A DNA stretch of 64,000 nucleotides from positions 1 to 64,000 of the forward strand of contig JAGOLH010000008.1 of the NCBI GenBank assembly GCA_017994175.1. Direction: 5' to 3'. This DNA is from Bacteroidales bacterium (lineage in GTDB: Bacteria > Bacteroidota > Bacteroidia > Bacteroidales > ML635J-15). The notes under the pieces are model-generated. The model did no database searches and was not told the DNA's origin. It saw only the letters and a program-made list of their open reading frames with translations. The position numbers and the translations under genes are program-made. Shown here piece after piece: positions 1 to 64,000 of this stretch; within the stretch, counting starts at the first letter, position 1, and each line of letters starts with the position of its first letter.

Positions 1-1665
1 GCCAATGTGAAAGAAATGTATAAAGGCGGAGAATATTATCTTTTCGTTTATGAAGTTTTTGGCGATGTACGTTTCGTTGGTGCCCCCCCGTCTTCGATTG
101 GCAAGTTTGGCGGTGACACTGACAACTGGATGTGGCCCCGCCACACGGGCGACTTTTCTATTTTCAGAGTATATATGTCGCCGGATGGAAAGCCAACCGA
201 AGGTTACGACAAGAACAATGTTCCCTATGCTCCCATACATTATCTTCCAATATCGATCAAAGGAGTTAAAGAGGGCGATTTCACCATGATAATGGGATAT
301 CCCGGAGAAACCGAAAGATATCTTTCCGCAGCCGGTATGGAATATAAACGCGATTATTATGATCCGATTTTGGTGACATTACTGGGTACAATGCTCGATA
401 TTATGAAAGTTGACATGAACAATAATCCTGAAATAAAGCTTGCCATGGCAGATGTGTATGCAAATTATGCTAACGGCCGTAAGCTTTTCGACGGAGAAAT
501 GCAAACACTAAAAACCACCGATGCTATAGCACAAAGGCGTTCATTTGAAGAAGGTTTTATGCAGTGGGTTAACGCAGACGAAAAACGCAAAGGTAAGTAT
601 GGCGAAGCTTTCGAAAACCTGACAGCCAACTACAAAACCTACGGGGAGGCAACCAAAGCAATGTACTACCTTGCATTTGGTTTATTGCAGGGAAGCAGCA
701 GGGCTATGGATGTTCAAAGCTATATGGCATTGGCCAGCTACCTCGAAGATCCAAAGAACAATCAGGAGATGATTGATTTAACGGTTGATCAGTTAAAAAT
801 CGAAATGGAAGAAAATTTTAAAAAATACTTCCCTGCTACCGATAGAAAAGTTTTCGAAGCAATGCTAAAACTCTACATTAAAGATATTAAACCCGATGAA
901 CGTAATAGCGTTTTTGCCGACTTCATTTTCAAAAACTACAAAGCCACCTCAGAAGATGCTTCTATCGAAAAATTTGTTGCCGACGTGTATACCAGAAGTA
1001 TTTTTACCGATAAAACCCGAATGGAAGCGTTTCTGAATAAGCCCAACCTAAAGTTACTGCAGAAAGACCCAATGTATAATTTCGTAGAAACCATTTTCAA
1101 TGGGGTAATGTTGGTTCAGATGAGTTATATTGGCATTATGGATGAAGTTGATTCAGCCGAAAAGCTTTATATAGAAGCCATCAGGGCTTATCAGACCGAC
1201 AGGGATTTTTATCCTGATGCCAATTCCACATTACGTTTGACTTATGGAAGTGTGCAAGACTACGATCCCCGTGATGGTGTAAAATATCATTGGCTTACCT
1301 ATGCCGATGGTATTATTGAGAAAATGGACAACAGCGATCCTGAATTTGTAGTTGATCCGAAACTCGAGCAGTTAATCCGAGCCAAAGACTATGGTCGCTA
1401 TGCCGATGAAACAGGAAACCTGCCTGTTTGCTTCCTAAGCGATAACGACATTACCGGTGGTAATTCGGGGAGTCCTATTATTAACGGAAAAGGAGAGCTT
1501 ATAGGACTTGCATTCGACGGAAATTGGGAATGGCTGTGTAGTAATCTCATATTCAGCACTTCGTTGCAGCGTACTATTAATGTGGACTCCCGCTACGTGC
1601 TTTGGGTTATCGACAAATTTGCAGGCGCACAGAATATTATTAACGAGTTGGATATCAGACAATAA
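1..1665 (+). CDS. S46 family dipeptidyl-peptidase (DPP7/DPP11 family), 5' end cut by window
   Basis: The reading frame is open from base 1, so the start, signal peptide and catalytic His region lie upstream; about 554 codons remain of a family usually near 720. Visible are the GGDTDNWMWPRHTGDF block, which carries the catalytic Asp region of S46 enzymes, and GGNSGSP, with the nucleophile Ser at bases 1465-1467. Eighteen residues after that Ser is Gly (1519-1521), the position that is Arg in acidic-specific DPP11 and Gly in DPP7, so a preference for hydrophobic P1 residues is inferred. The protein should be a periplasmic enzyme releasing dipeptides from peptides. Compared with the complete paralog at 18439-20598, the usual EAMSGD after FDGN is replaced by EWLCSN, which may alter the substrate pocket. 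Confidence 0.93.
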   Translation, partial: ANVKEMYKGGEYYLFVYEVFGDVRFVGAPPSSIGKFGGDTDNWMWPRHTGDFSIFRVYMSPDGKPTEGYDKNNVPYAPIHYLPISIKGVKEGDFTMIMGYPGETERYLSAAGMEYKRDYYDPILVTLLGTMLDIMKVDMNNNPEIKLAMADVYANYANGRKLFDGEMQTLKTTDAIAQRRSFEEGFMQWVNADEKRKGKYGEAFENLTANYKTYGEATKAMYYLAFGLLQGSSRAMDVQSYMALASYLEDPKNNQEMIDLTVDQLKIEMEENFKKYFPATDRKVFEAMLKLYIKDIKPDERNSVFADFIFKNYKATSEDASIEKFVADVYTRSIFTDKTRMEAFLNKPNLKLLQKDPMYNFVETIFNGVMLVQMSYIGIMDEVDSAEKLYIEAIRAYQTDRDFYPDANSTLRLTYGSVQDYDPRDGVKYHWLTYADGIIEKMDNSDPEFVVDPKLEQLIRAKDYGRYADETGNLPVCFLSDNDITGGNSGSPIINGKGELIGLAFDGNWEWLCSNLIFSTSLQRTINVDSRYVLWVIDKFAGAQNIINELDIRQ

Positions 1666-1682
1666 TATTAGATTAATATTTG

Positions 1683-1711
1683 AAAGGCAGGATCCGATTC
1701 CTGCCTTTTTT
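1683..1711 (+). terminator. Rho-independent terminator after S46 peptidase gene
   Basis: A GGCAGGA/TCCTGCC stem with a short loop is preceded by AAA and followed by a run of six T, 18 bases after the stop codon of the peptidase gene. It fits an intrinsic terminator. Confidence 0.85.
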
Positions 1712-1761
1712 ATTCTCGCTTGCGAGGTTTAAAATTTTATTGAGTATTATTTTTCTTAAAC

Positions 1762-1785
1762 TTTTGATAGAAACCTCTATCAAAA
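1762..1785. promoter_or_regulatory. Perfect 9-bp inverted repeat upstream of the DUF3592 gene
   Basis: TTTTGATAG and CTATCAAAA form a perfect inverted repeat with a six-base spacer. It has no T-run after it, so it is not an obvious terminator, and it lies 14 bases before a TAnnTTTG -7 element, where a repressor or activator operator would sit. An RNA hairpin is the alternative if transcription starts upstream. Confidence 0.45.
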
Positions 1786-1799
1786 TTCAATTTCCTTTA

Positions 1800-1807
1800 T
1801 AAATTTG
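1800..1807 (+). promoter_or_regulatory. Putative Bacteroidota -7 element (TAAATTTG)
   Basis: TAAATTTG matches the TAnnTTTG consensus and lies 22 bases before the DUF3592 start codon. No TTTG is found at the expected -33 distance; the inverted repeat at 1762-1785 covers that area instead. Confidence 0.45.
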
Positions 1808-1829
1808 AATTATACGTTCGGAGGTTGTT

Positions 1830-2288
1830 ATGGGGAAAAAAAGTAAGAGTACCGGGTTAATAATGATTATTATTGCTGTATTATTTTTTACCGCAGATAT
1901 TTTTTCAATATTTCAGGTTGCAGATTATTACAAACATTCCCAACAAGCGACCGGAGTTGTTACAAACATTTTTCAGACCTCAACAAGTGGCCCTCACGGG
2001 CACAACCCTAGTTTTTCATATTCAATAGAATTTACAGCCTCGAATGGGAACCAGTATGTTGCTGTTACTGAAAGCAGGAACTTTGAACTGGGTGATGAAG
2101 TTATGGTAACTTATGATTCTCGTAATCCATTGATTTCATTTGCCTCGTTTTGGGATATTTGGATTTTTGTCATAATCTGTAGTTTGGGAAGTATTATTTT
2201 CCTGTTAATAGGTTACTCTAAACTAAAGTCAGCTAAACCTATTGAGAGCACAATATCATATCAGGCAAAACTCACAAAAACGCCATAA
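1830..2288 (+). CDS. DUF3592 domain membrane protein
   Basis: This 152-residue protein has a transmembrane segment at about residues 9-30, an extracytoplasmic beta-rich middle with the DUF3592-like pattern (GxV.. F.Y.. F.. G..Y... GD.V.V.Y...NP), and a second transmembrane segment at about 112-132. The family is widespread but has no assigned function. The ATG at 1830 is preceded by GGAGG at 1820-1824, an unusually good Shine-Dalgarno sequence for this lineage, which supports the start. The gene appears monocistronic, between a terminator and the opposite-strand pgk gene. Confidence 0.8.
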   Translation: MGKKSKSTGLIMIIIAVLFFTADIFSIFQVADYYKHSQQATGVVTNIFQTSTSGPHGHNPSFSYSIEFTASNGNQYVAVTESRNFELGDEVMVTYDSRNPLISFASFWDIWIFVIICSLGSIIFLLIGYSKLKSAKPIESTISYQAKLTKTP

Positions 2289-2366
2289 CTGCTCGTTGAA
2301 ACTTGACTTATTCTCTAGAATTCCGCTTATGTTTTCACGGAAAAATTTTATACAGAATTTATTTCT

Positions 2367-4751
2367 TTAAATTTTTGTTCTTATTGCTTTGAGGCTGGGG
2401 AGCTCTTTTCCTTCGATATATTCTAAAAGTGCACCTCCGGCAGTTGAAACATAACTGATTTTATGAGCAAGGCCATATTTGTTTAATGCAGCAATACTAT
2501 CGCCACCACCAACGAGCGAGTAAGCTCCATGGTCGGTGGAACGCGAAGATGCTAAAGCAATCTTTATTGTGCCATTGCTAAAATGATCCATCTCAAAAAC
2601 GCCCATCGGGCCATTCCACAATATGGTTCTACTTCGCTCAATCACTTTCGAAAATGTTTCAGCTGATTTAACTCCAATATCAAGACCTGACCAGCCATCT
2701 GGGATTTCATTAATTTTCACATGTCGAATGTGAGCCTCATTGTCGAATTTATCGGCGATCAGGCAATCGGTTGGAAGATAGAGCTTCACGTTTGTAAGAA
2801 TGGCTTTGTCGAGAATCTCTTTGGCTACACCAATATAGTCATCTTCTACCAATGAATTACCTATGCTTCCTCCCATAGCTTTAATAAATGTGAATGCAAT
2901 ACCGCCACCAATGATCAAATTATCGACCTTATCCATTAAAGCTTTAATAATATCGATCTTTGTCGATACCTTCGACCCTCCTACAATTGCGGTAAAGGGT
3001 TTTTCTCCCTTATGCAAGGCTCTTTCGATATGATTAATTTCGCTTTCCACCAAATAACCTAGCATTTTATCTTCCGGGAAAAACTTTGCCACCATATAGG
3101 TGGATGCATGTGCCCTGTGGGCTGTTCCAAAAGCATTCATAATATACACATCTCCCAGTTCGGCCAACTGTTTCGCAAAGTTTTCATCGTTTTTCTCCTC
3201 TTCGGGATGAAAACGCAGGTTTTCGAGAATCATCACTTCGCGGGGTTTCAGCTCATCTGCCATTTTTTTCACTTCAGGACCAATACTTTCTCCAGGAAAT
3301 TTCACATCAAGTTCAAGTTTTTTACATAAATACGGAACAATGTGCCGAATAGAATATTTATCCTCAAATCCGCCTTTGGGTCTGCCCAAATGGGTCATTA
3401 GAATCACAGAGCCATTATCTGCAAGAATTTTTCGAATGGTCGGAATCGCTGTAACAATCCGGGTATCGTCGGTAATATTAAACTCCTTATCGAGTGGCAC
3501 ATTAAAATCGACCCGCATTAAAACCCTTTTCCTGTTAAAATTGTAATCATCCACCGAAAAAGACTCCTTTATCGATCGTATGCCGGGAAGGTTTTTACCC
3601 TCGATATACTCAAGAAGGGCGCCTCCTGCCGACGAAAGGTAGCTGATTTTATGAGCCAAACTGTACTTATTCAGTGCAGCAATAGTATCGCCGCCTCCAA
3701 CCACTGAGTACAAACCCTTGTCGGTTTGTCTACCTACGGAAAGCGCAATTTTTTGGGTACCATACGAAAAATGAGGCATTTCGTAAACTCCCATAGGGCC
3801 ATCCCACAGCAGTGTTTTAGAGTCTTCAATAACTTTTGCAAAATTATCTGCAGACTTAATGCCTATATCAAGTCCAATCCAATTGGGTTTTATTTCGGTT
3901 ATCTCGCAATGCTCAATATTGGCATCATTACTCCGGCCGTCTGCAATAAGCACATCTTCGGGTAAATATACTCTTACATTTTGCTGCTTTGCATGCTCCA
4001 GAATTTTTTTTGCGACCTCCACATATGCCTCTTCAACAAGCGAATTACCAACGTTTATACCCATTGCCTTAAAAAAAGTAAAGCAAATACCTCCGCCAAG
4101 TATTAAATTATCAATCTTGGGCAACAGCGCATCCACAATATTTATTTTAGTAGTAACTTTATCTCCACCAAGCATAAGAGTAAAAGGATGGGCAGCTTCT
4201 TTCATAACCCTGTCGAGGTTTTTCATTTCACTCTCAATCAGGTAGCCAAACATTTTATCGTATGGGAAATACTTGGCAATAACTGCGGTGGATGCATGGT
4301 TGCGATGTGCGGTACCAAAAGCATCATTCACATACACATCACCCAAAGAGGCCAGTTTCTTTGCAAATTCATCATCTCCGGCTTCTTCTTCTTTATAAAA
4401 ACGCAGATTCTCAAGCATCATAATTTCACCAGGCTTAAGGGTGCGAGCCATCTCGGCTGTTTCATCGCTATTTACATCATCAGCAAGCTTAACATCGCGG
4501 CCAATTAGTTTTTTTACCAATGGTAAAATATGCACAAGGCTGTGTCTTTCAGTCCTTACACCCTGCGGCTGCCCACGGTGTGTAAGAATAATTATTGCTG
4601 CACCTTCGCTAAGCAGTTTAGTAATTGTAGGCAATGCTGTTTTTATACGCATATCATCGGTTGGAGTAACCCCTGCATTTATTGGCACGTTAAAATCGAC
4701 TCTCAGCAAAACCTTTTTGTTTGTAAAGTTGTAATTATCAAGATTGTACAT
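2367..4751 (-). CDS. pgk: Tandem fusion of two complete phosphoglycerate kinases
   Basis: The 794-residue protein is two full-length PGK domains end to end (about 1-396 and 397-794) in one uninterrupted frame; PGK is normally a single chain of about 395-415. PGK interconverts 1,3-bisphosphoglycerate plus ADP and 3-phosphoglycerate plus ATP in glycolysis and gluconeogenesis. Both halves have RVDFNVP (17-23, 413-419), LENLRF, AHRxHAS (148-154, 544-550), GPMGV and GGGD(T/S)IAALNKY. The N-half has HRGQP (58-62) where the family has HLGRP, losing a substrate-binding Arg, and WDGPMG instead of WNGPMG. The C-half keeps HLGRP (454-458) and WNGPMG but has MNAFG (538-542) where the N-half and the family have NDAFG. 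The halves differ throughout, so this is an old duplication. Both may be active, or one may have changed role. No other pgk is seen here. Confidence 0.93.
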   Translation of the reverse strand: MYNLDNYNFTNKKVLLRVDFNVPINAGVTPTDDMRIKTALPTITKLLSEGAAIIILTHRGQPQGVRTERHSLVHILPLVKKLIGRDVKLADDVNSDETAEMARTLKPGEIMMLENLRFYKEEEAGDDEFAKKLASLGDVYVNDAFGTAHRNHASTAVIAKYFPYDKMFGYLIESEMKNLDRVMKEAAHPFTLMLGGDKVTTKINIVDALLPKIDNLILGGGICFTFFKAMGINVGNSLVEEAYVEVAKKILEHAKQQNVRVYLPEDVLIADGRSNDANIEHCEITEIKPNWIGLDIGIKSADNFAKVIEDSKTLLWDGPMGVYEMPHFSYGTQKIALSVGRQTDKGLYSVVGGGDTIAALNKYSLAHKISYLSSAGGALLEYIEGKNLPGIRSIKESFSVDDYNFNRKRVLMRVDFNVPLDKEFNITDDTRIVTAIPTIRKILADNGSVILMTHLGRPKGGFEDKYSIRHIVPYLCKKLELDVKFPGESIGPEVKKMADELKPREVMILENLRFHPEEEKNDENFAKQLAELGDVYIMNAFGTAHRAHASTYMVAKFFPEDKMLGYLVESEINHIERALHKGEKPFTAIVGGSKVSTKIDIIKALMDKVDNLIIGGGIAFTFIKAMGGSIGNSLVEDDYIGVAKEILDKAILTNVKLYLPTDCLIADKFDNEAHIRHVKINEIPDGWSGLDIGVKSAETFSKVIERSRTILWNGPMGVFEMDHFSNGTIKIALASSRSTDHGAYSLVGGGDSIAALNKYGLAHKISYVSTAGGALLEYIEGKELPSLKAIRTKI

Positions 4752-4810
4752 ATCAATGGTGGGTTTAAAGTTTTTTTAATTTTTACAAATGGACTGCTAT
4801 TACATCTATT

Positions 4811-4818
4811 CAAAAATA
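4811..4818 (-). promoter_or_regulatory. Putative -7 element for pgk-pgk
   Basis: Read on the minus strand this is TATTTTTG, matching TAnnTTTG, 59 bases upstream of the pgk start codon. No matching -33 TTTG was found at 19-21 bases, so support is partial. Confidence 0.4.
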
Positions 4819-4889
4819 GTAATATATTCCGAAAATAACCATGTAATATTTATGTTTAGCGCGCTATTTTTCACAAAAAGTGCAAACAT

Positions 4890-4897
4890 TATTTTTG
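4890..4897 (+). promoter_or_regulatory. Putative -7 element for the holB-like gene
   Basis: TATTTTTG matches TAnnTTTG and ends 42 bases before the ATG at 4940. The -33 region is T-rich but is not a clean TTTG. Confidence 0.4.
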
Positions 4898-4939
4898 TTT
4901 CATCTCTTTAATGTAATTTAGCACAAACAAGATTCGCAC

Positions 4940-6064
4940 ATGAAATTTCAAGAAATTATAGGACAGGAAGAGGTAAAAAAATATTTAATACAAACAGTTA
5001 CAGAAAATCGCGTCAGCCACGCTCAGTTGTTCTATGGTCCGCCCAGTAGTGGGAAATTAGCACTTGCCGTAGCTTATGCCCAATACATTTGTTGTGCAAA
5101 CAAATCAGCAACTGATTCATGCGGTGAATGTGCAAGTTGCAGAAAATATGCAAAACTCATTCACCCCGACCTTCATTTTGTATTCCCCGTTATATCGGCG
5201 CAGGGCAAATCCAGTATCAGCGACACATATATTGAGTCGTGGCGCCTCAATTTTCTATCGAACCCTTACATAACCCTGAACGAGTGGTTGGAGTGCATCG
5301 GAGCCGAAAACAAACAGGGCAGTATTTACGCTGAAGAGGCTCGCGAGATTCTTCACAAACTAAACTTGAAAACTTTCGAAGCGGAATATAAGGTAATGAT
5401 AATATGGCTACCGGAACGAATGAATAACTCCACAGCAAATAAACTGCTTAAAATGCTGGAAGAACCTCCCGATAAAACCCTATTTGTTTTGGTAGCCGAT
5501 AATCACGAAGAAATACTTCCAACCATTTTATCAAGGACTCTCCCTGTAAAAATTCCCAGAATCGATAATAAAAGCCTTTCGGAAGCACTGGTTTCCAAGT
5601 TCGGCATAAATACTTCTGAAGCCCGTGAGATATGCAATATGTCGGAAGGAAACTATCTGGAAGCTGTAAATCATATTAACACTTCAGAAGAGCTAGTCTT
5701 CTATTTCGAAAAATTTGTTGCACTGATGCGACAAGCTTATTCCCGCAACATATATGACCTGGTGAAGTGGGTGGGAGAAATTGCAGGGACCGGTCGTGAG
5801 AAGCAGAAAAGCCTGATGGAGTATTCACTGCGCATGATTCGGGGGAATTTTCTAATCAATAATTCACTCCCCGAAATGTCGTTCCTTGTAAAACGGGAGA
5901 GGGATTTTTCGGAACGATTTTCAGCCTATATCACCCCAAATAATGTGGAAAAAATTGCTGAGGCATTTGAAAAAGCTGCTTATCATATCGAAAGGAACGG
6001 AAACGCAAGAATAATACTCACCGATTTGTGCTTTACGATGATGGCACTGTTAAAAGCCCGCTAA
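4940..6064 (+). CDS. holB: DNA polymerase III delta' subunit (clamp-loader)
   Basis: The 374-residue protein has the delta'/DnaX-like AAA+ layout. The N-terminal FxxIIGQEEVK start and SHAQLFYGPPSSGK (27-39, a Walker A-like loop) are followed by a zinc-module cysteine cluster (C51, C52, C61, C64, C67), then LEEPP (173-177) and ILSRT (196-200) in the sensor/arginine-finger region. In the clamp loader, delta' helps open the sliding clamp and place it on primed DNA. The GPPSSGK loop is close to consensus, although delta' often does not bind ATP productively; confusion with DnaX (tau/gamma) is unlikely because the chain is short and lacks the tau tail. It is divergent from pgk and ends 13 bases before the convergent methyltransferase gene. 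Confidence 0.88.
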   Translation: MKFQEIIGQEEVKKYLIQTVTENRVSHAQLFYGPPSSGKLALAVAYAQYICCANKSATDSCGECASCRKYAKLIHPDLHFVFPVISAQGKSSISDTYIESWRLNFLSNPYITLNEWLECIGAENKQGSIYAEEAREILHKLNLKTFEAEYKVMIIWLPERMNNSTANKLLKMLEEPPDKTLFVLVADNHEEILPTILSRTLPVKIPRIDNKSLSEALVSKFGINTSEAREICNMSEGNYLEAVNHINTSEELVFYFEKFVALMRQAYSRNIYDLVKWVGEIAGTGREKQKSLMEYSLRMIRGNFLINNSLPEMSFLVKRERDFSERFSAYITPNNVEKIAEAFEKAAYHIERNGNARIILTDLCFTMMALLKAR

Positions 6065-6077
6065 AAGCCATGTAAAA

Positions 6078-6947
6078 CTATTTCCTAAATAATCTTACCA
6101 CAATACCATAATCAACACTGCTGCCAAAACGACTTTCACCGAGTAATCTGTCGCTGGTTTCGGTAACAAAATCCGGGAAATAATCTGAAACTAATTTATT
6201 GGCATCCTGTTGATTAATTATTTGCGTATACAGGTTAATAATTACAAAACTACGATTGCCTAAAATCTTGCGTATTTCAGCCAACAATGGTTCAAGATGT
6301 TTTTCAAGTTTCCATATTTCACCACCAGGGCCCTTTCCTATTGCCGGCGGATCGAGTATAACGCCTTCGTAGGAATTCCCCCTCTTCTGCTCTTTTGCAA
6401 CAAATCGAAGCACATCATCGGTAATCCATCTGATACCATCAAGATTATTTTCTACCATCATTGTCTTTCCTCGCTGCACCACCTGTTTCAGCGCATCTAC
6501 ATGGGTTACCCTGTGTCCGTTGCCAGCTGCCACAAGACTTGCCACTCCGGTGTAGCCAAAAAGGTTTAAAATTTGAAGTTTCCTTCCGAATAATCCTTCT
6601 AATCCTGCAATAAAATTCCAGTTTATTGCCTGTTCGGGGAACACACCAACATGCTTAAAACTACTTAACTGCAATCTGATTTTTAAAGGTTTTCCGCAAA
6701 CTGAATACATAACCTCCCATGAATCAAACGGCGTATTAAAAAAGCTCCATTTACCACCAGTGCCAATATTATCAAGGTAAATAGCATCCGCTAAGGATTG
6801 CCATTCAGCTTTTGTAAGAAACGGTTTTCCGGTAGCAGACACTTCGGGTCTTATAATTATTTTGTTGCCGAAACGCTCCAATTTTTCTCCATCGCCACAA
6901 TCGATCAATTCATAATCGTTGAATATTTGATTTATGTTAATTTTCAT
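6078..6947 (-). CDS. Class I SAM-dependent methyltransferase, RlmI-like
   Basis: The protein of about 289 residues (from the ATG at 6947) has a Rossmann methyltransferase core with NLFGYTG (128-134) as SAM motif I, an acidic end of strand beta-2 (THVD), and LDPPAIG (198-204), the DPP-type motif of the RlmI/RlmK-like family (Methyltrans_SAM). Such enzymes methylate rRNA bases, usually C5 of cytosine, but the usual N-terminal PUA domain is absent, so the substrate is uncertain. An upstream in-frame start at 6974 is possible; 6947 gives a normal family N-terminus (MKININQIF). The start overlaps the end of the upstream yhbP-like gene by 11 bases, so the two are probably co-transcribed. Confidence 0.8.
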   Translation of the reverse strand: MKININQIFNDYELIDCGDGEKLERFGNKIIIRPEVSATGKPFLTKAEWQSLADAIYLDNIGTGGKWSFFNTPFDSWEVMYSVCGKPLKIRLQLSSFKHVGVFPEQAINWNFIAGLEGLFGRKLQILNLFGYTGVASLVAAGNGHRVTHVDALKQVVQRGKTMMVENNLDGIRWITDDVLRFVAKEQKRGNSYEGVILDPPAIGKGPGGEIWKLEKHLEPLLAEIRKILGNRSFVIINLYTQIINQQDANKLVSDYFPDFVTETSDRLLGESRFGSSVDYGIVVRLFRK

Positions 6948-7365
6948 CTCGTGTCCAATGTATTTTCTTACCAAAACCGAGTCGGTTGTCGGTCATTTTA
7001 ATAGAATCAATGCGTAAAACCCAAAATTCTGAATCCATAAATACAGCAAAAGGGAATCTTTTTAGGTAAATTAGCCTGGCCGTTTCGGCCTCATCAGGCC
7101 TGACAACTTCTCCGATAAATTGAATTCCCCTGATCATGCCAACAATTTTTGTTTCGAGATGAATGGTTCCTGCCACCTGCTTGTTTTTCGTAAATTCATT
7201 CACATGCCTTGTGTGTTGCTCCGAAGTAAAAACAAGGCTTACCCGATTTTGCCAGTAAGCGTAAAAACATGAAGTACACCAAGGTTGCCCTGCAACTGTG
7301 GTCGCAAGCGTAAAGACATGGTGTTTTCCGATAAATTTATGTATTCGTTCTTCAGGAGCTTGCAT
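6937..7365 (-). CDS. YhbP/UPF0306 family protein (pyridoxamine-phosphate-oxidase-like fold)
   Basis: This 142-residue protein matches the YhbP family along its length: a start like HHVFTLAT, then QPWCTSCFYAYW, TEEKTRHA-like TSEQHTRHV, VAGTIHLETK, IRGIQFIGEV, KRFPFA and the C-terminal TDNRLGFGKKIHW. The fold is the FMN-binding split barrel of pyridoxamine-phosphate-oxidase-like proteins, but no reaction is established for YhbP, and flavin binding is inference. It is the first gene of a two-gene unit with the overlapping methyltransferase. Confidence 0.85.
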   Translation of the reverse strand: MQAPEERIHKFIGKHHVFTLATTVAGQPWCTSCFYAYWQNRVSLVFTSEQHTRHVNEFTKNKQVAGTIHLETKIVGMIRGIQFIGEVVRPDEAETARLIYLKRFPFAVFMDSEFWVLRIDSIKMTDNRLGFGKKIHWTRDEN

Positions 7366-7484
7366 ATTTCAAAATTAGTGAATTTCCATGAAATAAATAA
7401 CTGACAATCTCTGTTAAATAATTTATGATTTTCCCTCAGAAATCAGGGATATAATACTTAAATTAGCCTGCAATATATAAGTGT

Positions 7485-8069
7485 GTGTTTGGTATTAACC
7501 TAAATAAAAATCAACCCGACGAAGTGCTGATCGCTTTGTATCAGCAAAACAACAAGCCTGAAATTATCGGGGAATTGTTCAAAAGATATACATCGTTGAT
7601 TTATTCAATAAGCTACAAGTACTTAAAAGATAGCGATAAATGCAAAGATATGGCAATGGATGTTTTTGAATTGCTTATCGAGAAACTTAAAACCCATCAG
7701 GTTGTCAATTTCAAATCGTGGTTGCACACCGTTGTTCGAAATGAATGTTTAATGATGCTTCGCGAAGAGACCCGCTCTTATTCGTTTGATGATACATTGA
7801 AAAATGGATCAAATAATTTTATGGAAGAAGACCCATTTTTGCATCTTGATTACGTGGAAAGAGAAAAAAAACTTGTATGTCTCGAAATATGTATCGAAAA
7901 ACTAAATATTGAACAAAAAACCTGTGTCGAGTTGTTTTATCTGAAGCAGATGTCGTATGTTGATATAAGCGATGAAACGGGATACGATTTAAAAAAGGTA
8001 AAAAGTTATATTCAAAATGGTAAACGAAATTTGAAAATATTGATTGAAAATTACAATGCCGGCAAATAA
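7485..8069 (+). CDS. ECF-type RNA polymerase sigma factor
   Basis: The 194-residue protein has sigma region 2 at about residues 25-90 (YKYLKDSDKCKDMAMDVFE, then FKSWLHTVVRNECL) and region 4 at about 130-185, with LFYLKQMSYVDISDETGYDLKKVKSYIQNGKRNL as helix-turn-helix. There is no region 1 or 3, which is typical for ECF factors. The start is a GTG at 7485. It overlaps the next gene, a membrane anti-sigma/TonB fusion, by 14 bases, a classic sigma/anti-sigma pair. The inferred role is transcription of an envelope-related regulon, probably including its own operon. Confidence 0.9.
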   Translation: MFGINLNKNQPDEVLIALYQQNNKPEIIGELFKRYTSLIYSISYKYLKDSDKCKDMAMDVFELLIEKLKTHQVVNFKSWLHTVVRNECLMMLREETRSYSFDDTLKNGSNNFMEEDPFLHLDYVEREKKLVCLEICIEKLNIEQKTCVELFYLKQMSYVDISDETGYDLKKVKSYIQNGKRNLKILIENYNAGK

Positions 8070-9231
8070 ATCCGAAATATGGTCGAAAAGCAGCTGCTAC
8101 AGCTTCGAGGTTCTCGACAATTATGTTGCAGGAAAACTCCCGAAAGAAGCATCGCACGCTATTGAGTCGCATCTGGTTGACTGCGACGTTTGCTCCGACG
8201 TGGTTGAAGGCTTGCAGGCAATGCCGCATAATCACGATGTGAAGAAAGAAATTCTCGCTATCAATCGTGAGATTGATAAAAAAATACTCCACAAGCGAAA
8301 CCGCAATGTTCTGGGTATTAGCACTTACTCTCTCCGGTTTGCAGCAGCAGCAGTTCTTGTAACCTTTGCCGTATGTGTGGTAATTTTCATGAACTACGAT
8401 TCAAAACAAGCCTTATATAAACCATCGGACCTTTCGAAAAACTCTTTATCAAAGAACAAGGAACAATCTGATGATAAGCTTCGCAGTGAAACTTCTGCAA
8501 ATGAAGAGTTAGCCCAGAACATACCTGGCCAAAAGATTGATGCGCCAATTAAAGAAGCCGAACCCTACCCTGCCTCTGCTTCCGAATCAAGAAACTATGC
8601 CGAACCCGAAGAGAAAACTGTATTCGATGAGTTATTTAACATTGATGAAGACGACCACGATGCGAGCGGGTCCGGTGATGCCAGCGAGGAACATAGCATT
8701 GCCGATTCGAACAACAAGCAGGTTAACGGGAATGCGGGGGGATTTGCATATAGCGATAATACGACCGCAACTGGAAAAACTCAGGAAAAGCAGCACCAAA
8801 GACAGGAATCAAGTGCTCTCGATAAAAAAGACTCGGATCGTGAGAGTGCTCCACCCTCGGCAACACATGATTTAGTAGTTGTTGAATCTGATGCTTTGAT
8901 TATGGAAGAACCTATTTCCGATTATTTTAGTGTTGAAGTAAAACCGGAATATCCCGGAGGAGAAGCCGCAATGCTGAAGTTTATTTCTGACAATATTGCT
9001 TACCCCATAGTAGCCAAGGAAAATAGAATTCAGGGAACGGTATATGTAAGCTTTGTAATCGATGAAAACGGCTGGGTAACAACTCCAAAAGTTATCAGAA
9101 GTGTAGATCCATTGCTCGATCAGGAAGCAGTACGCGTTATCAGTATGCTTCCACAATGGAGCCCGGGAAAACAATTCGGAGTTCCGGTGAAAGTATCGTA
9201 TGTAATTCCACTGATATTCAAACTTGATTAA
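8056..9231 (+). CDS. Membrane anti-sigma factor fused to a TonB C-terminal domain
   Basis: This 391-residue protein (ATG at 8056; a TTG at 8044 is a weaker start) begins with a zinc-finger anti-sigma motif, H39 with C43 and C46 (HLVDCDVC). A transmembrane helix at about 93-113 follows, then a long low-complexity acidic and Ser-rich periplasmic linker (about 115-290), and a TonB C-terminal domain (about 293-391: YPGGEAAM, GTVYVSFVIDENG, VIRSVDPLLDQEAVRVI, W.PG....VPV.V.Y). The family logic is a cytoplasmic domain that holds the ECF sigma factor and an outer part that could contact outer-membrane receptors or peptidoglycan. Whether the TonB domain transduces energy is doubtful because no ExbB/ExbD is nearby; a sensory role is the better inference. 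Confidence 0.86.
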   Translation: MPANKSEIWSKSSCYSFEVLDNYVAGKLPKEASHAIESHLVDCDVCSDVVEGLQAMPHNHDVKKEILAINREIDKKILHKRNRNVLGISTYSLRFAAAAVLVTFAVCVVIFMNYDSKQALYKPSDLSKNSLSKNKEQSDDKLRSETSANEELAQNIPGQKIDAPIKEAEPYPASASESRNYAEPEEKTVFDELFNIDEDDHDASGSGDASEEHSIADSNNKQVNGNAGGFAYSDNTTATGKTQEKQHQRQESSALDKKDSDRESAPPSATHDLVVVESDALIMEEPISDYFSVEVKPEYPGGEAAMLKFISDNIAYPIVAKENRIQGTVYVSFVIDENGWVTTPKVIRSVDPLLDQEAVRVISMLPQWSPGKQFGVPVKVSYVIPLIFKLD

Positions 9232-9234
9232 ACA

Positions 9235-9262
9235 AAAAAACCTGAAGCATTTCAGGTTTTTT
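9235..9262 (+). terminator. Strong intrinsic terminator, possibly bidirectional
   Basis: A perfect 12-bp stem (AAAAAACCTGAA with TTCAGGTTTTTT) with a GCAT loop follows the anti-sigma gene stop codon at once. The A-run on one side and the T-run on the other let it act for both this operon and the tRNA-Cys coming from the opposite strand. Confidence 0.92.
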
Positions 9263-9265
9263 CTG

Positions 9266-9336
9266 AGGTAACTGGCGGATTCGAACCGCCGTACCCGGTT
9301 TTGCAGACCGATGCCTAGCCACTCGGCCAAGTTACC
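9266..9336 (-). tRNA. tRNA-Cys (anticodon GCA)
   Basis: On the minus strand a 7-bp acceptor stem (GGTAACT with AGTTACC), the D arm, an anticodon loop CTGCAAA reading GCA, and a TTCGAAT T-loop are all present. The discriminator base is U, the identity element of tRNA-Cys. No CCA is encoded. Confidence 0.95.
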
Positions 9337-9366
9337 CTTTGGGTGATGCAAAAATACAAATAAATA

Positions 9367-9555
9367 TTATTTATGCAAATCATTCTCATTTTCGTTTGAG
9401 CTTAACGCTTGCAAGCACTTTAGGCAAAGGCATGACTTGTACATTTTACGTATTTCGGCAAGTTTTTCCGGATTTGTCTTTACGTTCATACACTTGCATT
9501 TATAATCGCCTGTGCATTGAAATCTCCGATTACACCGTGGACAGGTTTTTAACAT
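9367..9555 (-). CDS. Small cysteine-rich CWC-type zinc-ribbon-like protein
   Basis: The 62-residue protein has CPRCNRRFQC near its start, then CKC and a second CLCLKC pair, the arrangement of the cysteine-rich CWC family, whose function is unknown; metal binding is likely. Its start overlaps the end of the upstream GT9 gene by seven bases, so it is probably translated from the same transcript. The chain is short, but the motif match and the overlap support a real gene. Confidence 0.7.
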   Translation of the reverse strand: MLKTCPRCNRRFQCTGDYKCKCMNVKTNPEKLAEIRKMYKSCLCLKCLQALSSNENENDLHK

Positions 9556-10553
9556 TGAAAAGCTATTTTATTTGCTTCCAGAGCTACCGTTTTCACATTT
9601 TGCTCGGTCATACACCGAAAATGTTTTTTCGGGCATCGTTTACGGCCCAGCTTTGAACAAGGACGACAGGGCAGACCCTCCACCTGAAAAATTTTCGATC
9701 GTTCATCGGGCATATAGGGATACATCCCAAATTTGGGTATTGTGTTACCCCAAATCGAAAAAACAATTTTTCGAAATGCCGAGGCAATATGCATCATTCC
9801 GGTATCGTGGGTTATTACAACAGCAGCATGCCTGATTAGTGCAGCCGAGTCGTTCACACTAATAAGTCCACAAAGATTTGTAACATCGGCACCCTCTGTC
9901 ATTTCAACTATTTCTGATGCAGCTTCCGAATCTTGATTGCCACCAATCAATATTGTACGATATTGCAGCAACCGGCAAAGTTCGGCAAGCTTGTATGGAG
10001 GCAATTTCTTTGTTTCATGCTGTCCGCCAATAGCAACAACAAAATAAACCAAAGGAAGATCTTCGAGTAATGGGTGTACTTTCTTAGGGTCATTTTCCGG
10101 CAAAAAATAATCGAGCCCTTTGCCGTCGTTCTCAACATCGAATAAAGAGACTGTTGCAAAATACCTGTCAACAATATGAATGTCTGGCAGCTTATCAAGT
10201 TTAAACCAAGTCAGCAGCAGTTTTTCGCGATTTAATTTATGGAACGAAAAATCAATCACTTTCAGCCGGTGTTTGAATCGCAAGCTTCTCAGGTTATTAT
10301 GTAAATCTATTATATAATCGAAATGTTCATCGTACAATTGGCTGAGGGTTTCGGAAAAACGCCCGAGTACATGAATTTTATCGATGTAAGGGTTTTCCTC
10401 CAGAAGAAATTTATATTGTGGTTTGGTTAGATAATGGACTTCGGCACCCTCTATCTGCTGCTTAATACAGCGAACAACGGGAGTGGTAAGCACAATATCG
10501 CCGATACTGCTGAACCGTATAATCAAGAATTTAATATTGTTGCTATCCATCAC
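9549..10553 (-). CDS. Glycosyltransferase family 9 (heptosyltransferase-like)
   Basis: The 334-residue protein begins with IKFLIIRFSSIGDIVLTTPVVRCIK, the family 9 signature, and carries the C-terminal GT-B half with ITHDTGMMHIASAF and the FSIWGNTIPKFGMYP block. Family 9 enzymes add heptose or related sugars from ADP-sugar donors to lipid A core at the inner face of the inner membrane. The C-terminal tail is Cys-rich (LPCRPCSKLGRKRCPKKHFRC), as in many Bacteroidota members. It lies 15 bases after the membrane protein gene at 10569-12341 and overlaps the CWC gene, so a three-gene operon is likely. Confidence 0.87.
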   Translation of the reverse strand: MMDSNNIKFLIIRFSSIGDIVLTTPVVRCIKQQIEGAEVHYLTKPQYKFLLEENPYIDKIHVLGRFSETLSQLYDEHFDYIIDLHNNLRSLRFKHRLKVIDFSFHKLNREKLLLTWFKLDKLPDIHIVDRYFATVSLFDVENDGKGLDYFLPENDPKKVHPLLEDLPLVYFVVAIGGQHETKKLPPYKLAELCRLLQYRTILIGGNQDSEAASEIVEMTEGADVTNLCGLISVNDSAALIRHAAVVITHDTGMMHIASAFRKIVFSIWGNTIPKFGMYPYMPDERSKIFQVEGLPCRPCSKLGRKRCPKKHFRCMTEQNVKTVALEANKIAFQC

Positions 10554-10568
10554 TTAACCTATTGAATA

Positions 10569-12341
10569 TCAGTTAGTATCTTTTGCTTGTAAGTTGTAAT
10601 AATCTATCAAATAAAATATATCCAACAGCATTGCGTTGTGTAATGGAATTTGCTTTTCTTGGGCTTTTCTCTGCAACTGTGCCAGCCATTCCGGTGATTT
10701 TTTCATTTTTTCAAGCGATTCATCAATAAGGGAACCCAACTTAAATCTATAAAGAGCTGCATTCCCCCGACTGCTTACAGCAACCAATTCATAGTAATTG
10801 TCGATAGTTGTTTTTAGTGAGCTTTTTTCATTTATAAATGAGCCATATCCCCATACCACAAAATAATCAATGATATGTATGGTCCTATCTATTCCGGCAG
10901 AATTCCAGAACACGCCTAGTTCGTGTGATGCGTGATTGCCAAGATATAAGCAGGGCAGTTTATTTTCCCACACCACCGGGAAATGTCCGAGGCATTGCGG
11001 GTTGGCAAGGTTGATCAGTGGCTTGTCGACACCAATGTAACAGTCGATATGACTATGTTGCCAATATGTAGAATAATTCATTGCAAAATATGTGGAATTG
11101 GGTTCCATATAATCATTCATTTCCATGATTTCGTCAACATCCCTGCTTAGTGATTTAAGGCTGTCGGAAGCAATATAACTGCGCTGAACAGAAGAGTAGA
11201 ATATTACACCTAGCATGAGTACTAAAAACACAGGGGAATACTTCTGTAATGCCAAAAACAAAACAAAAACCAGATAAAATAGCACGAGCACTCTCATACT
11301 AACAGCTCCGGTGCCAACAACATTCGGCATAAAAACATACATTATAAAAAACAAGACCGCCACGCAGAAGAAGAACAATCGGTCAGATTTTCCATTTCCA
11401 CTCCGGAATAATTGTTTGCCTTTCGTAATAACAGAATGTAAAAGCACAATCAATACATAACTGAAGGCTGCAATAAGAACAAAAAATATGGTTTTGCCCA
11501 TGATTGCTTCGGCTGTTAAGTCAAATGCAATCAGGTTCTTCATAATAAATACATTACGATACAATTCAGTAGTAGTAATAACAGGGTTTGGGATTGGTGT
11601 ATTCAATTTAAATACATGGTAGGCGTATATAACAGCAAGCACAACAGCCGGCAGCGATGCTATTGCAATTTTCATGGCGATAATAAGGTATCTTTTTATC
11701 ACGCTTTGATTACGTTGAATCATTTCACGTAAAAACCTAAAAACAACAAATAAGGCTATGGTTCCCATGGTAAAAGAAAACACCACCATGTGAGTAAAAT
11801 ATGTCATCAGGAGCAGAAAACCAAGTATAGACAGGTTCTTAAAACGCAATGAATCAAAGTTGCGGATTACATACCCAATGCATATAAAGTAAAAAGCAAG
11901 AGAGAGTGAGAATGTAAAATAGCCCATTCCCAGAAAAGTTTGAAGTGTGAACGGGATAATTAACAAAGTAGTGTAGGTTGTAACCTTATTAATTGAATAA
12001 ACCATGTAACGAAATGAGTACGCAAGACCAGCAATACAAATAAAAACCAGAATTTTAAGCGCAATATTTGCCGGAAACAACGCGTTTAACGCCGACAGTA
12101 TTACAGGTCCTGTTAGGTATCCCACGGGCACGCGATTGAGGCTGAAATATTCGGAAACCGTGTTGTTTCCTTGCAGCAGTTCGCAGATTACATTTGAGTT
12201 ATACAGATGCTGGGGACCGTCGAGAGAGTGAATGTTGTTGCAGCAGAGCAGAAAAGAACTATTGAGTAATACAAAGAAAGTAAATATAATAAATTCGGTT
12301 TTCCGATTATTTAAAGTACTTTTTATATTATTAAGAACCAT
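10569..12341 (-). CDS. Polytopic membrane protein, GT-C glycosyltransferase-like
   Basis: The 590-residue protein has roughly ten to twelve hydrophobic helices in residues 15-400 and a hydrophilic C-terminal region of about 190 residues. The first loop has HSLDGPQHLYNSNVI, an Asp in the position where GT-C lipid-linked sugar transferases have a catalytic acidic residue. Together with the co-transcribed GT9 gene this suggests transfer of a sugar from a polyprenyl-phosphate carrier to a periplasmic acceptor, but I do not recognise a specific family. A minus-strand TACATTTG (12367-12374) lies 26 bases upstream of the start and may be its -7 element. Confidence 0.6.
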   Translation of the reverse strand: MVLNNIKSTLNNRKTEFIIFTFFVLLNSSFLLCCNNIHSLDGPQHLYNSNVICELLQGNNTVSEYFSLNRVPVGYLTGPVILSALNALFPANIALKILVFICIAGLAYSFRYMVYSINKVTTYTTLLIIPFTLQTFLGMGYFTFSLSLAFYFICIGYVIRNFDSLRFKNLSILGFLLLMTYFTHMVVFSFTMGTIALFVVFRFLREMIQRNQSVIKRYLIIAMKIAIASLPAVVLAVIYAYHVFKLNTPIPNPVITTTELYRNVFIMKNLIAFDLTAEAIMGKTIFFVLIAAFSYVLIVLLHSVITKGKQLFRSGNGKSDRLFFFCVAVLFFIMYVFMPNVVGTGAVSMRVLVLFYLVFVLFLALQKYSPVFLVLMLGVIFYSSVQRSYIASDSLKSLSRDVDEIMEMNDYMEPNSTYFAMNYSTYWQHSHIDCYIGVDKPLINLANPQCLGHFPVVWENKLPCLYLGNHASHELGVFWNSAGIDRTIHIIDYFVVWGYGSFINEKSSLKTTIDNYYELVAVSSRGNAALYRFKLGSLIDESLEKMKKSPEWLAQLQRKAQEKQIPLHNAMLLDIFYLIDYYNLQAKDTN

Positions 12342-12417
12342 AACATTTGCTTGAATTACGTATCAGCAAATGTAACAATTACAGCAAAGCGAAGTGGCTG
12401 CCATAAAATTATTCACA

Positions 12418-12708
12418 CTATTTGCTGCCTTTTGATGCAGGTAGTTCTGTAGTAGTTTGTTTCTTCGTTTCTCCGGCTTTTGGCTTACGTGGCACGGTTA
12501 TACTGGCGATTATACAAATAACCAGCAAACTACTGGCAAGTACCCAGGTAGCTTTTTCAAGAAAATCGGCTGTTTTTTTCACCCCCATAATCTGGTTACC
12601 TTGTCCGAAATTTGAAGCAAGTCCACCTCCTTTTGAATTCTGAACCAGAACAATGAGTATCAGAAGAATACAAATAACAATTATTAAAACGGTAAGAAAT
12701 GTGTACAT
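12418..12708 (-). CDS. secG: Preprotein translocase subunit SecG
   Basis: The 96-residue protein has two hydrophobic helices (about 3-22 and 52-72) around the conserved loop QNSKGGGLASNFG, which is diagnostic of SecG, and a charged C-terminal tail. SecG is the accessory subunit of the SecYEG channel in the inner membrane. Its start lies two bases after the stop of the TPR-like gene, the last position of the operon that runs sigma-54 activator, lptE, TPR protein, secG, an order typical of Bacteroidota. Confidence 0.93.
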   Translation of the reverse strand: MYTFLTVLIIVICILLILIVLVQNSKGGGLASNFGQGNQIMGVKKTADFLEKATWVLASSLLVICIIASITVPRKPKAGETKKQTTTELPASKGSK

Positions 12709-12710
12709 GT

Positions 12711-13466
12711 TTATAAAGTTTTATCTAACAGTTCTTCAATCTTTTTAATTTGAGTTGCAAAATAAATGCTTTTTTCCGGATATTTCAAAGATAATTTTTC
12801 ATATGTGCGCAATGCCTTCTCAAAATAGCCCTGTTTAACATAAATCTGGGCAAGTGTTTCAGATATCAGCTCTTCGTTTTCGCCTCTTTCAATATCAGGA
12901 AGATCAGTATTCAACGCTATTTCGGTTTCCTTCGGAATAATTTTAGGTTTATCTGAAATAAATCTATCGATGAGCAATTTATTTTTTATGCGACTATCTT
13001 TTACATCGGGTTCAGTGGTGTTGCTCTCAAAAACAGTGCTTTGTTCCGCAGGTAACGATGCAGAAAATTTACTTTCCGGAGCGAATTCAATTCGCATAAA
13101 GCCAAAATCGAGCAACCCATCGGAGATTATTATCTGCGAAATATCGGTCTTGTTTGCAGAGTCAATGATGATGTTTTTTTCTATAGAAGAGGTTTTAGCA
13201 AATTGACATCCGTATTTTTCTGATTTTTTTTCGTGAACCTCATGAAGTAATCTGTAAAGCATGGCTCTGTCGGGAGTGTGCAGTGCAGCAGCTTTCACCT
13301 GGCTTCCCAATCTCACATCGTCAATCAGTTGAAGATTTTTTGCGTACAGCAACCATGCCGTTTGAAAATACGGGAACTCCTTCAACAAAGCGTCCATATC
13401 GCTCAGGCTGTTAAAATCCATTAGCGCCGGTTTCTGCAGGTACGATCTGTAAGCTTCTTTATTCAT
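12711..13466 (-). CDS. TPR-like protein of the lptE-secG operon
   Basis: This 251-residue protein has no signal peptide. The N-terminus (SYLQKPALMDFNSLSDMDALLKEFPYFQTAWLLYAKNL) is a pattern I know from uncharacterised Bacteroidota proteins found between lptE and secG. The C-terminus (ELISETLAQIYVKQGYFEKALRTYEKLSLKYPEKSIYFATQIKKIE) is one or two tetratricopeptide repeats. The middle is polar and probably disordered. A protein-binding role related to envelope assembly is inferred only from the neighbours, lptE (3-base gap) and secG (2-base gap). Confidence 0.75.
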   Translation of the reverse strand: MNKEAYRSYLQKPALMDFNSLSDMDALLKEFPYFQTAWLLYAKNLQLIDDVRLGSQVKAAALHTPDRAMLYRLLHEVHEKKSEKYGCQFAKTSSIEKNIIIDSANKTDISQIIISDGLLDFGFMRIEFAPESKFSASLPAEQSTVFESNTTEPDVKDSRIKNKLLIDRFISDKPKIIPKETEIALNTDLPDIERGENEELISETLAQIYVKQGYFEKALRTYEKLSLKYPEKSIYFATQIKKIEELLDKTL

Positions 13467-13469
13467 ACA

Positions 13470-13988
13470 TTACCAGTTTACCACCGCTTTGTTGAAAATA
13501 TCCTCAGTAAGCTGATCCACAATTTCGGTAATCAGTTGCGATTCGACACTTGCCAGGTTCTTTGAGCTTTCAAAATCGGCATACCTCGAAAACTGCGTAT
13601 CGTAGCTTTTAGATGGGTCTTTTGTATTGGTAAATTTCACCCTGACATTAATTGTAAGCCGGTTTAATGCGGCTGTTTCGTTGCCCTGATATGCCTGAGG
13701 TGTTACCCGATAGTCGGCAATTTCACCTTCAATAGTAAGGTCTCCCTGTGAGTTCACTATCGTTAGGCTTGTTTGCGACAGAAATCTGTCCTTTAAAGCC
13801 TCGGTAAGAGTGCTGCTCAACGACGGATTAACATTGGAAGCCCTGTTGGGGAAATAGGAAATCTGTATTGTTTTAACATCGGGCGAAATACTTGCACCTG
13901 TAAACGAGTAACTCCCTTTGCATGAAGCAAAAACTGCAACAATTGCTGCAACCATAATAATTTGAAATATGGGTTGCGTTTGTTTCAT
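13470..13988 (-). CDS. lptE: LptE-like LPS-assembly lipoprotein
   Basis: The 172-residue protein has a lipoprotein signal (hydrophobic stretch, then FASC with the lipidated Cys near residue 23) and the LptE fold pattern: YSFTGASIS, ISYFPNRA, LTEALKDRF, GDLTIEGEI..Y.V.P, then RLTINVRVKFTN. LptE plugs the LptD barrel and helps place LPS in the outer membrane. Its start codon shares one base with the stop codon of the sigma-54 activator gene (TGATG), which suggests translational coupling. Confidence 0.85.
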   Translation of the reverse strand: MKQTQPIFQIIMVAAIVAVFASCKGSYSFTGASISPDVKTIQISYFPNRASNVNPSLSSTLTEALKDRFLSQTSLTIVNSQGDLTIEGEIADYRVTPQAYQGNETAALNRLTINVRVKFTNTKDPSKSYDTQFSRYADFESSKNLASVESQLITEIVDQLTEDIFNKAVVNW

Positions 13989-15217
13989 CAGGCATCGATA
14001 TTGTATTCCTTAATTTTCCTGTATAATGTTCTTTCGGAAATTCCGAGCTCTTTTGCAGCAAGTTTTCGCTTTCCCGAGTTTTTTTCAAGGGCTTTTTGAA
14101 TAAGTTCAACCTCTTTATCGTTGATTGATAGATTCTCTTCAACAATTTCGCTGGTATCTTCAAAATTTTTATGTTGCAAATTCTGAATTGTGTTGGCCAC
14201 AACTACACGGGGTTCAATTCTGATTTCAGCATCGGAATCTTGCACAAACTCCCCTGTGATATCATGCACATGCTCCTGAAGGTCGAGGTGGGGTGTTTGT
14301 GCAATAATTTCATTTACCAGCTTTTTTAGATCGTTCATATCCTTTTTCATATCGAAAAGAATATTGTAGAGAATTTCTCTTTCGGAGTTAAATTTTTTCT
14401 CATCTACTTTCGACAATAGTGCCGGCAAACGGTTATCGTAGATAGCTGGCAAATATCTGGAAAGAATAACCGCATCAATCAATCGGTTTTGTTCAATTAC
14501 CGAAATTTGTTCGGTGATATTTTTCAGTTGGCGAATATTCCCCGGCCATGGATACTTTAATAACAAATCTTTTGCATCATCGTCGATGCGTATTGGGGGC
14601 ATGCGATATTTCTCGGCAAAATCGGCTGCAAATTTCCGAAACAACAATGCAATGTCTTCTCCTCTTTCTCTGAGTGGGGGTAAATGTAGAGGAACTGTGT
14701 TGAGACGGTAGTACAAATCTTCCCTGAAGCGACCTTCCTGAACAGCATTCATGATATTCACATTGGTTGCAGCAATAACCCTGACATCGGTTTTCTGAAC
14801 TTTTGACGAACCCACTTTAATAAACTCTCCCGACTCAAGAACCCTGAGAAGCCGCACTTGTGTTGAAAGAGGCAATTCGGCAACTTCATCAAGAAAAATA
14901 GATCCCTTGTCGGCTTCTTCAAAATAACCCTTCCGGTCGTTGATTGCAGTAGTAAAAGATCCTTTAATATGACCAAACAGTTCTGAGTCGATTGTCCCTT
15001 CTGGAATAGCCCCACAGTTCACAGCTATATAGGAGTTGTGTTTACGTTTGCTTTCGTAATGAATTACCTGAGGGAGAATTTCTTTGCCCACACCGCTTTC
15101 TCCGGTAATAAGCACCGATAAATCGGTAGATGCCACCTGAACAGCCACCTCAATCGCCCGATTCAGAGCGTGTGCGTTTCCAATAATTCCAAAACGTTGT
15201 TTTATCTGCAACAGGTC
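13988..15217 (-). CDS. Sigma-54-dependent transcriptional activator with unusual GAFTGA loop
   Basis: From the ATG at 15217 the protein is 409 residues: MDLLQIKQRFGIIG then the AAA+ domain with Walker A GESGVGKE (40-47), the loop GSFTTA (87-92), Walker B GSIFLDE (106-112) and RFREDLYYRLN, and a C-terminal Fis-type helix-turn-helix (about 365-409: LAAKELGISERTLYRKIKEY). There is no receiver domain, so control is not by a standard response-regulator. The loop that contacts sigma-54 is normally GAFTGA; here two positions differ. A longer frame to 15388 exists, but a -7 element at 15240-15247 and the family N-terminus favour 15217. It leads the lptE-TPR-secG operon. Confidence 0.9.
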   Translation of the reverse strand, partial: DLLQIKQRFGIIGNAHALNRAIEVAVQVASTDLSVLITGESGVGKEILPQVIHYESKRKHNSYIAVNCGAIPEGTIDSELFGHIKGSFTTAINDRKGYFEEADKGSIFLDEVAELPLSTQVRLLRVLESGEFIKVGSSKVQKTDVRVIAATNVNIMNAVQEGRFREDLYYRLNTVPLHLPPLRERGEDIALLFRKFAADFAEKYRMPPIRIDDDAKDLLLKYPWPGNIRQLKNITEQISVIEQNRLIDAVILSRYLPAIYDNRLPALLSKVDEKKFNSEREILYNILFDMKKDMNDLKKLVNEIIAQTPHLDLQEHVHDITGEFVQDSDAEIRIEPRVVVANTIQNLQHKNFEDTSEIVEENLSINDKEVELIQKALEKNSGKRKLAAKELGISERTLYRKIKEYNIDA

Positions 15218-15239
15218 CATATTAGCATTTTTACAACCG

Positions 15240-15247
15240 CAAATGTA
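15240..15247 (-). promoter_or_regulatory. Putative -7 element for the sigma-54 activator operon
   Basis: On the minus strand TACATTTG matches TAnnTTTG and sits 22 bases upstream of the ATG at 15217. It would fall inside the coding region if the longer frame starting at 15388 were used, so it helps decide the start. No clean -33 TTTG was seen. Confidence 0.45.
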
Positions 15248-15443
15248 AGGAATATTAAGCAAATATGATTGAAGAATTTGTTTTGCCATGAGCATTTGCT
15301 TATCTATTAAATTTGCCTCATGTAAATAAACTTTCCGTATCAATTGCCGAGCGGTTATTTTATATGCCTCACACAAGTTGTCAGCCAAATGCTATTTGCA
15401 CAGGACGTAAATAATAAGCACATTTGCATAAACAAAATAAAAA

Positions 15444-16541
15444 ATGCTATTTAATAAAACCATTGCTGTTGTAGTACCTGCATATAACGAAGAGACACAA
15501 ATTGTTCAGGTCATCGAAAGCATGCCCGATTTTGTCGACAGAATTGTTGTAGTCAACGACCTGTCAACCGACAATACGGCCGATGTGGTAAAAACATATA
15601 TCGATACCGATTCGGGCAATTATTATAATCCCCGTATCGCGGAAAAAACAGTAACCCCAAACCGCTACAATGAAGCAGACGTTGTATTGCAGCAAATTTT
15701 CAAAGATGAGATTCGATATTTCACTCCCTCAGCAATTCAAAATACACAACCTGAAAATGACCGCATCATTCTAATCAACCATTTAAAAAACGGAGGCGTT
15801 GGAGCAGCAATTGCAAGGGGATATAAATGGTGCAAAGACAATGAAATTGATTGCACTGCGGTGATGGCTGGCGACGGACAAATGGATCCGTCAGAACTGG
15901 AAATGATTTGCAAACCTGTCGTTGCCGAAAACCTCGACTATGTAAAAGGAAATCGATTGATGCATAAAAGTGCGAAATTCGTGATTCCGAAGCAACGGCA
16001 TTTCGGGAATTCGGTACTTTCGATACTAACAAAATTATCTAGCGGATATTGGCGCGTTTCTGATACCCAAACCGGTTATACTGCCATATCGCTTGATGCG
16101 CTGAAATCGATAAAACTGTACAATATTTACCCCAAGTACGGCATGCCTAACGATATGCTTGTAAAACTTAACATTGCGTCATCCAGTATCCGCGAAATTG
16201 AAATTAAGCCGGTTTATCGTGTGGGGGAAGTTTCTAAAATGAAGGTTAACAAGGTAATTCCTAGAATTATATGGCTTCTTTTTCGTTCTTTTTTTACGCG
16301 CTTGGTACGAAAATACTTTCTCCGTGATTTTCACCCCCTTTTCTTATTCTACATGCTGGCTTTTTTGCTTTCAATAGCAAACATACCTTTTCTGATTAAC
16401 ATTGTTTACAACATGTTCACTACCGATGTTACCCCCATAAGTTACCTGATTATTTTTATTTTTCTTTTTATTTCGTCATTACAGTCGTTCTTTTTTGCCA
16501 TGTGGATGGATATACAAGATAATGAGCGCTTATATAAGTAG
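15444..16541 (+). CDS. Glycosyltransferase family 2, membrane anchored
   Basis: The 365-residue protein has the GT2 start IAVVVPAYNEE (8-18), VVNDLSTDNT, a catalytic-region GDGQMDP and the acceptor-site DTQTGYTAI block, then two C-terminal transmembrane helices (about 302-325 and 335-355). An insertion of about 50 residues (about 60-110) separates the first strand region from NHLKNGGVGAAIARGYKW, which is longer than in dolichyl-phosphate-glucose-synthase-like relatives. The enzyme probably loads a sugar onto polyprenyl phosphate or a lipid at the cytoplasmic face. The next gene, a flippase-like protein, begins 15 bases after its stop. Confidence 0.85.
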   Translation: MLFNKTIAVVVPAYNEETQIVQVIESMPDFVDRIVVVNDLSTDNTADVVKTYIDTDSGNYYNPRIAEKTVTPNRYNEADVVLQQIFKDEIRYFTPSAIQNTQPENDRIILINHLKNGGVGAAIARGYKWCKDNEIDCTAVMAGDGQMDPSELEMICKPVVAENLDYVKGNRLMHKSAKFVIPKQRHFGNSVLSILTKLSSGYWRVSDTQTGYTAISLDALKSIKLYNIYPKYGMPNDMLVKLNIASSSIREIEIKPVYRVGEVSKMKVNKVIPRIIWLLFRSFFTRLVRKYFLRDFHPLFLFYMLAFLLSIANIPFLINIVYNMFTTDVTPISYLIIFIFLFISSLQSFFFAMWMDIQDNERLYK

Positions 16542-16556
16542 TAACCAGGCTGGATT

Positions 16557-17450
16557 ATGAAAAAATGGTTTAATTACTTTATTTATATATCAATCATTTT
16601 TCTGATTGTATTCCTTGTCAGGGCCGATTATTTTGTCGTGCCGGTTGTAAGGAATGTATTTCATCTCGTTCTGGCATTTGTTTTTGTTTTTATAGGGTTT
16701 TTTCTGGATGCCTACAGTTGGTACAAAGCCTTACATTTATTTAACTGCAAACAAGTAAAGTATTTGGATTGTGTAGCAAGCGAGGGGTTGTCGATTTTCG
16801 GCAAATATATTCCCGGTAAAATTTGGGTAATACTTGGGCGGTCGGCTTATATTTCCAAAAGATACGATTTGAATGAAAAGGAGGTGGCATCCATTTCGCT
16901 TAACGTACAGTTTGTTTCATTATGGAGCGCTCTTTTACTTGGTATATTGGGCCTGGCATTTATACAGGTCTCTTGGTATATTGTTCTTGGGAGTATTGCC
17001 TTACTTATAATTTTCAGTCTCATTCTTTTTACGCCGTTATTTCACAGGTTGTTTACAGTTATCATGATGAAACTGTTACGAAAGCGTTTCGACATACCTC
17101 AACTCACAATTAGCTCGGTCCTGTTTGTCTTACCTTTCTCAGTTTTGTGTTGGCTCACATGGTGTTTGGGCTTTTGGTTTTTGGCAATTTCTCTTGTTCC
17201 CGAGCATATCCCATTATTTGCAGGCTTATTCTATGCTTTGGGTGCTTCACTCGGAATGATTGCCATTATACTGCCCGGTGGACTTGGAATGCGTGAAGGC
17301 CTGCTGTCGCTGACCTTGATTGCTGCCGGGCTGGCTTCCGATTTTTCGGTAACCGTTTCGGTAAGTTCACGGCTGTGGTATTTGATTGGAGAAGGTTTTA
17401 TTTTCTTCACAGGACTTATAATTTCCAGATTTTATAAACTCAGGAAATAA
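16557..17450 (+). CDS. UPF0104/LPG-synthase-TM-like integral membrane protein
   Basis: The 297-residue protein has about eight hydrophobic segments and the family features SIFGKYIPGKIW (78-89) and LPGGLGMREG (about 241-250). This is the flippase-like membrane domain shared with lysyl-phosphatidylglycerol synthase MprF, AglD and YbhN, without a synthase domain. The tight pairing with the GT2 gene suggests that it moves or uses the lipid-linked product of that enzyme. The exact substrate is unknown. Confidence 0.8.
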   Translation: MKKWFNYFIYISIIFLIVFLVRADYFVVPVVRNVFHLVLAFVFVFIGFFLDAYSWYKALHLFNCKQVKYLDCVASEGLSIFGKYIPGKIWVILGRSAYISKRYDLNEKEVASISLNVQFVSLWSALLLGILGLAFIQVSWYIVLGSIALLIIFSLILFTPLFHRLFTVIMMKLLRKRFDIPQLTISSVLFVLPFSVLCWLTWCLGFWFLAISLVPEHIPLFAGLFYALGASLGMIAIILPGGLGMREGLLSLTLIAAGLASDFSVTVSVSSRLWYLIGEGFIFFTGLIISRFYKLRK

Positions 17451-17460
17451 CCACGAATTA

Positions 17461-18342
17461 TCATCTTTTTTCTGGAGGGAGAACTCTGGAAAAGTATTCA
17501 AAACGGTAATAACTGATTATTTTATTGTTTTTATCGCTTTCAATCAAGCTTGTGCGGTTGCCATACTCATCGTATGCATAAGAAAAAGATCGCTGTTGTG
17601 AAGTCAGAATATTAATCTCCTGTGTTTTTTCCACGGCTCCTTCATCGTTATAAAAGAACCATGTTTCCTGCATTGCTTTCCTGTCGGAATCGAAATATTG
17701 CTTGAACGACAATTGACCCGCCTGATTGTAATGGTAGCTTATACTGTCGTTTAATATTCCATTTTCATTGAAGTTTTCAACCGAAGCAATCCGGCCATCT
17801 TTCATGCCTCCGGTTATATGATAATACTTGTAGTTTTGCTTGTTATTCTTCTTATTGCTTATTTGGGCAACAATAATATTCTTTACAGGATCTACCAGGA
17901 ATTTATATTCCGAAGTAATTTCTGCGTTCTTGTTGTAAACAATAAACGCTTTGGTAATTCCAGAACTATCGCATTCGATGGCTACGCCACCGATGAGGGT
18001 GCTATCGCTGTTAAAAAAGATTTCTTCCGTTTTGTATAAATCAGAGTTATATAAATAATGAGTGTATTGCGACCTGTTGCCAGCGCTATCGAAATATACA
18101 ATGGATTCAGGGCATGCGTTTTTGTCGTAATATACCTCCGATACCAAAGCTTTTCTACCGGTAAGCTCATTTTTTTCAACCTCCATAATATACGTCCTCA
18201 ATAAATTAATTTTCATATATTGTAAAGCACTTCGCTCAATCTTGGTTTGCATCAAGTCGTTTTGAGTAAGTACCGGTTCCGGTTGTGAGAAACCCATTAT
18301 TGAAAACACAAAGCAGAAAAATAAAATAAAGACAACTTTCAT
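17461..18342 (-). CDS. Secreted protein with RHS/YD-like repeats, function unknown
   Basis: The 293-residue protein has a signal peptide (hydrophobic 3-18, FSQ cleavage region). The body contains repeated Tyr/Asp-rich strands such as YHYNQAGQLSFKQYFD, WFFYNDEGAVEKTQEI and YAYDEYGNRTSLIE, which resemble YD/RHS-type repeats. No catalytic motif is visible. A periplasmic or surface beta-rich protein is inferred. It ends 10 bases from the convergent flippase-like gene and is divergent from the S46 peptidase at 18439, so the 96-base gap between those two starts must carry both promoters. Confidence 0.6.
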   Translation of the reverse strand: MKVVFILFFCFVFSIMGFSQPEPVLTQNDLMQTKIERSALQYMKINLLRTYIMEVEKNELTGRKALVSEVYYDKNACPESIVYFDSAGNRSQYTHYLYNSDLYKTEEIFFNSDSTLIGGVAIECDSSGITKAFIVYNKNAEITSEYKFLVDPVKNIIVAQISNKKNNKQNYKYYHITGGMKDGRIASVENFNENGILNDSISYHYNQAGQLSFKQYFDSDRKAMQETWFFYNDEGAVEKTQEINILTSQQRSFSYAYDEYGNRTSLIESDKNNKIISYYRFEYFSRVLPPEKR

Positions 18343-18381
18343 TGAGAATAACTTAAAAAAATCTTAAACCAAAGATAATCG

Positions 18382-18412
18382 TTTGTTTTAATAGATTTAG
18401 ACATTATTTTTG
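18382..18412 (+). promoter_or_regulatory. Bacteroidota-type promoter for S46 peptidase
   Basis: TTTG at 18382-18385 and TATTTTTG at 18405-18412 are separated by 19 bases, matching the -33 TTTG / -7 TAnnTTTG consensus of the Bacteroidota housekeeping sigma factor. The -7 element ends 26 bases before the ATG at 18439, giving a short untranslated leader. Confidence 0.8.
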
Positions 18413-18438
18413 ATTCATTATTTACAAAACACAAAACA

Positions 18439-20598
18439 ATGAAAAAATTTGCTTTTTTGCTGGTAAGCCTTGTAATACTGATTTCGGGAACATTACGTGC
18501 CGACGAGGGTATGTGGCTTTTGTCGCTCATCGGGAAAAATTATGACGATATGAAAGCCAAGGGGTTTCAACTCACACCGGATGATATCTATAACATTAAT
18601 AATGCCTGTATTAAAGACGCAATAGTTGGGTTAAGCCGTGAAGGCAGGCCTTTCTGGCATTTTTGCAGTGGCGAAATCATTTCCGACCAGGGGCTGATTC
18701 TTACAAATCACCATTGCGGATACGGTATGATTCAAGCGCATTCATCCATAGAACACGATTATCTGAAAGACGGGTTTTGGGCATATAGCAAAGATCAGGA
18801 ATTACCAAACGAAGGTTATTGTGCCGAAATATTAATTCGTATCGAAGACGTTACAAGCCGTGTAATGAAGAGCGTAACATCGGAGATGGGTGAGGCGGAC
18901 AGGAACGCAGCAATAAAGGAAGCTTCCAGCGAAATTATTAAAGAAGCTGAAAAAGGAACGTACTATAGTGCTCAGGTTTCGGAAATGTTTCATAATAATC
19001 AGTATTTTCTGCTGGTATACGAAATTTACAAAGATATTCGCCTTGTTGGTGCTCCACCGTCATCGATGGGAAAATTTGGCGGAGATACCGATAACTGGAT
19101 GTGGCCAAGGCACACAGCTGACTTTTCGATGTTTCGTATTTATACCGGACCCGATGGAAAACCTGCTGCCTATGCAAAAGAAAACATTCCGCTTAAACCA
19201 AGATATTCCTTGCCTATTAGCATTGCCGGAGTGAAAGAAGGCGATTTTGCAATGATTCTTGGGTTTCCTGGAACAACCGATCGGTACTTAACTTCTTACG
19301 GTCTTCAGGAAACAATTGACATCACTAATACTTACAGGTACAATATACGCACTGTAAAGCTGGACATTCTCCGCAACGAGATGAAAAACAACCCCGAAGT
19401 GCGAATACAGTATGCTTCGAAATATGCCAGCAGTTCGAACTACTGGAAGTACAGCCATGAGCAAAACATTGCCCTGCAGAAACTTAATACTATCGAAAAC
19501 AAAAGGGCGATTGAAAATGAATTTGTAGCTTGGACAAATGCTGATAACAACCGTAAAGCTAAGTACGGGAATGTATTGAACAATATTAAAAACATTTATG
19601 AATCGCGTAAAGCCGATGCTTACAACCGGCAGTTTATTCTCGAAGCACTGTTACAAGGTGCCGAAATACCATTATTTGCATATCAGATAAGCAACCAGAT
19701 TGGTAGGCTAAATGAAAACAGTACTGCAGCCGATAAGGAAAAAATCAAAACCAGTATTCATAACTTTTATAAAAATTTCGATGCCAATACTGATAAAAAA
19801 CTGGTTGCAGCCATGTTCTCATATTATGCTTCCAATGTTGACCCAATGAACTATCCAACTGTTTTTCTTACCATTATTAAAAAGTATAAGGGTAATTTCG
19901 ATAAATTTGCTGCCGATATGTTTTTGAAATCGGTATTTTCCGACGAACAGAAGCTCCTTGCTTTGGTGGATGCTCCCAACGCAAAAATCCTGGATAGGGA
20001 CCCTGCTGTAATTGCAGGGAACTCCATTTATACAAAATATCAGGAAATAAATCAATCGTACCGCGATAAGAGCAGCGGACTCGAAAGAGAAATACGGCTC
20101 TTCAACGAAGGACTCATGGAAATGAACTCCGATAAAATGTTTTACCCTGATGCCAACTCAACCATTAGGCTGACCTATGGTAATGTTCTTGGGTACAGGC
20201 CCGCAGATGCAATTAACTATAAGTACTACACTACCCTTGAAGGTGTAATGCAGAAAGAAGACCCGAATAATGATGAGTTTATTGTTCCCGAAAAACTTAA
20301 AGAACTTTATAAAAACAACGATTTTGGCAGGTATACCAATGCCGAAGGCAAGCTGGTAACCGGTTTTATTACCAACAACGATATCACTGGTGGAAATTCC
20401 GGATCACCTGTTCTCAATGGTAAGGGAGAGCTTATTGGAACAGCTTTCGACGGTAACAGCGAAGCCATGTCGGGAGATATTGATTTTGAAGAAAATCTTC
20501 AGCGATGCATTAATCTTGATGTGCGTTACACATTATTTATTATCGATAAATATGCCAATGCTCAGAATCTTATCAACGAGATGAATATTGTTGAATAA
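18439..20598 (+). CDS. S46 dipeptidyl-peptidase, DPP7-like
   Basis: The complete 719-residue enzyme has a signal peptide (1-20), the His region TNHHCGY (89-95, catalytic His probably H92), the Asp-region block GGDTDNWMWPRHTADF (214-229) and GGNSGSP with the nucleophile Ser at 654. Residue 672, 18 after the Ser, is Gly; the same position is Arg in DPP11, so a DPP7-like preference for hydrophobic P1 residues is inferred. Family members act in the periplasm and release N-terminal dipeptides, feeding peptide catabolism. It is a paralog of the partial gene at 1-1665 and keeps the usual EAMSGD segment that the other lacks. Confidence 0.95.
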   Translation: MKKFAFLLVSLVILISGTLRADEGMWLLSLIGKNYDDMKAKGFQLTPDDIYNINNACIKDAIVGLSREGRPFWHFCSGEIISDQGLILTNHHCGYGMIQAHSSIEHDYLKDGFWAYSKDQELPNEGYCAEILIRIEDVTSRVMKSVTSEMGEADRNAAIKEASSEIIKEAEKGTYYSAQVSEMFHNNQYFLLVYEIYKDIRLVGAPPSSMGKFGGDTDNWMWPRHTADFSMFRIYTGPDGKPAAYAKENIPLKPRYSLPISIAGVKEGDFAMILGFPGTTDRYLTSYGLQETIDITNTYRYNIRTVKLDILRNEMKNNPEVRIQYASKYASSSNYWKYSHEQNIALQKLNTIENKRAIENEFVAWTNADNNRKAKYGNVLNNIKNIYESRKADAYNRQFILEALLQGAEIPLFAYQISNQIGRLNENSTAADKEKIKTSIHNFYKNFDANTDKKLVAAMFSYYASNVDPMNYPTVFLTIIKKYKGNFDKFAADMFLKSVFSDEQKLLALVDAPNAKILDRDPAVIAGNSIYTKYQEINQSYRDKSSGLEREIRLFNEGLMEMNSDKMFYPDANSTIRLTYGNVLGYRPADAINYKYYTTLEGVMQKEDPNNDEFIVPEKLKELYKNNDFGRYTNAEGKLVTGFITNNDITGGNSGSPVLNGKGELIGTAFDGNSEAMSGDIDFEENLQRCINLDVRYTLFIIDKYANAQNLINEMNIVE

Positions 20599-20618
20599 AT
20601 AATATGCTCTACTTAATA

Positions 20619-23600
20619 TTACAACGATTTAACAAGGTGTTTCGATAAAACAAGGCTAAGCTCATTTATCTTAATGGGTTTAGCAATGTAGTCGATACAA
20701 CCTTCCCTTGTGCAGGTATCCTTATCGTTTTGCATTGCATATGCGGTTTGCGCAATTATTCTTGCTGCAGGGTCATGTTTCAAAATCCTTTTAGTTGCTT
20801 CAATTCCGCTAATATCAGGCAATTGAATGTCCATTAGAATTACATCGTATGTTTCCCGAATAGCAGCTTCTACGGCAGTATTCCCATTGTGTGCAATATT
20901 TATAAATCTGAATCCTATTTTTCGTAATACAGCAAGCAAGTATTCCAGGCTTGCCTGATCGTCTTCAACCACAAGAATCTTGTAATCTGCAAAGTCGGGG
21001 TTAGCAGCAACTACCCGAAACGTGCCGGGTTCCACAGAAGTTACCGGTTTCAGATATGGAATAGTAAAGCTCATGCAAGTGCCTTTCCCGAGTTCAGAAT
21101 CCACCATTATATTCCCTCCCATCAATTCAATAAGGCTTTTACAAATGGTGAGTCCCAATCCTGTGCCACGGTGAGTTTTTGACAAGGACCCCGAATGCCG
21201 GTAAAAACGTTCAAATATTTTTTGGTGAAGTTCTTTTGCAATACCAATTCCAGTATCTTTAACATAAAACTGTAAATATTCGCTCATGATTTTTACACCA
21301 AAATCAATACGTCCTTTTTCTGTAAAATTTACCGCGTTATTCAACAAATTCAGCATTACCTGAAACAAGCGGGTTTCGTCGGTAATAACTTCAATTACAC
21401 TTTCGGGTTTATCAAAGTTTACACTAACATTGTTCTTTTCTTTTGATATCAGCTCCGAAAGCATATCGTGCAATTTTTCAAGCACAGCATTAACATTACA
21501 CGAAGCATTCACAATCTTCATTTGTCCTGATTCAATTTTAGAAATATCGAGAACATCGTCGATAATACGCAGCAGGCTTTTGCAATTATTGTCAATAATT
21601 TCGGAGTAATAGGTTTTTTTATCATTCGGAGTGCCGGGATCGGTCAATAAATTCGAAAATCCGACAATTGCATTCATTGGGGTTCGTATTTCGTGGCTCA
21701 TATTTGATAAAAATGCCGATTTGAGTCTATCGTTTTCTTCGGCTTTTTCTTTAGCAGCAATCAATTCATTCTGAACTCGTTTAATTTCCTCAATATCCCT
21801 GAGTATAGAATGAAGGCTTCGGTCTGGCATTACCCTGGTGTTCATTTCAATAGGAATAAGCTGTGCATCTTTCCGCTTTAAAAGACGCTCTGACCTAACG
21901 CTTTTACCTTCCATCAGTAAATCGTATCGCATTGGTACACGCGATAGTTCTTCAACAGCAAACAGGTCTTCAATACGCATTTTAGTGATTTCCTCTTTGG
22001 TATACCCTGTCAGTATTTCAGCCTGATCGTTTGCACCCACAATTCTTCCGTCTGCCGACCCGAGCAATATTGTATCAGCAGCCATTTCGATTATCGTCCT
22101 TAGTCGAGCTTCGCTATTTAACACTTTTTTCTCTGCCAGAACGCGTTCAGTTATGTCGGTTGAAGCTCCCAAAACTGCCTTATCGGTATCATTATAGTTT
22201 GTAAAAGGGATTTTTATAGTCTGAAGGACTTTATCCGGTTGGTTTTCTGTTCTTAGCACCTCTTCTTTAATAAATAGTTCTTTCCCGCTTTTTATTACTT
22301 TCAGGTCGTCGGAGCGAAAATGATTCACCTGTTTTTTGTCCTTCACAAAATCGGAATCTGTTTTGCCAATTAAATCTTCCGGAGTGGTTCCGTATGCTGA
22401 CGCAACCGCCTTGTTGGCAAGAATGAATTTACCGTAAATATCTTTTGCAAATATAAAATGGGGTACCATATCAATTATCTGCCGTAACTGTGCTTCACTT
22501 CTTCTAAAAGCTTGTTCCGTAGAAATTCCCTTTAAAAACAATGTAATCTGACGTAGATACACTTCATACTCCGTAAATAGCTTTATTTCAACTCCGCGTG
22601 GTGTAAAAAAGATTATGTCGGCAAGCAGTGAATTCTGGTTTTTAATGCGTATAGCTGCAATATTCCCGACAGGGATAGCACATTGTAATTTTCGGCTAAT
22701 TGCCCCTGGAACAATAAATCGAGGTATTTCGAGGAAAGATTTATATGAAAAGGACTCCTTTTTATTAAACGGTGTATCGGAAAGTGGGTTATACTGCCAA
22801 CGGCGGCCTAAAATTCTGAATCCAAGAATGTTTTCAACAGCTTTTATTACCCCTTGATCACCTATTACCGAAACTGTAGAGTATTCCTTTGTTGACTCAT
22901 TAAACTGGTTTAATGCACAAAACGTAGCACCGCTGTATTCAATGAGTTTTCGCAACAAGGCGTCGATGTTTTCATTTTCTGAATACAGTTGCAACAGGTC
23001 GTTCGAAAAGGAATTAATGTGCTCGAGACGTGTGTTCTTTTCTATCCTGTTAGTAATATCACGTGCTGCAGTAAACAATTTGTTACCATAGGCAAAAACA
23101 CGCCATTCAAAGAATCGGTACTCGCCGTTTTTACAAAAAATGCGATTGGTAAAACTGCTGATTCCCGTATGCTGTTTAATGGAATTCAAGCTTGCATGCC
23201 ATTCATTCACATCGTCGGGATGCAAATTATCTGTGAATTTTCGTTCGAGAATTTCGCTTTTCTTATACCCCAACAACCTTTCCCATGCAGAATTGATTTT
23301 TAATAGCTGCTGCGAATCCCCTATTACACTAAGCAGATCGGGTATAAGTTCAAAGAAGCTTTCCGATTCATTGATTTGTTCCTTTTCGACTGCGTTGTCG
23401 GAGAAGGAGTACATAAAAAAGTTTTCGTCAATACGGGTAAAGTCTATTCGATAGCATTTTTCTTCAGAACAGTAATAGCCTGGTTTCAAAATTCCAGTAC
23501 GGTTTTCGACAGCAATTTGCAGTGCCTGAATTATTTTCTCTGCCTTAGGCGAAATTGATTTATTTTTCCGGTTAATAAATAAACCATGTAATAATTCCCT

Positions 23601-23759
23601 ACTGATACCTGAAAGTGTTTCGAAAGATTCATTAGTATCATCGATTTGATACAGTTTTTTATCCCCACAGAGAACCCAATGTCCCCAAATAGCCGGTGCT
23701 GGATGTTTATAGAAAAGTTTTTGAAAAATACTCCCTTCCGTGTTATTAATTAATTGCAT
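20619..23759 (-). CDS. Hybrid histidine kinase with PAS/GAF sensors and receiver
   Basis: The 1046-residue protein has no clear membrane helix. In order it shows a unique N-terminus, a PAS domain (about 135-245), a GAF-like region (about 250-410), two further PAS domains (about 420-540 and 545-660), a HisKA domain with the phospho-acceptor His at 689 (SNMSHEIRTPMNAI), an HATPase domain with DTGIGIAKE and GTGLGLTICKSL, and a C-terminal receiver with phospho-acceptor Asp 977 (ILMDIQLP). The protein probably autophosphorylates in response to a cytosolic signal. The upstream gene 19 bases away is a related kinase with the same end architecture. No DNA-binding output regulator is adjacent. Confidence 0.92.
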   Translation of the reverse strand: MQLINNTEGSIFQKLFYKHPAPAIWGHWVLCGDKKLYQIDDTNESFETLSGISRELLHGLFINRKNKSISPKAEKIIQALQIAVENRTGILKPGYYCSEEKCYRIDFTRIDENFFMYSFSDNAVEKEQINESESFFELIPDLLSVIGDSQQLLKINSAWERLLGYKKSEILERKFTDNLHPDDVNEWHASLNSIKQHTGISSFTNRIFCKNGEYRFFEWRVFAYGNKLFTAARDITNRIEKNTRLEHINSFSNDLLQLYSENENIDALLRKLIEYSGATFCALNQFNESTKEYSTVSVIGDQGVIKAVENILGFRILGRRWQYNPLSDTPFNKKESFSYKSFLEIPRFIVPGAISRKLQCAIPVGNIAAIRIKNQNSLLADIIFFTPRGVEIKLFTEYEVYLRQITLFLKGISTEQAFRRSEAQLRQIIDMVPHFIFAKDIYGKFILANKAVASAYGTTPEDLIGKTDSDFVKDKKQVNHFRSDDLKVIKSGKELFIKEEVLRTENQPDKVLQTIKIPFTNYNDTDKAVLGASTDITERVLAEKKVLNSEARLRTIIEMAADTILLGSADGRIVGANDQAEILTGYTKEEITKMRIEDLFAVEELSRVPMRYDLLMEGKSVRSERLLKRKDAQLIPIEMNTRVMPDRSLHSILRDIEEIKRVQNELIAAKEKAEENDRLKSAFLSNMSHEIRTPMNAIVGFSNLLTDPGTPNDKKTYYSEIIDNNCKSLLRIIDDVLDISKIESGQMKIVNASCNVNAVLEKLHDMLSELISKEKNNVSVNFDKPESVIEVITDETRLFQVMLNLLNNAVNFTEKGRIDFGVKIMSEYLQFYVKDTGIGIAKELHQKIFERFYRHSGSLSKTHRGTGLGLTICKSLIELMGGNIMVDSELGKGTCMSFTIPYLKPVTSVEPGTFRVVAANPDFADYKILVVEDDQASLEYLLAVLRKIGFRFINIAHNGNTAVEAAIRETYDVILMDIQLPDISGIEATKRILKHDPAARIIAQTAYAMQNDKDTCTREGCIDYIAKPIKINELSLVLSKHLVKSL

Positions 23760-23778
23760 TATTACGAATGTTTAGATA

Positions 23779-26508
23779 TTAAATATAGGCATAGCCATCA
23801 AGCATATCGAAAAGGTCGCGAAAGTTTATGGGTTTCGATATATAGCTGTTACAGCCCGATGATATACATTTCTGCTTATCTTCGGGCATCGCAAAAGCTG
23901 TTTGTGCAATAATAATCACCTCGGTGTTATGCTTTCGGATTATACGAGCAACTTCATAACCATTTGTTCCGGGAAGCTGTATATCGAGAAGTATTACATC
24001 GAAATGATTCTTCAATGCCATATTAATGGCTTCGGTACCATCAAATGCAAATTCCGATTCACAGTTATCGTAACGCTTCAGAATTTCTTTCAAATACTGA
24101 GAATTAATTAAATCATCTTCAACAACTAGCAACCGAAGCTTTCTTCGTTGTTTATTTATTTTCCCGGCTTTATTCTGTTCAACGCAAACCTCAACCGCCT
24201 GAAGAAATGGTATTGTAAATGTAAATTTGCTGCCTTTGCCCTTGATTGATTTTACGCCAATTTTTCCACCCATGAGTTCAACAAGCTTCCTACAAATCGA
24301 CAATCCAAGCCCTGTTCCTCTGGGGGGACCGGTTCGTGCAATCTCGGCCTGCCAAAATCGCTCAAATATCTTGTCGTGCAGTTTCTTATCAATGCCAATT
24401 CCAGTATCTTCAACAAAAAACTCAAGCATTGATTCATTTATATGAAACCCTATTTTTATATACCCGGTTTCCGTGAATTTAACAGCGTTTTCAATCAAAT
24501 TATTCAAAACCTGCAACAACCTTGTTTCATCGGTTTTTACTAAAACTGTCTGTGAAGGTTTTTTGTAAATCAGTCGTACAGCATTACCTCTTTTCTCGGA
24601 AATCATTTCGGCAAAAACTGATACAATATTATCGAACATGTTGTTGATATCGACTGTAGAATTCACAATGGTAAGCTGCCCTGACTCTATTTTCGAGATA
24701 TCCAGTATATCATCGATTATTCTCAACAGACTGACACACGAATTATTGATTATTTCGGAGTAATACTGTCTGCTCGATTCATGCATTCCTGAATTCAGCA
24801 TTAGTTGTGAGAACCCCATTATTGCATTCATGGGCGTACGAATTTCGTGGCTCATATTTGCAAGAAAGGCGGTTTTTAACTTGTCGCTTTCTTCGGCTCG
24901 TTGTTTTTCCAACAAAAGTGCCTTTTCATAAACAATAAGGTCGGTAATGTCTTCGAGTGTTACATACACCGATTTCACATTTTTGGTGATTTTGTCTTTA
25001 TTTGGAATTACGTTAATATTGAGCCATTTTTGCCTTGAAAGGTTACCCCCCGAAATACCCATAGTTATGTTTTTTACTCTTCGACCCGTTTTAAATGCTT
25101 TTAACACAGGGTAATCTTCCATTTTAAACGGCTGTCCGTTAAGATGAGAGGTTGTCCACCCCAACGAACCCGAAGTAATAGACCTGCCTTCTAAGTTATC
25201 CTCTTCAAATATTCGTTTTGCCGACAAATTTGCTGAGATGATTTCTCCGGAATTGTCGCAGTATATCACTCCCTGAGCCATAGTTTCGTAAAGAGTACGG
25301 TATTTTTCTTCACTCATGCTCAAACGTCTCATTGCATGTTTTCTTTCGGAATCGTCGCGGATAACTGTATGCAACATGGTCGAACCCTTGTAAATAATGC
25401 TGGTCAGAATTATTTCACATTCAACAGTTGAGCCATCAGCACACAAATGGGTCCAGCCAAATTTATGGCTGCCCTTTGTAAATGCAATATTCATCATTTC
25501 CGTTGCCTTATCCTCGCTTAACAGACCATCTTCCTGATAAACAGGCGATATTAAAGCCGGTGATTTGCCCAACAACGATTTCTTCGATTTGAATTTGAGT
25601 AGCTTTAAAGCAGCCTTATTGCATTCCATAAATTTATTGTTGCTCAGAATAAGCGTTGCTTCGGCTGACTCCTCAAAAATTTTCCGGAATCGTTCTTCAC
25701 TTTCTGTTAATTCGTTGATCATAACCCTGGTTGGGGTTATATCTTCGAAAATTGTTGCAAAACTATTCGGTTTGATAGCAACAACCGAAATCTGAAAATA
25801 TTTTTTTAATGGAGCAAAATAGGTCTCGAAAAAGCATGATTTCCCTGTGAGAGCAACCTGTGAGAATTCGTTTAGGTAAGGAGGGTCCGGTGTTTGATAT
25901 ATTTCATTCGCCAGCTTATTGTACCCTGCAGGAAGCGAAATGCCTGTGTGAACCTGATATGCTGGGTTGGCTTTTATTATACGGTAATTGGAGGGTGCTC
26001 CTTTTGTATCGAAAACCAAATCATGAATTGCCACACCTTCTTTCATATTTTCGAAAAGGCTGCGAAAACGACCTTCGCTCTGTTTGAGCTTTTCTTCGGC
26101 AAGATATTGTTTGCTCACATCCCTGAAAACCAGCACAACTCCAATAATTTGTTTATCATCCGAAATTATCGGAGCACCGGAATCGGCGATATGGTATTCG
26201 GTGCCATTGCGCGAAATTAAAACCGTGTGGTTGGCCAAACCAACTACACTTCCGGTAGTAAGCACTTTTTCAATCGGATTTTCAGCAGCTTCCCTTGTGA
26301 ACGCATTCACAATATTAAAACAATCTGATATGGGTTGTTCAAACACCTCCTCCAGCATATACCCTGTAAGCTTTTCAGCAATCCGGTTCATAAAGGAAAT
26401 ATTACCTTTAGTATCAGTGCAGATAATGGCATCGCCTATCGACTGCAATGTGGTCTCAAATATTTCTTTGCGTTTGAGAAGGTCGTCGGTGTTTGGTTTT
26501 GCATTCAT
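23779..26508 (-). CDS. Hybrid histidine kinase with four PAS domains and receiver
   Basis: From the ATG at 26508 the protein is 909 residues (a TTG at 26553 would add 15). It has four PAS domains (roughly 15-130, 135-265, 270-390 and 395-530), HisKA with His 554 (ANMSHEIRTPMNAI), HATPase motifs (NAVKFTETG, DTGIGIDK, GTGLGLSICRKLVELMGG) and a C-terminal receiver with Asp 842 (ILLDIQLP). There are no membrane segments. The kinase core and receiver are closely similar to those of the next gene, so the pair looks like a tandem duplication with diverged sensor halves. It is the first gene of the pair and lies downstream of the repeat region at 26.6-27.0 kb. Confidence 0.92.
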   Translation of the reverse strand: MNAKPNTDDLLKRKEIFETTLQSIGDAIICTDTKGNISFMNRIAEKLTGYMLEEVFEQPISDCFNIVNAFTREAAENPIEKVLTTGSVVGLANHTVLISRNGTEYHIADSGAPIISDDKQIIGVVLVFRDVSKQYLAEEKLKQSEGRFRSLFENMKEGVAIHDLVFDTKGAPSNYRIIKANPAYQVHTGISLPAGYNKLANEIYQTPDPPYLNEFSQVALTGKSCFFETYFAPLKKYFQISVVAIKPNSFATIFEDITPTRVMINELTESEERFRKIFEESAEATLILSNNKFMECNKAALKLLKFKSKKSLLGKSPALISPVYQEDGLLSEDKATEMMNIAFTKGSHKFGWTHLCADGSTVECEIILTSIIYKGSTMLHTVIRDDSERKHAMRRLSMSEEKYRTLYETMAQGVIYCDNSGEIISANLSAKRIFEEDNLEGRSITSGSLGWTTSHLNGQPFKMEDYPVLKAFKTGRRVKNITMGISGGNLSRQKWLNINVIPNKDKITKNVKSVYVTLEDITDLIVYEKALLLEKQRAEESDKLKTAFLANMSHEIRTPMNAIMGFSQLMLNSGMHESSRQYYSEIINNSCVSLLRIIDDILDISKIESGQLTIVNSTVDINNMFDNIVSVFAEMISEKRGNAVRLIYKKPSQTVLVKTDETRLLQVLNNLIENAVKFTETGYIKIGFHINESMLEFFVEDTGIGIDKKLHDKIFERFWQAEIARTGPPRGTGLGLSICRKLVELMGGKIGVKSIKGKGSKFTFTIPFLQAVEVCVEQNKAGKINKQRRKLRLLVVEDDLINSQYLKEILKRYDNCESEFAFDGTEAINMALKNHFDVILLDIQLPGTNGYEVARIIRKHNTEVIIIAQTAFAMPEDKQKCISSGCNSYISKPINFRDLFDMLDGYAYI

Positions 26509-26582
26509 TCCAACATGGTTTGGGTTAGAGCATAAAATTACAGATAAAAGCAATGCAAATCAAGAAATTTGACAGAATCACA

Positions 26583-26659
26583 CTGAGGGTTAATTATTGG
26601 GGCAATAAAAGCAATTTAAAATGTCGCGATGTTTGGAATCAGAATGCAGGAGGCAGAAT
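26583..26659. repeat. Direct repeat, copy A (77 bp)
   Basis: This stretch recurs at 26965-27041 with three differences in 77 bases. Its end runs into a series of heptamers close to CAGAATN (26640-26674). It lies in a gene-free gap of about 530 bases between the kinase pair and the DUF58 gene. Confidence 0.9.
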
Positions 26660-26960
26660 ACAGAATTCAGAAGGGGACATTTCGTTGTGCGATAGAGGCA
26701 TGATGTTACGAGAGAGAACCAAACCTCCAGCAAGAGAATAATGCTGTTGAATTGCCAGTCGCCCCTTCTGTATTCTGCATTCTGTATTCACAAAAGTAAT
26801 AATACGCCATTGGTTGTAATTGAGCGGAGCAAAGTGGTAATTTATGCTGAGGCACCCGAAGTATCGAAGGGTGACTGCTGAAGACGGTTTTTCATCCCCC
26901 TGCCTATGCTTCGATTAATCTTCCGCTACGCTCCAGTACTCAGCATGACAGGGGAATTGT
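26654..26960. repeat. Composite palindromic intergenic region
   Basis: Between the two direct repeats the sequence is built of nested inverted repeats. CAGAATN heptamers with AGGGG at 26654-26676 are mirrored by CCCCTTCTG and NATTCTG units at 26762-26789. CACCC/GGGTG arms form a hairpin at 26853-26873. CCCCTG...ATGCT at about 26897-26910 is mirrored by AGCATGACAGGGG at 26942-26954. No coding sequence is convincing here. Such palindromic blocks resemble non-autonomous mobile or REP-like intergenic elements, but no transposase is present. Confidence 0.6.
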
Positions 26961-26964
26961 CACC

Positions 26965-27041
26965 CTGAGGGCTAATTATTGGGGCAATAAAAGCAATTTA
27001 AAATGTCGCGATGTTTGGAATCAGAATACAGGAGACAGAAT
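26965..27041. repeat. Direct repeat, copy B (77 bp)
   Basis: This is the second copy of the repeat at 26583-26659. After both copies a shared TAATAATACG motif follows (26796-26806 after the palindromes, and 27042-27052 directly), so copy B looks like a version of the element without the palindromic centre. Confidence 0.88.
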
Positions 27042-27085
27042 GTAATAATACGTCTTTGGTAGCAATATAAAAAACAGGGTTGCTG

Positions 27086-28006
27086 TTAAAAATACTTCTG
27101 CCTCTTAAGTAAATATGCCGTAAGCACATCGGAGAAATCGCTGTTAATATCGGCTTCCACAAAATCGATTTGGTATTGGCCGCATTTGAGCTTTAGCTCA
27201 TTAACATACTCCTCAACGTTTTTCACGTAAGTGTCTCTAATTTCGTTGGGGTTGAGTTTAATATTGCCACCTGTTTCCAGGTCAACAAATTTATAAGGTC
27301 GGTTGCTGAACTGGAATTGCTGCTCCAGCTTGTGATCGGTAACATGAAACAGAATCACCTCATGCTTTGCATATCTCAGGTGTTGCAATGCAGGGAACAA
27401 CAACTCGGGGTCGTTGCTTCCAAACATATCCGAAAAAATCACCACCAGCGAACGCTTATGCATTGTTTCGGCAAGCTGATGGAGGCAGGTTGCTGTATTG
27501 GTCGTTTTCTTCATGGGTATATTTTCGCTGTTCATCAGCAACCGTAGTTGGTTGTACATCACCTGAACATGAACCTGCGATAAACGGGGTTCGGAGTGAA
27601 AGATCACCTCATCGCTGAATAGGCTTAAGCCTACCGCGTCGCGTTGTTTTCGCAACAAATAGATGAGTGATGCCGCACAATACACAGAGTACAGCAGTTT
27701 GTTTGCCTCCTTGCTTTTATAAGGAAACAGCATCGACGACGACACATCGATAATGATTTGCCCGCGAAGATTGGTTTCCTCCTCGTAGCGTTTTACAAAT
27801 AGTTTTTCGCTTCGGGCAAAAAGCTTCCAGTCGATATGTTTTGTCGATTCACCGGCATTATACAGCCTGTGCTCTGCAAACTCAACCGAAAAACCATGAA
27901 AGGGACTTTTGTGCAATCCTGTGATAAACCCTTCCACCACCTGCTGTGCAATCAGATCGAGGTTATCGAACTCCCTAATGTGTTCTATGTCGGATAAGTT
28001 TTTCAC
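27086..28006 (-). CDS. DUF58 domain protein with VWA-like fold
   Basis: The 306-residue protein has the DUF58 signature (GFSVEFAEHRLYNAGESTKHIDWKLFARSEKLFVKRYEEETN, about 38-80) followed by a von Willebrand A-like fold with the metal-site motif DVSSS (about 88-92). In many genomes DUF58 proteins work with MoxR AAA+ ATPases in chaperone-like complexes, but no MoxR gene is next to it here. There is no signal peptide, so it is cytoplasmic. It lies 27 bases after the SRPBCC gene and may be the last gene of the pyrE transcript. Confidence 0.85.
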   Translation of the reverse strand: MKNLSDIEHIREFDNLDLIAQQVVEGFITGLHKSPFHGFSVEFAEHRLYNAGESTKHIDWKLFARSEKLFVKRYEEETNLRGQIIIDVSSSMLFPYKSKEANKLLYSVYCAASLIYLLRKQRDAVGLSLFSDEVIFHSEPRLSQVHVQVMYNQLRLLMNSENIPMKKTTNTATCLHQLAETMHKRSLVVIFSDMFGSNDPELLFPALQHLRYAKHEVILFHVTDHKLEQQFQFSNRPYKFVDLETGGNIKLNPNEIRDTYVKNVEEYVNELKLKCGQYQIDFVEADINSDFSDVLTAYLLKRQKYF

Positions 28007-28033
28007 GCGATATTAATAACGGTGCTTACGGGT

Positions 28034-28447
28034 TTATGTTGTCTGATACGAAAGATTGCACAACGCATCAGCCAGTTTATCGAGCATTTGTTTTGCCGGC
28101 TTTTCAAGCATATTACGCATAATTACGTTGAGTTCTGCTTCAATGGTTAGTTTTATTGCTGTGGATGAGCTATCGACAGCCTTGAGCTGAATCCAGAAAA
28201 AAAACTCAAACGGGTTTTCGGCCTTCGAAGTGATCTTGATGGTTTTGAATGGTTCTTTCGCTGCAAAAATCAGAGAAATACGTTGACCTTTGGCTTTAAA
28301 GGAACAACTTTCTGCGTCTGAAGTCCATTCTTCCAGATCGGGTGGAATGAAACTATTGAAATTCCTAAAATCCGATAAAAAATTAAATATTTTTTCATCG
28401 TGTTGCGGAACTTTAACCACCTTGCTTTCTACATGAAACTCTTTCAT
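28034..28447 (-). CDS. SRPBCC (START-like) family protein
   Basis: The 137-residue protein has the START/SRPBCC pattern: an N-terminal strand, then IFNFLSDFRNFNSFIPP, several beta strands with a T/S-rich SSSTAIKLTIEAEL, and a long C-terminal helix (NMLEKPAKQMLDKLADALC). Such folds bind hydrophobic ligands, but the ligand cannot be read from sequence. It lies 12 bases after pyrE on the same strand, a pairing often seen in Bacteroidota, and is probably co-transcribed. Confidence 0.7.
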   Translation of the reverse strand: MKEFHVESKVVKVPQHDEKIFNFLSDFRNFNSFIPPDLEEWTSDAESCSFKAKGQRISLIFAAKEPFKTIKITSKAENPFEFFFWIQLKAVDSSSTAIKLTIEAELNVIMRNMLEKPAKQMLDKLADALCNLSYQTT

Positions 28448-28459
28448 AGTGCATGAAAC

Positions 28460-29092
28460 TTATTTTTTCCACACTGAAGGATTCACCCTCCATTCCTGCA
28501 GTGTTTTCAACTGTTCTGCCTTAATATAGCCGGTTTCAATGGCATGCTCTATCAGCACATCGTAATTGCTCAGGGCAACCAGTTTCACGTTTTCGTTTTC
28601 GAAGCTTGTTTTTGCCACATCGAATCCATACGAAAAAATTGCCACCATGCCAACCACCTCGCAATTTTCGGCTCTCACCGCTTTTACTGCGCCCAGACTG
28701 CTTCCTCCTGTCGATATTAAATCTTCGACAACCAGCACTTTTTTGCCTTTTTCGAGATAGCCCTCTATCAGATTTTCCAATCCGTGATCTTTGGGTTTAG
28801 ACCGTACGTAAACAAATGGTTTTTTCAAGGCATCGGCTACTAAGGCCCCCTGAGCAATAGCTCCGGTTGCTACTCCCGCTACCACATCGAAATCGCCAAA
28901 ATTCATTCCGATGATCTTCACAAAAGAATCTCTGATGAATGTACGAACTTCGGGGAATGATAAAGTTTTGCGGTTGTCGCAATAAATAGGGGAATACCAC
29001 CCCGATGCCCATGTAAAGTGATTTGTAGGGTCAAGTTTTATTGCTTTAATTTGCAATAATTGTTCTGCGATTTGTTTTGCTATGTTTTGCAT
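28460..29092 (-). CDS. pyrE: Orotate phosphoribosyltransferase
   Basis: The 210-residue protein has the PRPP-binding loop VLVVEDLISTGGSS (about 114-127), GVATGAIAQGALVADAL for the pyrophosphate loop region, and YVRSKPKDHG, the flexible catalytic loop. It forms orotidine 5'-monophosphate from orotate and PRPP in pyrimidine synthesis. Its start lies only six bases from the ATG of the divergent Nudix gene, so the two promoters must overlap the opposite coding regions or be leaderless-like. Confidence 0.94.
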   Translation of the reverse strand: MQNIAKQIAEQLLQIKAIKLDPTNHFTWASGWYSPIYCDNRKTLSFPEVRTFIRDSFVKIIGMNFGDFDVVAGVATGAIAQGALVADALKKPFVYVRSKPKDHGLENLIEGYLEKGKKVLVVEDLISTGGSSLGAVKAVRAENCEVVGMVAIFSYGFDVAKTSFENENVKLVALSNYDVLIEHAIETGYIKAEQLKTLQEWRVNPSVWKK

Positions 29093-29098
29093 AATACA

Positions 29099-29722
29099 AT
29101 GGAAAAAATTTATTTCAAAAATCGGTTTATAAGTATCTGTGAATCACCGGTTAACCGCAAAGGGGCCATGAACATCAACTACCAAACCGTTCACGACCTA
29201 AATATAGTTATTTATAAGTTTTTGGCAAACAATCATATTTCGAGCTTGCACATATTCGGGAAAAAACCAAAAAAAATCCTTAAAAAGATAAAAACCGTTT
29301 TTCACTACATAAAAGCTGCAGGAGGCGTAGTAGTAAACAACACGGGCGAAATCCTGCTTATCCGGCGTCGTGGTAAATGGGATCTGCCAAAAGGCAAAAA
29401 AGAAAAAAAAGAAGATATTGAACTTACCGCCATCAGGGAGGTTTGCGAAGAATGTGGACTGAATCCCGAATTATTAAAAATTGAAAACTTCATCGACAAC
29501 GCTTTTCACATCTATGAAGAGGGACCCGATTTCATTTTGAAGCGCACTTCCTGGTTTGTAATGAAATATTCAGGCACCAACGTTCTTATTCCACAGACCG
29601 AAGAGGATATTACAAAGGCAAAATGGGTAAAACCCGAAGAGTTACCGCGTTACCTGAAGAAAACCTTTTTAAACATTACTGTAATTCTTGAAAAATACCT
29701 GAAATCGACTGAGGTTTTATAA
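29099..29722 (+). CDS. Nudix hydrolase
   Basis: From the ATG at 29099 the protein is 207 residues. An N-terminal region of about 75 residues precedes the Nudix domain, which has a perfect Nudix box (G x5 E x7 REVCEECGL, about residues 98-120) preceded by RGKWDLPKGK. The box coordinates the metal that activates water for cleavage of a nucleoside-diphosphate linkage; the substrate is unknown. The ORF extends upstream to 29060 but that would overlap pyrE. The last 67 codons recur at 32148-32354, see that entry. Confidence 0.9.
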   Translation: MEKIYFKNRFISICESPVNRKGAMNINYQTVHDLNIVIYKFLANNHISSLHIFGKKPKKILKKIKTVFHYIKAAGGVVVNNTGEILLIRRRGKWDLPKGKKEKKEDIELTAIREVCEECGLNPELLKIENFIDNAFHIYEEGPDFILKRTSWFVMKYSGTNVLIPQTEEDITKAKWVKPEELPRYLKKTFLNITVILEKYLKSTEVL

Positions 29723-29916
29723 TTTTTTATTTGGTGTAACAATTCGCCCGTACGACATCAGCGTATCAATAAATGAAGTCATAAGTCAAATGAAAAAAGT
29801 CAAATAAAAATTGTAAAAAAAGAACGAAATTCTCTGTAATAGAATACTCAAAGCATTTGACATCAGACATTAGCCATTATCACATCATCAAATTATCATA
29901 TTATCAAATAATCCTA
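29723..29916. other. Gene-free A+T-rich spacer with short repeats
   Basis: No coding sequence is seen. The 3' part (about 29866-29912) is built of irregular repeats of the ATCA/ATTATCA kind, and 29780-29810 contains repeated GTCA/TCAAAT units. The spacer lies just after the Nudix stop, that is, at one edge of the inserted module. Confidence 0.5.
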
Positions 29917-31482
29917 TCACTCCACCGCCACTTTCCCCGTGCACAGCTTCCCTCCAACCCAAACATTCAGGAGATAGACCCCTGCAGGTAGCCCTGCAAC
30001 ATTCAGTTTCACCTGCGAACCGGTTTCCGTTTCCATACATTCCGTTTCCACATCAACCCACTGGCAACCTGTGGCATCAAACAATTCAATTCTCGCAGAG
30101 CTACCCTTTACCGGCAAGCTTACAGTTACCACATCACTTGCCGGGTTCGGGTAAACCGCTGCCTGCATGGCCCGTATCGTTTGCGTGCCATACCCGTTGT
30201 AGCAATCGGGGTTGCAGCCTTCCTCAAGGCAGCCGCATTCGTCCACCTTCACTACCAGGCCTTTTTGTACTCCCGACGGGAACATACTGCACGAGGGGCT
30301 GTAATACTCCCCGCCCATAATAAACCCGCCGTCGGGGGTAGGGGTAATGCTGTAAAACTTCGTATAAGCGCCACTCGTGGTATTGTCGGGGAAACACACA
30401 TAATCGCGGTACCACACTGCCTCGCCCTGCGGGTTTATTTTAAGTATAAATCCGGGTTGCGTGTAATAGGTCGCCTCGCCTACAAGGTATATATTTCCGG
30501 CGGTATCCTGGTAATAATCATTTACAAGAAATTTTTTATTCGGCAGATCATCAATGTAATCATGAATTCTTCGTTTCTGGCTGATCGTCCCGTTGTCGTC
30601 CATCCGGGCAAGCCATATACTGCGGTTTTCTTCATTTATAGCATTGTCTAAGTAAGGGTCGCTCCAGGTAATTAAGTAATCGCCATCCGGCATGATAAAG
30701 GCAAACGGGTGAAAACACAGGGTGTCCTGTGTGGCCGTGGTCCGCCGCCACAACTCGTTGCCCGCGTTGTCTAACCTCACAAACCAGGCTCGTTGCTTAT
30801 CGGGCCATGAAACATAAGGGCCTATCTCGTCCTGGCAACTCACCAGGTAGCCACCGGTTGGCACTTGTAAGGTCTGGTACGGAAACACCCTTCGCCTGTA
30901 GGGGTTCGCCGCCAAAAACGTGTATTGCTTCACCCCCAGCGTGTCTCCCGCCCGGTTCGTAAAAATCAGCATCGGAAAAGAGTTTTGGCTGTTGTATTCA
31001 TAGTCACCGGTTAATACATAACCCGTTGCAGTGGTATCTATTAAATACAATATTCCCTGGCTTGTTCCTGGTATACAATGGTTATACCTGATTATGGTAT
31101 CCATATTCCTGGTATCCAAATTATACCGCATCATTATTGGGCTCAGGGTATAGGCTTTGGAATAATCAATATAGCTACCAACAAATATAATTGTATCCTC
31201 CCTCATTAGATAGGCATTCGACCGGTAAACATTCAATCCTTCAGTTGTATCACTATAGTAATAAAATGAATCCTGTAATACTCCGTTTTCGCCTATAATG
31301 TTAAATTGTGGCAAACTGCCATCGTTAGTAGGGTGCCCAATCAGGCCATAAGTATAATATTGTCCATTTTTAATTACTATCTCATTTATAATCCATCCCT
31401 CATATAGATCATAAAACCTTTCCTGTGCCAACGAAAGCAGTGGCGTCATCAATACCACTGCTATCATGATGTTTCTTTTCAT
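29917..31482 (-). CDS. T9SS cargo protein with C-terminal sorting domain
   Basis: The 521-residue protein has a signal peptide (1-19, ends LAQ). The middle is a series of beta-strand segments with repeated G.YL/G.FI..G motifs (for example GYVLTGDYEY, GYLVSCQDE, GDYLITW, GFIMGGEY), which fits a beta-propeller. A Cys-rich spot (CGCLEEGCNPDC) precedes a type A T9SS sorting domain (about 440-521: VYPNPASDVVTV, then GLPAGVYLLNV.V.GK...GKV). The C-terminal signal targets the protein through the type IX system to the cell surface. Its GC and codon use look higher than those of the neighbours. Ends on the right of the Nudix gene; no start-sharing with the next gene. Confidence 0.88.
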   Translation of the reverse strand: MKRNIMIAVVLMTPLLSLAQERFYDLYEGWIINEIVIKNGQYYTYGLIGHPTNDGSLPQFNIIGENGVLQDSFYYYSDTTEGLNVYRSNAYLMREDTIIFVGSYIDYSKAYTLSPIMMRYNLDTRNMDTIIRYNHCIPGTSQGILYLIDTTATGYVLTGDYEYNSQNSFPMLIFTNRAGDTLGVKQYTFLAANPYRRRVFPYQTLQVPTGGYLVSCQDEIGPYVSWPDKQRAWFVRLDNAGNELWRRTTATQDTLCFHPFAFIMPDGDYLITWSDPYLDNAINEENRSIWLARMDDNGTISQKRRIHDYIDDLPNKKFLVNDYYQDTAGNIYLVGEATYYTQPGFILKINPQGEAVWYRDYVCFPDNTTSGAYTKFYSITPTPDGGFIMGGEYYSPSCSMFPSGVQKGLVVKVDECGCLEEGCNPDCYNGYGTQTIRAMQAAVYPNPASDVVTVSLPVKGSSARIELFDATGCQWVDVETECMETETGSQVKLNVAGLPAGVYLLNVWVGGKLCTGKVAVE

Positions 31483-31489
31483 AATCCTG

Positions 31490-32074
31490 TTATTTAGTTA
31501 CCGCAACCACCTTACTGTCAACAATCTTGCTCTGTGTTTCAATATAAATAATATAAGTTCCCTGGCTAATGTACATAAAAAGGCTATCCGATCTACCACC
31601 ATTTATACAGTCACTGGTCGAACTAAACTCATTAAAACAGTCCATAAGGTGTTGCTCAGAAAGGTCATAATCAAGATGATAATTATTGTTGATATGATTA
31701 AAATACAAGTTTACTACAGCCTCTAATGCACCAATAGGGGCATAAACATAGCATCCGTTGGGACAATATGAATCTGACAAAACCCCTTGGTACTTAACAC
31801 TTGTCATCCATCCATTGCCTTGTTCATAGATTGGAACATATGTTTGCAGAACATTGTCCCATACTAGATGTAAGTCATGATTTCCGTCGAAATAAGGTGA
31901 AGTATTCAGATTTGCTCCATGAGCCTTTCGCCAGTCAAAACTTTTTGCTTTTACCGGAGGCAACGTGTTGATAGTAGTATCTGTATCGACCAATAGATTG
32001 AAATTAATAGTTTGCGCCTGCAAACCCGATACAATCGTTGTTACGAAAACAATAATTAATAAAAACTTTTTCAT
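31490..32074 (-). CDS. Truncated papain-like (C1) protease, possibly a relic
   Basis: The 194-residue protein has a signal peptide (about 1-20) and the N-terminal half of a papain-like fold: FDWRKAHG, VKYQG, then CYVYAPIGALEAV with a Cys at the catalytic position (papain CWAFSAVGALE), LSEQHLMDC and a C.NGG motif. The chain then stops after about 25 more residues, so the His and Asn of the catalytic triad are missing and so is a T9SS sorting domain. The gene may be a decayed or truncated protease. It starts 7 bases upstream of the T9SS cargo gene on the same strand, which may be its downstream partner. Confidence 0.65.
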   Translation of the reverse strand: MKKFLLIIVFVTTIVSGLQAQTINFNLLVDTDTTINTLPPVKAKSFDWRKAHGANLNTSPYFDGNHDLHLVWDNVLQTYVPIYEQGNGWMTSVKYQGVLSDSYCPNGCYVYAPIGALEAVVNLYFNHINNNYHLDYDLSEQHLMDCFNEFSSTSDCINGGRSDSLFMYISQGTYIIYIETQSKIVDSKVVAVTK

Positions 32075-32147
32075 TGGTTTAGACTTGAATTTCTCAAATA
32101 ATTTTACAAGTTACAAATAATTCTTTTTTAATGCCAAATATATTAAA

Positions 32148-32354
32148 GGTCCCAATTTTATTTTAAAACACAGCTTTGGGGTTGCAATGAAATATTCCGG
32201 CACCGAAGTTCTTATTCCCCAGACCGAAGAGGATATTACAAAGGCAAAATGGGTAAAACCCGAAGAGTTATCGCGTTACCTGAAGAAAACTTTTTTAAAC
32301 ATTACTGTAATTCTTGAAAAATACCTGAAATCAACAGGGGTTGATATTGATTAA
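32148..32354 (+). pseudogene. Second copy of the Nudix gene 3' end (truncated duplicate)
   Basis: This segment matches 29522-29722 (last 67 codons of the Nudix gene) in the same orientation and open frame, ending at its own TAA at 32354. From KYSGTE onward it is almost identical, including WVKPEEL and KKTFLNITVILEKYLKST; before that point it is more diverged (GPNFILKHSFGVAM versus GPDFILKRTSWFVM). There is no Nudix box and no start region. It lies on the far side of the T9SS/papain-like module from the intact gene, and it is a likely footprint of duplication or insertion. Confidence 0.88.
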
Positions 32355-32358
32355 AAAA

Positions 32359-33759
32359 CTAATCGTCGTTTATCAGGCTGAAAAAGGCCTTCTCGAAACC
32401 TTCGAGGGGACCCGGGGCCGGTGAATAGATAAGGAAACCCGAAGGACTAACCAAAAAATAGCTGGGATATGCTGCAATTTTGTAATAGCCCGGAATGGTT
32501 TTATCGCCACCGGTAAAAACAAAATCCCATGTATATTTATGGGCATTCAAATAACGTTTGGCTTTGGCAACATCCGAATCAACCACCACCGATACCACCT
32601 TGAAATACTGATTGTGTTTTTCGTAAATGGTTTTCAGCAATTCGAGCTGTTGCTGGCAGGTGTACGAGTCGGTATTGATAAAACTCAAATACACAAATTG
32701 ATTACGGTAATTCGAAAGTTTAACGGTATCGCCCAGCGTATCGGGAAGTGCAAAATGCGGAGCCACCGTGCCCTCTGCCATAGTGAGCACTTTGTCAGCG
32801 ATATTTTGCCCAATAACCCTGTGTTCGGGATATACTGTAACGATGCATAATGAATCCAAACAAAGCAGCAATGGGGTCCATGCATAATTATCATTATAAA
32901 AAGCATCGTGTATCCCTTTCAGAATTGCCAGCTCCTTAAGCCGGGGGTTCTGCAGTTCAAGCCAGTACGAAAGCAGGAATTTAATGTTGGTTATGCTGTG
33001 CCCGTAGTTTACTTCCCAGAACAGCCTCGGACCAATTAACTCATTCAGTTGGTTGTCGAAAAAATTGTTGTATAGCTCTCCGAAAATCTCCATATATGCC
33101 GGATTTTCGTAATATACACTATCGAAAGTGAGGTTTTTAAATGCCACTTCCGGTCTGTTGCGTTGATATGCCAGATAGCGCAACCCAACATATTTGAATT
33201 TTTTATACGCATTAAAATACGGATTGCCCTTATAGGAAAAATGCGAGTCGATTTCATTAATGAACGTATCAACATCCGACTCCATGCCTTTTACATAAAT
33301 TTCAAACATCGATTCATCGACATATTCATCGTAGAAATAATCGAAGTCCATAATGAGGTAATTCAAATCGGTTTTTTTCATGTTTTTTATTCCGATATGC
33401 ACCGATTCGGGTTCGAAAAAGGGGTTTAACTCATCTGCCTTGGTTTTTTCGATATATTCAGGGAGTATAATATCGTAATTGCAACCAGGTTCCATATAAA
33501 AATATGCAAAATAAATCCCTGTTTCGGCAAAAACCATACAGGTTTTATCGAGTTCACATTGCCCTGAGAAATACCCCTTGCTGTCGACGGTAACTGTAAA
33601 TAGGTCTTGTTCCAGCATGGTGATGCGGTCGTAGAATTTTTGAAATACAATTTTTTTTCCGGCATAGGCAGGAGCCGTACCCTCAACCTTGCAAATACCG
33701 GCATACAGATTTGTTGTAAAAACAGAAAAGAATAGTAAAAAGGCAATATTTCTCATCAT
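32359..33759 (-). CDS. Secreted thioredoxin-fold protein lacking a CxxC motif
   Basis: From the ATG at 33759 (a second ATG follows at 33756; the open frame extends to 33867 without a signal-like start) the protein is about 466 residues. It has a signal peptide, an N-terminal DUF4369-like beta domain, a long helical middle, and a C-terminal thioredoxin-like domain (about 335-466: AEGTVAPHFALPDTLGD, LSNYRNQFVYLSFINTDSYTCQQQL, PSYFLVSPSG). The usual CxxC of TlpA/ResA is replaced by a single Cys (SYTC), so redox activity by the normal mechanism is unlikely. A periplasmic or lipid-associated role is inferred. Confidence 0.72.
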   Translation of the reverse strand: MMRNIAFLLFFSVFTTNLYAGICKVEGTAPAYAGKKIVFQKFYDRITMLEQDLFTVTVDSKGYFSGQCELDKTCMVFAETGIYFAYFYMEPGCNYDIILPEYIEKTKADELNPFFEPESVHIGIKNMKKTDLNYLIMDFDYFYDEYVDESMFEIYVKGMESDVDTFINEIDSHFSYKGNPYFNAYKKFKYVGLRYLAYQRNRPEVAFKNLTFDSVYYENPAYMEIFGELYNNFFDNQLNELIGPRLFWEVNYGHSITNIKFLLSYWLELQNPRLKELAILKGIHDAFYNDNYAWTPLLLCLDSLCIVTVYPEHRVIGQNIADKVLTMAEGTVAPHFALPDTLGDTVKLSNYRNQFVYLSFINTDSYTCQQQLELLKTIYEKHNQYFKVVSVVVDSDVAKAKRYLNAHKYTWDFVFTGGDKTIPGYYKIAAYPSYFLVSPSGFLIYSPAPGPLEGFEKAFFSLINDD

Positions 33760-33898
33760 ACTCAGAACCAATTGCACAAAATGAATAAATAGTTTTGCGT
33801 AAATATACTTTATTAACAACCTGATTTTATGTTTTATTGTAAAAAATCCGAAATTCATCCATAACAATTAATCATATCATTTTTTTATGCTTTCTTCG

Positions 33899-33906
33899 TA
33901 TGTTTG
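33899..33906 (+). promoter_or_regulatory. Putative -7 element for the Ig-like lipoprotein operon
   Basis: TATGTTTG matches TAnnTTTG and ends 16 bases before the TTG start at 33923. No -33 TTTG is seen at the right distance. Confidence 0.35.
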
Positions 33907-33922
33907 TACCAAATTTTAGTAA

Positions 33923-35593
33923 TTGAAAGTCATACGTAATATAATTCTTACTGCCGTCGCCTTTGTGTCTATCATATCCTGTGCCAAAATGGGCGCGCTG
34001 AGCGGCGGACCCGAAGACAAAGAGCCTCCGGTTGCAGTATTTGCCGATCCACCGAATGCTTCGGTAAATTTTGCAGCAACACAGGTTAAAATCAGGTTCA
34101 ACGAGTATATTATTTTAAAAAATGTACAGCAGGCATTAATTATTTCACCCCCCATCGACCCCAAACCTGAAGTATTGGTTTCGGGGAAAAACCTGATAAT
34201 CAATATTGAACCCGGAGCATTGCGGGAGAACACAACCTATAATCTTAACTTTGGTGATGCGGTTGCCGATAATAACGAAGGAAATCCCCTGAAAGGTTTT
34301 ACCTATTCTTTCAGCACAGGTAATCTGATTGATTCATTAATGGTGTCGGGAACACTGGTTGATGCGTTGACGTTGAAACCGATTGAAGGTGCTTCCGTTG
34401 TACTTTACAAAGAAGGGAACGACAGTCTATTTTTCACCACCATTCCCCAGTATCTCTCGGTTACCGATGCGAACGGAAAATTCTCGCTTCAATATCTTGC
34501 CGAAGCAAACTACCTGATTTATGCCATAAGCGATGCCAACTACAATTATTATTTCGATCAGCCATCGGAACCCATTGCTTTCACCGATGCAATAATTTAT
34601 CCCACAGTATCGCTTGCAACTGTTCCCGGCGACACGGCAAAGCAGCAGCCGGTATATGCTCCGGCAAATGTATTGCTAAAGATGTTTACCGAAGATTATC
34701 AGAAGCAATACATTAAATCGGCAGAAAGAAAAGAACCCGGTAAGGTTCAGATCATTTTCAATATGCCAAACCGTACGATACCCGAAATTTCTTTGCCCGA
34801 TGACGTGGAATTCCTGATTTCTACTTCGGCAACTAACGATACACTTACCCTATGGTTAACCTATGAAAACATGTCCCTGCATGATAGCCTGAATATATAT
34901 TGCTCCTACTACGATAAAACCACCGATGGAGTTCTTGTTTACGATACAATACGCATTACCAAGCCCTTGAAAAATGAAAATTCATTGCTACAGTTTTCCG
35001 GATCCAGGCATAAGGAGCTGTATTCCGATTATCTGTTGAACTTTTCGCATCCGATAGTTTCGTTCGATTCCTCAAAAATAGTATTACAGAACGTAGAATC
35101 ACCTGAAAAACGAATTGACTTTACAATAGCATCAGCCATTAAACCGGAGCAAATGCTGTTAAAAGCAAACCTTGCCGAAGGAGAAGAATATGTGCTGCAT
35201 TGTGACGAAGGAGCATTCTCCGATTGTTATGGTGGCAGCACGAAATCCGATTCAATTCGTTTCACCGTAAAAACCGAAGCCGATTATGGCAGCCTGATCA
35301 TTAGTATTCCCACCGCCCCTGAAACATGCTTTGCTGAATTGCTGGTTCAAAACAAAGTAAAATATTCTGTGCGTATTGCCGACAACAGGCTGGCTTTCAT
35401 GAACATTTCTCCCGGGAAATACACCATCAGAATTATTACGGACAGTAATTCAAACGGAGTCTGGGATACCGGCAATCTGCTACTGAACCGGCAGCCAGAA
35501 GCTGTGTATTACTACAACAGCGAATATGAGGTGCGAAGCAAGTGGCAACATGAACTGGAATGGCAGCAGAAATTTAACGAACAGGGGCAATGA
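33923..35593 (+). CDS. Ig-like domain lipoprotein
   Basis: The 556-residue protein starts at TTG 33923 (no ATG nearby gives a signal peptide). The lipoprotein signal ends in SIISC with Cys at about residue 20. Next is an SbsA-type Ig-like domain (about 34-130: EPPVAVFADPPNASVNF, VKIRFNEYI, NTTYNLNFGDAVADNNEGNPL), then a carboxypeptidase-regulatory-like segment (VSGTLVDALTLKPIEGASVVLYKE, about 140-210), and further beta-rich regions. It is probably anchored in the outer or inner membrane facing the periplasm. The stop overlaps the next gene by four bases. Neighbours suggest an envelope or glycan role, but no function is known. Confidence 0.8.
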   Translation: MKVIRNIILTAVAFVSIISCAKMGALSGGPEDKEPPVAVFADPPNASVNFAATQVKIRFNEYIILKNVQQALIISPPIDPKPEVLVSGKNLIINIEPGALRENTTYNLNFGDAVADNNEGNPLKGFTYSFSTGNLIDSLMVSGTLVDALTLKPIEGASVVLYKEGNDSLFFTTIPQYLSVTDANGKFSLQYLAEANYLIYAISDANYNYYFDQPSEPIAFTDAIIYPTVSLATVPGDTAKQQPVYAPANVLLKMFTEDYQKQYIKSAERKEPGKVQIIFNMPNRTIPEISLPDDVEFLISTSATNDTLTLWLTYENMSLHDSLNIYCSYYDKTTDGVLVYDTIRITKPLKNENSLLQFSGSRHKELYSDYLLNFSHPIVSFDSSKIVLQNVESPEKRIDFTIASAIKPEQMLLKANLAEGEEYVLHCDEGAFSDCYGGSTKSDSIRFTVKTEADYGSLIISIPTAPETCFAELLVQNKVKYSVRIADNRLAFMNISPGKYTIRIITDSNSNGVWDTGNLLLNRQPEAVYYYNSEYEVRSKWQHELEWQQKFNEQGQ

Positions 35594-36903
35594 AAAAAGT
35601 TCTGATCATCAGCTACTATTGGCCCCCGGCAGGCGGTATCGGAGTGCACCGATGTCTGAAATTTGCCAAATATCTTCCGCTGTTTGGTTGGGAGCCCGTT
35701 GTGTATGCTCCATCGAATGCACGGTATGAATACACCGACACAACTAATTTCAGGCATATAAACGCTGATCTTACAGTAATTAAAGCCCCTATTGTTGAAC
35801 CATTCGGTGCATTTCGTTTTTTAAGCGGACGAAAAAAAGCTGAAACAACAAACCCTGTGTATGTGCGCGATCGAAAGCGGAGCCTGGTCGATAAGGCAGG
35901 AATATGGATACGGGGTAATTTATTTGTTCCCGATGCACGCATGCTTTGGATACGCCCCTCCGTGAAACGACTAAAAAAATACTGTCGCGAAAATCAGATC
36001 GATGCATTGCTTACCGACGGTCCGCCTCACACCAATACGGTGATTGCACTTAGGCTTTCGCAGACTCTTGGAATTCCGTGGCTTGCCGATTTTCAGGATC
36101 CCTGGACACAGGTCGATTATTATAGCATGCTCTATATTGGCAAGTGTGCTGACCGCAAATACCATCGCTTAGAGCAGGAAAGCTTTGCCACAGCAAAAAA
36201 AATCACCATTGCCAGCCCTACCTGGGCACGCGAGCTCGAAAGTATCGGGGCAAAACAAGTTGATCCAATTTTCTGGGGTTACGACGATGACGATTTCCCT
36301 GAGGCACTGCCTCCGTACAGCGAATATTTCAGCATTGTTCACGCCGGACAACTGGGATACGACCGATTTCCTGCAACTTTTCTGAAAGTACTGGCAGACT
36401 TATGTAACGAAAACCCACAGTTCCGTGATAAAATGCGTCTCGAACTTGCCGGAACGGTAGATTACAGCATTGCACAACGCATAGGGGAGCTTGGACTCAA
36501 CAGCAACTACAAGCCATTGGGTAAAATGAGCTTCCCTGATGCGGTAAAACTTACCCTGAGTGCTCATTTACTCTTGCTTCCGCTCAACATAGCCGACAAT
36601 GCCAAAGGAAGGATTCCCGGAAAACTTTTCGAAAACATCAAGGCCAGGCGCCCGATACTTTGCCTTGGTCCGTCAGGTAGCGACAGCGGAAACATTATTG
36701 CAGAAACCCTGTCGGGCGAAAGCTTTGAATATGATAACGAAGAAGGTATCCGTAACTACATTATCCGAATTTTCGAGAAATATCAGAACAACTGCAATGT
36801 GCTTCCACCATACGATATAACAGCGTATTCGGTGAAAAATCAGGTAAAGCGCCTTGCCACATATCTCGACCAAATCAGTAACAGTAACATTACAAAACCA
36901 TGA
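35590..36903 (+). CDS. Glycosyltransferase family 4-like
   Basis: The 437-residue protein has a GT-B fold: the N-terminal KKVLIISYYWPPAGGIGVHRCLKFAKYLP is typical of family 4 members that begin with PPxxGG, followed by DFQDPWTQ and FSIVHAGQLGYDR in the second half, and the C-terminal half ends with KLFENIKARRPILCLGPSG. It transfers an activated sugar to a lipid or glycan acceptor; the sugar is unknown. The ATG overlaps the upstream stop as ATGA, and the next gene overlaps in the same way, so translation is likely coupled across the run. Confidence 0.85.
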   Translation: MKKVLIISYYWPPAGGIGVHRCLKFAKYLPLFGWEPVVYAPSNARYEYTDTTNFRHINADLTVIKAPIVEPFGAFRFLSGRKKAETTNPVYVRDRKRSLVDKAGIWIRGNLFVPDARMLWIRPSVKRLKKYCRENQIDALLTDGPPHTNTVIALRLSQTLGIPWLADFQDPWTQVDYYSMLYIGKCADRKYHRLEQESFATAKKITIASPTWARELESIGAKQVDPIFWGYDDDDFPEALPPYSEYFSIVHAGQLGYDRFPATFLKVLADLCNENPQFRDKMRLELAGTVDYSIAQRIGELGLNSNYKPLGKMSFPDAVKLTLSAHLLLLPLNIADNAKGRIPGKLFENIKARRPILCLGPSGSDSGNIIAETLSGESFEYDNEEGIRNYIIRIFEKYQNNCNVLPPYDITAYSVKNQVKRLATYLDQISNSNITKP

Positions 36904-38345
36904 AATCGTACCGCCCCGCATTTGCTATTGTCACCGTATTATTTTTTATGTGGGGCTTCATTACCTGCATGAACGATATTCTCATTCCATTTGTTAAAGC
37001 AGTGTTCGAGCTTACCCGCGCTCAAAGCATGTTGATTCAGATGGCATTTTTCAGTGCTTATTTTTTCGGTTCGCTGATTTACTTCATAATATCAACTACG
37101 ACCGGAGATCCCATACAGAAAATCGGTTATAAAAACGGCATAGTTGCAGGGCTAATAATATCGGCAATTGGTACGGGGATGCTATATCCTGCTGCAGGGC
37201 TGAGGGTTTACGGATTGTTTCTTGCAGCACTTTTTATTTTGGGGTTGGGGTTTACATTACTACAGATTGCAGCAAACCCGTATGTTGCCATTCTGGGTGA
37301 AGAAAAAACCGCTTCGGGCAGGCTTAACCTGTCGCAGGGGTTCAATTCCTTCGGTACCACCATAGCTCCGATCATCGGTGGATATCTGGTGTTTCATCTG
37401 TTTTCGGGGAAAGGGCTTTCGCTACTCAATGCACAGGGAAACCCAATAACACTTGCCGATGGCAGCACAGTTTCGGCAATGGGAGTGCAGATACCTTACC
37501 TGATTTTTACATTCCTGTTTGTTGTGCTTGCATTGGTCTTTATTTTTATTAAACTCCCTCAATTCTCCGACGAAACCCATGTTGAAAGAGGGCTTGGAGC
37601 ATTGCGCTACCGGCACCTTTTATTCGGGATGTTTGCAATTTTCTTTTATGTGGGAGGCGAAGTGAGCATAGGAAGCATCATGATTAATTACCTTCACGAA
37701 CTGAAAGGCTTTGCCGAGATGGATGCGAAATCATATCTGGCATTGTACTGGGGCGGACTAATGATTGGGCGGTTTATCGGTGCTTATGCCTTTGGACAAC
37801 AAAAAATATCGGCAATCACTTTCCTTGGTATGTTGGGCATTTCGATCCTGGGGTTCGGAGTGATATACACAGCAATTTATCTTGAAGGTGGCAAAAGCCT
37901 GCACCTTTTCCTTCCGTATATTGCCTATCTGGCTCTCAACATTCTTGCGTTTTATTTCGGACGAACCAGACCAGGACTTACCCTCAGCATTTTCGCCGGT
38001 ATAGCTCTTTTATTGATAGGAACCAGTATGTTTACCCATACCGATCTGGCAATGTGGAGCATTTTGGGCATCGGGCTGTTTAATTCAATAATGTGGTCAA
38101 ATATTTTTACACTAGCCATTAAAGGATTAGGTAAATATACCAGTCAGGGCTCTTCGCTTCTGGTAATGATGATTTTGGGAGGTGCGCTTCTGCCTTTTAT
38201 AACCGGGCATGTTGCTGATATACTGGGAGGATATCAGAAAGCCTTGTTCGTTCCAGCCATTTCGTACCTCTACCTGATGTGGTACGGATTAAAAGGGAGT
38301 AAGCAAAAAAACACAATACAGGATCAGAGCAAGTATTCTGCGTGA
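36900..38345 (+). CDS. Sugar MFS transporter, FucP/GlcP family
   Basis: The 481-residue protein has twelve predicted transmembrane helices and FucP-type motifs: FFMWGFITCMNDILIPFVK (helix 1), LLQIAANPYVAILG (helix 4), SGRLNLSQGFNSFGTTIAPIIGG (helix 5 region) and FYVGGEVSIGSIMINYL. The family imports sugars such as fucose, glucose or galactose with protons. An extension of about 30 residues after helix 5 (NAQGNPITLADGSTVSAMG) is common in Bacteroidota members. It overlaps both neighbours by four bases. Confidence 0.9.
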   Translation: MKSYRPAFAIVTVLFFMWGFITCMNDILIPFVKAVFELTRAQSMLIQMAFFSAYFFGSLIYFIISTTTGDPIQKIGYKNGIVAGLIISAIGTGMLYPAAGLRVYGLFLAALFILGLGFTLLQIAANPYVAILGEEKTASGRLNLSQGFNSFGTTIAPIIGGYLVFHLFSGKGLSLLNAQGNPITLADGSTVSAMGVQIPYLIFTFLFVVLALVFIFIKLPQFSDETHVERGLGALRYRHLLFGMFAIFFYVGGEVSIGSIMINYLHELKGFAEMDAKSYLALYWGGLMIGRFIGAYAFGQQKISAITFLGMLGISILGFGVIYTAIYLEGGKSLHLFLPYIAYLALNILAFYFGRTRPGLTLSIFAGIALLLIGTSMFTHTDLAMWSILGIGLFNSIMWSNIFTLAIKGLGKYTSQGSSLLVMMILGGALLPFITGHVADILGGYQKALFVPAISYLYLMWYGLKGSKQKNTIQDQSKYSA

Positions 38346-38998
38346 ACAGCAAAAGACACATAGCGAGAATACTATTTATAAGTATATCTTTCATACTACT
38401 GCACTACAGTGCTTTTCCACAAATGCTCTATTTACATTACAGCGATAGTGTTAAGCAGGTTTGCGGCGATTCGGTTCTCAGTAATTATCTGGTAGATGAA
38501 AAACTTCGCGAATACGCAAGTAATCTAGACAGTGTTTCTTTTTTTATTATTGATGAAAACGAATGCTTTATCACATCGGTAAAGGGGATTCCGCTCTGTA
38601 CGTCATGCGGTATTGCTGCAAACAGGGTAATGCAGACAGCCTATCGGCTGGCCTTCATCGAGAACTTCATTATTCAGGGATCCTGCTGGGACTTTGTCAA
38701 CGCTGTTTTTACAGGTATTACTTCAGATTCAATTCAGAAAAAAGATATTTATTCCGAAAAAAAAGCAGGCCCTTATACCACTGTAGATGAGTTGCAACCC
38801 GGTGATTGGGTGTATCATGTCAATTATGAGTATAACCGTATTGAACACAGTGCTATTTTTATAGGTTGGACCGATTACGAAAAAGGATTGGCCATTGTGC
38901 TCGACTATGTGGGATTGAACAGACGACAACCGGCAAAATTCGGTGTACATAACCTGAATTCGGTGTACGCTATTTTTAGGATGGAAAAAGTTGATTAG
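38342..38998 (+). CDS. Secreted NlpC/P60-like protein, putative amidase fold
   Basis: The 218-residue protein starts with a GTG that overlaps the upstream stop (GTGA). It has a signal peptide (about 1-27). Two motifs fit the papain-like NlpC/P60/CHAP fold: GSCWDFVNAVF (Cys about 117) and LQPGDWVYHVNY...EHSAIFIGW (His about 172). The family cleaves cell-wall peptides or amide bonds in the envelope. The match is motif-level only; no subfamily can be named. Cysteines elsewhere (C40, C82, C85) may form disulfides or bind metal. Confidence 0.6.
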   Translation: MNSKRHIARILFISISFILLHYSAFPQMLYLHYSDSVKQVCGDSVLSNYLVDEKLREYASNLDSVSFFIIDENECFITSVKGIPLCTSCGIAANRVMQTAYRLAFIENFIIQGSCWDFVNAVFTGITSDSIQKKDIYSEKKAGPYTTVDELQPGDWVYHVNYEYNRIEHSAIFIGWTDYEKGLAIVLDYVGLNRRQPAKFGVHNLNSVYAIFRMEKVD

Positions 38999-39010
38999 TT
39001 TTTATTGAAT

Positions 39011-40621
39011 ATGTTGAAATATAAGGGAATAGTTTCCATGTGCCTCGTCTTTTTTGCGGTAATTTCCTGCAACTGGGGCATGGATAAGATTAAATCGATC
39101 AAAGGAACCAATAAAGCGGATACTTCCGGTAACGATAGCCTGATTCCAGAGTTTATCCCTGATTCAAGTTTGAATTTTAACTTCTGGGCGGAAGTAACCG
39201 GAACTGGTGATACAGTCATTGCCGATTCATTGTTTACAGGGTTCTATTCGGATTATTCCGATGATACCGTCAGCATTTTTTGTTTCAGGGGAAGTTCCCG
39301 CCGTAATGCCCCATCGAGGGGATCGGTAACGGGAAAACCCACCGGATTAGAGTTTGCATGGGCTTTTACAACAGAATCCGACACTACCAAAACCAAATAT
39401 GGTGTATGGGGCGGAGGAGCAGGGTGGACTGGGCAGCCTCTGTTGATATGCTGGACAAATGAACAAAAGCAAAAACTGGGAATAACAGACCCTAAATTTT
39501 TGACAGACGGCAACGCATTCGAAATCATCATTGGATCGCTGTGCGGAAATATTTACTTCTTAAATGCATCAACCGGCAAGCTTACCCGTGAACACCTTTC
39601 CATAGGAAGTCCCATTAAAGGTACTGTTTCGGTGGATCCAAGAAAAAACGGATTACTATATGTGGGGCAGGGAATACAAACCGGTGAACGATTTGGTGCA
39701 TACGTTTTTGATATGTTCGGCAGAAAAGAAATCTATCACATTTCGGGCAATGACAAATACTCTTTCCGCGACTGGGGAGCCTTCGACAGTAATCCATTAA
39801 TCGACAAAGAGAGCGGAACGGTTTTCTGGCCAGCTGAGAATGGAGTAATTTATCGTTTTGTTGCTGATAGTTCTAAGCAAATAAAACAACTCACAAGGCT
39901 TCGCTATCGCCACGACCGAATGTTCAGGCAGGGCATTGAGTCGAGCATTGCTGTTATCGGTAACTACGGTTTTTTTGCCGATAACAGCGGAACGTTGCTT
40001 TGCCTGAACTTAACTACAATGAAACCTGTATGGAATATCGACAATTTCGACGACACCGACGCTAGCCTGTTGGTTGACGAAGAGAGTCCGGGGCAATATT
40101 ATCTGTACACCGGCCATGAAATCGATAAACTTGCTCCGTTGAGCGCCTCGTATTTCAGAAAAATCGATGCTAAAACCGGGAAAGAAATATGGCGAATCAG
40201 CAGGAACTGCCACGGAGATGACCTCAACGGACAAGTGAACAGCGGCGGATTGCTTTCGAGTCCTGCACTGGGAAAACACAAGGGAAGCAATATGATATAT
40301 TGCCTGTATTCAAGAACTGATTCGCTGAATCGTTCGGAGTTGGTTGCCGTGAATAAAATAACGGGGCAGGAAGTTTTCTCGGTGCAATTAGATAACTACT
40401 CATGGTCGTCGCCGGTTGATTTCTATGATACCGAAGGCAATATTTATCTGTTTTTTGCCGACGTTAAGGGAAAAATCTATATTATCGACGGACTTACGGG
40501 AGAACTGTTGGTAAGCAAAACCACCCAATTCTCATTTGAAGCATCCCCTGTAATTTTAAACAACAATATCTATATTGCCTCCCGCGGAAAAAGCATTTTG
40601 TGCTTTACCATGAAATTTTGA
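39011..40621 (+). CDS. PQQ-like beta-propeller lipoprotein
   Basis: From the ATG at 39011 (TTG at 39005 is an alternative) the protein is 536 residues. A lipoprotein signal ends AVISC, Cys about residue 20. After a polar linker the body is a propeller: WGGGAGWTGQPLL, GNIYFLNASTGKL, KNGLLYVGQG, SGTLLCLNLTTMKPVW, RKIDAKTGKEIW, GKIYIIDGLTGELL. These blades resemble the PQQ-binding propellers of dehydrogenases and BamB, but the PQQ ligands are not visible, so a scaffold or binding role is inferred. It starts 12 bases after the NlpC-like gene. Confidence 0.82.
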   Translation: MLKYKGIVSMCLVFFAVISCNWGMDKIKSIKGTNKADTSGNDSLIPEFIPDSSLNFNFWAEVTGTGDTVIADSLFTGFYSDYSDDTVSIFCFRGSSRRNAPSRGSVTGKPTGLEFAWAFTTESDTTKTKYGVWGGGAGWTGQPLLICWTNEQKQKLGITDPKFLTDGNAFEIIIGSLCGNIYFLNASTGKLTREHLSIGSPIKGTVSVDPRKNGLLYVGQGIQTGERFGAYVFDMFGRKEIYHISGNDKYSFRDWGAFDSNPLIDKESGTVFWPAENGVIYRFVADSSKQIKQLTRLRYRHDRMFRQGIESSIAVIGNYGFFADNSGTLLCLNLTTMKPVWNIDNFDDTDASLLVDEESPGQYYLYTGHEIDKLAPLSASYFRKIDAKTGKEIWRISRNCHGDDLNGQVNSGGLLSSPALGKHKGSNMIYCLYSRTDSLNRSELVAVNKITGQEVFSVQLDNYSWSSPVDFYDTEGNIYLFFADVKGKIYIIDGLTGELLVSKTTQFSFEASPVILNNNIYIASRGKSILCFTMKF

Positions 40622-40730
40622 AACAGTTTAATAAGGCTGATTTTAAGTACAACCCCATCACCTCAACATTTTTAGCAGCAAAACTTAATCGTATATATGA
40701 ATCTCTTATTCACATTACAATTATTTTCAA

Positions 40731-40738
40731 TACTTTTG
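40731..40738 (+). promoter_or_regulatory. Putative -7 element for the LtaS-like gene
   Basis: TACTTTTG matches TAnnTTTG and ends 22 bases before the ATG at 40761. The region about 20 bases upstream is T-rich without a clean TTTG. The 139-base gap holds nothing else that I can support. Confidence 0.4.
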
Positions 40739-40760
40739 AATTGCTAACTTCAGTTTTACA

Positions 40761-42620
40761 ATGCGTTTTCGCGGACTCGCATATTTACCCGCAATCTTGT
40801 TCTGGTGGCTGATATGCTTTCAGCTCTACCGACTGGTGTTCTTTTTAATCATCACTTCTTGCTCGGGAAATTTTGCGGAAGGCATTTACCATGGATTTGT
40901 CACCGACCTAGCAGCAGCGGCATATCTAATGGTTTTACCCGTAACTCTGTGGTTTATTGCAAATTTTTTCAGGACACAAAGCAAGGGCTTTATCAAAATT
41001 ATTCTTATCTCTCAAATTGTTCTGGCTGTATTTGTAGCTTTTATCGAAGTTGTAAGCCTGCCCTTATACCCCGAATGGGGAACAACATTCAATCTTCGTG
41101 CGCTGGTAAGTGCCGAATCGCCGGGGGAAGCCTTTACCACTTTTGTCGATTTTTTAAACTGGAAATGGCTTCTACTTTTTGCTGCTGAAGTGGGTGTGGC
41201 AATTACCGGCTTTTATTTTATACAGCGTTATTTTTATCACCCATTGGCAAACAAAACTTTAAGAATTATTCTTCCAATTATAATTGCAATATTAATAACA
41301 GTAGGCATTCGTGGGGGCATCGGGGAAAAACACATCACCGTAAGCAGCGTTTTCTATACCCACCATCAATCGGATAACTATTTGGCTGTGAATAAAACGT
41401 TTTATTTTATTTCGACAGTCAAGCAGAAAAAACACCTGGATATCATTACAATAGATATTCAGAAAGAGCGGTTGAATGCTACCTATGCAAAGTTGTATGT
41501 TGAAGGGCAAGCATCTGATTCGCTCAAGTTGTTTGCCACCAACCGCCCCAACATTGTGCTAATCGTACTCGAAGGCTGTCCCGCCGAAGTATTTGCACCA
41601 CTTGGTGGAATGCCGGGTATTGCTCCCTGTTTCGAAAAACTTTGTTCCGAAGGGCTGCTTTTTACACAGTTTTTTGCATCGGGGTTTCGTACCGACCAGG
41701 GGTTGTTGAGTATTTTAAGCGGACTGCCTGCGCTTCCGTATTTGAATATAATGACCGATCCCAAAATTTCTGAAGCACTACCATCGCTGATACAGGTATT
41801 GGGAGAGAAAGGTTATAATACGGCCTTTATTTATGGCGGGGATGCCAGCTTCTCAAAAATTAGTGATTATATGAAAAGCAACAACACTGCCACAATCATC
41901 GACAAGGCTTCGTTCAACAAACATCAATGCCGGATTGAGTGGGGTGCTCCCGATGACGAGTTGTTTATTATGGCCGGGCAACAAATAAAAAAATATAGCG
42001 AACCGTTTTTTGCATGTATTCTTACGCAAAGCACCCATACTCCATTCGAAATAGAAGGCCAGCACAAATTCCCAGGTGAAAATATCCCGGAAAAGTATAA
42101 AAGCAGTGTGTATTTTACCGACTCATGCATTGGCTCTTTTATTGAAAGAAGCAGGCAAACATCATGGTTCAACAACACCATATTTATCATCACAGCCGAT
42201 CACGGGAGTTTATATCTTGGAACTCATGACTTCAACGATCATGAACGTTTCAGGATTCCGTTGCTGATTTTTGGGACTCCCCTTGCCGAGCAATATAGGG
42301 GAAAAACTATTTCACGGGTTGGAGCAAGCTTCGATATTCCGGCCACATTACTGGCACAACTTAATATCGAAAACCGCGATTTTCATTTCAGCAAAAATCT
42401 TTTCAATGATAGAATGTATGATCATGCTTATTGGGCAACCGATCAAATAATGGGTTGGATTACTGATAACAAAAAAGTTGTTTTCAATTTTTCGAATAGC
42501 GACATTTACAGTACCGAAGGTGATACCGTTCATAATGCCGAGAGCGTAAAGGATGCAATCAGGTTTTACAAAATGGTGGCAGAATATACCTTGCTCAAGA
42601 AAAATCCATCAGTGCGTTGA
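40761..42620 (+). CDS. LTA synthase/OpgB-like membrane phosphatase-fold enzyme
   Basis: The 619-residue protein has five N-terminal transmembrane helices (about 5-30, 45-68, 78-98, 130-152, 165-185) and a C-terminal extracytoplasmic alkaline-phosphatase-superfamily domain. Catalytic features are a metal Glu (VLEG, about 273), nucleophile Thr 311 (FRTDQGLLSIL), and ITADHG with Asp 480 and His 481. The family transfers glycerol phosphate, phosphoethanolamine or similar head groups outside the inner membrane. In a Gram-negative a role in lipid A, glycan or membrane-derived head-group decoration is more likely than lipoteichoic acid synthesis. It stands alone between the PQQ gene and the ROK gene. 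Confidence 0.85.
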   Translation: MRFRGLAYLPAILFWWLICFQLYRLVFFLIITSCSGNFAEGIYHGFVTDLAAAAYLMVLPVTLWFIANFFRTQSKGFIKIILISQIVLAVFVAFIEVVSLPLYPEWGTTFNLRALVSAESPGEAFTTFVDFLNWKWLLLFAAEVGVAITGFYFIQRYFYHPLANKTLRIILPIIIAILITVGIRGGIGEKHITVSSVFYTHHQSDNYLAVNKTFYFISTVKQKKHLDIITIDIQKERLNATYAKLYVEGQASDSLKLFATNRPNIVLIVLEGCPAEVFAPLGGMPGIAPCFEKLCSEGLLFTQFFASGFRTDQGLLSILSGLPALPYLNIMTDPKISEALPSLIQVLGEKGYNTAFIYGGDASFSKISDYMKSNNTATIIDKASFNKHQCRIEWGAPDDELFIMAGQQIKKYSEPFFACILTQSTHTPFEIEGQHKFPGENIPEKYKSSVYFTDSCIGSFIERSRQTSWFNNTIFIITADHGSLYLGTHDFNDHERFRIPLLIFGTPLAEQYRGKTISRVGASFDIPATLLAQLNIENRDFHFSKNLFNDRMYDHAYWATDQIMGWITDNKKVVFNFSNSDIYSTEGDTVHNAESVKDAIRFYKMVAEYTLLKKNPSVR

Positions 42621-42676
42621 ACAAAAAGGCCATTCAATCTGTTCACACCTCGCCATATAGTAAAAGTGAAACATAT

Positions 42677-42708
42677 TTTGAGAAAAGTTGTTTCATTCAT
42701 TACTTTTG
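42677..42708 (+). promoter_or_regulatory. Bacteroidota-type promoter for ROK kinase
   Basis: TTTG at 42677-42680 and TACTTTTG at 42701-42708 are 20 bases apart, matching the -33/-7 consensus. The site lies 19 bases before the ATG at 42728, and inside the longer open frame from 42617, so it argues for the downstream start. Confidence 0.8.
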
Positions 42709-42727
42709 TTACAAAAATTGTGGATTC

Positions 42728-43690
42728 ATGACAGGCAAAAACCTAATCGCTGGAATCGATATCGGTGGAACCGGCACAAAAATCGGAATTGTAGATTTCG
42801 ATGGTAGAATAATTGCTCAAACACTTGTTGATACGCGTGAATTTTCAACAATGGTTTCGTTTGTATCAGCATGCACAGAGCAACTGCATAAAATTACGGA
42901 ATTCGACAGATTGGAAGGAATTGGTATCGGAGCTCCCAATGGCAATTACTATAACGGATTTGTTGAGAATGCCCCCAACCTACCCTGGCGGGGTAAACTG
43001 GATTTGGCAGGTGAGTTCACAAAACAATCAGGATTAAAATCCATTCTCACCAACGATGCCAATGCAGCAGCACTTGGCGAAATGATATTCGGCGGAGCCA
43101 TTGGCATTGCCCATTTTATATACATAACCCTTGGAACTGGAGTTGGCAGCGGAATTGTAGCGGATGGAAAATTAATTTACGGACACGATGGCATGGCGGG
43201 AGAACTGGGTCATACGATTGCAGTGAAAGGGGGTAGAATGTGCGGTTGTGGCAGAAAGGGATGCCTCGAAATGTATGCTTCTGTCAGGGGACTGGTATTA
43301 ACGGCGCAAGAGTTGATTTCACAATATCCCGGTCAATCAGCACTTGAATTAAAGCCCGATTTTACTGCGAAGAATGTATCGGAAGCGGCGATAAGCGGCG
43401 ACCCTATTGCTCTTAAAACCTTCGATATCACTGCAGAAATTCTGGGGATTTCGCTTGCTAACGCCACTGCAGTTACGAGTCCTTCGCATATTTTTATTTT
43501 TGGTGGTCTGGCAAAGTCGGGAGAATTACTAATAAAACCTCTTAAAAAATATTACGAACAAAACCTTCTGAACATTTATCAAAACAAAGTGTGTATTTCA
43601 GTTTCGGAATTGCCCGATTCGGATGCTGCGATACTTGGGTCCGCTGCTCTCATCAGAAATTACCTAATACAAACTCAAAAGCAAAATTAA
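42728..43690 (+). CDS. ROK family sugar kinase, glucokinase-like
   Basis: From the ATG at 42728 the protein is 320 residues, normal for ROK kinases. It has GIDIGGTGTKIGIVDFDG (phosphate-binding loop, near the N-terminus), LTNDANAAALGE, the second ATP motif YITLGTGVGSGIV, the His before the zinc site (GELGH) and the ROK cysteine cluster CGCGRKGCLEMYAS. Such enzymes phosphorylate glucose, N-acetyl sugars or fructose; the substrate is not fixed by sequence. The start is set by the promoter at 42677-42708. The upstream in-frame codons are too polar and include the promoter. Confidence 0.9.
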   Translation: MTGKNLIAGIDIGGTGTKIGIVDFDGRIIAQTLVDTREFSTMVSFVSACTEQLHKITEFDRLEGIGIGAPNGNYYNGFVENAPNLPWRGKLDLAGEFTKQSGLKSILTNDANAAALGEMIFGGAIGIAHFIYITLGTGVGSGIVADGKLIYGHDGMAGELGHTIAVKGGRMCGCGRKGCLEMYASVRGLVLTAQELISQYPGQSALELKPDFTAKNVSEAAISGDPIALKTFDITAEILGISLANATAVTSPSHIFIFGGLAKSGELLIKPLKKYYEQNLLNIYQNKVCISVSELPDSDAAILGSAALIRNYLIQTQKQN

Positions 43691-43710
43691 AGTTGAATAT
43701 CTTAATTTAC

Positions 43711-43718
43711 TATATTTG
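43711..43718 (+). promoter_or_regulatory. Putative -7 element for rsfS
   Basis: TATATTTG matches TAnnTTTG, 17 bases before the ATG at 43736. No -33 TTTG was found at 19-21 bases. Confidence 0.45.
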
Positions 43719-43735
43719 CAGATTAATAAAATACT

Positions 43736-44128
43736 ATGATTACCACCCGTTTAACTGAAGACGAAACACTGTTGCAATCGATAAATATGGCTATTCTCGA
43801 TAAAAAAGGCGAGGATATTATTAACGTTGATTTGAGGAACACACCGGGCTCTGTGACAAATTATTTTGTGATATGTAATGCAAATTCTATTACCCAGGTA
43901 CAGGCTATTGCAGAGCACGTTGAAAGAAAAGTGCGTACTGAGTTAAAAGAAAAAGCTTGGCACAGTGAAGGTTACGAAAACTGTGTGTGGGTATTACTCG
44001 ATTATGTAAGCGTGGTGGTTCATATATTCGAAAAGAAAAATCGTGAGTTTTACAAACTGGAAAATTTATGGGCTGATGCAGTTTTTTCACACATTGGTGA
44101 TGATGGGAAAACTGTTATGGTTTCGTAA
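43736..44128 (+). CDS. rsfS: Ribosomal silencing factor RsfS
   Basis: The 130-residue protein has the RsfS/Iojap signature: an N-terminal helix, KKGEDIINVDLRNTPG, VTNYFVICNANSITQVQAIAEHVE, WHSEGYENCVWVLLDYVSVVVHIFEKKNREFYKLENLWADA. RsfS binds ribosomal protein L14 on the 50S subunit and blocks subunit joining when nutrients are scarce. It starts the run rsfS, ftsH, DUF2007, cdsA, a conserved order in Bacteroidota, with 43 bases before ftsH. Confidence 0.95.
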   Translation: MITTRLTEDETLLQSINMAILDKKGEDIINVDLRNTPGSVTNYFVICNANSITQVQAIAEHVERKVRTELKEKAWHSEGYENCVWVLLDYVSVVVHIFEKKNREFYKLENLWADAVFSHIGDDGKTVMVS

Positions 44129-44171
44129 TAATTTAATCATAACTATCTGAATTTAACTACTTAGAAATAAT

Positions 44172-46250
44172 ATGTCAGAAAACAGAAAAGGATTTGATCC
44201 TCAAAAATCTGAAACACCTCCAGGTGAAAAGCAAAAACCCAAAATAAGCGGTTACTGGGTTTATATCGTTATTACCGTTCTGCTCATAGTTTTTACTTTC
44301 TGGGATTTTGGTCCGTCGGCAAAGGAAACCAATAGAAATGTATTCGAAAAGCAGATGCTTGCCAATAATGATGTCGCCAAAATTGTGATTATCAACAAAG
44401 AAAAAGTTGAGGTTTATATTAAACCGGACAAACTCAGTCAGGAAAAGTATAAGGAAGTTTCGGGAAGTGGAATGGGCTCACCGGGGAAAAAGGGGCCACA
44501 TTATTATTTTATGATTGGTGATGTTGAAACATTTGAAAGGCAGCTTGCAGAGGTTCAGGCATCGCTCCCACCCGAAAATAAAATCACTGCTGAGTATAGA
44601 ACTGAAAGAAACTATTTTGGTGAAATTTTGGGCTGGCTGCTGCCCATAATAATTCTGGTGGCTCTGTGGGTATTTCTTTTCCGTAGAATGAGCGGAGGTG
44701 GTGGTTCTGGAGGAAATCAGATATTTAATATCGGCAAGTCAAAAGCACAATTGTTCGATAAAGAAAAGCACGTTAACACCAACTTCAACGACGTAGCCGG
44801 TCTTGATGAGGCTAAAGTTGAAATTATGGAAATTGTTGACTTTCTGAAAAACCCGAAACGATATACCGAACTGGGCGGAAAAATTCCCAAGGGGGCATTA
44901 TTGGTGGGCCCTCCGGGAACTGGGAAAACCCTTTTGGCAAAAGCTGTTGCTGGTGAAGCCAATGTTCCCTTTTTCTCTATGTCGGGTTCCGATTTCGTAG
45001 AAATGTTTGTCGGTGTAGGAGCATCAAGGGTTCGCGATTTATTCAAACAAGCCAAGCAAAAGGCCCCATGCATAGTGTTTATCGATGAAATTGATGCCAT
45101 CGGGCGCGCCCGGGGGAGAAATCCGAACTTTAATTCTAACGATGAACGCGAAAACACCCTGAATCAGTTGCTTACCGAAATGGACGGATTCGCATCAAAC
45201 AGCGGCGTCATTATTCTGGCTGCAACCAATCGCGCCGATGTGCTTGATAAAGCACTGTTGCGTGCCGGAAGATTCGACAGACAAATACATGTTGAATTGC
45301 CAGATTTGCATGAAAGAGAGGCTATTTTTAAAGTTCATGTAAGGCCAATCAAACTCGACAAAGATGTTTTGCTTGATTTTCTGGCCAAACAGACACCCGG
45401 ATTTTCGGGTGCCGATATAGCCAATGTTTGTAATGAAGCAGCCCTTATTGCTGCAAGGAAAAACAATAAAACCGTGACCAGGCAGGATTTTCTCGATGCA
45501 GTTGACCGGATTATCGGTGGATTGGAAAAGAAAAACAAGATTATCAGTGTGAACGAAAAGAAAACCATTGCTTATCACGAAGCAGGTCATGCCAGTGTGG
45601 GCTGGTTGCTGGAACATGCGCACCCGTTACTCAAAGTTACAATAATTCCCAGGGGAAAAGCACTTGGAGCTGCATGGTACCTGCCGGAAGAGCGACAAAT
45701 AACCACTACGGAGCAAATGCTCGATGAAATATGCTCTACACTTGGCGGCAGGGCTGCCGAAGAAGTATTTTTCGGTAAAGTTTCAACTGGAGCTTTGAAC
45801 GACCTTGAAAGGGTTACAAAACAAGCATTTGCAATGGTGGCTTATTTCGGCATGAACGATAAAATCGGAAATCTTTCGTATTACGACTCTACCGGACAAA
45901 CCGAATTCAGTTTCAGTAAACCATTCAGCGAAAAAACGGCAGAATCTATCGATGAGGAAGTGAAGCTAATTGTTGAACAACAATATGAAAGAGCAAAAGA
46001 ATTGCTTACCTTACATAAGGAGGGCATTGAAAAACTTGCGGAAAAGCTGCTTGAGAAGGAAGTGATTTTCGGCGATGACCTTGAGGCCATTTTCGGTAAG
46101 AAAAGAGGTAAAGAAAGAGAGATTGAAGAAAAACCAGATGTTCAGACCTCCGGATCTCCTATTGATGCTTTGCAGTCTGAATCGGGTCAGGAGGGTAAAC
46201 TTTCCGAAACTGATACAAGCAAGCATGACGACACAGAAGAACTGGGTTAA
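44172..46250 (+). CDS. ftsH: ATP-dependent zinc metalloprotease FtsH
   Basis: The 692-residue protein has transmembrane helices at about 27-47 and 153-171 flanking a periplasmic domain, then the AAA+ module with Walker A GPPGTGK (246-252), Walker B IVFIDEID (301-308) and the SRH region (351-370), and the M41 protease with HEAGH (469-473). FtsH degrades misfolded and short-lived membrane and cytosolic proteins as a hexamer in the inner membrane. The C-terminus has an extra hydrophilic tail of about 40 residues. Its last 26 bases overlap the start of the DUF2007 gene. Confidence 0.97.
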
Positions 46251-46449
46251 AGTGTACTCCACCGGGGTGGAGTACCTTGCCGAATTGCTTAAGCAGGTGT
46301 TGTTCGATAATGGCATAGAAGCCGTTGTTGTAGATAAGAAAGACAATGCGTATCTGTTTGGGTGGATTGAGGTGTATGTTTCAGATGATGATTACGAAAA
46401 TTCCGTCAAAATAGTTGAAGATTTTGAAAAAAATACCAGCATTAAATAG
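46225..46449 (+). CDS. Small DUF2007-type protein
   Basis: The 74-residue protein (ATG at 46225) reads [14 protein letters not shown], then EYLAELLKQVLFDNGIEAVVVDKKDNAYLFGWIEVYVSDDDYENSVKIVEDFE. This is the DUF2007 (putative signal transducing protein) pattern: a ferredoxin-like half domain that may bind a partner. Function unknown. It overlaps ftsH by 26 bases in another frame and ends one base before cdsA, so it must be translated from the same transcript. The open frame extends upstream to 46075 inside ftsH, but that start is not credible. Confidence 0.82.
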   Translation: MTTQKNWVKVYSTGVEYLAELLKQVLFDNGIEAVVVDKKDNAYLFGWIEVYVSDDDYENSVKIVEDFEKNTSIK

Positions 46450-46450
46450 T

Positions 46451-47272
46451 ATGCCCCAACGCGCTCTCAGTGGAGCAGTGTATGTAGGCATGGTGGTGTT
46501 TTGCCTTTGGTTTTCGGAGTATTCTATGATTTCGTTATTTCTGTTTTTACTGTTTTTACTGCACTATGAATTCAACACCCTTATTAACAGGAAAAAATAC
46601 AAGCTACCCGCGATAGTTACGAGCGTTATATCAATAAGCCTGTTGCTTGCAACATTCATTTACGAAAAAACCAATGGCAGTACTGAATTGTTCTATATTC
46701 CACTGTTATTATTTGTTCTATTACCTCTCTTGTATATTCTTATCGATAAAGAACACGATTTGCGCACACTGGGGGTTTTTCTTCTGTCAGTTATTTATTT
46801 TGCTGCGCCCCTATCGCTTGCTGTATTAATTAGTTTCCGGCATACCGAAGAACCGGTAGTTACAACTTCTTATCAGGCGTTTCCAGTTTTATCGTTGTTT
46901 GTGTTTTTATGGGTTTACGATACATTTGCTTACCTCGCCGGAACAATATTTGGTAAAACACCACTGATTGAGCGAATTTCACCAAAAAAAACATGGGAAG
47001 GTGTTATTGGGGGCGTGGTAATGACCTTACTTCTGTCGTTGGCTTGTTCTTTAATTTTTAATATTTTCCCAATATCACATGCAGTAGCAATTTCGCTGAT
47101 TGTCGTAATTTTCGGTACTCTTGGCGACTTGTTTGAATCGTGGATTAAACGAAGCGTTGCAATTAAGGATTTCGGGAACATTATGCCCGGTCACGGTGGT
47201 GCGTTAGACCGACTTGATTCGTTTTTATTTTCGGTCCCTGCAATGTGGGTATTTTACAGTTTATTCGGCTGA
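46451..47272 (+). CDS. cdsA: Phosphatidate cytidylyltransferase
   Basis: The 273-residue protein has about eight hydrophobic helices and the CdsA signature near the C-terminus: SPKKTWEGVIGG, then GDLFESWIKRSVAIKDFGNIMPGHGGALDRLDS. It makes CDP-diacylglycerol from phosphatidate and CTP in the inner membrane, the precursor of phosphatidylserine made by pssA, which lies about 6 kb away. The start at 46451 follows the DUF2007 stop by one base; an earlier in-frame ATG at 46415 would overlap that gene and adds no membrane segment. Confidence 0.93.
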   Translation: MPQRALSGAVYVGMVVFCLWFSEYSMISLFLFLLFLLHYEFNTLINRKKYKLPAIVTSVISISLLLATFIYEKTNGSTELFYIPLLLFVLLPLLYILIDKEHDLRTLGVFLLSVIYFAAPLSLAVLISFRHTEEPVVTTSYQAFPVLSLFVFLWVYDTFAYLAGTIFGKTPLIERISPKKTWEGVIGGVVMTLLLSLACSLIFNIFPISHAVAISLIVVIFGTLGDLFESWIKRSVAIKDFGNIMPGHGGALDRLDSFLFSVPAMWVFYSLFG

Positions 47273-47275
47273 AGA

Positions 47276-50200
47276 TTATCGTAAAATATACATTTTACCC
47301 GTATCATTCTTAAAGTAATTATCGGCAGCCGACTGTCGGTGGTCAACAGAATTTCCGTTAATCCTTGCCTTTACACGGTAGAAATATACTCCATTTGCAA
47401 GCCTGTCTCCGAACATATCGGTTCCATCCCAGGCATAGGTAGTTATGTTACGGCCAATGTGCACACCCCCAAGCTCAAATAAATCGATTACTTTAACAAG
47501 TTTACCCGTAACTGTAAATATTTCGATGGTAAAATCGTCGGGGATTTCCGACCCGGTTAGTTCAAACACAAACCGCGTTGATGTACTGAAGGGATTGGGA
47601 TAATTCAATAGGTTGGTAATAGCTGATTCAGTAACAATTTTAAAAGATATTAGATAGTCGAAATCGCCTGATTCATTTCCCGAAATATCGGTTGCCTGAA
47701 CGCGTAATTGATATGTTCCATCGCTGTTGAAAACCGGTCTGAAAATTATTTTACAGCTGTTGTCGGGAAGTTGCGCTGGCACCCATTCCATATTGTACCA
47801 ACTGCTAACAGCATTAAAGAATATTCTTGTTTCCGTTCCGTTTTCATTATCGGTTAAATACACGCGAAACAACGATGTATCGTTCAACGCTAAATATTTG
47901 TTCTCATCCTTAAGAGTTATCAGAATTTCAGGGGTAGCCGAAACAATATCGCCATCCATGATATGTATACCATCGAAGCTAACATCAAGAAGGGGATTGG
48001 CTTCATCGCTGAGGACATAAAAGTACTTCTGCGCAATATTGTTAAAATGATGCTGTTCTATCTGATCGTAATAACCGAGTAGGTCATTAATCGGATTATA
48101 TTCAACCCATACACTGTTCAATCCACTCATTCCATGGGTTTCCAATCTAATGGTATCAATTATTATATCTCCGGCAGGATGTGGCCGAAGCCGCCTTGTT
48201 GCAATGGGAATGATCTGGTTATTTTTATCCTGCAGCCAAAATTTTACCAGTAGGCTATCCATATCGACCGTGCTCACATTTCGCGTTGCGATGGCAAAAA
48301 CAATCTCGTCGCCTTCGTTAATCGTGTCGCAGCAGAAATGATAACCATCACGCACATTTATTGCAGTTTCGGGAGCCTCATCAAAATATAATTGCCACTT
48401 ATCGAGTTGCGCCGGAGTTTTATCCAAATCATCCCGACTGTAGAATTTCATCTGAAGATATGGGTATTCGGTGGCAGCAATCGTATTGCTAATGTCAGGG
48501 ATAAGATAATTATCCGGTTTAATACTATCTATAAGAATATCAACCGTACCATCGCTTCTAATCCCTTCAATACAAACAATGGCAGTATCATAGCTTGGCG
48601 ATTCAAGGCTGTGTTGAAGCCACTCAAAGCTTGTCCACGCTGACGCCGGACCGATAGTTTTCGATAAAATATAACCATAATTGAAATCGGTAAATAAATC
48701 GGCCTGCAATGTGCAATACGGGTTTTGGGCCGTACTGTACGATTCTTTTGCAGATGAAGGGCTTCCTTTGCGGCAGAAGAAAATATATGCCTGATCGTTG
48801 GTAAGGTCGCGTATTTGGGTTGAACCAAGGGCTTCAAAATTACTTAGAACATTTTCTTCCCATTGTTCGAAATACGCATTTGTCCATGAATAAAACAGTA
48901 CATAATGCCCGTTGGGAATACTGAGAATCATGTTGTTCATATTCTGGATTCCTTCGGAATAATACTCTGTTCCCCAGCCAGAGCTGAAAATAAAATAATA
49001 ATTTACCCTTCCACTGGAACCGCATTGCGGATAATTGCGATGTCCGTAATTGGAATAATCCGACTGATATGCCAGTAGTGTAACCGGATCAATTACAGCC
49101 ACTATTACTGCGGGTTGATTTCCACAGCATCCGTGATCACCGAGGCCATTGTTAAGCCCTCCATCGATAGTAAATCTCACATCGGAGTAGGTTTGTGGAC
49201 TAACATAACGCTGGTTATAAACCATCAGGCTGCGTGGTACGGTAACAAAATCGAAGGCCCTGTTAACCCTGTTATAATCGATAAATTGATATCGGTCGTT
49301 TTTAAACTGAAAGAAATGCGCCTGACTCCAGCCTTCTTTATGCGGTATATAAATAAAGGAGCTTTCTTTCCAGATAATGCTGTCGGTAATTGTATGATTT
49401 CTTGCAATGCGCCAGTAGTAAACGGTGCTGTCGTTCAGAACCATGGGTACGTCCCAATATAACAAGCCTCCCGAGGAACTCAGTGTTTGCTGCAATAAAG
49501 GCAACCCAACCAAGCTATTAAAGGTGTCGGAAGTGTCGATCTGAAATATATACTGAGCATCTCCAAGAAATGGGTCTCCGGTAGAAGCAATCAGGCGTAC
49601 GTGGTCTTCGGGGATTATTGCGAATTCATAGGGAAAAACCGGAAAAAGATCGCTTGACCTTATTAGAAAGCTAATACTTGTTAGGTTATTGTTTTCGTTG
49701 AATTCTTCTACAGTATTCATTGCATCGGTAAAAACATCAAGTTTGTTTAATCCCGGCCCTATAATTTTATTCACCGGAAGCCGGATGTTTATCGTATCCC
49801 TATATAAACATCCATCAACTCCGAGTACATATTCAGTCATAGTTCCATCGGGATATGTACGGTTGACATTCACTGTAAATCCGGAAGATGTCGTGCGCCC
49901 AATATTGGAAACGACTATCTGAACATCGAAACTGTCGATAGTGGTATTAATTTCGTTGGGTAAAAATGCAATATCGGAGTTTTTTACAGTAAGGTCGGGC
50001 AATTCGAATGCGTTTATCGCAATTATAGGGTCACCATGTAGTGTGAATTCGTGGCAGGTAATTTCCATTCTCACGTTTGTGAGAAATACGACCTCTGCTG
50101 CCTGAATGGCTTTTATCAGCTGCAAACCAATCGGGCTTCCGTAATAATCGCGTGAGACCTTATTGTATAATTCTGTAGAATAAAAATTAAGATACGATGG

Positions 50201-52318
50201 GAGGCCTTCGCCAACTGACGCAAGAAATGCAATAGCGCCTTTATCCTGTATCAATACCCATTCCTCGCTTGTGCAGGTGTTACTGTATAAGTGAATATCT
50301 CCTGCATAACAACTGTTGGCTAAAACAAACGGGTACTTACCCTGATTCTCGTAGTTTGCCGGATCGTCGATACTTTGATCAAAACCATTCGCTGAAGCAT
50401 GCCCAAAAAAAGTCATCAGGCTCACTCCATTGTTTATCAGATTTCGTACTGAATCGCTTTGGGTTATCTGAACCGGGGCAGAGCTGTTCTTTAAAAAAGT
50501 ACTTACATATCCGCCGAATAGAGAGTCCTCGATAATTGCCTCATAATTGCGTAAAAATCCCGCAAAATAGGTCTGTTCCGACTCATTGGCTCCTCCTCCG
50601 AAATGTAGGACATTCTTCATCCATTCGGCAGGTTCATTGTTTTCGTATTGTATTACTTTATTCAAATAGATCAATGCTTCTTCGTTGGTTCTGGCACATA
50701 TTCTACCGGTTGCCAACAGTGGTTCATAGCCCGTACCGTCGAAAGGTGCTGTGAATAAATTGTCGCTTGATGGATATCCCATGCTGGGAACCAAACAATA
50801 AGCATACGCATTGGGGTCGTTACGGGTATCGGGGCAATGGACCGATTTCCCAAACAAAAAAAGATATTCAGGTTGTACTGTGTTATTGTTCACCAGATAA
50901 AAAACAAAATTTCTGATTCCAATCGGGTGTTTCTGAACCCCGTATGCAAATTGATTGTACAGCTGGTCAACGTCTGCTATCAGTACATTCTCACCGCGTC
51001 CGGACCGATAGGCCGCATATTGTTGCGCAGAGCCCATCAACGATTTATGAGTGATTATAAGATAGGTCGCCTGGGGGTATAACGCGTGGTAATTGATAAA
51101 TTTATTATTATCAGACACTTTGTAAATACCATCAACTTGTTTTAATGAGTTATCGCCGCACATAATACAGCGCCTTTCAGAGCCATTTTCGGGAATGAGA
51201 GCTTTATGAACTGTTCCCTGTTTTACTACTTTTATTCGCCGATGAGAATCCAAATCATAGAAAACAACGTCGTTTCCGTCGGTTGAAATAAAATTATTTA
51301 ACTGAAGGAGTTGTTTCCCTCCACTTCCGGCAGGCACTGTAAATTCGAAATAGGATTGGTTCCCGGCATTGAGTGTGCGCGGATAGGTAAGCTGAATGTA
51401 AGAAACAACCATCTGATCGGGAACCGAAGTTAGGGTAACATCGTTAGCCGAAAAATTCAGGTTCAAACCTGTTGATAAGCTTGAAAGAGCTATTGAAGCC
51501 GTTCCAACTGCATAATCATAACCCAGAAATTGGGTTTCGATAACGGGTGAGTCGTTTAACTTTACAATTAAATGATGAGGAAAAAAATTCTCAGGAGCAC
51601 TTGCAGCAAAACCCGATACTGCAGTTTCGAGGGTAGCGCTGGGCCCGGATGCATAGATATAGGGAACGGTTAATGACTTATTTACCGTGGCATCACCATC
51701 GGGGTGATCTTTACGCAATATTTCATTGTCGAACCAACCCTCTCCATCACCAAAAATACAGCGAATTGAGCCTTTTACAAATGTGGAAACATAATTTTGC
51801 CGGATAATACACCAGAGGTATGGAATCAGGTTCGAAGTGTATTGGGTAAAATCGGTATCATCTTCAACGATCATTCTACGGTTATTCGTTGTGTTGTTCC
51901 ATGTTAAAAAATAAGATGCAGTATCGTTAAAATAGCTATAATCATGATTTACGATATCCTCCGAAAAGGTATAGGCCATAGAATCAATACCCGCTCTGTT
52001 ACGTTTTCCGTAAAATTCTATATACCCGCTTGGATCGAAAATACCCGATGTCCCCTCTCCTTTAATGTAGATATATTGTTCTTCTCCTTCATGGAACAAT
52101 TGAATATTCCTGGGGTCAATCTGATCGACCGGAATACCGGCAGATATCAGCTGATTATAAGAGATCTTGTAAACACCATCGGTGTGAACCGCAATGCGGA
52201 AATATTGCTGATCGTAATTTATCCATTCGTTGTTGAATTGCTGCGAAAACAAAAAGCTGCAATGCAACATCAAAACAGATAATATGACAATTTTGATTTT
52301 CACCGATTTAATTTCCAC
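47276..52318 (-). CDS. Long PorU-type T9SS sortase (C25 peptidase), PorU2-like
   Basis: The 1680-residue protein has a signal peptide (about 1-25) and a gingipain-like C25 domain (about 415-780) with catalytic His 640 (FFGHASANG) and Cys 670 (LANSCYAGD). A CARDB-like domain follows (about 810-920), then beta-rich regions, and a C-terminal FlgD/T9SS-like domain (about 1580-1680: NYPNPFSTSTRFVFEL, TTYAWDGTDMFGDRLANGVYFYRV). PorU removes C-terminal sorting signals of T9SS cargo and attaches cargo to A-LPS. Classical PorU is about 1100-1300 residues; this long form fits the PorU2 type. It lies 49 bases after the PorV-family gene, so they form a pair. Confidence 0.86.
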   Translation of the reverse strand: MEIKSVKIKIVILSVLMLHCSFLFSQQFNNEWINYDQQYFRIAVHTDGVYKISYNQLISAGIPVDQIDPRNIQLFHEGEEQYIYIKGEGTSGIFDPSGYIEFYGKRNRAGIDSMAYTFSEDIVNHDYSYFNDTASYFLTWNNTTNNRRMIVEDDTDFTQYTSNLIPYLWCIIRQNYVSTFVKGSIRCIFGDGEGWFDNEILRKDHPDGDATVNKSLTVPYIYASGPSATLETAVSGFAASAPENFFPHHLIVKLNDSPVIETQFLGYDYAVGTASIALSSLSTGLNLNFSANDVTLTSVPDQMVVSYIQLTYPRTLNAGNQSYFEFTVPAGSGGKQLLQLNNFISTDGNDVVFYDLDSHRRIKVVKQGTVHKALIPENGSERRCIMCGDNSLKQVDGIYKVSDNNKFINYHALYPQATYLIITHKSLMGSAQQYAAYRSGRGENVLIADVDQLYNQFAYGVQKHPIGIRNFVFYLVNNNTVQPEYLFLFGKSVHCPDTRNDPNAYAYCLVPSMGYPSSDNLFTAPFDGTGYEPLLATGRICARTNEEALIYLNKVIQYENNEPAEWMKNVLHFGGGANESEQTYFAGFLRNYEAIIEDSLFGGYVSTFLKNSSAPVQITQSDSVRNLINNGVSLMTFFGHASANGFDQSIDDPANYENQGKYPFVLANSCYAGDIHLYSNTCTSEEWVLIQDKGAIAFLASVGEGLPSYLNFYSTELYNKVSRDYYGSPIGLQLIKAIQAAEVVFLTNVRMEITCHEFTLHGDPIIAINAFELPDLTVKNSDIAFLPNEINTTIDSFDVQIVVSNIGRTTSSGFTVNVNRTYPDGTMTEYVLGVDGCLYRDTINIRLPVNKIIGPGLNKLDVFTDAMNTVEEFNENNNLTSISFLIRSSDLFPVFPYEFAIIPEDHVRLIASTGDPFLGDAQYIFQIDTSDTFNSLVGLPLLQQTLSSSGGLLYWDVPMVLNDSTVYYWRIARNHTITDSIIWKESSFIYIPHKEGWSQAHFFQFKNDRYQFIDYNRVNRAFDFVTVPRSLMVYNQRYVSPQTYSDVRFTIDGGLNNGLGDHGCCGNQPAVIVAVIDPVTLLAYQSDYSNYGHRNYPQCGSSGRVNYYFIFSSGWGTEYYSEGIQNMNNMILSIPNGHYVLFYSWTNAYFEQWEENVLSNFEALGSTQIRDLTNDQAYIFFCRKGSPSSAKESYSTAQNPYCTLQADLFTDFNYGYILSKTIGPASAWTSFEWLQHSLESPSYDTAIVCIEGIRSDGTVDILIDSIKPDNYLIPDISNTIAATEYPYLQMKFYSRDDLDKTPAQLDKWQLYFDEAPETAINVRDGYHFCCDTINEGDEIVFAIATRNVSTVDMDSLLVKFWLQDKNNQIIPIATRRLRPHPAGDIIIDTIRLETHGMSGLNSVWVEYNPINDLLGYYDQIEQHHFNNIAQKYFYVLSDEANPLLDVSFDGIHIMDGDIVSATPEILITLKDENKYLALNDTSLFRVYLTDNENGTETRIFFNAVSSWYNMEWVPAQLPDNSCKIIFRPVFNSDGTYQLRVQATDISGNESGDFDYLISFKIVTESAITNLLNYPNPFSTSTRFVFELTGSEIPDDFTIEIFTVTGKLVKVIDLFELGGVHIGRNITTYAWDGTDMFGDRLANGVYFYRVKARINGNSVDHRQSAADNYFKNDTGKMYILR

Positions 52319-52367
52319 TAAGTTATAACATTAAACCGTTCCATTGAAATTAAATTCGATAAGCTGG

Positions 52368-53444
52368 TCATTGTTTTTTAAGGTCGAACCGATAGCTTAA
52401 CGAAAACACATGAGAATACAGTGCTATACTTTGGTTCCCGATATCGGTTAGTGCATAATCGATTCTGAATCCTTTATAATGGATTCCAATGCCCGCATTG
52501 GGTTGCCACGACATGGTGCTGGTATCATCGAAATCGGGCAGGTTTTGAAAATTGGAAACTCCCAGTCGTAAAAAGACCAGATTGTTATATGATGCTTCGA
52601 GACCAAGGTGTGGGTCAACGCTGAAAACATCGGTTTTTATAAGTGTATTTCTTTTCCCGTCGAATGTTACGTCTAATCCGAGTTCCGGGTAAATCAGGAA
52701 TTTGTTTTTAATATAAAATTTATACCCTGCACCAAGTAATAATCGTGGAAGAGTAATTTCAAGCCCATTTTCGGGTATTTCGTTTCCGGTTTGTTCAAAC
52801 ACTTCTTCAAAAATTTCGCGGTTGTAACTCCACGCATTAAAAGTGGAAGTTATATCGCGGGCCTGTGCACCAAAAAGCCAGTTCTTCATGGCATACTGTG
52901 CCCCGATATCAAAACCAAAACCCCATGCACCGCCAAAATCACCGGCAATTCTGCGGATTACCTTAAAATTGGCTCCATAATTCAATCCTTGCACAGGAGA
53001 TGTTCTGGAGTAGCTTAACAAGAAAGCATAATCAGCTACCGAAAACGATGAAATCCTGTCGTAGCGTATATTACCGTCTCCGTCAATCAGATCGAGGGTA
53101 TTGGGAATATCATCGACACCAAAACGTATCATCGATACTCCCAGGGCACTATTATCATCAATTTTATAGGCTCCTCCCAGAAAATCGTATTTCGATAATC
53201 CGGCAAAATATTCTGAGTGCATGGCACCAATTTCGATTTTTCTATCGAGTGATACCAATCCGGCCGGATTCCAGTAGAGAGAAGCAACATCGCCCACTGA
53301 GGCTATTACCGAGTTTCCCATAGCTAAGGACCTCGCTCCCACACCGATTGACAAAAATTCGTTGCTATATTTGGGGGCTGTCTGAGAAAAAACAACATTG
53401 CTTAAAACAGCCAACAGAATTACTAATTTTGTACGCAAAAGCAT
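52368..53444 (-). CDS. PorV/PorQ family outer-membrane beta-barrel
   Basis: The 358-residue protein has a signal peptide (1-20, ends FSQ) and the PorV/PorQ signature FLSIGVGARSLAMGNSVIASVGDVASLYWNPAGL (about 30-63). Alternating beta strands run to a C-terminal aromatic end typical of barrels (HVFSLSYRFDL). PorV carries T9SS cargo to the sortase; PorQ is the paralog of related fold. The sequence alone does not settle which it is. Pairing with the PorU-type gene 49 bases downstream favours a PorV-like role, helper of sortase, for a particular cargo set. Confidence 0.86.
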   Translation of the reverse strand: MLLRTKLVILLAVLSNVVFSQTAPKYSNEFLSIGVGARSLAMGNSVIASVGDVASLYWNPAGLVSLDRKIEIGAMHSEYFAGLSKYDFLGGAYKIDDNSALGVSMIRFGVDDIPNTLDLIDGDGNIRYDRISSFSVADYAFLLSYSRTSPVQGLNYGANFKVIRRIAGDFGGAWGFGFDIGAQYAMKNWLFGAQARDITSTFNAWSYNREIFEEVFEQTGNEIPENGLEITLPRLLLGAGYKFYIKNKFLIYPELGLDVTFDGKRNTLIKTDVFSVDPHLGLEASYNNLVFLRLGVSNFQNLPDFDDTSTMSWQPNAGIGIHYKGFRIDYALTDIGNQSIALYSHVFSLSYRFDLKKQ

Positions 53445-53528
53445 GAACTTATAATTTATGTGTAAAATTAATTATTTTATATTAAACTTCGTAAACTTCA
53501 ATTTATTGCTTACCGAAAAGTAAAGATA

Positions 53529-54245
53529 ATGAAAACCTTAAAAAGTCTGATACCAAATCTAATAACCAGTTTAAACCTCTGTTTTGGTGCGGCAGCAATT
53601 GTTTTCGCTTTTGCACGTCAGCCCGAAACAGCGTTTTGGTGCATTATTATTGCTGCCGGTTGTGATTTTGCTGATGGCTTCTCCGCAAGACTATTGAATG
53701 CTTATAGCGAATTTGGCAAGCAGCTTGATTCGTTGAGTGACCTGATAAGTTTCGGTGTAGCACCGGCAGCACTTGTTTTTGTATATTTCACCGATACCGC
53801 TGATAATGGGTTTCCGAGCTGGATTGCATTCAATGCTTTTACGGTGGCTTTGTTTTCGGCATACCGGCTTGCGCGGTTTAATATTTCACCACCATCATCA
53901 GATTTCCGTGGGTTGGCAGTTCCTGCAAGTGCATTGTATCTGATAAGCCTGATATGTTTTGGGGCCGGTTTACCAAAACCGATTTCTGAAGTTGTACTTT
54001 CTGCTCCCGCTGTGCATATTCAGGTGCTTATTATTAATCTGCTGATGATTTCATCCATTCCCATGTTTTCGCTGAAGTTTAAAAATTTCAATTTTACCGA
54101 AAACCTGATTCGTTTTATATTTCTTTCTGTTGGGGTAGTTCTTATTGCCATTTTCGGGATACCCGGGATATGGTTCGTTATGGTTTTTTATATAATTTTG
54201 TCGTTGGCAACAGCCATATATCATTCAAAAAAAATTCAATTATGA
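53529..54245 (+). CDS. pssA: CDP-diacylglycerol-serine O-phosphatidyltransferase
   Basis: The 238-residue protein has about seven hydrophobic helices and a perfect CDP-alcohol phosphotransferase motif (D2xDG2xAR8xG3xD3xD) at about residues 46-71, including DFADGFSAR. The PssA-type N-terminus LIPNLITSLNLCFGAAA is also present. It makes phosphatidylserine from CDP-diacylglycerol and serine, the step after CdsA. The stop overlaps the purS start as ATGA. No clear TAnnTTTG was seen upstream. Confidence 0.93.
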   Translation: MKTLKSLIPNLITSLNLCFGAAAIVFAFARQPETAFWCIIIAAGCDFADGFSARLLNAYSEFGKQLDSLSDLISFGVAPAALVFVYFTDTADNGFPSWIAFNAFTVALFSAYRLARFNISPPSSDFRGLAVPASALYLISLICFGAGLPKPISEVVLSAPAVHIQVLIINLLMISSIPMFSLKFKNFNFTENLIRFIFLSVGVVLIAIFGIPGIWFVMVFYIILSLATAIYHSKKIQL

Positions 54246-54496
54246 AATTTCTTGCAAACATCGACGTAATGCCTCTGAAAGCACTACTCGACCCTCAGGG
54301 TAAAGCAGTTAACAACAGCCTGAAAAAAACCGGTTTCGAAAGCATTGAAAACGTGAGGATCGGCAAACATATTTCTTTCGAAATTGAAGCCAGTGACCAG
54401 AAAAGTGCCGAAAAATCGGTTGATGAAGTTTGTCGTAAAGTACTTACCAACCCCATTATGGAAGGGTTTACTTTTATTGTCAGCAAAATGGAATAA
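54242..54496 (+). CDS. purS: Phosphoribosylformylglycinamidine synthase subunit PurS
   Basis: The 84-residue protein (ATG at 54242) matches PurS: MKFLANIDVMPLKALLDPQGKAV, then SLKKTGFESIENVRIGKHISFEI and VCRKVLTNPIMEGFTF. PurS is the small structural subunit of the three-part FGAM synthase with PurL and PurQ. Its ATG overlaps the pssA stop by four bases, a phospholipid and purine gene pair. An earlier ATG at 54170 falls inside pssA and adds no PurS sequence. Confidence 0.92.
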   Translation: MKFLANIDVMPLKALLDPQGKAVNNSLKKTGFESIENVRIGKHISFEIEASDQKSAEKSVDEVCRKVLTNPIMEGFTFIVSKME

Positions 54497-54591
54497 CATT
54501 CCCCGAAAATTCTGCAGATTCCGGCTGGGCTGAAATTATTTGAATTCTATTTGCAGAATCTAAAAAATATATAACTTTGCAGTCCTCATAC

Positions 54592-54666
54592 GGTGGTTGT
54601 AGCTCAGTTGGTTAGAGCGCCAGATTGTGGCTCTGGAGGTCGCGAGTTCGAATCTCGTCTTCCACC
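54592..54666 (+). tRNA. tRNA-His (anticodon GTG)
   Basis: The cloverleaf has an acceptor stem GTGGTTG against CTTCCAC, a D arm AGCTCAGTTGGTTAGAGC, an anticodon loop TTGTGGC giving GTG, and a T-arm with TTCGAAT. A G precedes position 1 and pairs with discriminator C, the tRNA-His identity pair. Positions 5-68 and 6-67 of the acceptor stem are both U-U, see findings. No CCA is encoded in full. Confidence 0.92.
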
Positions 54667-54667
54667 C

Positions 54668-54697
54668 AAAAACGTTTTCGAAAGAAGGCGTTTTTTT
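54668..54697 (+). terminator. Probable terminator after tRNA-His
   Basis: AAAAACG pairs with CGTTTTT across a loop of 14 bases, ending in a run of seven T. The stem is weak in GC but the position is right after the tRNA and before the convergent AsnB-like gene, for which it could serve in reverse as well. Confidence 0.55.
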
Positions 54698-54704
54698 ATA
54701 GGTT

Positions 54705-56183
54705 TTATCCGAGTAGTTCACGTTTTATTTTCGACAGTAATTTTTTGGTGCGGTACCTGGTATAGTTAATCTGATGTCCCCTGTTTATTTCCACTTCATT
54801 GAAGGCTTTCCAGCTAAGGTCGAATAAATCGCGATACACATGGTTCTTGGTATGTTGCTTATGTCGGCGATGTATCGACATGGCAATAAGCCAAATTATT
54901 CGGGAATTCCATGGCTCAAAAACCTCTTGCACCAAATCCCAATCCGACCGGTTTGCCGAATTCCATCGCCCCATGCGTTGCTCCATGAAGAATAAGTCTT
55001 CCACCTGCAATTTCAAATCTTTATAAACCTGCCGTGGTTCCACAATCCACTTTTTAAATTCCTCTCCGGCAAACTCCAAATGACCATAGTCGGTAAAATT
55101 TCTTACATCGTGCAAATCGGCATTATATGGTACATAAGCATATCGTTGACGTGCAATCTCATTCATTACACTTTGCACCGATAAGTATTCCTGGGGGTAT
55201 CCTGCAAGTAGGTTATAGGCCATTTCGTAATACGTGGGTTTGAAGTTTGCATTGTTGTTTCTGTATGCTTCTTCAAAGTCTTTGTCCACTTCTTCTGTTT
55301 GCCTGATTACCCAATGGGGTATTCCAAGATGTCGGCCCAATGCAGCAGGAATGCGTATATCTGGAGACTCATCCGTCAATTTCCGGTTCTGAATAGTGTA
55401 CATTATAAATTCCTTACTGCAGTTGTGCATAAAGTATCCCACCGATATCCGGCTGTCTGACCCCGAAGTGGTCCCAAGCGCCAGTAACGGGTAACGTTTC
55501 TGTATTGCATTGGGGGTTTTCGACAATATTTCGTGAAGATTTTGAATCAGGTCTTTATAATTGAGTTCCATGCGCTCAATGGGCCAGAATCTTGATACTT
55601 TTTTATTTTTTATATCGTATAGCGTATTGGAAATAAGGCATTTAATGTTTTCGAAATTGGTTGATGTATTGGGAAACCAGGTTGCATCGGGGTTGATGAT
55701 TTTTTGCACAAATTCTTTCTGTATAAATGCCGATTTTTGTTCTCCCGTTGCCACCGATAACAGCATTTCGGTGGAAGCCAGAGTAACGTCCCCACCGATA
55801 AAATGAAAAATCTGCCTCATCCCTGTAGCATCATTGAACATTATTTCATCGTTGATATCAGAATAATATAAAACCCACCTTCCCCCTGCATGATTGGTGT
55901 TTTTTATAAAACTGTCTTTACCGGTCGCATTATCAAGATATTTCCCGATTATTTCTTCGTTCGATAATTCCGGATATCGGTAATCAATAATATATCCAAG
56001 TAAAACAGCTTTTTTGCCTGCTTTTTCAATAACTGAGTAATTCAGATCGGGGTGAACATATAAAAAATATTTACCGGTCTTAATTATTTCCCAATGCGAA
56101 AATTGAGACAGCTCTTTGTTGACAAAAATAAACTGCCTTCTGAATTTTAACCGATCTTTTAATTCTGCATTCATGTATTGCAA
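54705..56183 (-). CDS. Asparagine-synthase-like protein without glutaminase Cys
   Basis: The 492-residue protein resembles asparagine synthase B in its second half: a PP-loop-like SGSDS (240-244, normally SGGxDS) after PLLALG, with DESPDIRIPAALGRHLGIP. The first half has the class II amidotransferase fold remnant (GGRWVLYYSD, NDATGMRQIFHF) but no Cys 2, so no glutamine hydrolysis is expected. Similar proteins sit in polysaccharide clusters, possibly adding an amide or other group to a sugar acid. A second ATG at 56174 may be the start. It lies 12 bases after the Wzx gene. Confidence 0.6.
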   Translation of the reverse strand: MQYMNAELKDRLKFRRQFIFVNKELSQFSHWEIIKTGKYFLYVHPDLNYSVIEKAGKKAVLLGYIIDYRYPELSNEEIIGKYLDNATGKDSFIKNTNHAGGRWVLYYSDINDEIMFNDATGMRQIFHFIGGDVTLASTEMLLSVATGEQKSAFIQKEFVQKIINPDATWFPNTSTNFENIKCLISNTLYDIKNKKVSRFWPIERMELNYKDLIQNLHEILSKTPNAIQKRYPLLALGTTSGSDSRISVGYFMHNCSKEFIMYTIQNRKLTDESPDIRIPAALGRHLGIPHWVIRQTEEVDKDFEEAYRNNNANFKPTYYEMAYNLLAGYPQEYLSVQSVMNEIARQRYAYVPYNADLHDVRNFTDYGHLEFAGEEFKKWIVEPRQVYKDLKLQVEDLFFMEQRMGRWNSANRSDWDLVQEVFEPWNSRIIWLIAMSIHRRHKQHTKNHVYRDLFDLSWKAFNEVEINRGHQINYTRYRTKKLLSKIKRELLG

Positions 56184-56195
56184 CAGTATATGAGT

Positions 56196-57656
56196 TTATT
56201 TCCGTGTTTTCAGTTTCGAAATATAATCTCTGGCCATGGCAACCGGAGCAATTTTCATATTTACCAACATACGATATAATAAAAACGTAAACCCTCCGAT
56301 AATAAAAAGCTTAATAAATATAAGCAACACATAGTTCACCGGCAAATAATGAATAAACGACAATGAGCCGCAAACCAAAACGACCAATATTACGTTTAAG
56401 CTATCGAATCTATACTCTGTGCTCCGCATGGCAATGATAATCTGTATCAAGCTCAACACTAAGAACCCCATATTCCTGGCTATTAAAGCCCAGTAGGCAT
56501 TAAAAAAACTTGTAAAAGCAAAACATAATCCCAAATTAACAGCAAAACCAGCAAAATTACTTATGAAAAGGTATTTAGAATTTTTCTTACCGTGGTACAC
56601 AAACATTGTATACACCTGGCCAATGAATATTACAAGTAATCCAATTGTTGAAAGTGGAATATATTTCCATGCCTCAAGTAATTCGGGGTTGCTCGACAGA
56701 AGACTTAATATTTCGTATCCAAATATAGAAACCCCTATGCAAAAGAAACCTGCACCCCAGAAAATGATATTCAACAATTTTCGGATATAATCGTGGTTAT
56801 TTTCTTTGAAATTTTCGTAGAACCAAGGGGTAAAAGCAAAATTGAACGACTCCTTAAACATCGAGAAGATGGTCGAAAAAGTTAGCGCAATATAATAAAT
56901 GCCACTAATTTCAACACCATTCGTCCTGTTCAGATAAATGGAGTCGACACTCGTGAGTAAAAAACCCGCAAGGAAAAATGGAATAAGGGGGATGCTGAAC
57001 TTAAACACCGGTTTCATGAGGCGAAAATCGAAGCGCAGCACTGTTTTACGGTAATATACCAGAATTGCGTACAGTGCAAAACTAAAGGAGCAAATCAGAT
57101 TGCTCAGAATTATCCCCAGCGCATCCATTTTAAAAACAACCACAAGGAGCAGGTTCAAGGCAATATTTGAAGCAAAAAACGACATATCGAGCTTGAATAC
57201 TTTCGCTCCAATGTGCTTTGCCATCAATAAACCTTTATATTGTTCGTACACAATCATAAATGGAACTGTGGCGAGTGCATAGGCCATATAGGGGAAAAAT
57301 CGAATTTCGTTAAGCACAGGGCTTAACAATCGACTTCCGAAAGGTATTAATAATGCCACAAGTATCAGGTTGAACAGTATGGCAATGAGAAAACTCGAAC
57401 CCATAAGACGCTTTTCGTAATTTTCCTGTTCAGCATCTTTTTCGTAAAGATATCGGGTAATCCCTTTAGGCAACTGAAGGCATGAAGTACTTATTATTAT
57501 GGTAACAATCATCTGGGTTATTGCCATAATGCCGTAATCGGCTTTGGTAAGGTACGATGAAAATATTGGGAAGAATATAATGGAGGAGGCTCTTAAAATA
57601 ATGCTTGAGAAAGAGTAGAAAAACGTATTCTTAAAAACACTTTTTAAATTAGCCAT
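56196..57656 (-). CDS. Wzx-type oligosaccharide flippase
   Basis: From the ATG at 57656 the protein is 486 residues with about fourteen transmembrane helices. The N-terminal TFFYSFSSIILRASSIIFFPIFSSYLTKADYGIM is typical of the oligosaccharide flippase/PST family. Wzx moves undecaprenyl-linked O-units across the inner membrane. It heads the minus-strand pair with the AsnB-like gene in the polysaccharide locus. The frame extends six codons further to 57674; both starts are compatible. Confidence 0.86.
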   Translation of the reverse strand: MANLKSVFKNTFFYSFSSIILRASSIIFFPIFSSYLTKADYGIMAITQMIVTIIISTSCLQLPKGITRYLYEKDAEQENYEKRLMGSSFLIAILFNLILVALLIPFGSRLLSPVLNEIRFFPYMAYALATVPFMIVYEQYKGLLMAKHIGAKVFKLDMSFFASNIALNLLLVVVFKMDALGIILSNLICSFSFALYAILVYYRKTVLRFDFRLMKPVFKFSIPLIPFFLAGFLLTSVDSIYLNRTNGVEISGIYYIALTFSTIFSMFKESFNFAFTPWFYENFKENNHDYIRKLLNIIFWGAGFFCIGVSIFGYEILSLLSSNPELLEAWKYIPLSTIGLLVIFIGQVYTMFVYHGKKNSKYLFISNFAGFAVNLGLCFAFTSFFNAYWALIARNMGFLVLSLIQIIIAMRSTEYRFDSLNVILVVLVCGSLSFIHYLPVNYVLLIFIKLFIIGGFTFLLYRMLVNMKIAPVAMARDYISKLKTRK

Positions 57657-57740
57657 TCTCCGTATTTTTTGCAATTGTAGTCTCTTTTAGGCATATTTCA
57701 AAAAAAATTAGTAGTTCAGAATTATTCTGTGATTAATACC

Positions 57741-57748
57741 TAAATTTG
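57741..57748 (+). promoter_or_regulatory. Putative -7 element for the glycosyltransferase gene
   Basis: TAAATTTG matches TAnnTTTG and ends 19 bases before the ATG at 57768. The -33 region is not a clean TTTG. Confidence 0.45.
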
Positions 57749-57767
57749 TGGTGCAACAAAAAAAAGC

Positions 57768-58919
57768 ATGAAGCGGGTTTATCATCGGGGTTTTTTAATA
57801 TTATCAAAGCTCCTTTTATGGGTAGGATATGTGTGTTTACCGTTTATTAAACTAAAAAAAATAAATTCAAGTAATTATGCAGTGTTGCCTTACACTCCTG
57901 AAAACTGGCCCGGTGGAAAAGACCGTATGGCAGCATGGAAACCCTATTTTGCAGAAATTTCAGCCGCATATTCAATTTTCTGGGCATGGCAGGAAGATGA
58001 AATGCAGATAATTCTGGAATACGGTGGATCTGAGAATGTTGTTCCGGCCTATAAAGTGTACACTAAAATACTTATTCGCAGATTTCGTTTACTATTCTCG
58101 TTAAGAAACTATAAATCGGTGTGGGTGCAACGTGCATTTGTTCCATCATTTCCTTTCAGAAATGCCTACTTCGAGAGGCTTGCATCTTTTATTCATCCAT
58201 ACATAGTGTACGACTTTTACGATGCCGATTATATTCATAATAAAAATCTGGTGGATCAGACAGCAAGGCTTGCTTTCAGGGTTTCGGTTGCCAGCAAGCA
58301 TCTTTACAATTACTTCAGCAATCTGAATCCTGCGACTTTCTTTTTACGATATGCGATAATTGCAGATCACTTCATCGAGAAGCCAACAAACAACGATGCG
58401 CAAACTATTCATATCGGCTGGATGGGAAGTCCCGACAATGCAAAACAACTGATTGAGATATCGGCAGCATTATCCAAGCTTGAGGAGGAGTTTGAGCACA
58501 TTGTTTTCTCGTTTACATGCCGAAAATTGCCAAAACTTCCTTTTGCGCGACTCGAGAGACATTCCTGGGGCGACGAGGGATTTTCGTATAACACATGGTT
58601 GGCCGGATTAGACATCGGTATTGTTCCTTATATGCATCCTACCGAAACCGTGAAAGCCAAAATAGCAATGAAAAGTCTGGAATTTATGGGCAATGCAGTT
58701 CCCATGGTTGTTTCTCCCTACATGCACTCTGATATGCTTGTTCATGGCAGAGATGTGTATATTGCCTCAACAACAGACGATTGGTACGAAATGCTGAAAG
58801 CCTTGATTATTTCAAAGGAAAAAAGGACTGCTATGGGAAAAGCAGCAAAACTTATTTTTGATACTTACCATAGTTTTCGGAACAACTTTGAACAGCTGAA
58901 ACAAATTTTAGAACCCTAA
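57768..58919 (+). CDS. Glycosyltransferase, GT4-like
   Basis: The 383-residue protein has a hydrophobic N-terminus, a motif with VYDFYDADYIHN, a second Rossmann-like half with IHIGWMGSPDNAKQLIEI, and a C-terminal region with GLDIGIVPY and KIAMKSLEFMGNAVPMVVSP, the donor-binding site pattern of GT-B family 4. The donor is unknown. It is transcribed away from the wzx gene and is followed by the opposite-strand methyltransferase. Confidence 0.8.
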   Translation: MKRVYHRGFLILSKLLLWVGYVCLPFIKLKKINSSNYAVLPYTPENWPGGKDRMAAWKPYFAEISAAYSIFWAWQEDEMQIILEYGGSENVVPAYKVYTKILIRRFRLLFSLRNYKSVWVQRAFVPSFPFRNAYFERLASFIHPYIVYDFYDADYIHNKNLVDQTARLAFRVSVASKHLYNYFSNLNPATFFLRYAIIADHFIEKPTNNDAQTIHIGWMGSPDNAKQLIEISAALSKLEEEFEHIVFSFTCRKLPKLPFARLERHSWGDEGFSYNTWLAGLDIGIVPYMHPTETVKAKIAMKSLEFMGNAVPMVVSPYMHSDMLVHGRDVYIASTTDDWYEMLKALIISKEKRTAMGKAAKLIFDTYHSFRNNFEQLKQILEP

Positions 58920-58975
58920 GTTAGAATACTTGCGCATTAAACCTTACGTTTGCTTACATTATGGCAGATGTATGC

Positions 58976-59734
58976 CTAGTTTCGGATTTTTTCACAAACA
59001 AAAATGTAATAATAATATTCAGCCAACCGCGGCTTCCTGTTAATACTCAATTTTTCGAGCCAGAAAAAACAGGGTAATAGCCAGTTTCGTGTTAACTTCA
59101 ATTTTTTCCAATAAGCAATACTGAATGAAGGCATCCGAATAATCGGCTTCGACAGCTTTACCGAAAACCCGCTCTCTGTGAGCAAGCGCATCCAAGTGTT
59201 CATGCTTCGCTGGACCCCCACTCCACCTAAAATCCTGTCGGTGGGGCTAACGTGTTCGATAAAAACAAGTCTTCCATTTTCAGAAAGTAGCGCTCCGAAG
59301 TTTTTTAATCGCAATATCAGGTCTTCCTCTGAAATGTGATACATTACACCCACGGTAAATATTTTATCGACATGCGCCTCCAATTCAATGGGAGCGTACA
59401 CAAAATCGATCTTACGAAATTCAACATTATTGCAATTATTCCGCCTGCTGGCAATTTCTATCAATTCTTCAGATGGATCCACTCCAATCATTCGCTTACA
59501 TTTTGACTGCAGCAGGAAACTTAAGCGCCCTATACCGCATCCGAAATCAAGAATTATATCGCTTGGTTGAGGGTTCAAATACCACAACAAATTTCTTTTT
59601 GTAAGATAGTCGAGCAATATGTCTGATCTGAGCGATACTTCATCGTTGCTGCCGATAAGAACCGAATGGTCTCCTGCGAGCGTCGATCGTACTTTGTACA
59701 TCTTGCTGACTTTGTTATAATTTATTTCTTCCAT
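58976..59734 (-). CDS. Class I SAM-dependent methyltransferase
   Basis: The 252-residue protein has motif I LDFGCGIGR (about 65-73), an acidic IGVDPSEELIEIA, and the motif IV/V region (VGVMYHISEEDLILRLKNFGALL), a standard small-molecule methyltransferase layout. In this polysaccharide cluster it may methylate a sugar. Its start overlaps the end of the upstream gene at 59722-60750 by 13 bases. Confidence 0.8.
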   Translation of the reverse strand: MEEINYNKVSKMYKVRSTLAGDHSVLIGSNDEVSLRSDILLDYLTKRNLLWYLNPQPSDIILDFGCGIGRLSFLLQSKCKRMIGVDPSEELIEIASRRNNCNNVEFRKIDFVYAPIELEAHVDKIFTVGVMYHISEEDLILRLKNFGALLSENGRLVFIEHVSPTDRILGGVGVQRSMNTWMRLLTESGFSVKLSKPIIRMPSFSIAYWKKLKLTRNWLLPCFFWLEKLSINRKPRLAEYYYYIFVCEKIRN

Positions 59735-60750
59735 ATGTTTCTGATGTTATTAAATCCTGAATATATTTTGTACCTGGTGGCATGTAACACCACTTCATTT
59801 TGCCAAGAAGGCTCGATGCTGCAGCCGAATTTAAGTTTAAAATCGGAAACTGTACCCATTTTCATATTATCGGGGTCAGCATCAGCCACCTGGCCAAAAC
59901 CTGCAGTTTCGAAACCCATGGCTTTATAGCGCATCATCATGTGCCAATGAATCATATGTCCGCTTCCAAGCATATTTCGATGCATTCCACCATGCATGTA
60001 TTCCACTCTTTTCCCGAATTTAATTACCATGATAGCTGAGAGATACTCTCCTTTGTCCTTAACAAAGCATATTTCTGCTGCATTATATTTCAGTGCCGTG
60101 GAATACAAATCGTACAGATAGCGCCTATCGGGAGGTTTAATACTTTGCCCGGCATAGGTTTCGATAAGTAAGCGGTAGAAATCATCAAAATTATCCTCCA
60201 CAGCAAACTCCAGTCCGTTTTTCTGTGCTTTCAGAATATACCGTCGGTGGGTTTTATAAATTGCATCCCAAAGTGTATCGAGATTATTACTAAGCGAAAG
60301 ACAGGCAAATGATATTGGTTTCTTTTTGTTGATTGCTGAATCAAAAATGAGGTTATAACCACCGTAAACAGGTTTCGATTTAAAATAATTATAGCCCTCA
60401 GTGTTTAAATATTTCAACACTTCTATGGCTAAAAGTCCTAAAACTTCGTCATTATTTTCGATATTGCAATTTATGACGGGTTCACCAAAGGCATGTGCCT
60501 GGCGGCTGATAGACTTCAGAAATGGTTTTCCTGATTGATAGGTATATATTTTAATTCCTGCCACGAGCGCTTCGTTTTTGAAGACTTGAAAATAAACAGG
60601 TTTATTTTTAAACCCTGCATTTACCTCATCATAATAGGTTGTTTGGAAAAAATTAGAGCATACATTGCAGATAGCGTTCCATTTTTCTGACTGCAACGGA
60701 GCCATCTCGGTGATATGAATGGAATTATCTTTCAAATCAGATGTATTCAA
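59722..60750 (-). CDS. FemAB/GNAT-like acyl or aminoacyl transferase
   Basis: The 342-residue protein has the layout of FemAB-like or BioF2-like double GNAT folds, with KTHRRYILKAQKNGLEFAVED (about 165-185) and the second-domain stretch LSAIMVIKFGKRVEYMHGGMHRN then GFGQVADADPDNMKMGTVSDFKLKFG. Such proteins attach an acyl or amino acid group to a sugar or peptide. In the polysaccharide locus an O-unit modification is the likely job. It is co-transcribed with the overlapping methyltransferase. Confidence 0.7.
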   Translation of the reverse strand: MNTSDLKDNSIHITEMAPLQSEKWNAICNVCSNFFQTTYYDEVNAGFKNKPVYFQVFKNEALVAGIKIYTYQSGKPFLKSISRQAHAFGEPVINCNIENNDEVLGLLAIEVLKYLNTEGYNYFKSKPVYGGYNLIFDSAINKKKPISFACLSLSNNLDTLWDAIYKTHRRYILKAQKNGLEFAVEDNFDDFYRLLIETYAGQSIKPPDRRYLYDLYSTALKYNAAEICFVKDKGEYLSAIMVIKFGKRVEYMHGGMHRNMLGSGHMIHWHMMMRYKAMGFETAGFGQVADADPDNMKMGTVSDFKLKFGCSIEPSWQNEVVLHATRYKIYSGFNNIRNIWKK

Positions 60751-60805
60751 TGCGTAAAATTAGCAAAATATACACCGCATTACGATAATATCAAACCAAA
60801 TTGAT

Positions 60806-60813
60806 TAAATTTG
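60806..60813 (+). promoter_or_regulatory. Putative -7 element before the truncated glycosyltransferase
   Basis: TAAATTTG matches TAnnTTTG, 18 bases before the ATG at 60832. If active it would drive the truncated gene and possibly the downstream hisH-like trio. Confidence 0.45.
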
Positions 60814-60831
60814 CTTTTATTTCGTTGATTT

Positions 60832-61077
60832 ATGAAGAAAGTTTGCACACTTCTTACAAGTTCAATTCTTAAAGACTTCAGTGTTATAAAAACCATTCAG
60901 GTATTAAGCCGGTATTGCGAAGTTGATTTATTTTATCTGCGCCCCAGCGACAGCGATAAAGAGCTTTTCAATGACAACACCCGACTATTTGCTCTAAAAC
61001 AACGGACTGGAAAGAAAGAACTGTTTTTAGGATCATTCGGTTTCATTAAAAAGTGTATGTGTTTCTTTTTAAAGTAA
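60832..61077 (+). pseudogene. Truncated glycosyltransferase N-terminus
   Basis: The 81-codon frame is homologous in protein to the start of the glycosyltransferase at 63609: KKVC...., IKTI.VL..YC.VD..Y, FN.NT.LF.L line up over about 70 residues. It stops after a hydrophobic tail (FIKKCMCFFLK), well before any catalytic domain, so it is a remnant, not an intact gene. It lies 21 bases before hisH. Its base composition is closer to the local cluster than to the trio that follows. The downstream junction is a plausible insertion point. Confidence 0.8.
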
Positions 61078-61098
61078 GTCAGATATCAAACTATCATT

Positions 61099-61701
61099 AT
61101 GATTGTAATTATTGACTATAATATTGGAAATGTCGGGTCGATTAAAAACATGATTACCCAATTAGGGTTTGCATGTGATATTTCAAGAAATTTTGATGTG
61201 ATAAATAATGCCACAAAGCTTATTCTACCAGGAGTTGGGTCTTTTGATAATGGGGTAAAAGGCTTAATAAATTGTAACCTAGTAGATATTCTAAACCATA
61301 AAGTGCTTGTTAATCAAACTCCCGTACTTGGCATTTGTTTAGGGATGCAATTAATGGCAGAATGCAGTGAGGAGGGCAATGCTAAAGGCTTGGGGTGGAT
61401 CCCAATTAATGTTAAGAGAATAGATACAGTGGTCAATCAACAAAATACAATACCTGTTATAGGATGGAATTATATTCAAATTGTTAAAAACAACAAATTA
61501 TTTCAAGACAATTACCAAAGATTTTATTTTGTACACTCTTACTACTTTCCAAGAGAAACACCAGGTGTTATAGCTACTGCCAATATAGGGTTTGATTTTT
61601 GTGCAGCATTTCAAATCAATAATATTTTTGGTGTACAATTCCACCCAGAAAAAAGTCATAAATTTGGAAAGGCATTATTAACAAATTTTTGCAATTTATA
61701 A
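61099..61701 (+). CDS. HisH-like glutaminase of an acetamidino-sugar system
   Basis: The 200-residue protein is a class I glutamine amidotransferase of the HisH type: NIGNVGSI near the start, the nucleophile Cys 80 in GICLGMQ, and His 182 and Glu 184 in FHPEKSH. It releases ammonia from glutamine. In histidine synthesis it pairs with HisF, but here the partners are a HisF-like protein with a changed active site and a WbpG-like enzyme, so it should supply ammonia for sugar amidination. The gene is markedly A+T rich. The next gene begins four bases after its stop. Confidence 0.88.
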   Translation: MIVIIDYNIGNVGSIKNMITQLGFACDISRNFDVINNATKLILPGVGSFDNGVKGLINCNLVDILNHKVLVNQTPVLGICLGMQLMAECSEEGNAKGLGWIPINVKRIDTVVNQQNTIPVIGWNYIQIVKNNKLFQDNYQRFYFVHSYYFPRETPGVIATANIGFDFCAAFQINNIFGVQFHPEKSHKFGKALLTNFCNL

Positions 61702-61705
61702 AAAG

Positions 61706-62461
61706 ATGCTAAAAAGAGTAATCCCAATATTATTAGTTAAAGATAAAGAATTAGTAAAATCCATTCGTTTTAAAAACCACAATTACATTGGTGATGTTAT
61801 CAATGCAATAAAAATATATAATGAGTTGGAAGTAGATGAATTATTAATTTTTGATATTACTGCATATAAATTAAAATCTGAACTTGATTATAAATTTCTT
61901 CAGAATTTAACTTCTGAATGTTTTGTTCCTTTGACTTATGGTGGTAACATTGATTCTGTGTCAAAAATCGAAAAGCTTTTAAAAATTGGTATTGAAAAAG
62001 TTTGTATAAATACTCATAGTCAAGATTTAAATTTCGTTACAGAGGCTGTAAAAAAGTTTGGATCATCGACTATCAGTATTTGCATTGATTATAAGTATAT
62101 TAATGATGAACCTATCGTTTTTTATGAAAATGGCAGAAAAAATTCAAAACAAAATGCAATTGAAATAATAAGCAAATTGTCCCAAATTGAAGTTGGGGAG
62201 ATTATTTTACAAAATATTGATAAAGATGGGACTTATTCAGGTTACGATCGAAGCTTGTTGGAGATGTTAAGACCTTTAATTAAAAACCCAATAATAATTG
62301 CTGGGGGATGTACGGATATAAAAGACATAAAAACAGTGCTGAATTTGGGGGCTAACGCGTGTGCTGCTGGCAGCCTTTTTGTTTATTATACAAACAGTAA
62401 AGGAATATTAATAAATTACTTAGATGATGATGATTTTATAGAAATTAATATTAAGAGATGA
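61706..62461 (+). CDS. HisF-like ammonia-channel protein lacking catalytic Asp
   Basis: The 251-residue (beta/alpha)8 barrel resembles HisF: KRVIPILLVKDKELVKS, GGNIDSVSKIEKLLKIG, VCINTHS, SICIDYKY, IDKDGT, IIAGGCTDI, GANACAAGSLF. In true HisF the first strand reads CLDVKDG with a catalytic Asp (position 11); here that residue is Leu (position 10). The second catalytic Asp (CIDYK) is kept. Such HisF paralogs next to WbpG act as a conduit for ammonia from HisH, not as imidazole-glycerol-phosphate cyclase. It overlaps the next gene by four bases (ATGA). Confidence 0.85.
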   Translation: MLKRVIPILLVKDKELVKSIRFKNHNYIGDVINAIKIYNELEVDELLIFDITAYKLKSELDYKFLQNLTSECFVPLTYGGNIDSVSKIEKLLKIGIEKVCINTHSQDLNFVTEAVKKFGSSTISICIDYKYINDEPIVFYENGRKNSKQNAIEIISKLSQIEVGEIILQNIDKDGTYSGYDRSLLEMLRPLIKNPIIIAGGCTDIKDIKTVLNLGANACAAGSLFVYYTNSKGILINYLDDDDFIEINIKR

Positions 62462-63588
62462 AAGAAAAACAAGTTTGTTCAAAATGCGTTTTAGACTCTG
62501 AGGATGACCCAAAAATAAAATTTGATAAAGATGGTGTCTGTACCTATTGCCATATTTATGATAAAAACATATTGAAATATTATTTTGGTGCAGATACTGA
62601 AAGAACAAAGTTTAATAATCTTATTAATGAAATAAAACAAAATGGACAAGGAAAAAAATACGATGTTTTAATTGGACTAAGTGGAGGCGTTGATAGTACT
62701 TACGTGGCTTTTTTATGCTATAAATATAAAATACGAGCCATCGCTGTACACTTGGATAACGGTTGGAATTCCGAATTATCCGTTGTAAATATTAAAAATA
62801 TTTTAAAAGTTACTGGTTATGATTTATACACCTATGTTATTAATTGGAATGAATTCAAAGATTTACAGAGGTCATACTTCAAAGCAGATGTTGTAGATAT
62901 TGAGGTTTTAACAGACCATGCAATTAGTTCTATAATGCAAAAAACTGCAATTAAATACAAGATTAAATACATTTTATCTGGTAGCAGTATAACAACTGAG
63001 GGTATTCTTCCTGAATCATGGGTTTTTAGTAAGCGAGACCATATAAACATAATATCGATTCAAAGAAAATTCGGCACTAAAAGGATAAAATCATTTCCAA
63101 TAAATGGCTTTCTAAGAGGAATTGTGAAAAATAAGATTTATAAGATAAAAAATATTGACATTCTTAATTACATAAAATACGATAAAGAAGAAGCCAAACA
63201 AATAATTAAAGATGTTTTTAAATGGCGGGACTATGGGGGTAAGCACTATGAATCTGTTTTTACAAGGTTTTATCAGGCATATATCTTGCCTGAGAAGTTT
63301 CACATTGACAAGCGCAAATCACATTATTCAACTCTTATTTGCGCCGAGCAATTGAACAGAGAACAAGCACTACAGCTTCTAAATGAACCGTTATACTCTT
63401 CAGAATTATTGAAAAATTATGATAAAGAATATGTGTTAAAAAAGTTGGAGTTTGAACCAGGAGAGTTTGATGAATATATCAATCGAAATCGAGTTGAGCA
63501 TATTAGCTACAATTCGGTAACAAAATATTTGCTCTTTTTAAGTAAAATTAAAAGGAAATTTCTCTTTTGGAAATATATCACATTATAA
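62458..63588 (+). CDS. WbpG-like N-acetyl sugar amidotransferase
   Basis: The 376-residue protein has a PP-loop ATPase motif SGGVDS (75-80) and an N-terminal four-Cys zinc site (C7, C10, C28, C31). This is the layout of WbpG, the enzyme that with HisH and HisF paralogs converts an acetamido group on a sugar to acetamidino, as in certain O-antigens. The upstream ATGA overlap and the presence of both partner genes make the assignment firm. The C-terminal half (residues 200-376) is diverged but continuous. Confidence 0.86.
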   Translation: MKEKQVCSKCVLDSEDDPKIKFDKDGVCTYCHIYDKNILKYYFGADTERTKFNNLINEIKQNGQGKKYDVLIGLSGGVDSTYVAFLCYKYKIRAIAVHLDNGWNSELSVVNIKNILKVTGYDLYTYVINWNEFKDLQRSYFKADVVDIEVLTDHAISSIMQKTAIKYKIKYILSGSSITTEGILPESWVFSKRDHINIISIQRKFGTKRIKSFPINGFLRGIVKNKIYKIKNIDILNYIKYDKEEAKQIIKDVFKWRDYGGKHYESVFTRFYQAYILPEKFHIDKRKSHYSTLICAEQLNREQALQLLNEPLYSSELLKNYDKEYVLKKLEFEPGEFDEYINRNRVEHISYNSVTKYLLFLSKIKRKFLFWKYITL

Positions 63589-63608
63589 TCTAATTAAATT
63601 ATGACATA

Positions 63609-64000
63609 ATGAATAATACTATTAGAAAGAAAGTCTGCGTAATTATGCCTTTTAGGTTGCTCAGTGATTCTCGATCAATTAAAACAATAAAAGTTTTAAA
63701 TCAGTATTGCCTTGTAGATGTTTATTATTTCGATTATGAAGAATCAGATAACGACTTTTTTAATGAAAACACAAAGCTGTTTGGCTTACAAAAACCTAAA
63801 GGTTTAAAAAACTTCATTTTTAGGCACACGCTATTTTATAATGAATTTAATTATTTCGCAAAAGAAGTTTTAAAACGAAAAGAGAAATATGATTATGTTT
63901 GGGCACACGATTTACCTGTTTTAAGACCAGCTCTTAAACTTAAAAAGATAATCGGTTCAAAAGTCGTATATGATTGTCATGAATTATATATTGAAACATT
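63609..64000 (+). CDS. Glycosyltransferase (GT4-like), 3' end cut by window
   Basis: The frame is open from the ATG at 63609 to the last base (about 130 codons). The N-terminal half of a GT-B fold is visible: KKVCVIMPFRLL, SIKTIKVLNQYC, then YDYVWAHDLPVLRPALKLKKIIGSKVVYDCHELYIET, the motif of family 4 enzymes before the interdomain region. The start is homologous to the truncated gene at 60832, with the HisH/HisF/WbpG trio between. The A+T-rich composition matches the trio. Confidence 0.85.
   Translation, partial: MNNTIRKKVCVIMPFRLLSDSRSIKTIKVLNQYCLVDVYYFDYEESDNDFFNENTKLFGLQKPKGLKNFIFRHTLFYNEFNYFAKEVLKRKEKYDYVWAHDLPVLRPALKLKKIIGSKVVYDCHELYIET

Follow-up and report, generated by a model that had tools for sequence, protein, structure and literature searches.

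A T9SS cargo gene pair inserted at the pyrE–Nudix–TlpA site of a Bacteroidales genome, between two copies of the Nudix gene end

Results

Two genes for secreted-type proteins, located in a draft genome of a Bacteroidales bacterium (GCA_017994175.1), are newcomers at an ancestral pyrE–Nudix–TlpA site. They lie in the window, the whole 64,000-nucleotide stretch analysed here (positions 1 to 64,000 of contig JAGOLH010000008.1), on the minus strand between two same-orientation copies of the 3' part of the Nudix gene. The features of the locus are as follows.

28460–29092, minus strand: pyrE (phosphoribosyltransferase; Pfam Pribosyltran), conserved left neighbour of the Nudix gene and found beside it in nearly all family loci
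29099–29722, plus strand: Nudix gene, the intact left copy, ending ...STEVL-stop (Pfam NUDIX, E = 1.3e-18; Nudix box by eye)
29522–29716, plus strand: left copy of the repeat, the 3' part of the Nudix gene (repeat search and base-by-base alignment)
29723–29916: noncoding left flank of the inserted pair, with no similarity to the Nudix–TlpA junction
29917–31482, minus strand: gene B, a 521-aa T9SS cargo protein (Por_Secre_tail; relatives in the family)
31490–32074, minus strand: gene A, a 194-aa, internally shortened papain-like secreted protein (Peptidase_C1 positions 14–80 of 220; longer homologues)
32002–32078, minus strand: gene A signal-peptide segment, 76 of 77 bp identical to contig C51
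32148–32342, plus strand: right copy of the repeat, an orphan Nudix 3' tip whose frame stays open to a stop at 32354 (...STGVDID-stop)
32359–33867, minus strand: TlpA/AhpC-TSA-type gene, ancestral tail-to-tail neighbour of the Nudix gene (domain match and synteny)

The empty site in relatives

The gene order pyrE(–), Nudix(+), TlpA(–) recurs across the family and in the wider Bacteroidota. In 15 genomes, the distance from the Nudix stop to the TlpA stop is –23 to +55 bp, with a single Nudix gene and neither the pair nor a second tail (loci L224, L249, L250 and L010 within the family; L035, L041, L051, L053, L062, L070, L073, L089, L093, L106 and L107 outside it; L225 and L096 were left out of the count). 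Adjacency of Nudix and TlpA is not universal, as TlpA was not found in the downstream stretch inspected in many other family members; it is nevertheless likely to be ancestral, since it occurs both within the family and outside it. The empty site is read here from synteny rather than from a sister strain, the best Nudix relative being 44% identical. These loci agree with the preliminary description, which proposed that the pair had entered the site and suggested looking for an empty one in related genomes. The opposite situation, with two ancestral Nudix genes and T9SS genes always present, was looked for among the relatives and not found; none of the genomes examined has two Nudix genes at this locus. 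Genome G001 and Marinifilum flexuosum carry other genes between Nudix and TlpA, and were rejected as parallel cases because these genes are unrelated and come without a copy of the tail.

Synteny also tells which of the two tails is old. The stop codon of the right tail ends at 32354 and that of TlpA begins at 32359, 4 bp apart, which puts the ancestral junction at the right tail; the left gene, which is intact, now lies 2.6 kb from its former neighbour. The right tail had been taken for a stray second copy; it is instead the left gene that has been re-ended.

Extent and divergence of the repeat

A repeat search of positions 28000–34000 returned a single long direct repeat, 29522–29716 and 32148–32342 (195 bp, 89% identical), confirming that the two tails are homologous and in the same orientation. 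The limits given for them previously (29722 and 32354) run slightly long, as they add two unrelated stop regions. Similarity stops just before both frame ends, and none was found past the last coding bases of the two tails. A search of the draft genome (3.17 Mb, 129 contigs) with the Nudix DNA gave two matches, both of them these tails. Elsewhere in the window, a 122-bp direct repeat with 77% identity occurs at positions 76–194 and 19045–19163, 19 kb apart.

Aligned base by base, the tails differ at 22 of 195 positions, with the mismatches concentrated towards the 5' side (permutation p = 0.00075): the first 39 bp hold 13 of them and the other 156 bp hold 9. This longer part is 94% identical and shows no unusual clustering of its own. 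The longest identical run is 51 bp. The upstream drop in similarity reported earlier is thus real, but 'near-perfect' overstates a 3' end that reaches 94% at best. Upstream of 32148, further similarity of the right tail is not significant (p = 0.13).

Outside six scrambled codons (29543–29560), 9 of the 14 differences are synonymous (p = 0.002 against a random 25%), suggesting from the pattern of substitutions that selection may have acted during part of the tails' divergence. The excess is weak when all 22 differences are counted (p = 0.07), and some is expected under any model because the left copy still works as a gene. A Nudix box is missing from the right piece, as is the LKxTxWF-type motif (the sequence there reads LKHSFGVAM), which the left copy and the relatives keep in an alignment of about a hundred relatives. 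The right piece is a remnant, and the right junction (32120–32190) is eroded. Partial conversion between the two tails, which the preliminary description also raised, may have taken place.

The inserted gene pair

The T9SS cargo gene and truncated papain-like gene previously placed between the tails were both matched by Pfam. Gene B carries a C-terminal Por_Secre_tail domain (E = 6.7e-11). Gene A lies upstream of gene B at a distance of 7 bp. By eye it has a signal peptide, and this is followed by the initial portion of a papain domain (model positions 14–80 of 220); no Por_Secre_tail match was found for it in Pfam or NCBIfam, and only its last residues resemble, by eye, the terminal strands of a sorting domain. 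Papain-type (C1 family) proteases need the His/Asn half of the domain to work. With the match ending at position 80 of 220, gene A does not encode a full domain with the catalytic residues Cys, His and Asn, and because the His/Asn half is missing the product cannot be a working papain-type protease. Its homologues in the order are open frames of about 350 to 1600 aa.

Of 12 relatives of gene B in the family, 9 have directly upstream, on the same strand, a gene that ends in an apparent sorting domain, assigned by eye in the short ones; one of these nine upstream genes is itself a gene B. Four upstream partners are large (1327 to 1556 aa), and Pfam recognized their sorting domain, that of L219 falling just below the cut-off; short partners have 153 aa (L213), 127 aa (L222) and 194 aa (the window). 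Given this pairing among gene B relatives in the family, the insert is best described as a worn member of a recurring two-gene arrangement. Outside the family, gene B was seldom found among the three candidates scored per genome in an order-wide search, which is too few to establish that it is nearly absent there.

The GC content of gene B (29917–31482) is 36% in its first 162 codons and 52% in the rest, with the switch near 31000, where the match to contig C81 (see below) also starts. Relatives have GC contents of 29–33% and 38–39%, and the C-terminal part is unusually GC-rich in the window. In genome G029, the end of gene B recurs at 100% over 127 bp (L213:4790–4916 and 6906–7032, contig C110); the recurrence lies at the very end of the contig, upstream of a short gene A, and may represent a tandem gene pair or an assembly overlap.

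A second copy in the same genome

Further gene B sequence is found on contigs C51 and C81, of which the former ends and the latter begins inside the gene. On C51 the order is an ABC-F gene, a gene A cut in frame and reduced to its signal peptide and last residues, and then the start of gene B. The signal-peptide segment of gene A is identical to that of the window at 76 of 77 bp, and the adjoining gene A/gene B start at about 80% (L127:7458–7584); this step in identity suggests that the segment was recently exchanged or converted. C81 carries the last 358 codons of gene B (82% DNA identity), followed by the 3' end of groEL. The two ends probably belong to one copy of the pair. Synteny gave no support for joining them, the ABC-F gene not being within 1.5 kb of groEL in relatives. 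Taking the two ends as one copy, the flanks share nothing, and there is no duplicated gene end. The GroEL protein on C81 has 577 aa (L128:1192–2925), compared with about 545–563 aa for others in the family; matches to the family proteins break at about residues 138–173, and an extra segment of about 30 residues seems to be present.

Duplicated gene ends at other copies of the pair

It had been proposed that such a duplication is the general way in which the module enters a site, and a search for the module beside other duplicated gene ends was suggested. None was found at C51/C81, the probable other copy in this genome having unrelated flanks. The pair of the nearest relative (L210, genome G004) is flanked by 616-bp direct repeats with 91% identity (L210:6058–6672 and 12940–13554). 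This sequence has five copies in that genome, with 74–100% identity to the query, and was rejected as a second case since it is a dispersed repeat; because of this, no gene-end-duplicating element is claimed. The dispersed repeat is about 450–616 bp long, and several copies lie upstream of secreted-type genes. In genome G016, an intergenic 212-bp repeat in the same orientation (L216:5544–5752 and 13006–13215, 86%) encloses lepA and other genes, and was not accepted as specific to the pair.

Between the Nudix repeats, there is no integrase or transposase gene, only the two T9SS-type genes. Neither of the marks of a transposon or integrative element, namely a recombinase between the repeats and the same duplication at other copies, was found. 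Searches of plasmid and phage sequences returned nothing useful.

Discussion

The locus bears the scar of a gene gain, clear yet fairly commonplace, and does not represent a novel type of mobile element. Truncation affects opposite ends of the two Nudix pieces, which have 195 bp in common: the left copy is complete upstream and re-ended downstream, and the right copy is cut off upstream and still joined to TlpA. This arrangement is expected if an insert is joined on one side to the end of a gene and on the other to a point farther upstream in that gene.

Our preferred reading, held tentatively, is a one-off insertion that was anchored by homology in the Nudix gene and stranded its old 3' tip; it is favoured by the empty site, the opposite truncation, the loss of the motif from the right tail and the lack of an integrase or transposase gene. 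We infer the donor, the anchor and the order of events as follows. The incoming DNA would have comprised the gene pair, preceded by a 3' part of a Nudix gene. On the left, it would have been anchored by homology in the resident Nudix gene, which the incoming Nudix copy would have re-ended; on the right, an illegitimate join would have formed within the resident gene, some 200 bp short of its end. The original 3' tip would have been stranded on the far side of the insert, to decay from the end at which it was broken. Homology-facilitated illegitimate recombination (HFIR) and the displacement of Rhs and T6SS tips are pictured in the same manner. To obtain a duplication, recombination with a sister chromosome would be required as well, and the donor must already have carried the pair beside a Nudix gene. 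Tails that are partly two alleles would be expected to show such uneven mismatches and the 9 of 14 synonymous differences. Against this reading stand the best Nudix relative, at 44% identity, the weakness of the synonymous excess over all 22 differences, and the rarity of HFIR, whose usual outcome is a deletion and not a duplication.

An accident of local copying explains the locus almost as well, if with somewhat lower probability: in the course of replication or repair, synthesis would have reached the end of the Nudix gene, moved over to a resident copy of the pair, and returned about 200 bp upstream in the Nudix gene. The repeat would then arise in one step without foreign Nudix DNA, the genome does hold another copy of the pair, and the opposite truncation with its 195-bp overlap fits equally well. 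However, that copy is about 80% identical to the insert, compared with 94% between the tails in their better part, and so was not the direct template of so recent an event; a single event also predicts even divergence along the tails, rather than the uneven divergence observed. Even divergence would likewise be expected from single-crossover (Campbell-type) integration of a circular molecule carrying a Nudix tail and the gene pair, and its product should keep homology over the whole carried fragment. Such crossovers are known (PMC3240628) and do give direct repeats around an insert, but the pair is carried by no plasmid record (one weak match, at 23%), and we consider this route improbable.

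Tandem duplication of the whole Nudix gene, with later insertion of the pair into the second copy and loss of its 5' part, is unlikely, though less so than Campbell-type integration. An orphan tip at the ancestral junction with a decaying 5' side is what it would leave, yet it requires more steps, and no relative examined has two Nudix genes here. Least probable of all, and very unlikely, is an assembly artefact merging two strains' versions of the locus. The assembly is a 129-contig draft in which C51 and C81 end inside related genes; nonetheless, the longest exact match between the tails is only 51 bp, and the right junction is degraded and its conserved motif lost, rather than there being a clean switch within identical sequence.

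The locus is a well-preserved footprint of how secreted-protein genes were gained without breaking the gene in which they landed; should the event be unique, it amounts to no more than a local scar. The family-level pairing of T9SS cargo genes, with an upstream member often much shorter than its relatives, offers a possible entry to the turnover of T9SS repertoires. As a speculation to which we give little credence, such pairs (a variable large A and a constant B) might be swapped as cassettes through homology-anchored displacement at the ends of genes, with orphan tips left behind. If true, cassette exchange would diversify T9SS surface repertoires somewhat as happens with Rhs and T6SS tips.

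Comparison with known systems

HFIR is known from competent bacteria and from E. coli conjugation (PMC3240628). Its inserts are anchored by homology on one side and joined without homology on the other, a pattern that the flanks of the present locus would fit given a suitable donor, and as here no integrase is involved; it differs in that the usual outcome is deletion or replacement, whereas here the Nudix gene end is duplicated and the donor is presumed. Partial duplications generated by transformation in Streptococcus pneumoniae (PMC3784515) are alike in that recombination with a sister chromosome gives duplication, not replacement, but they are tandem, span about 100–900 kb and form between existing repeats. 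In T6SS effector/immunity arrays and Rhs loci (PMC5361080), as here, a gene acquires a new 3' end and its old 3' piece is orphaned downstream of the insert. There, the disrupted gene is the effector itself, whereas in the present locus the gene affected is a housekeeping Nudix gene, which stays functional and has no relation to the genes inserted.
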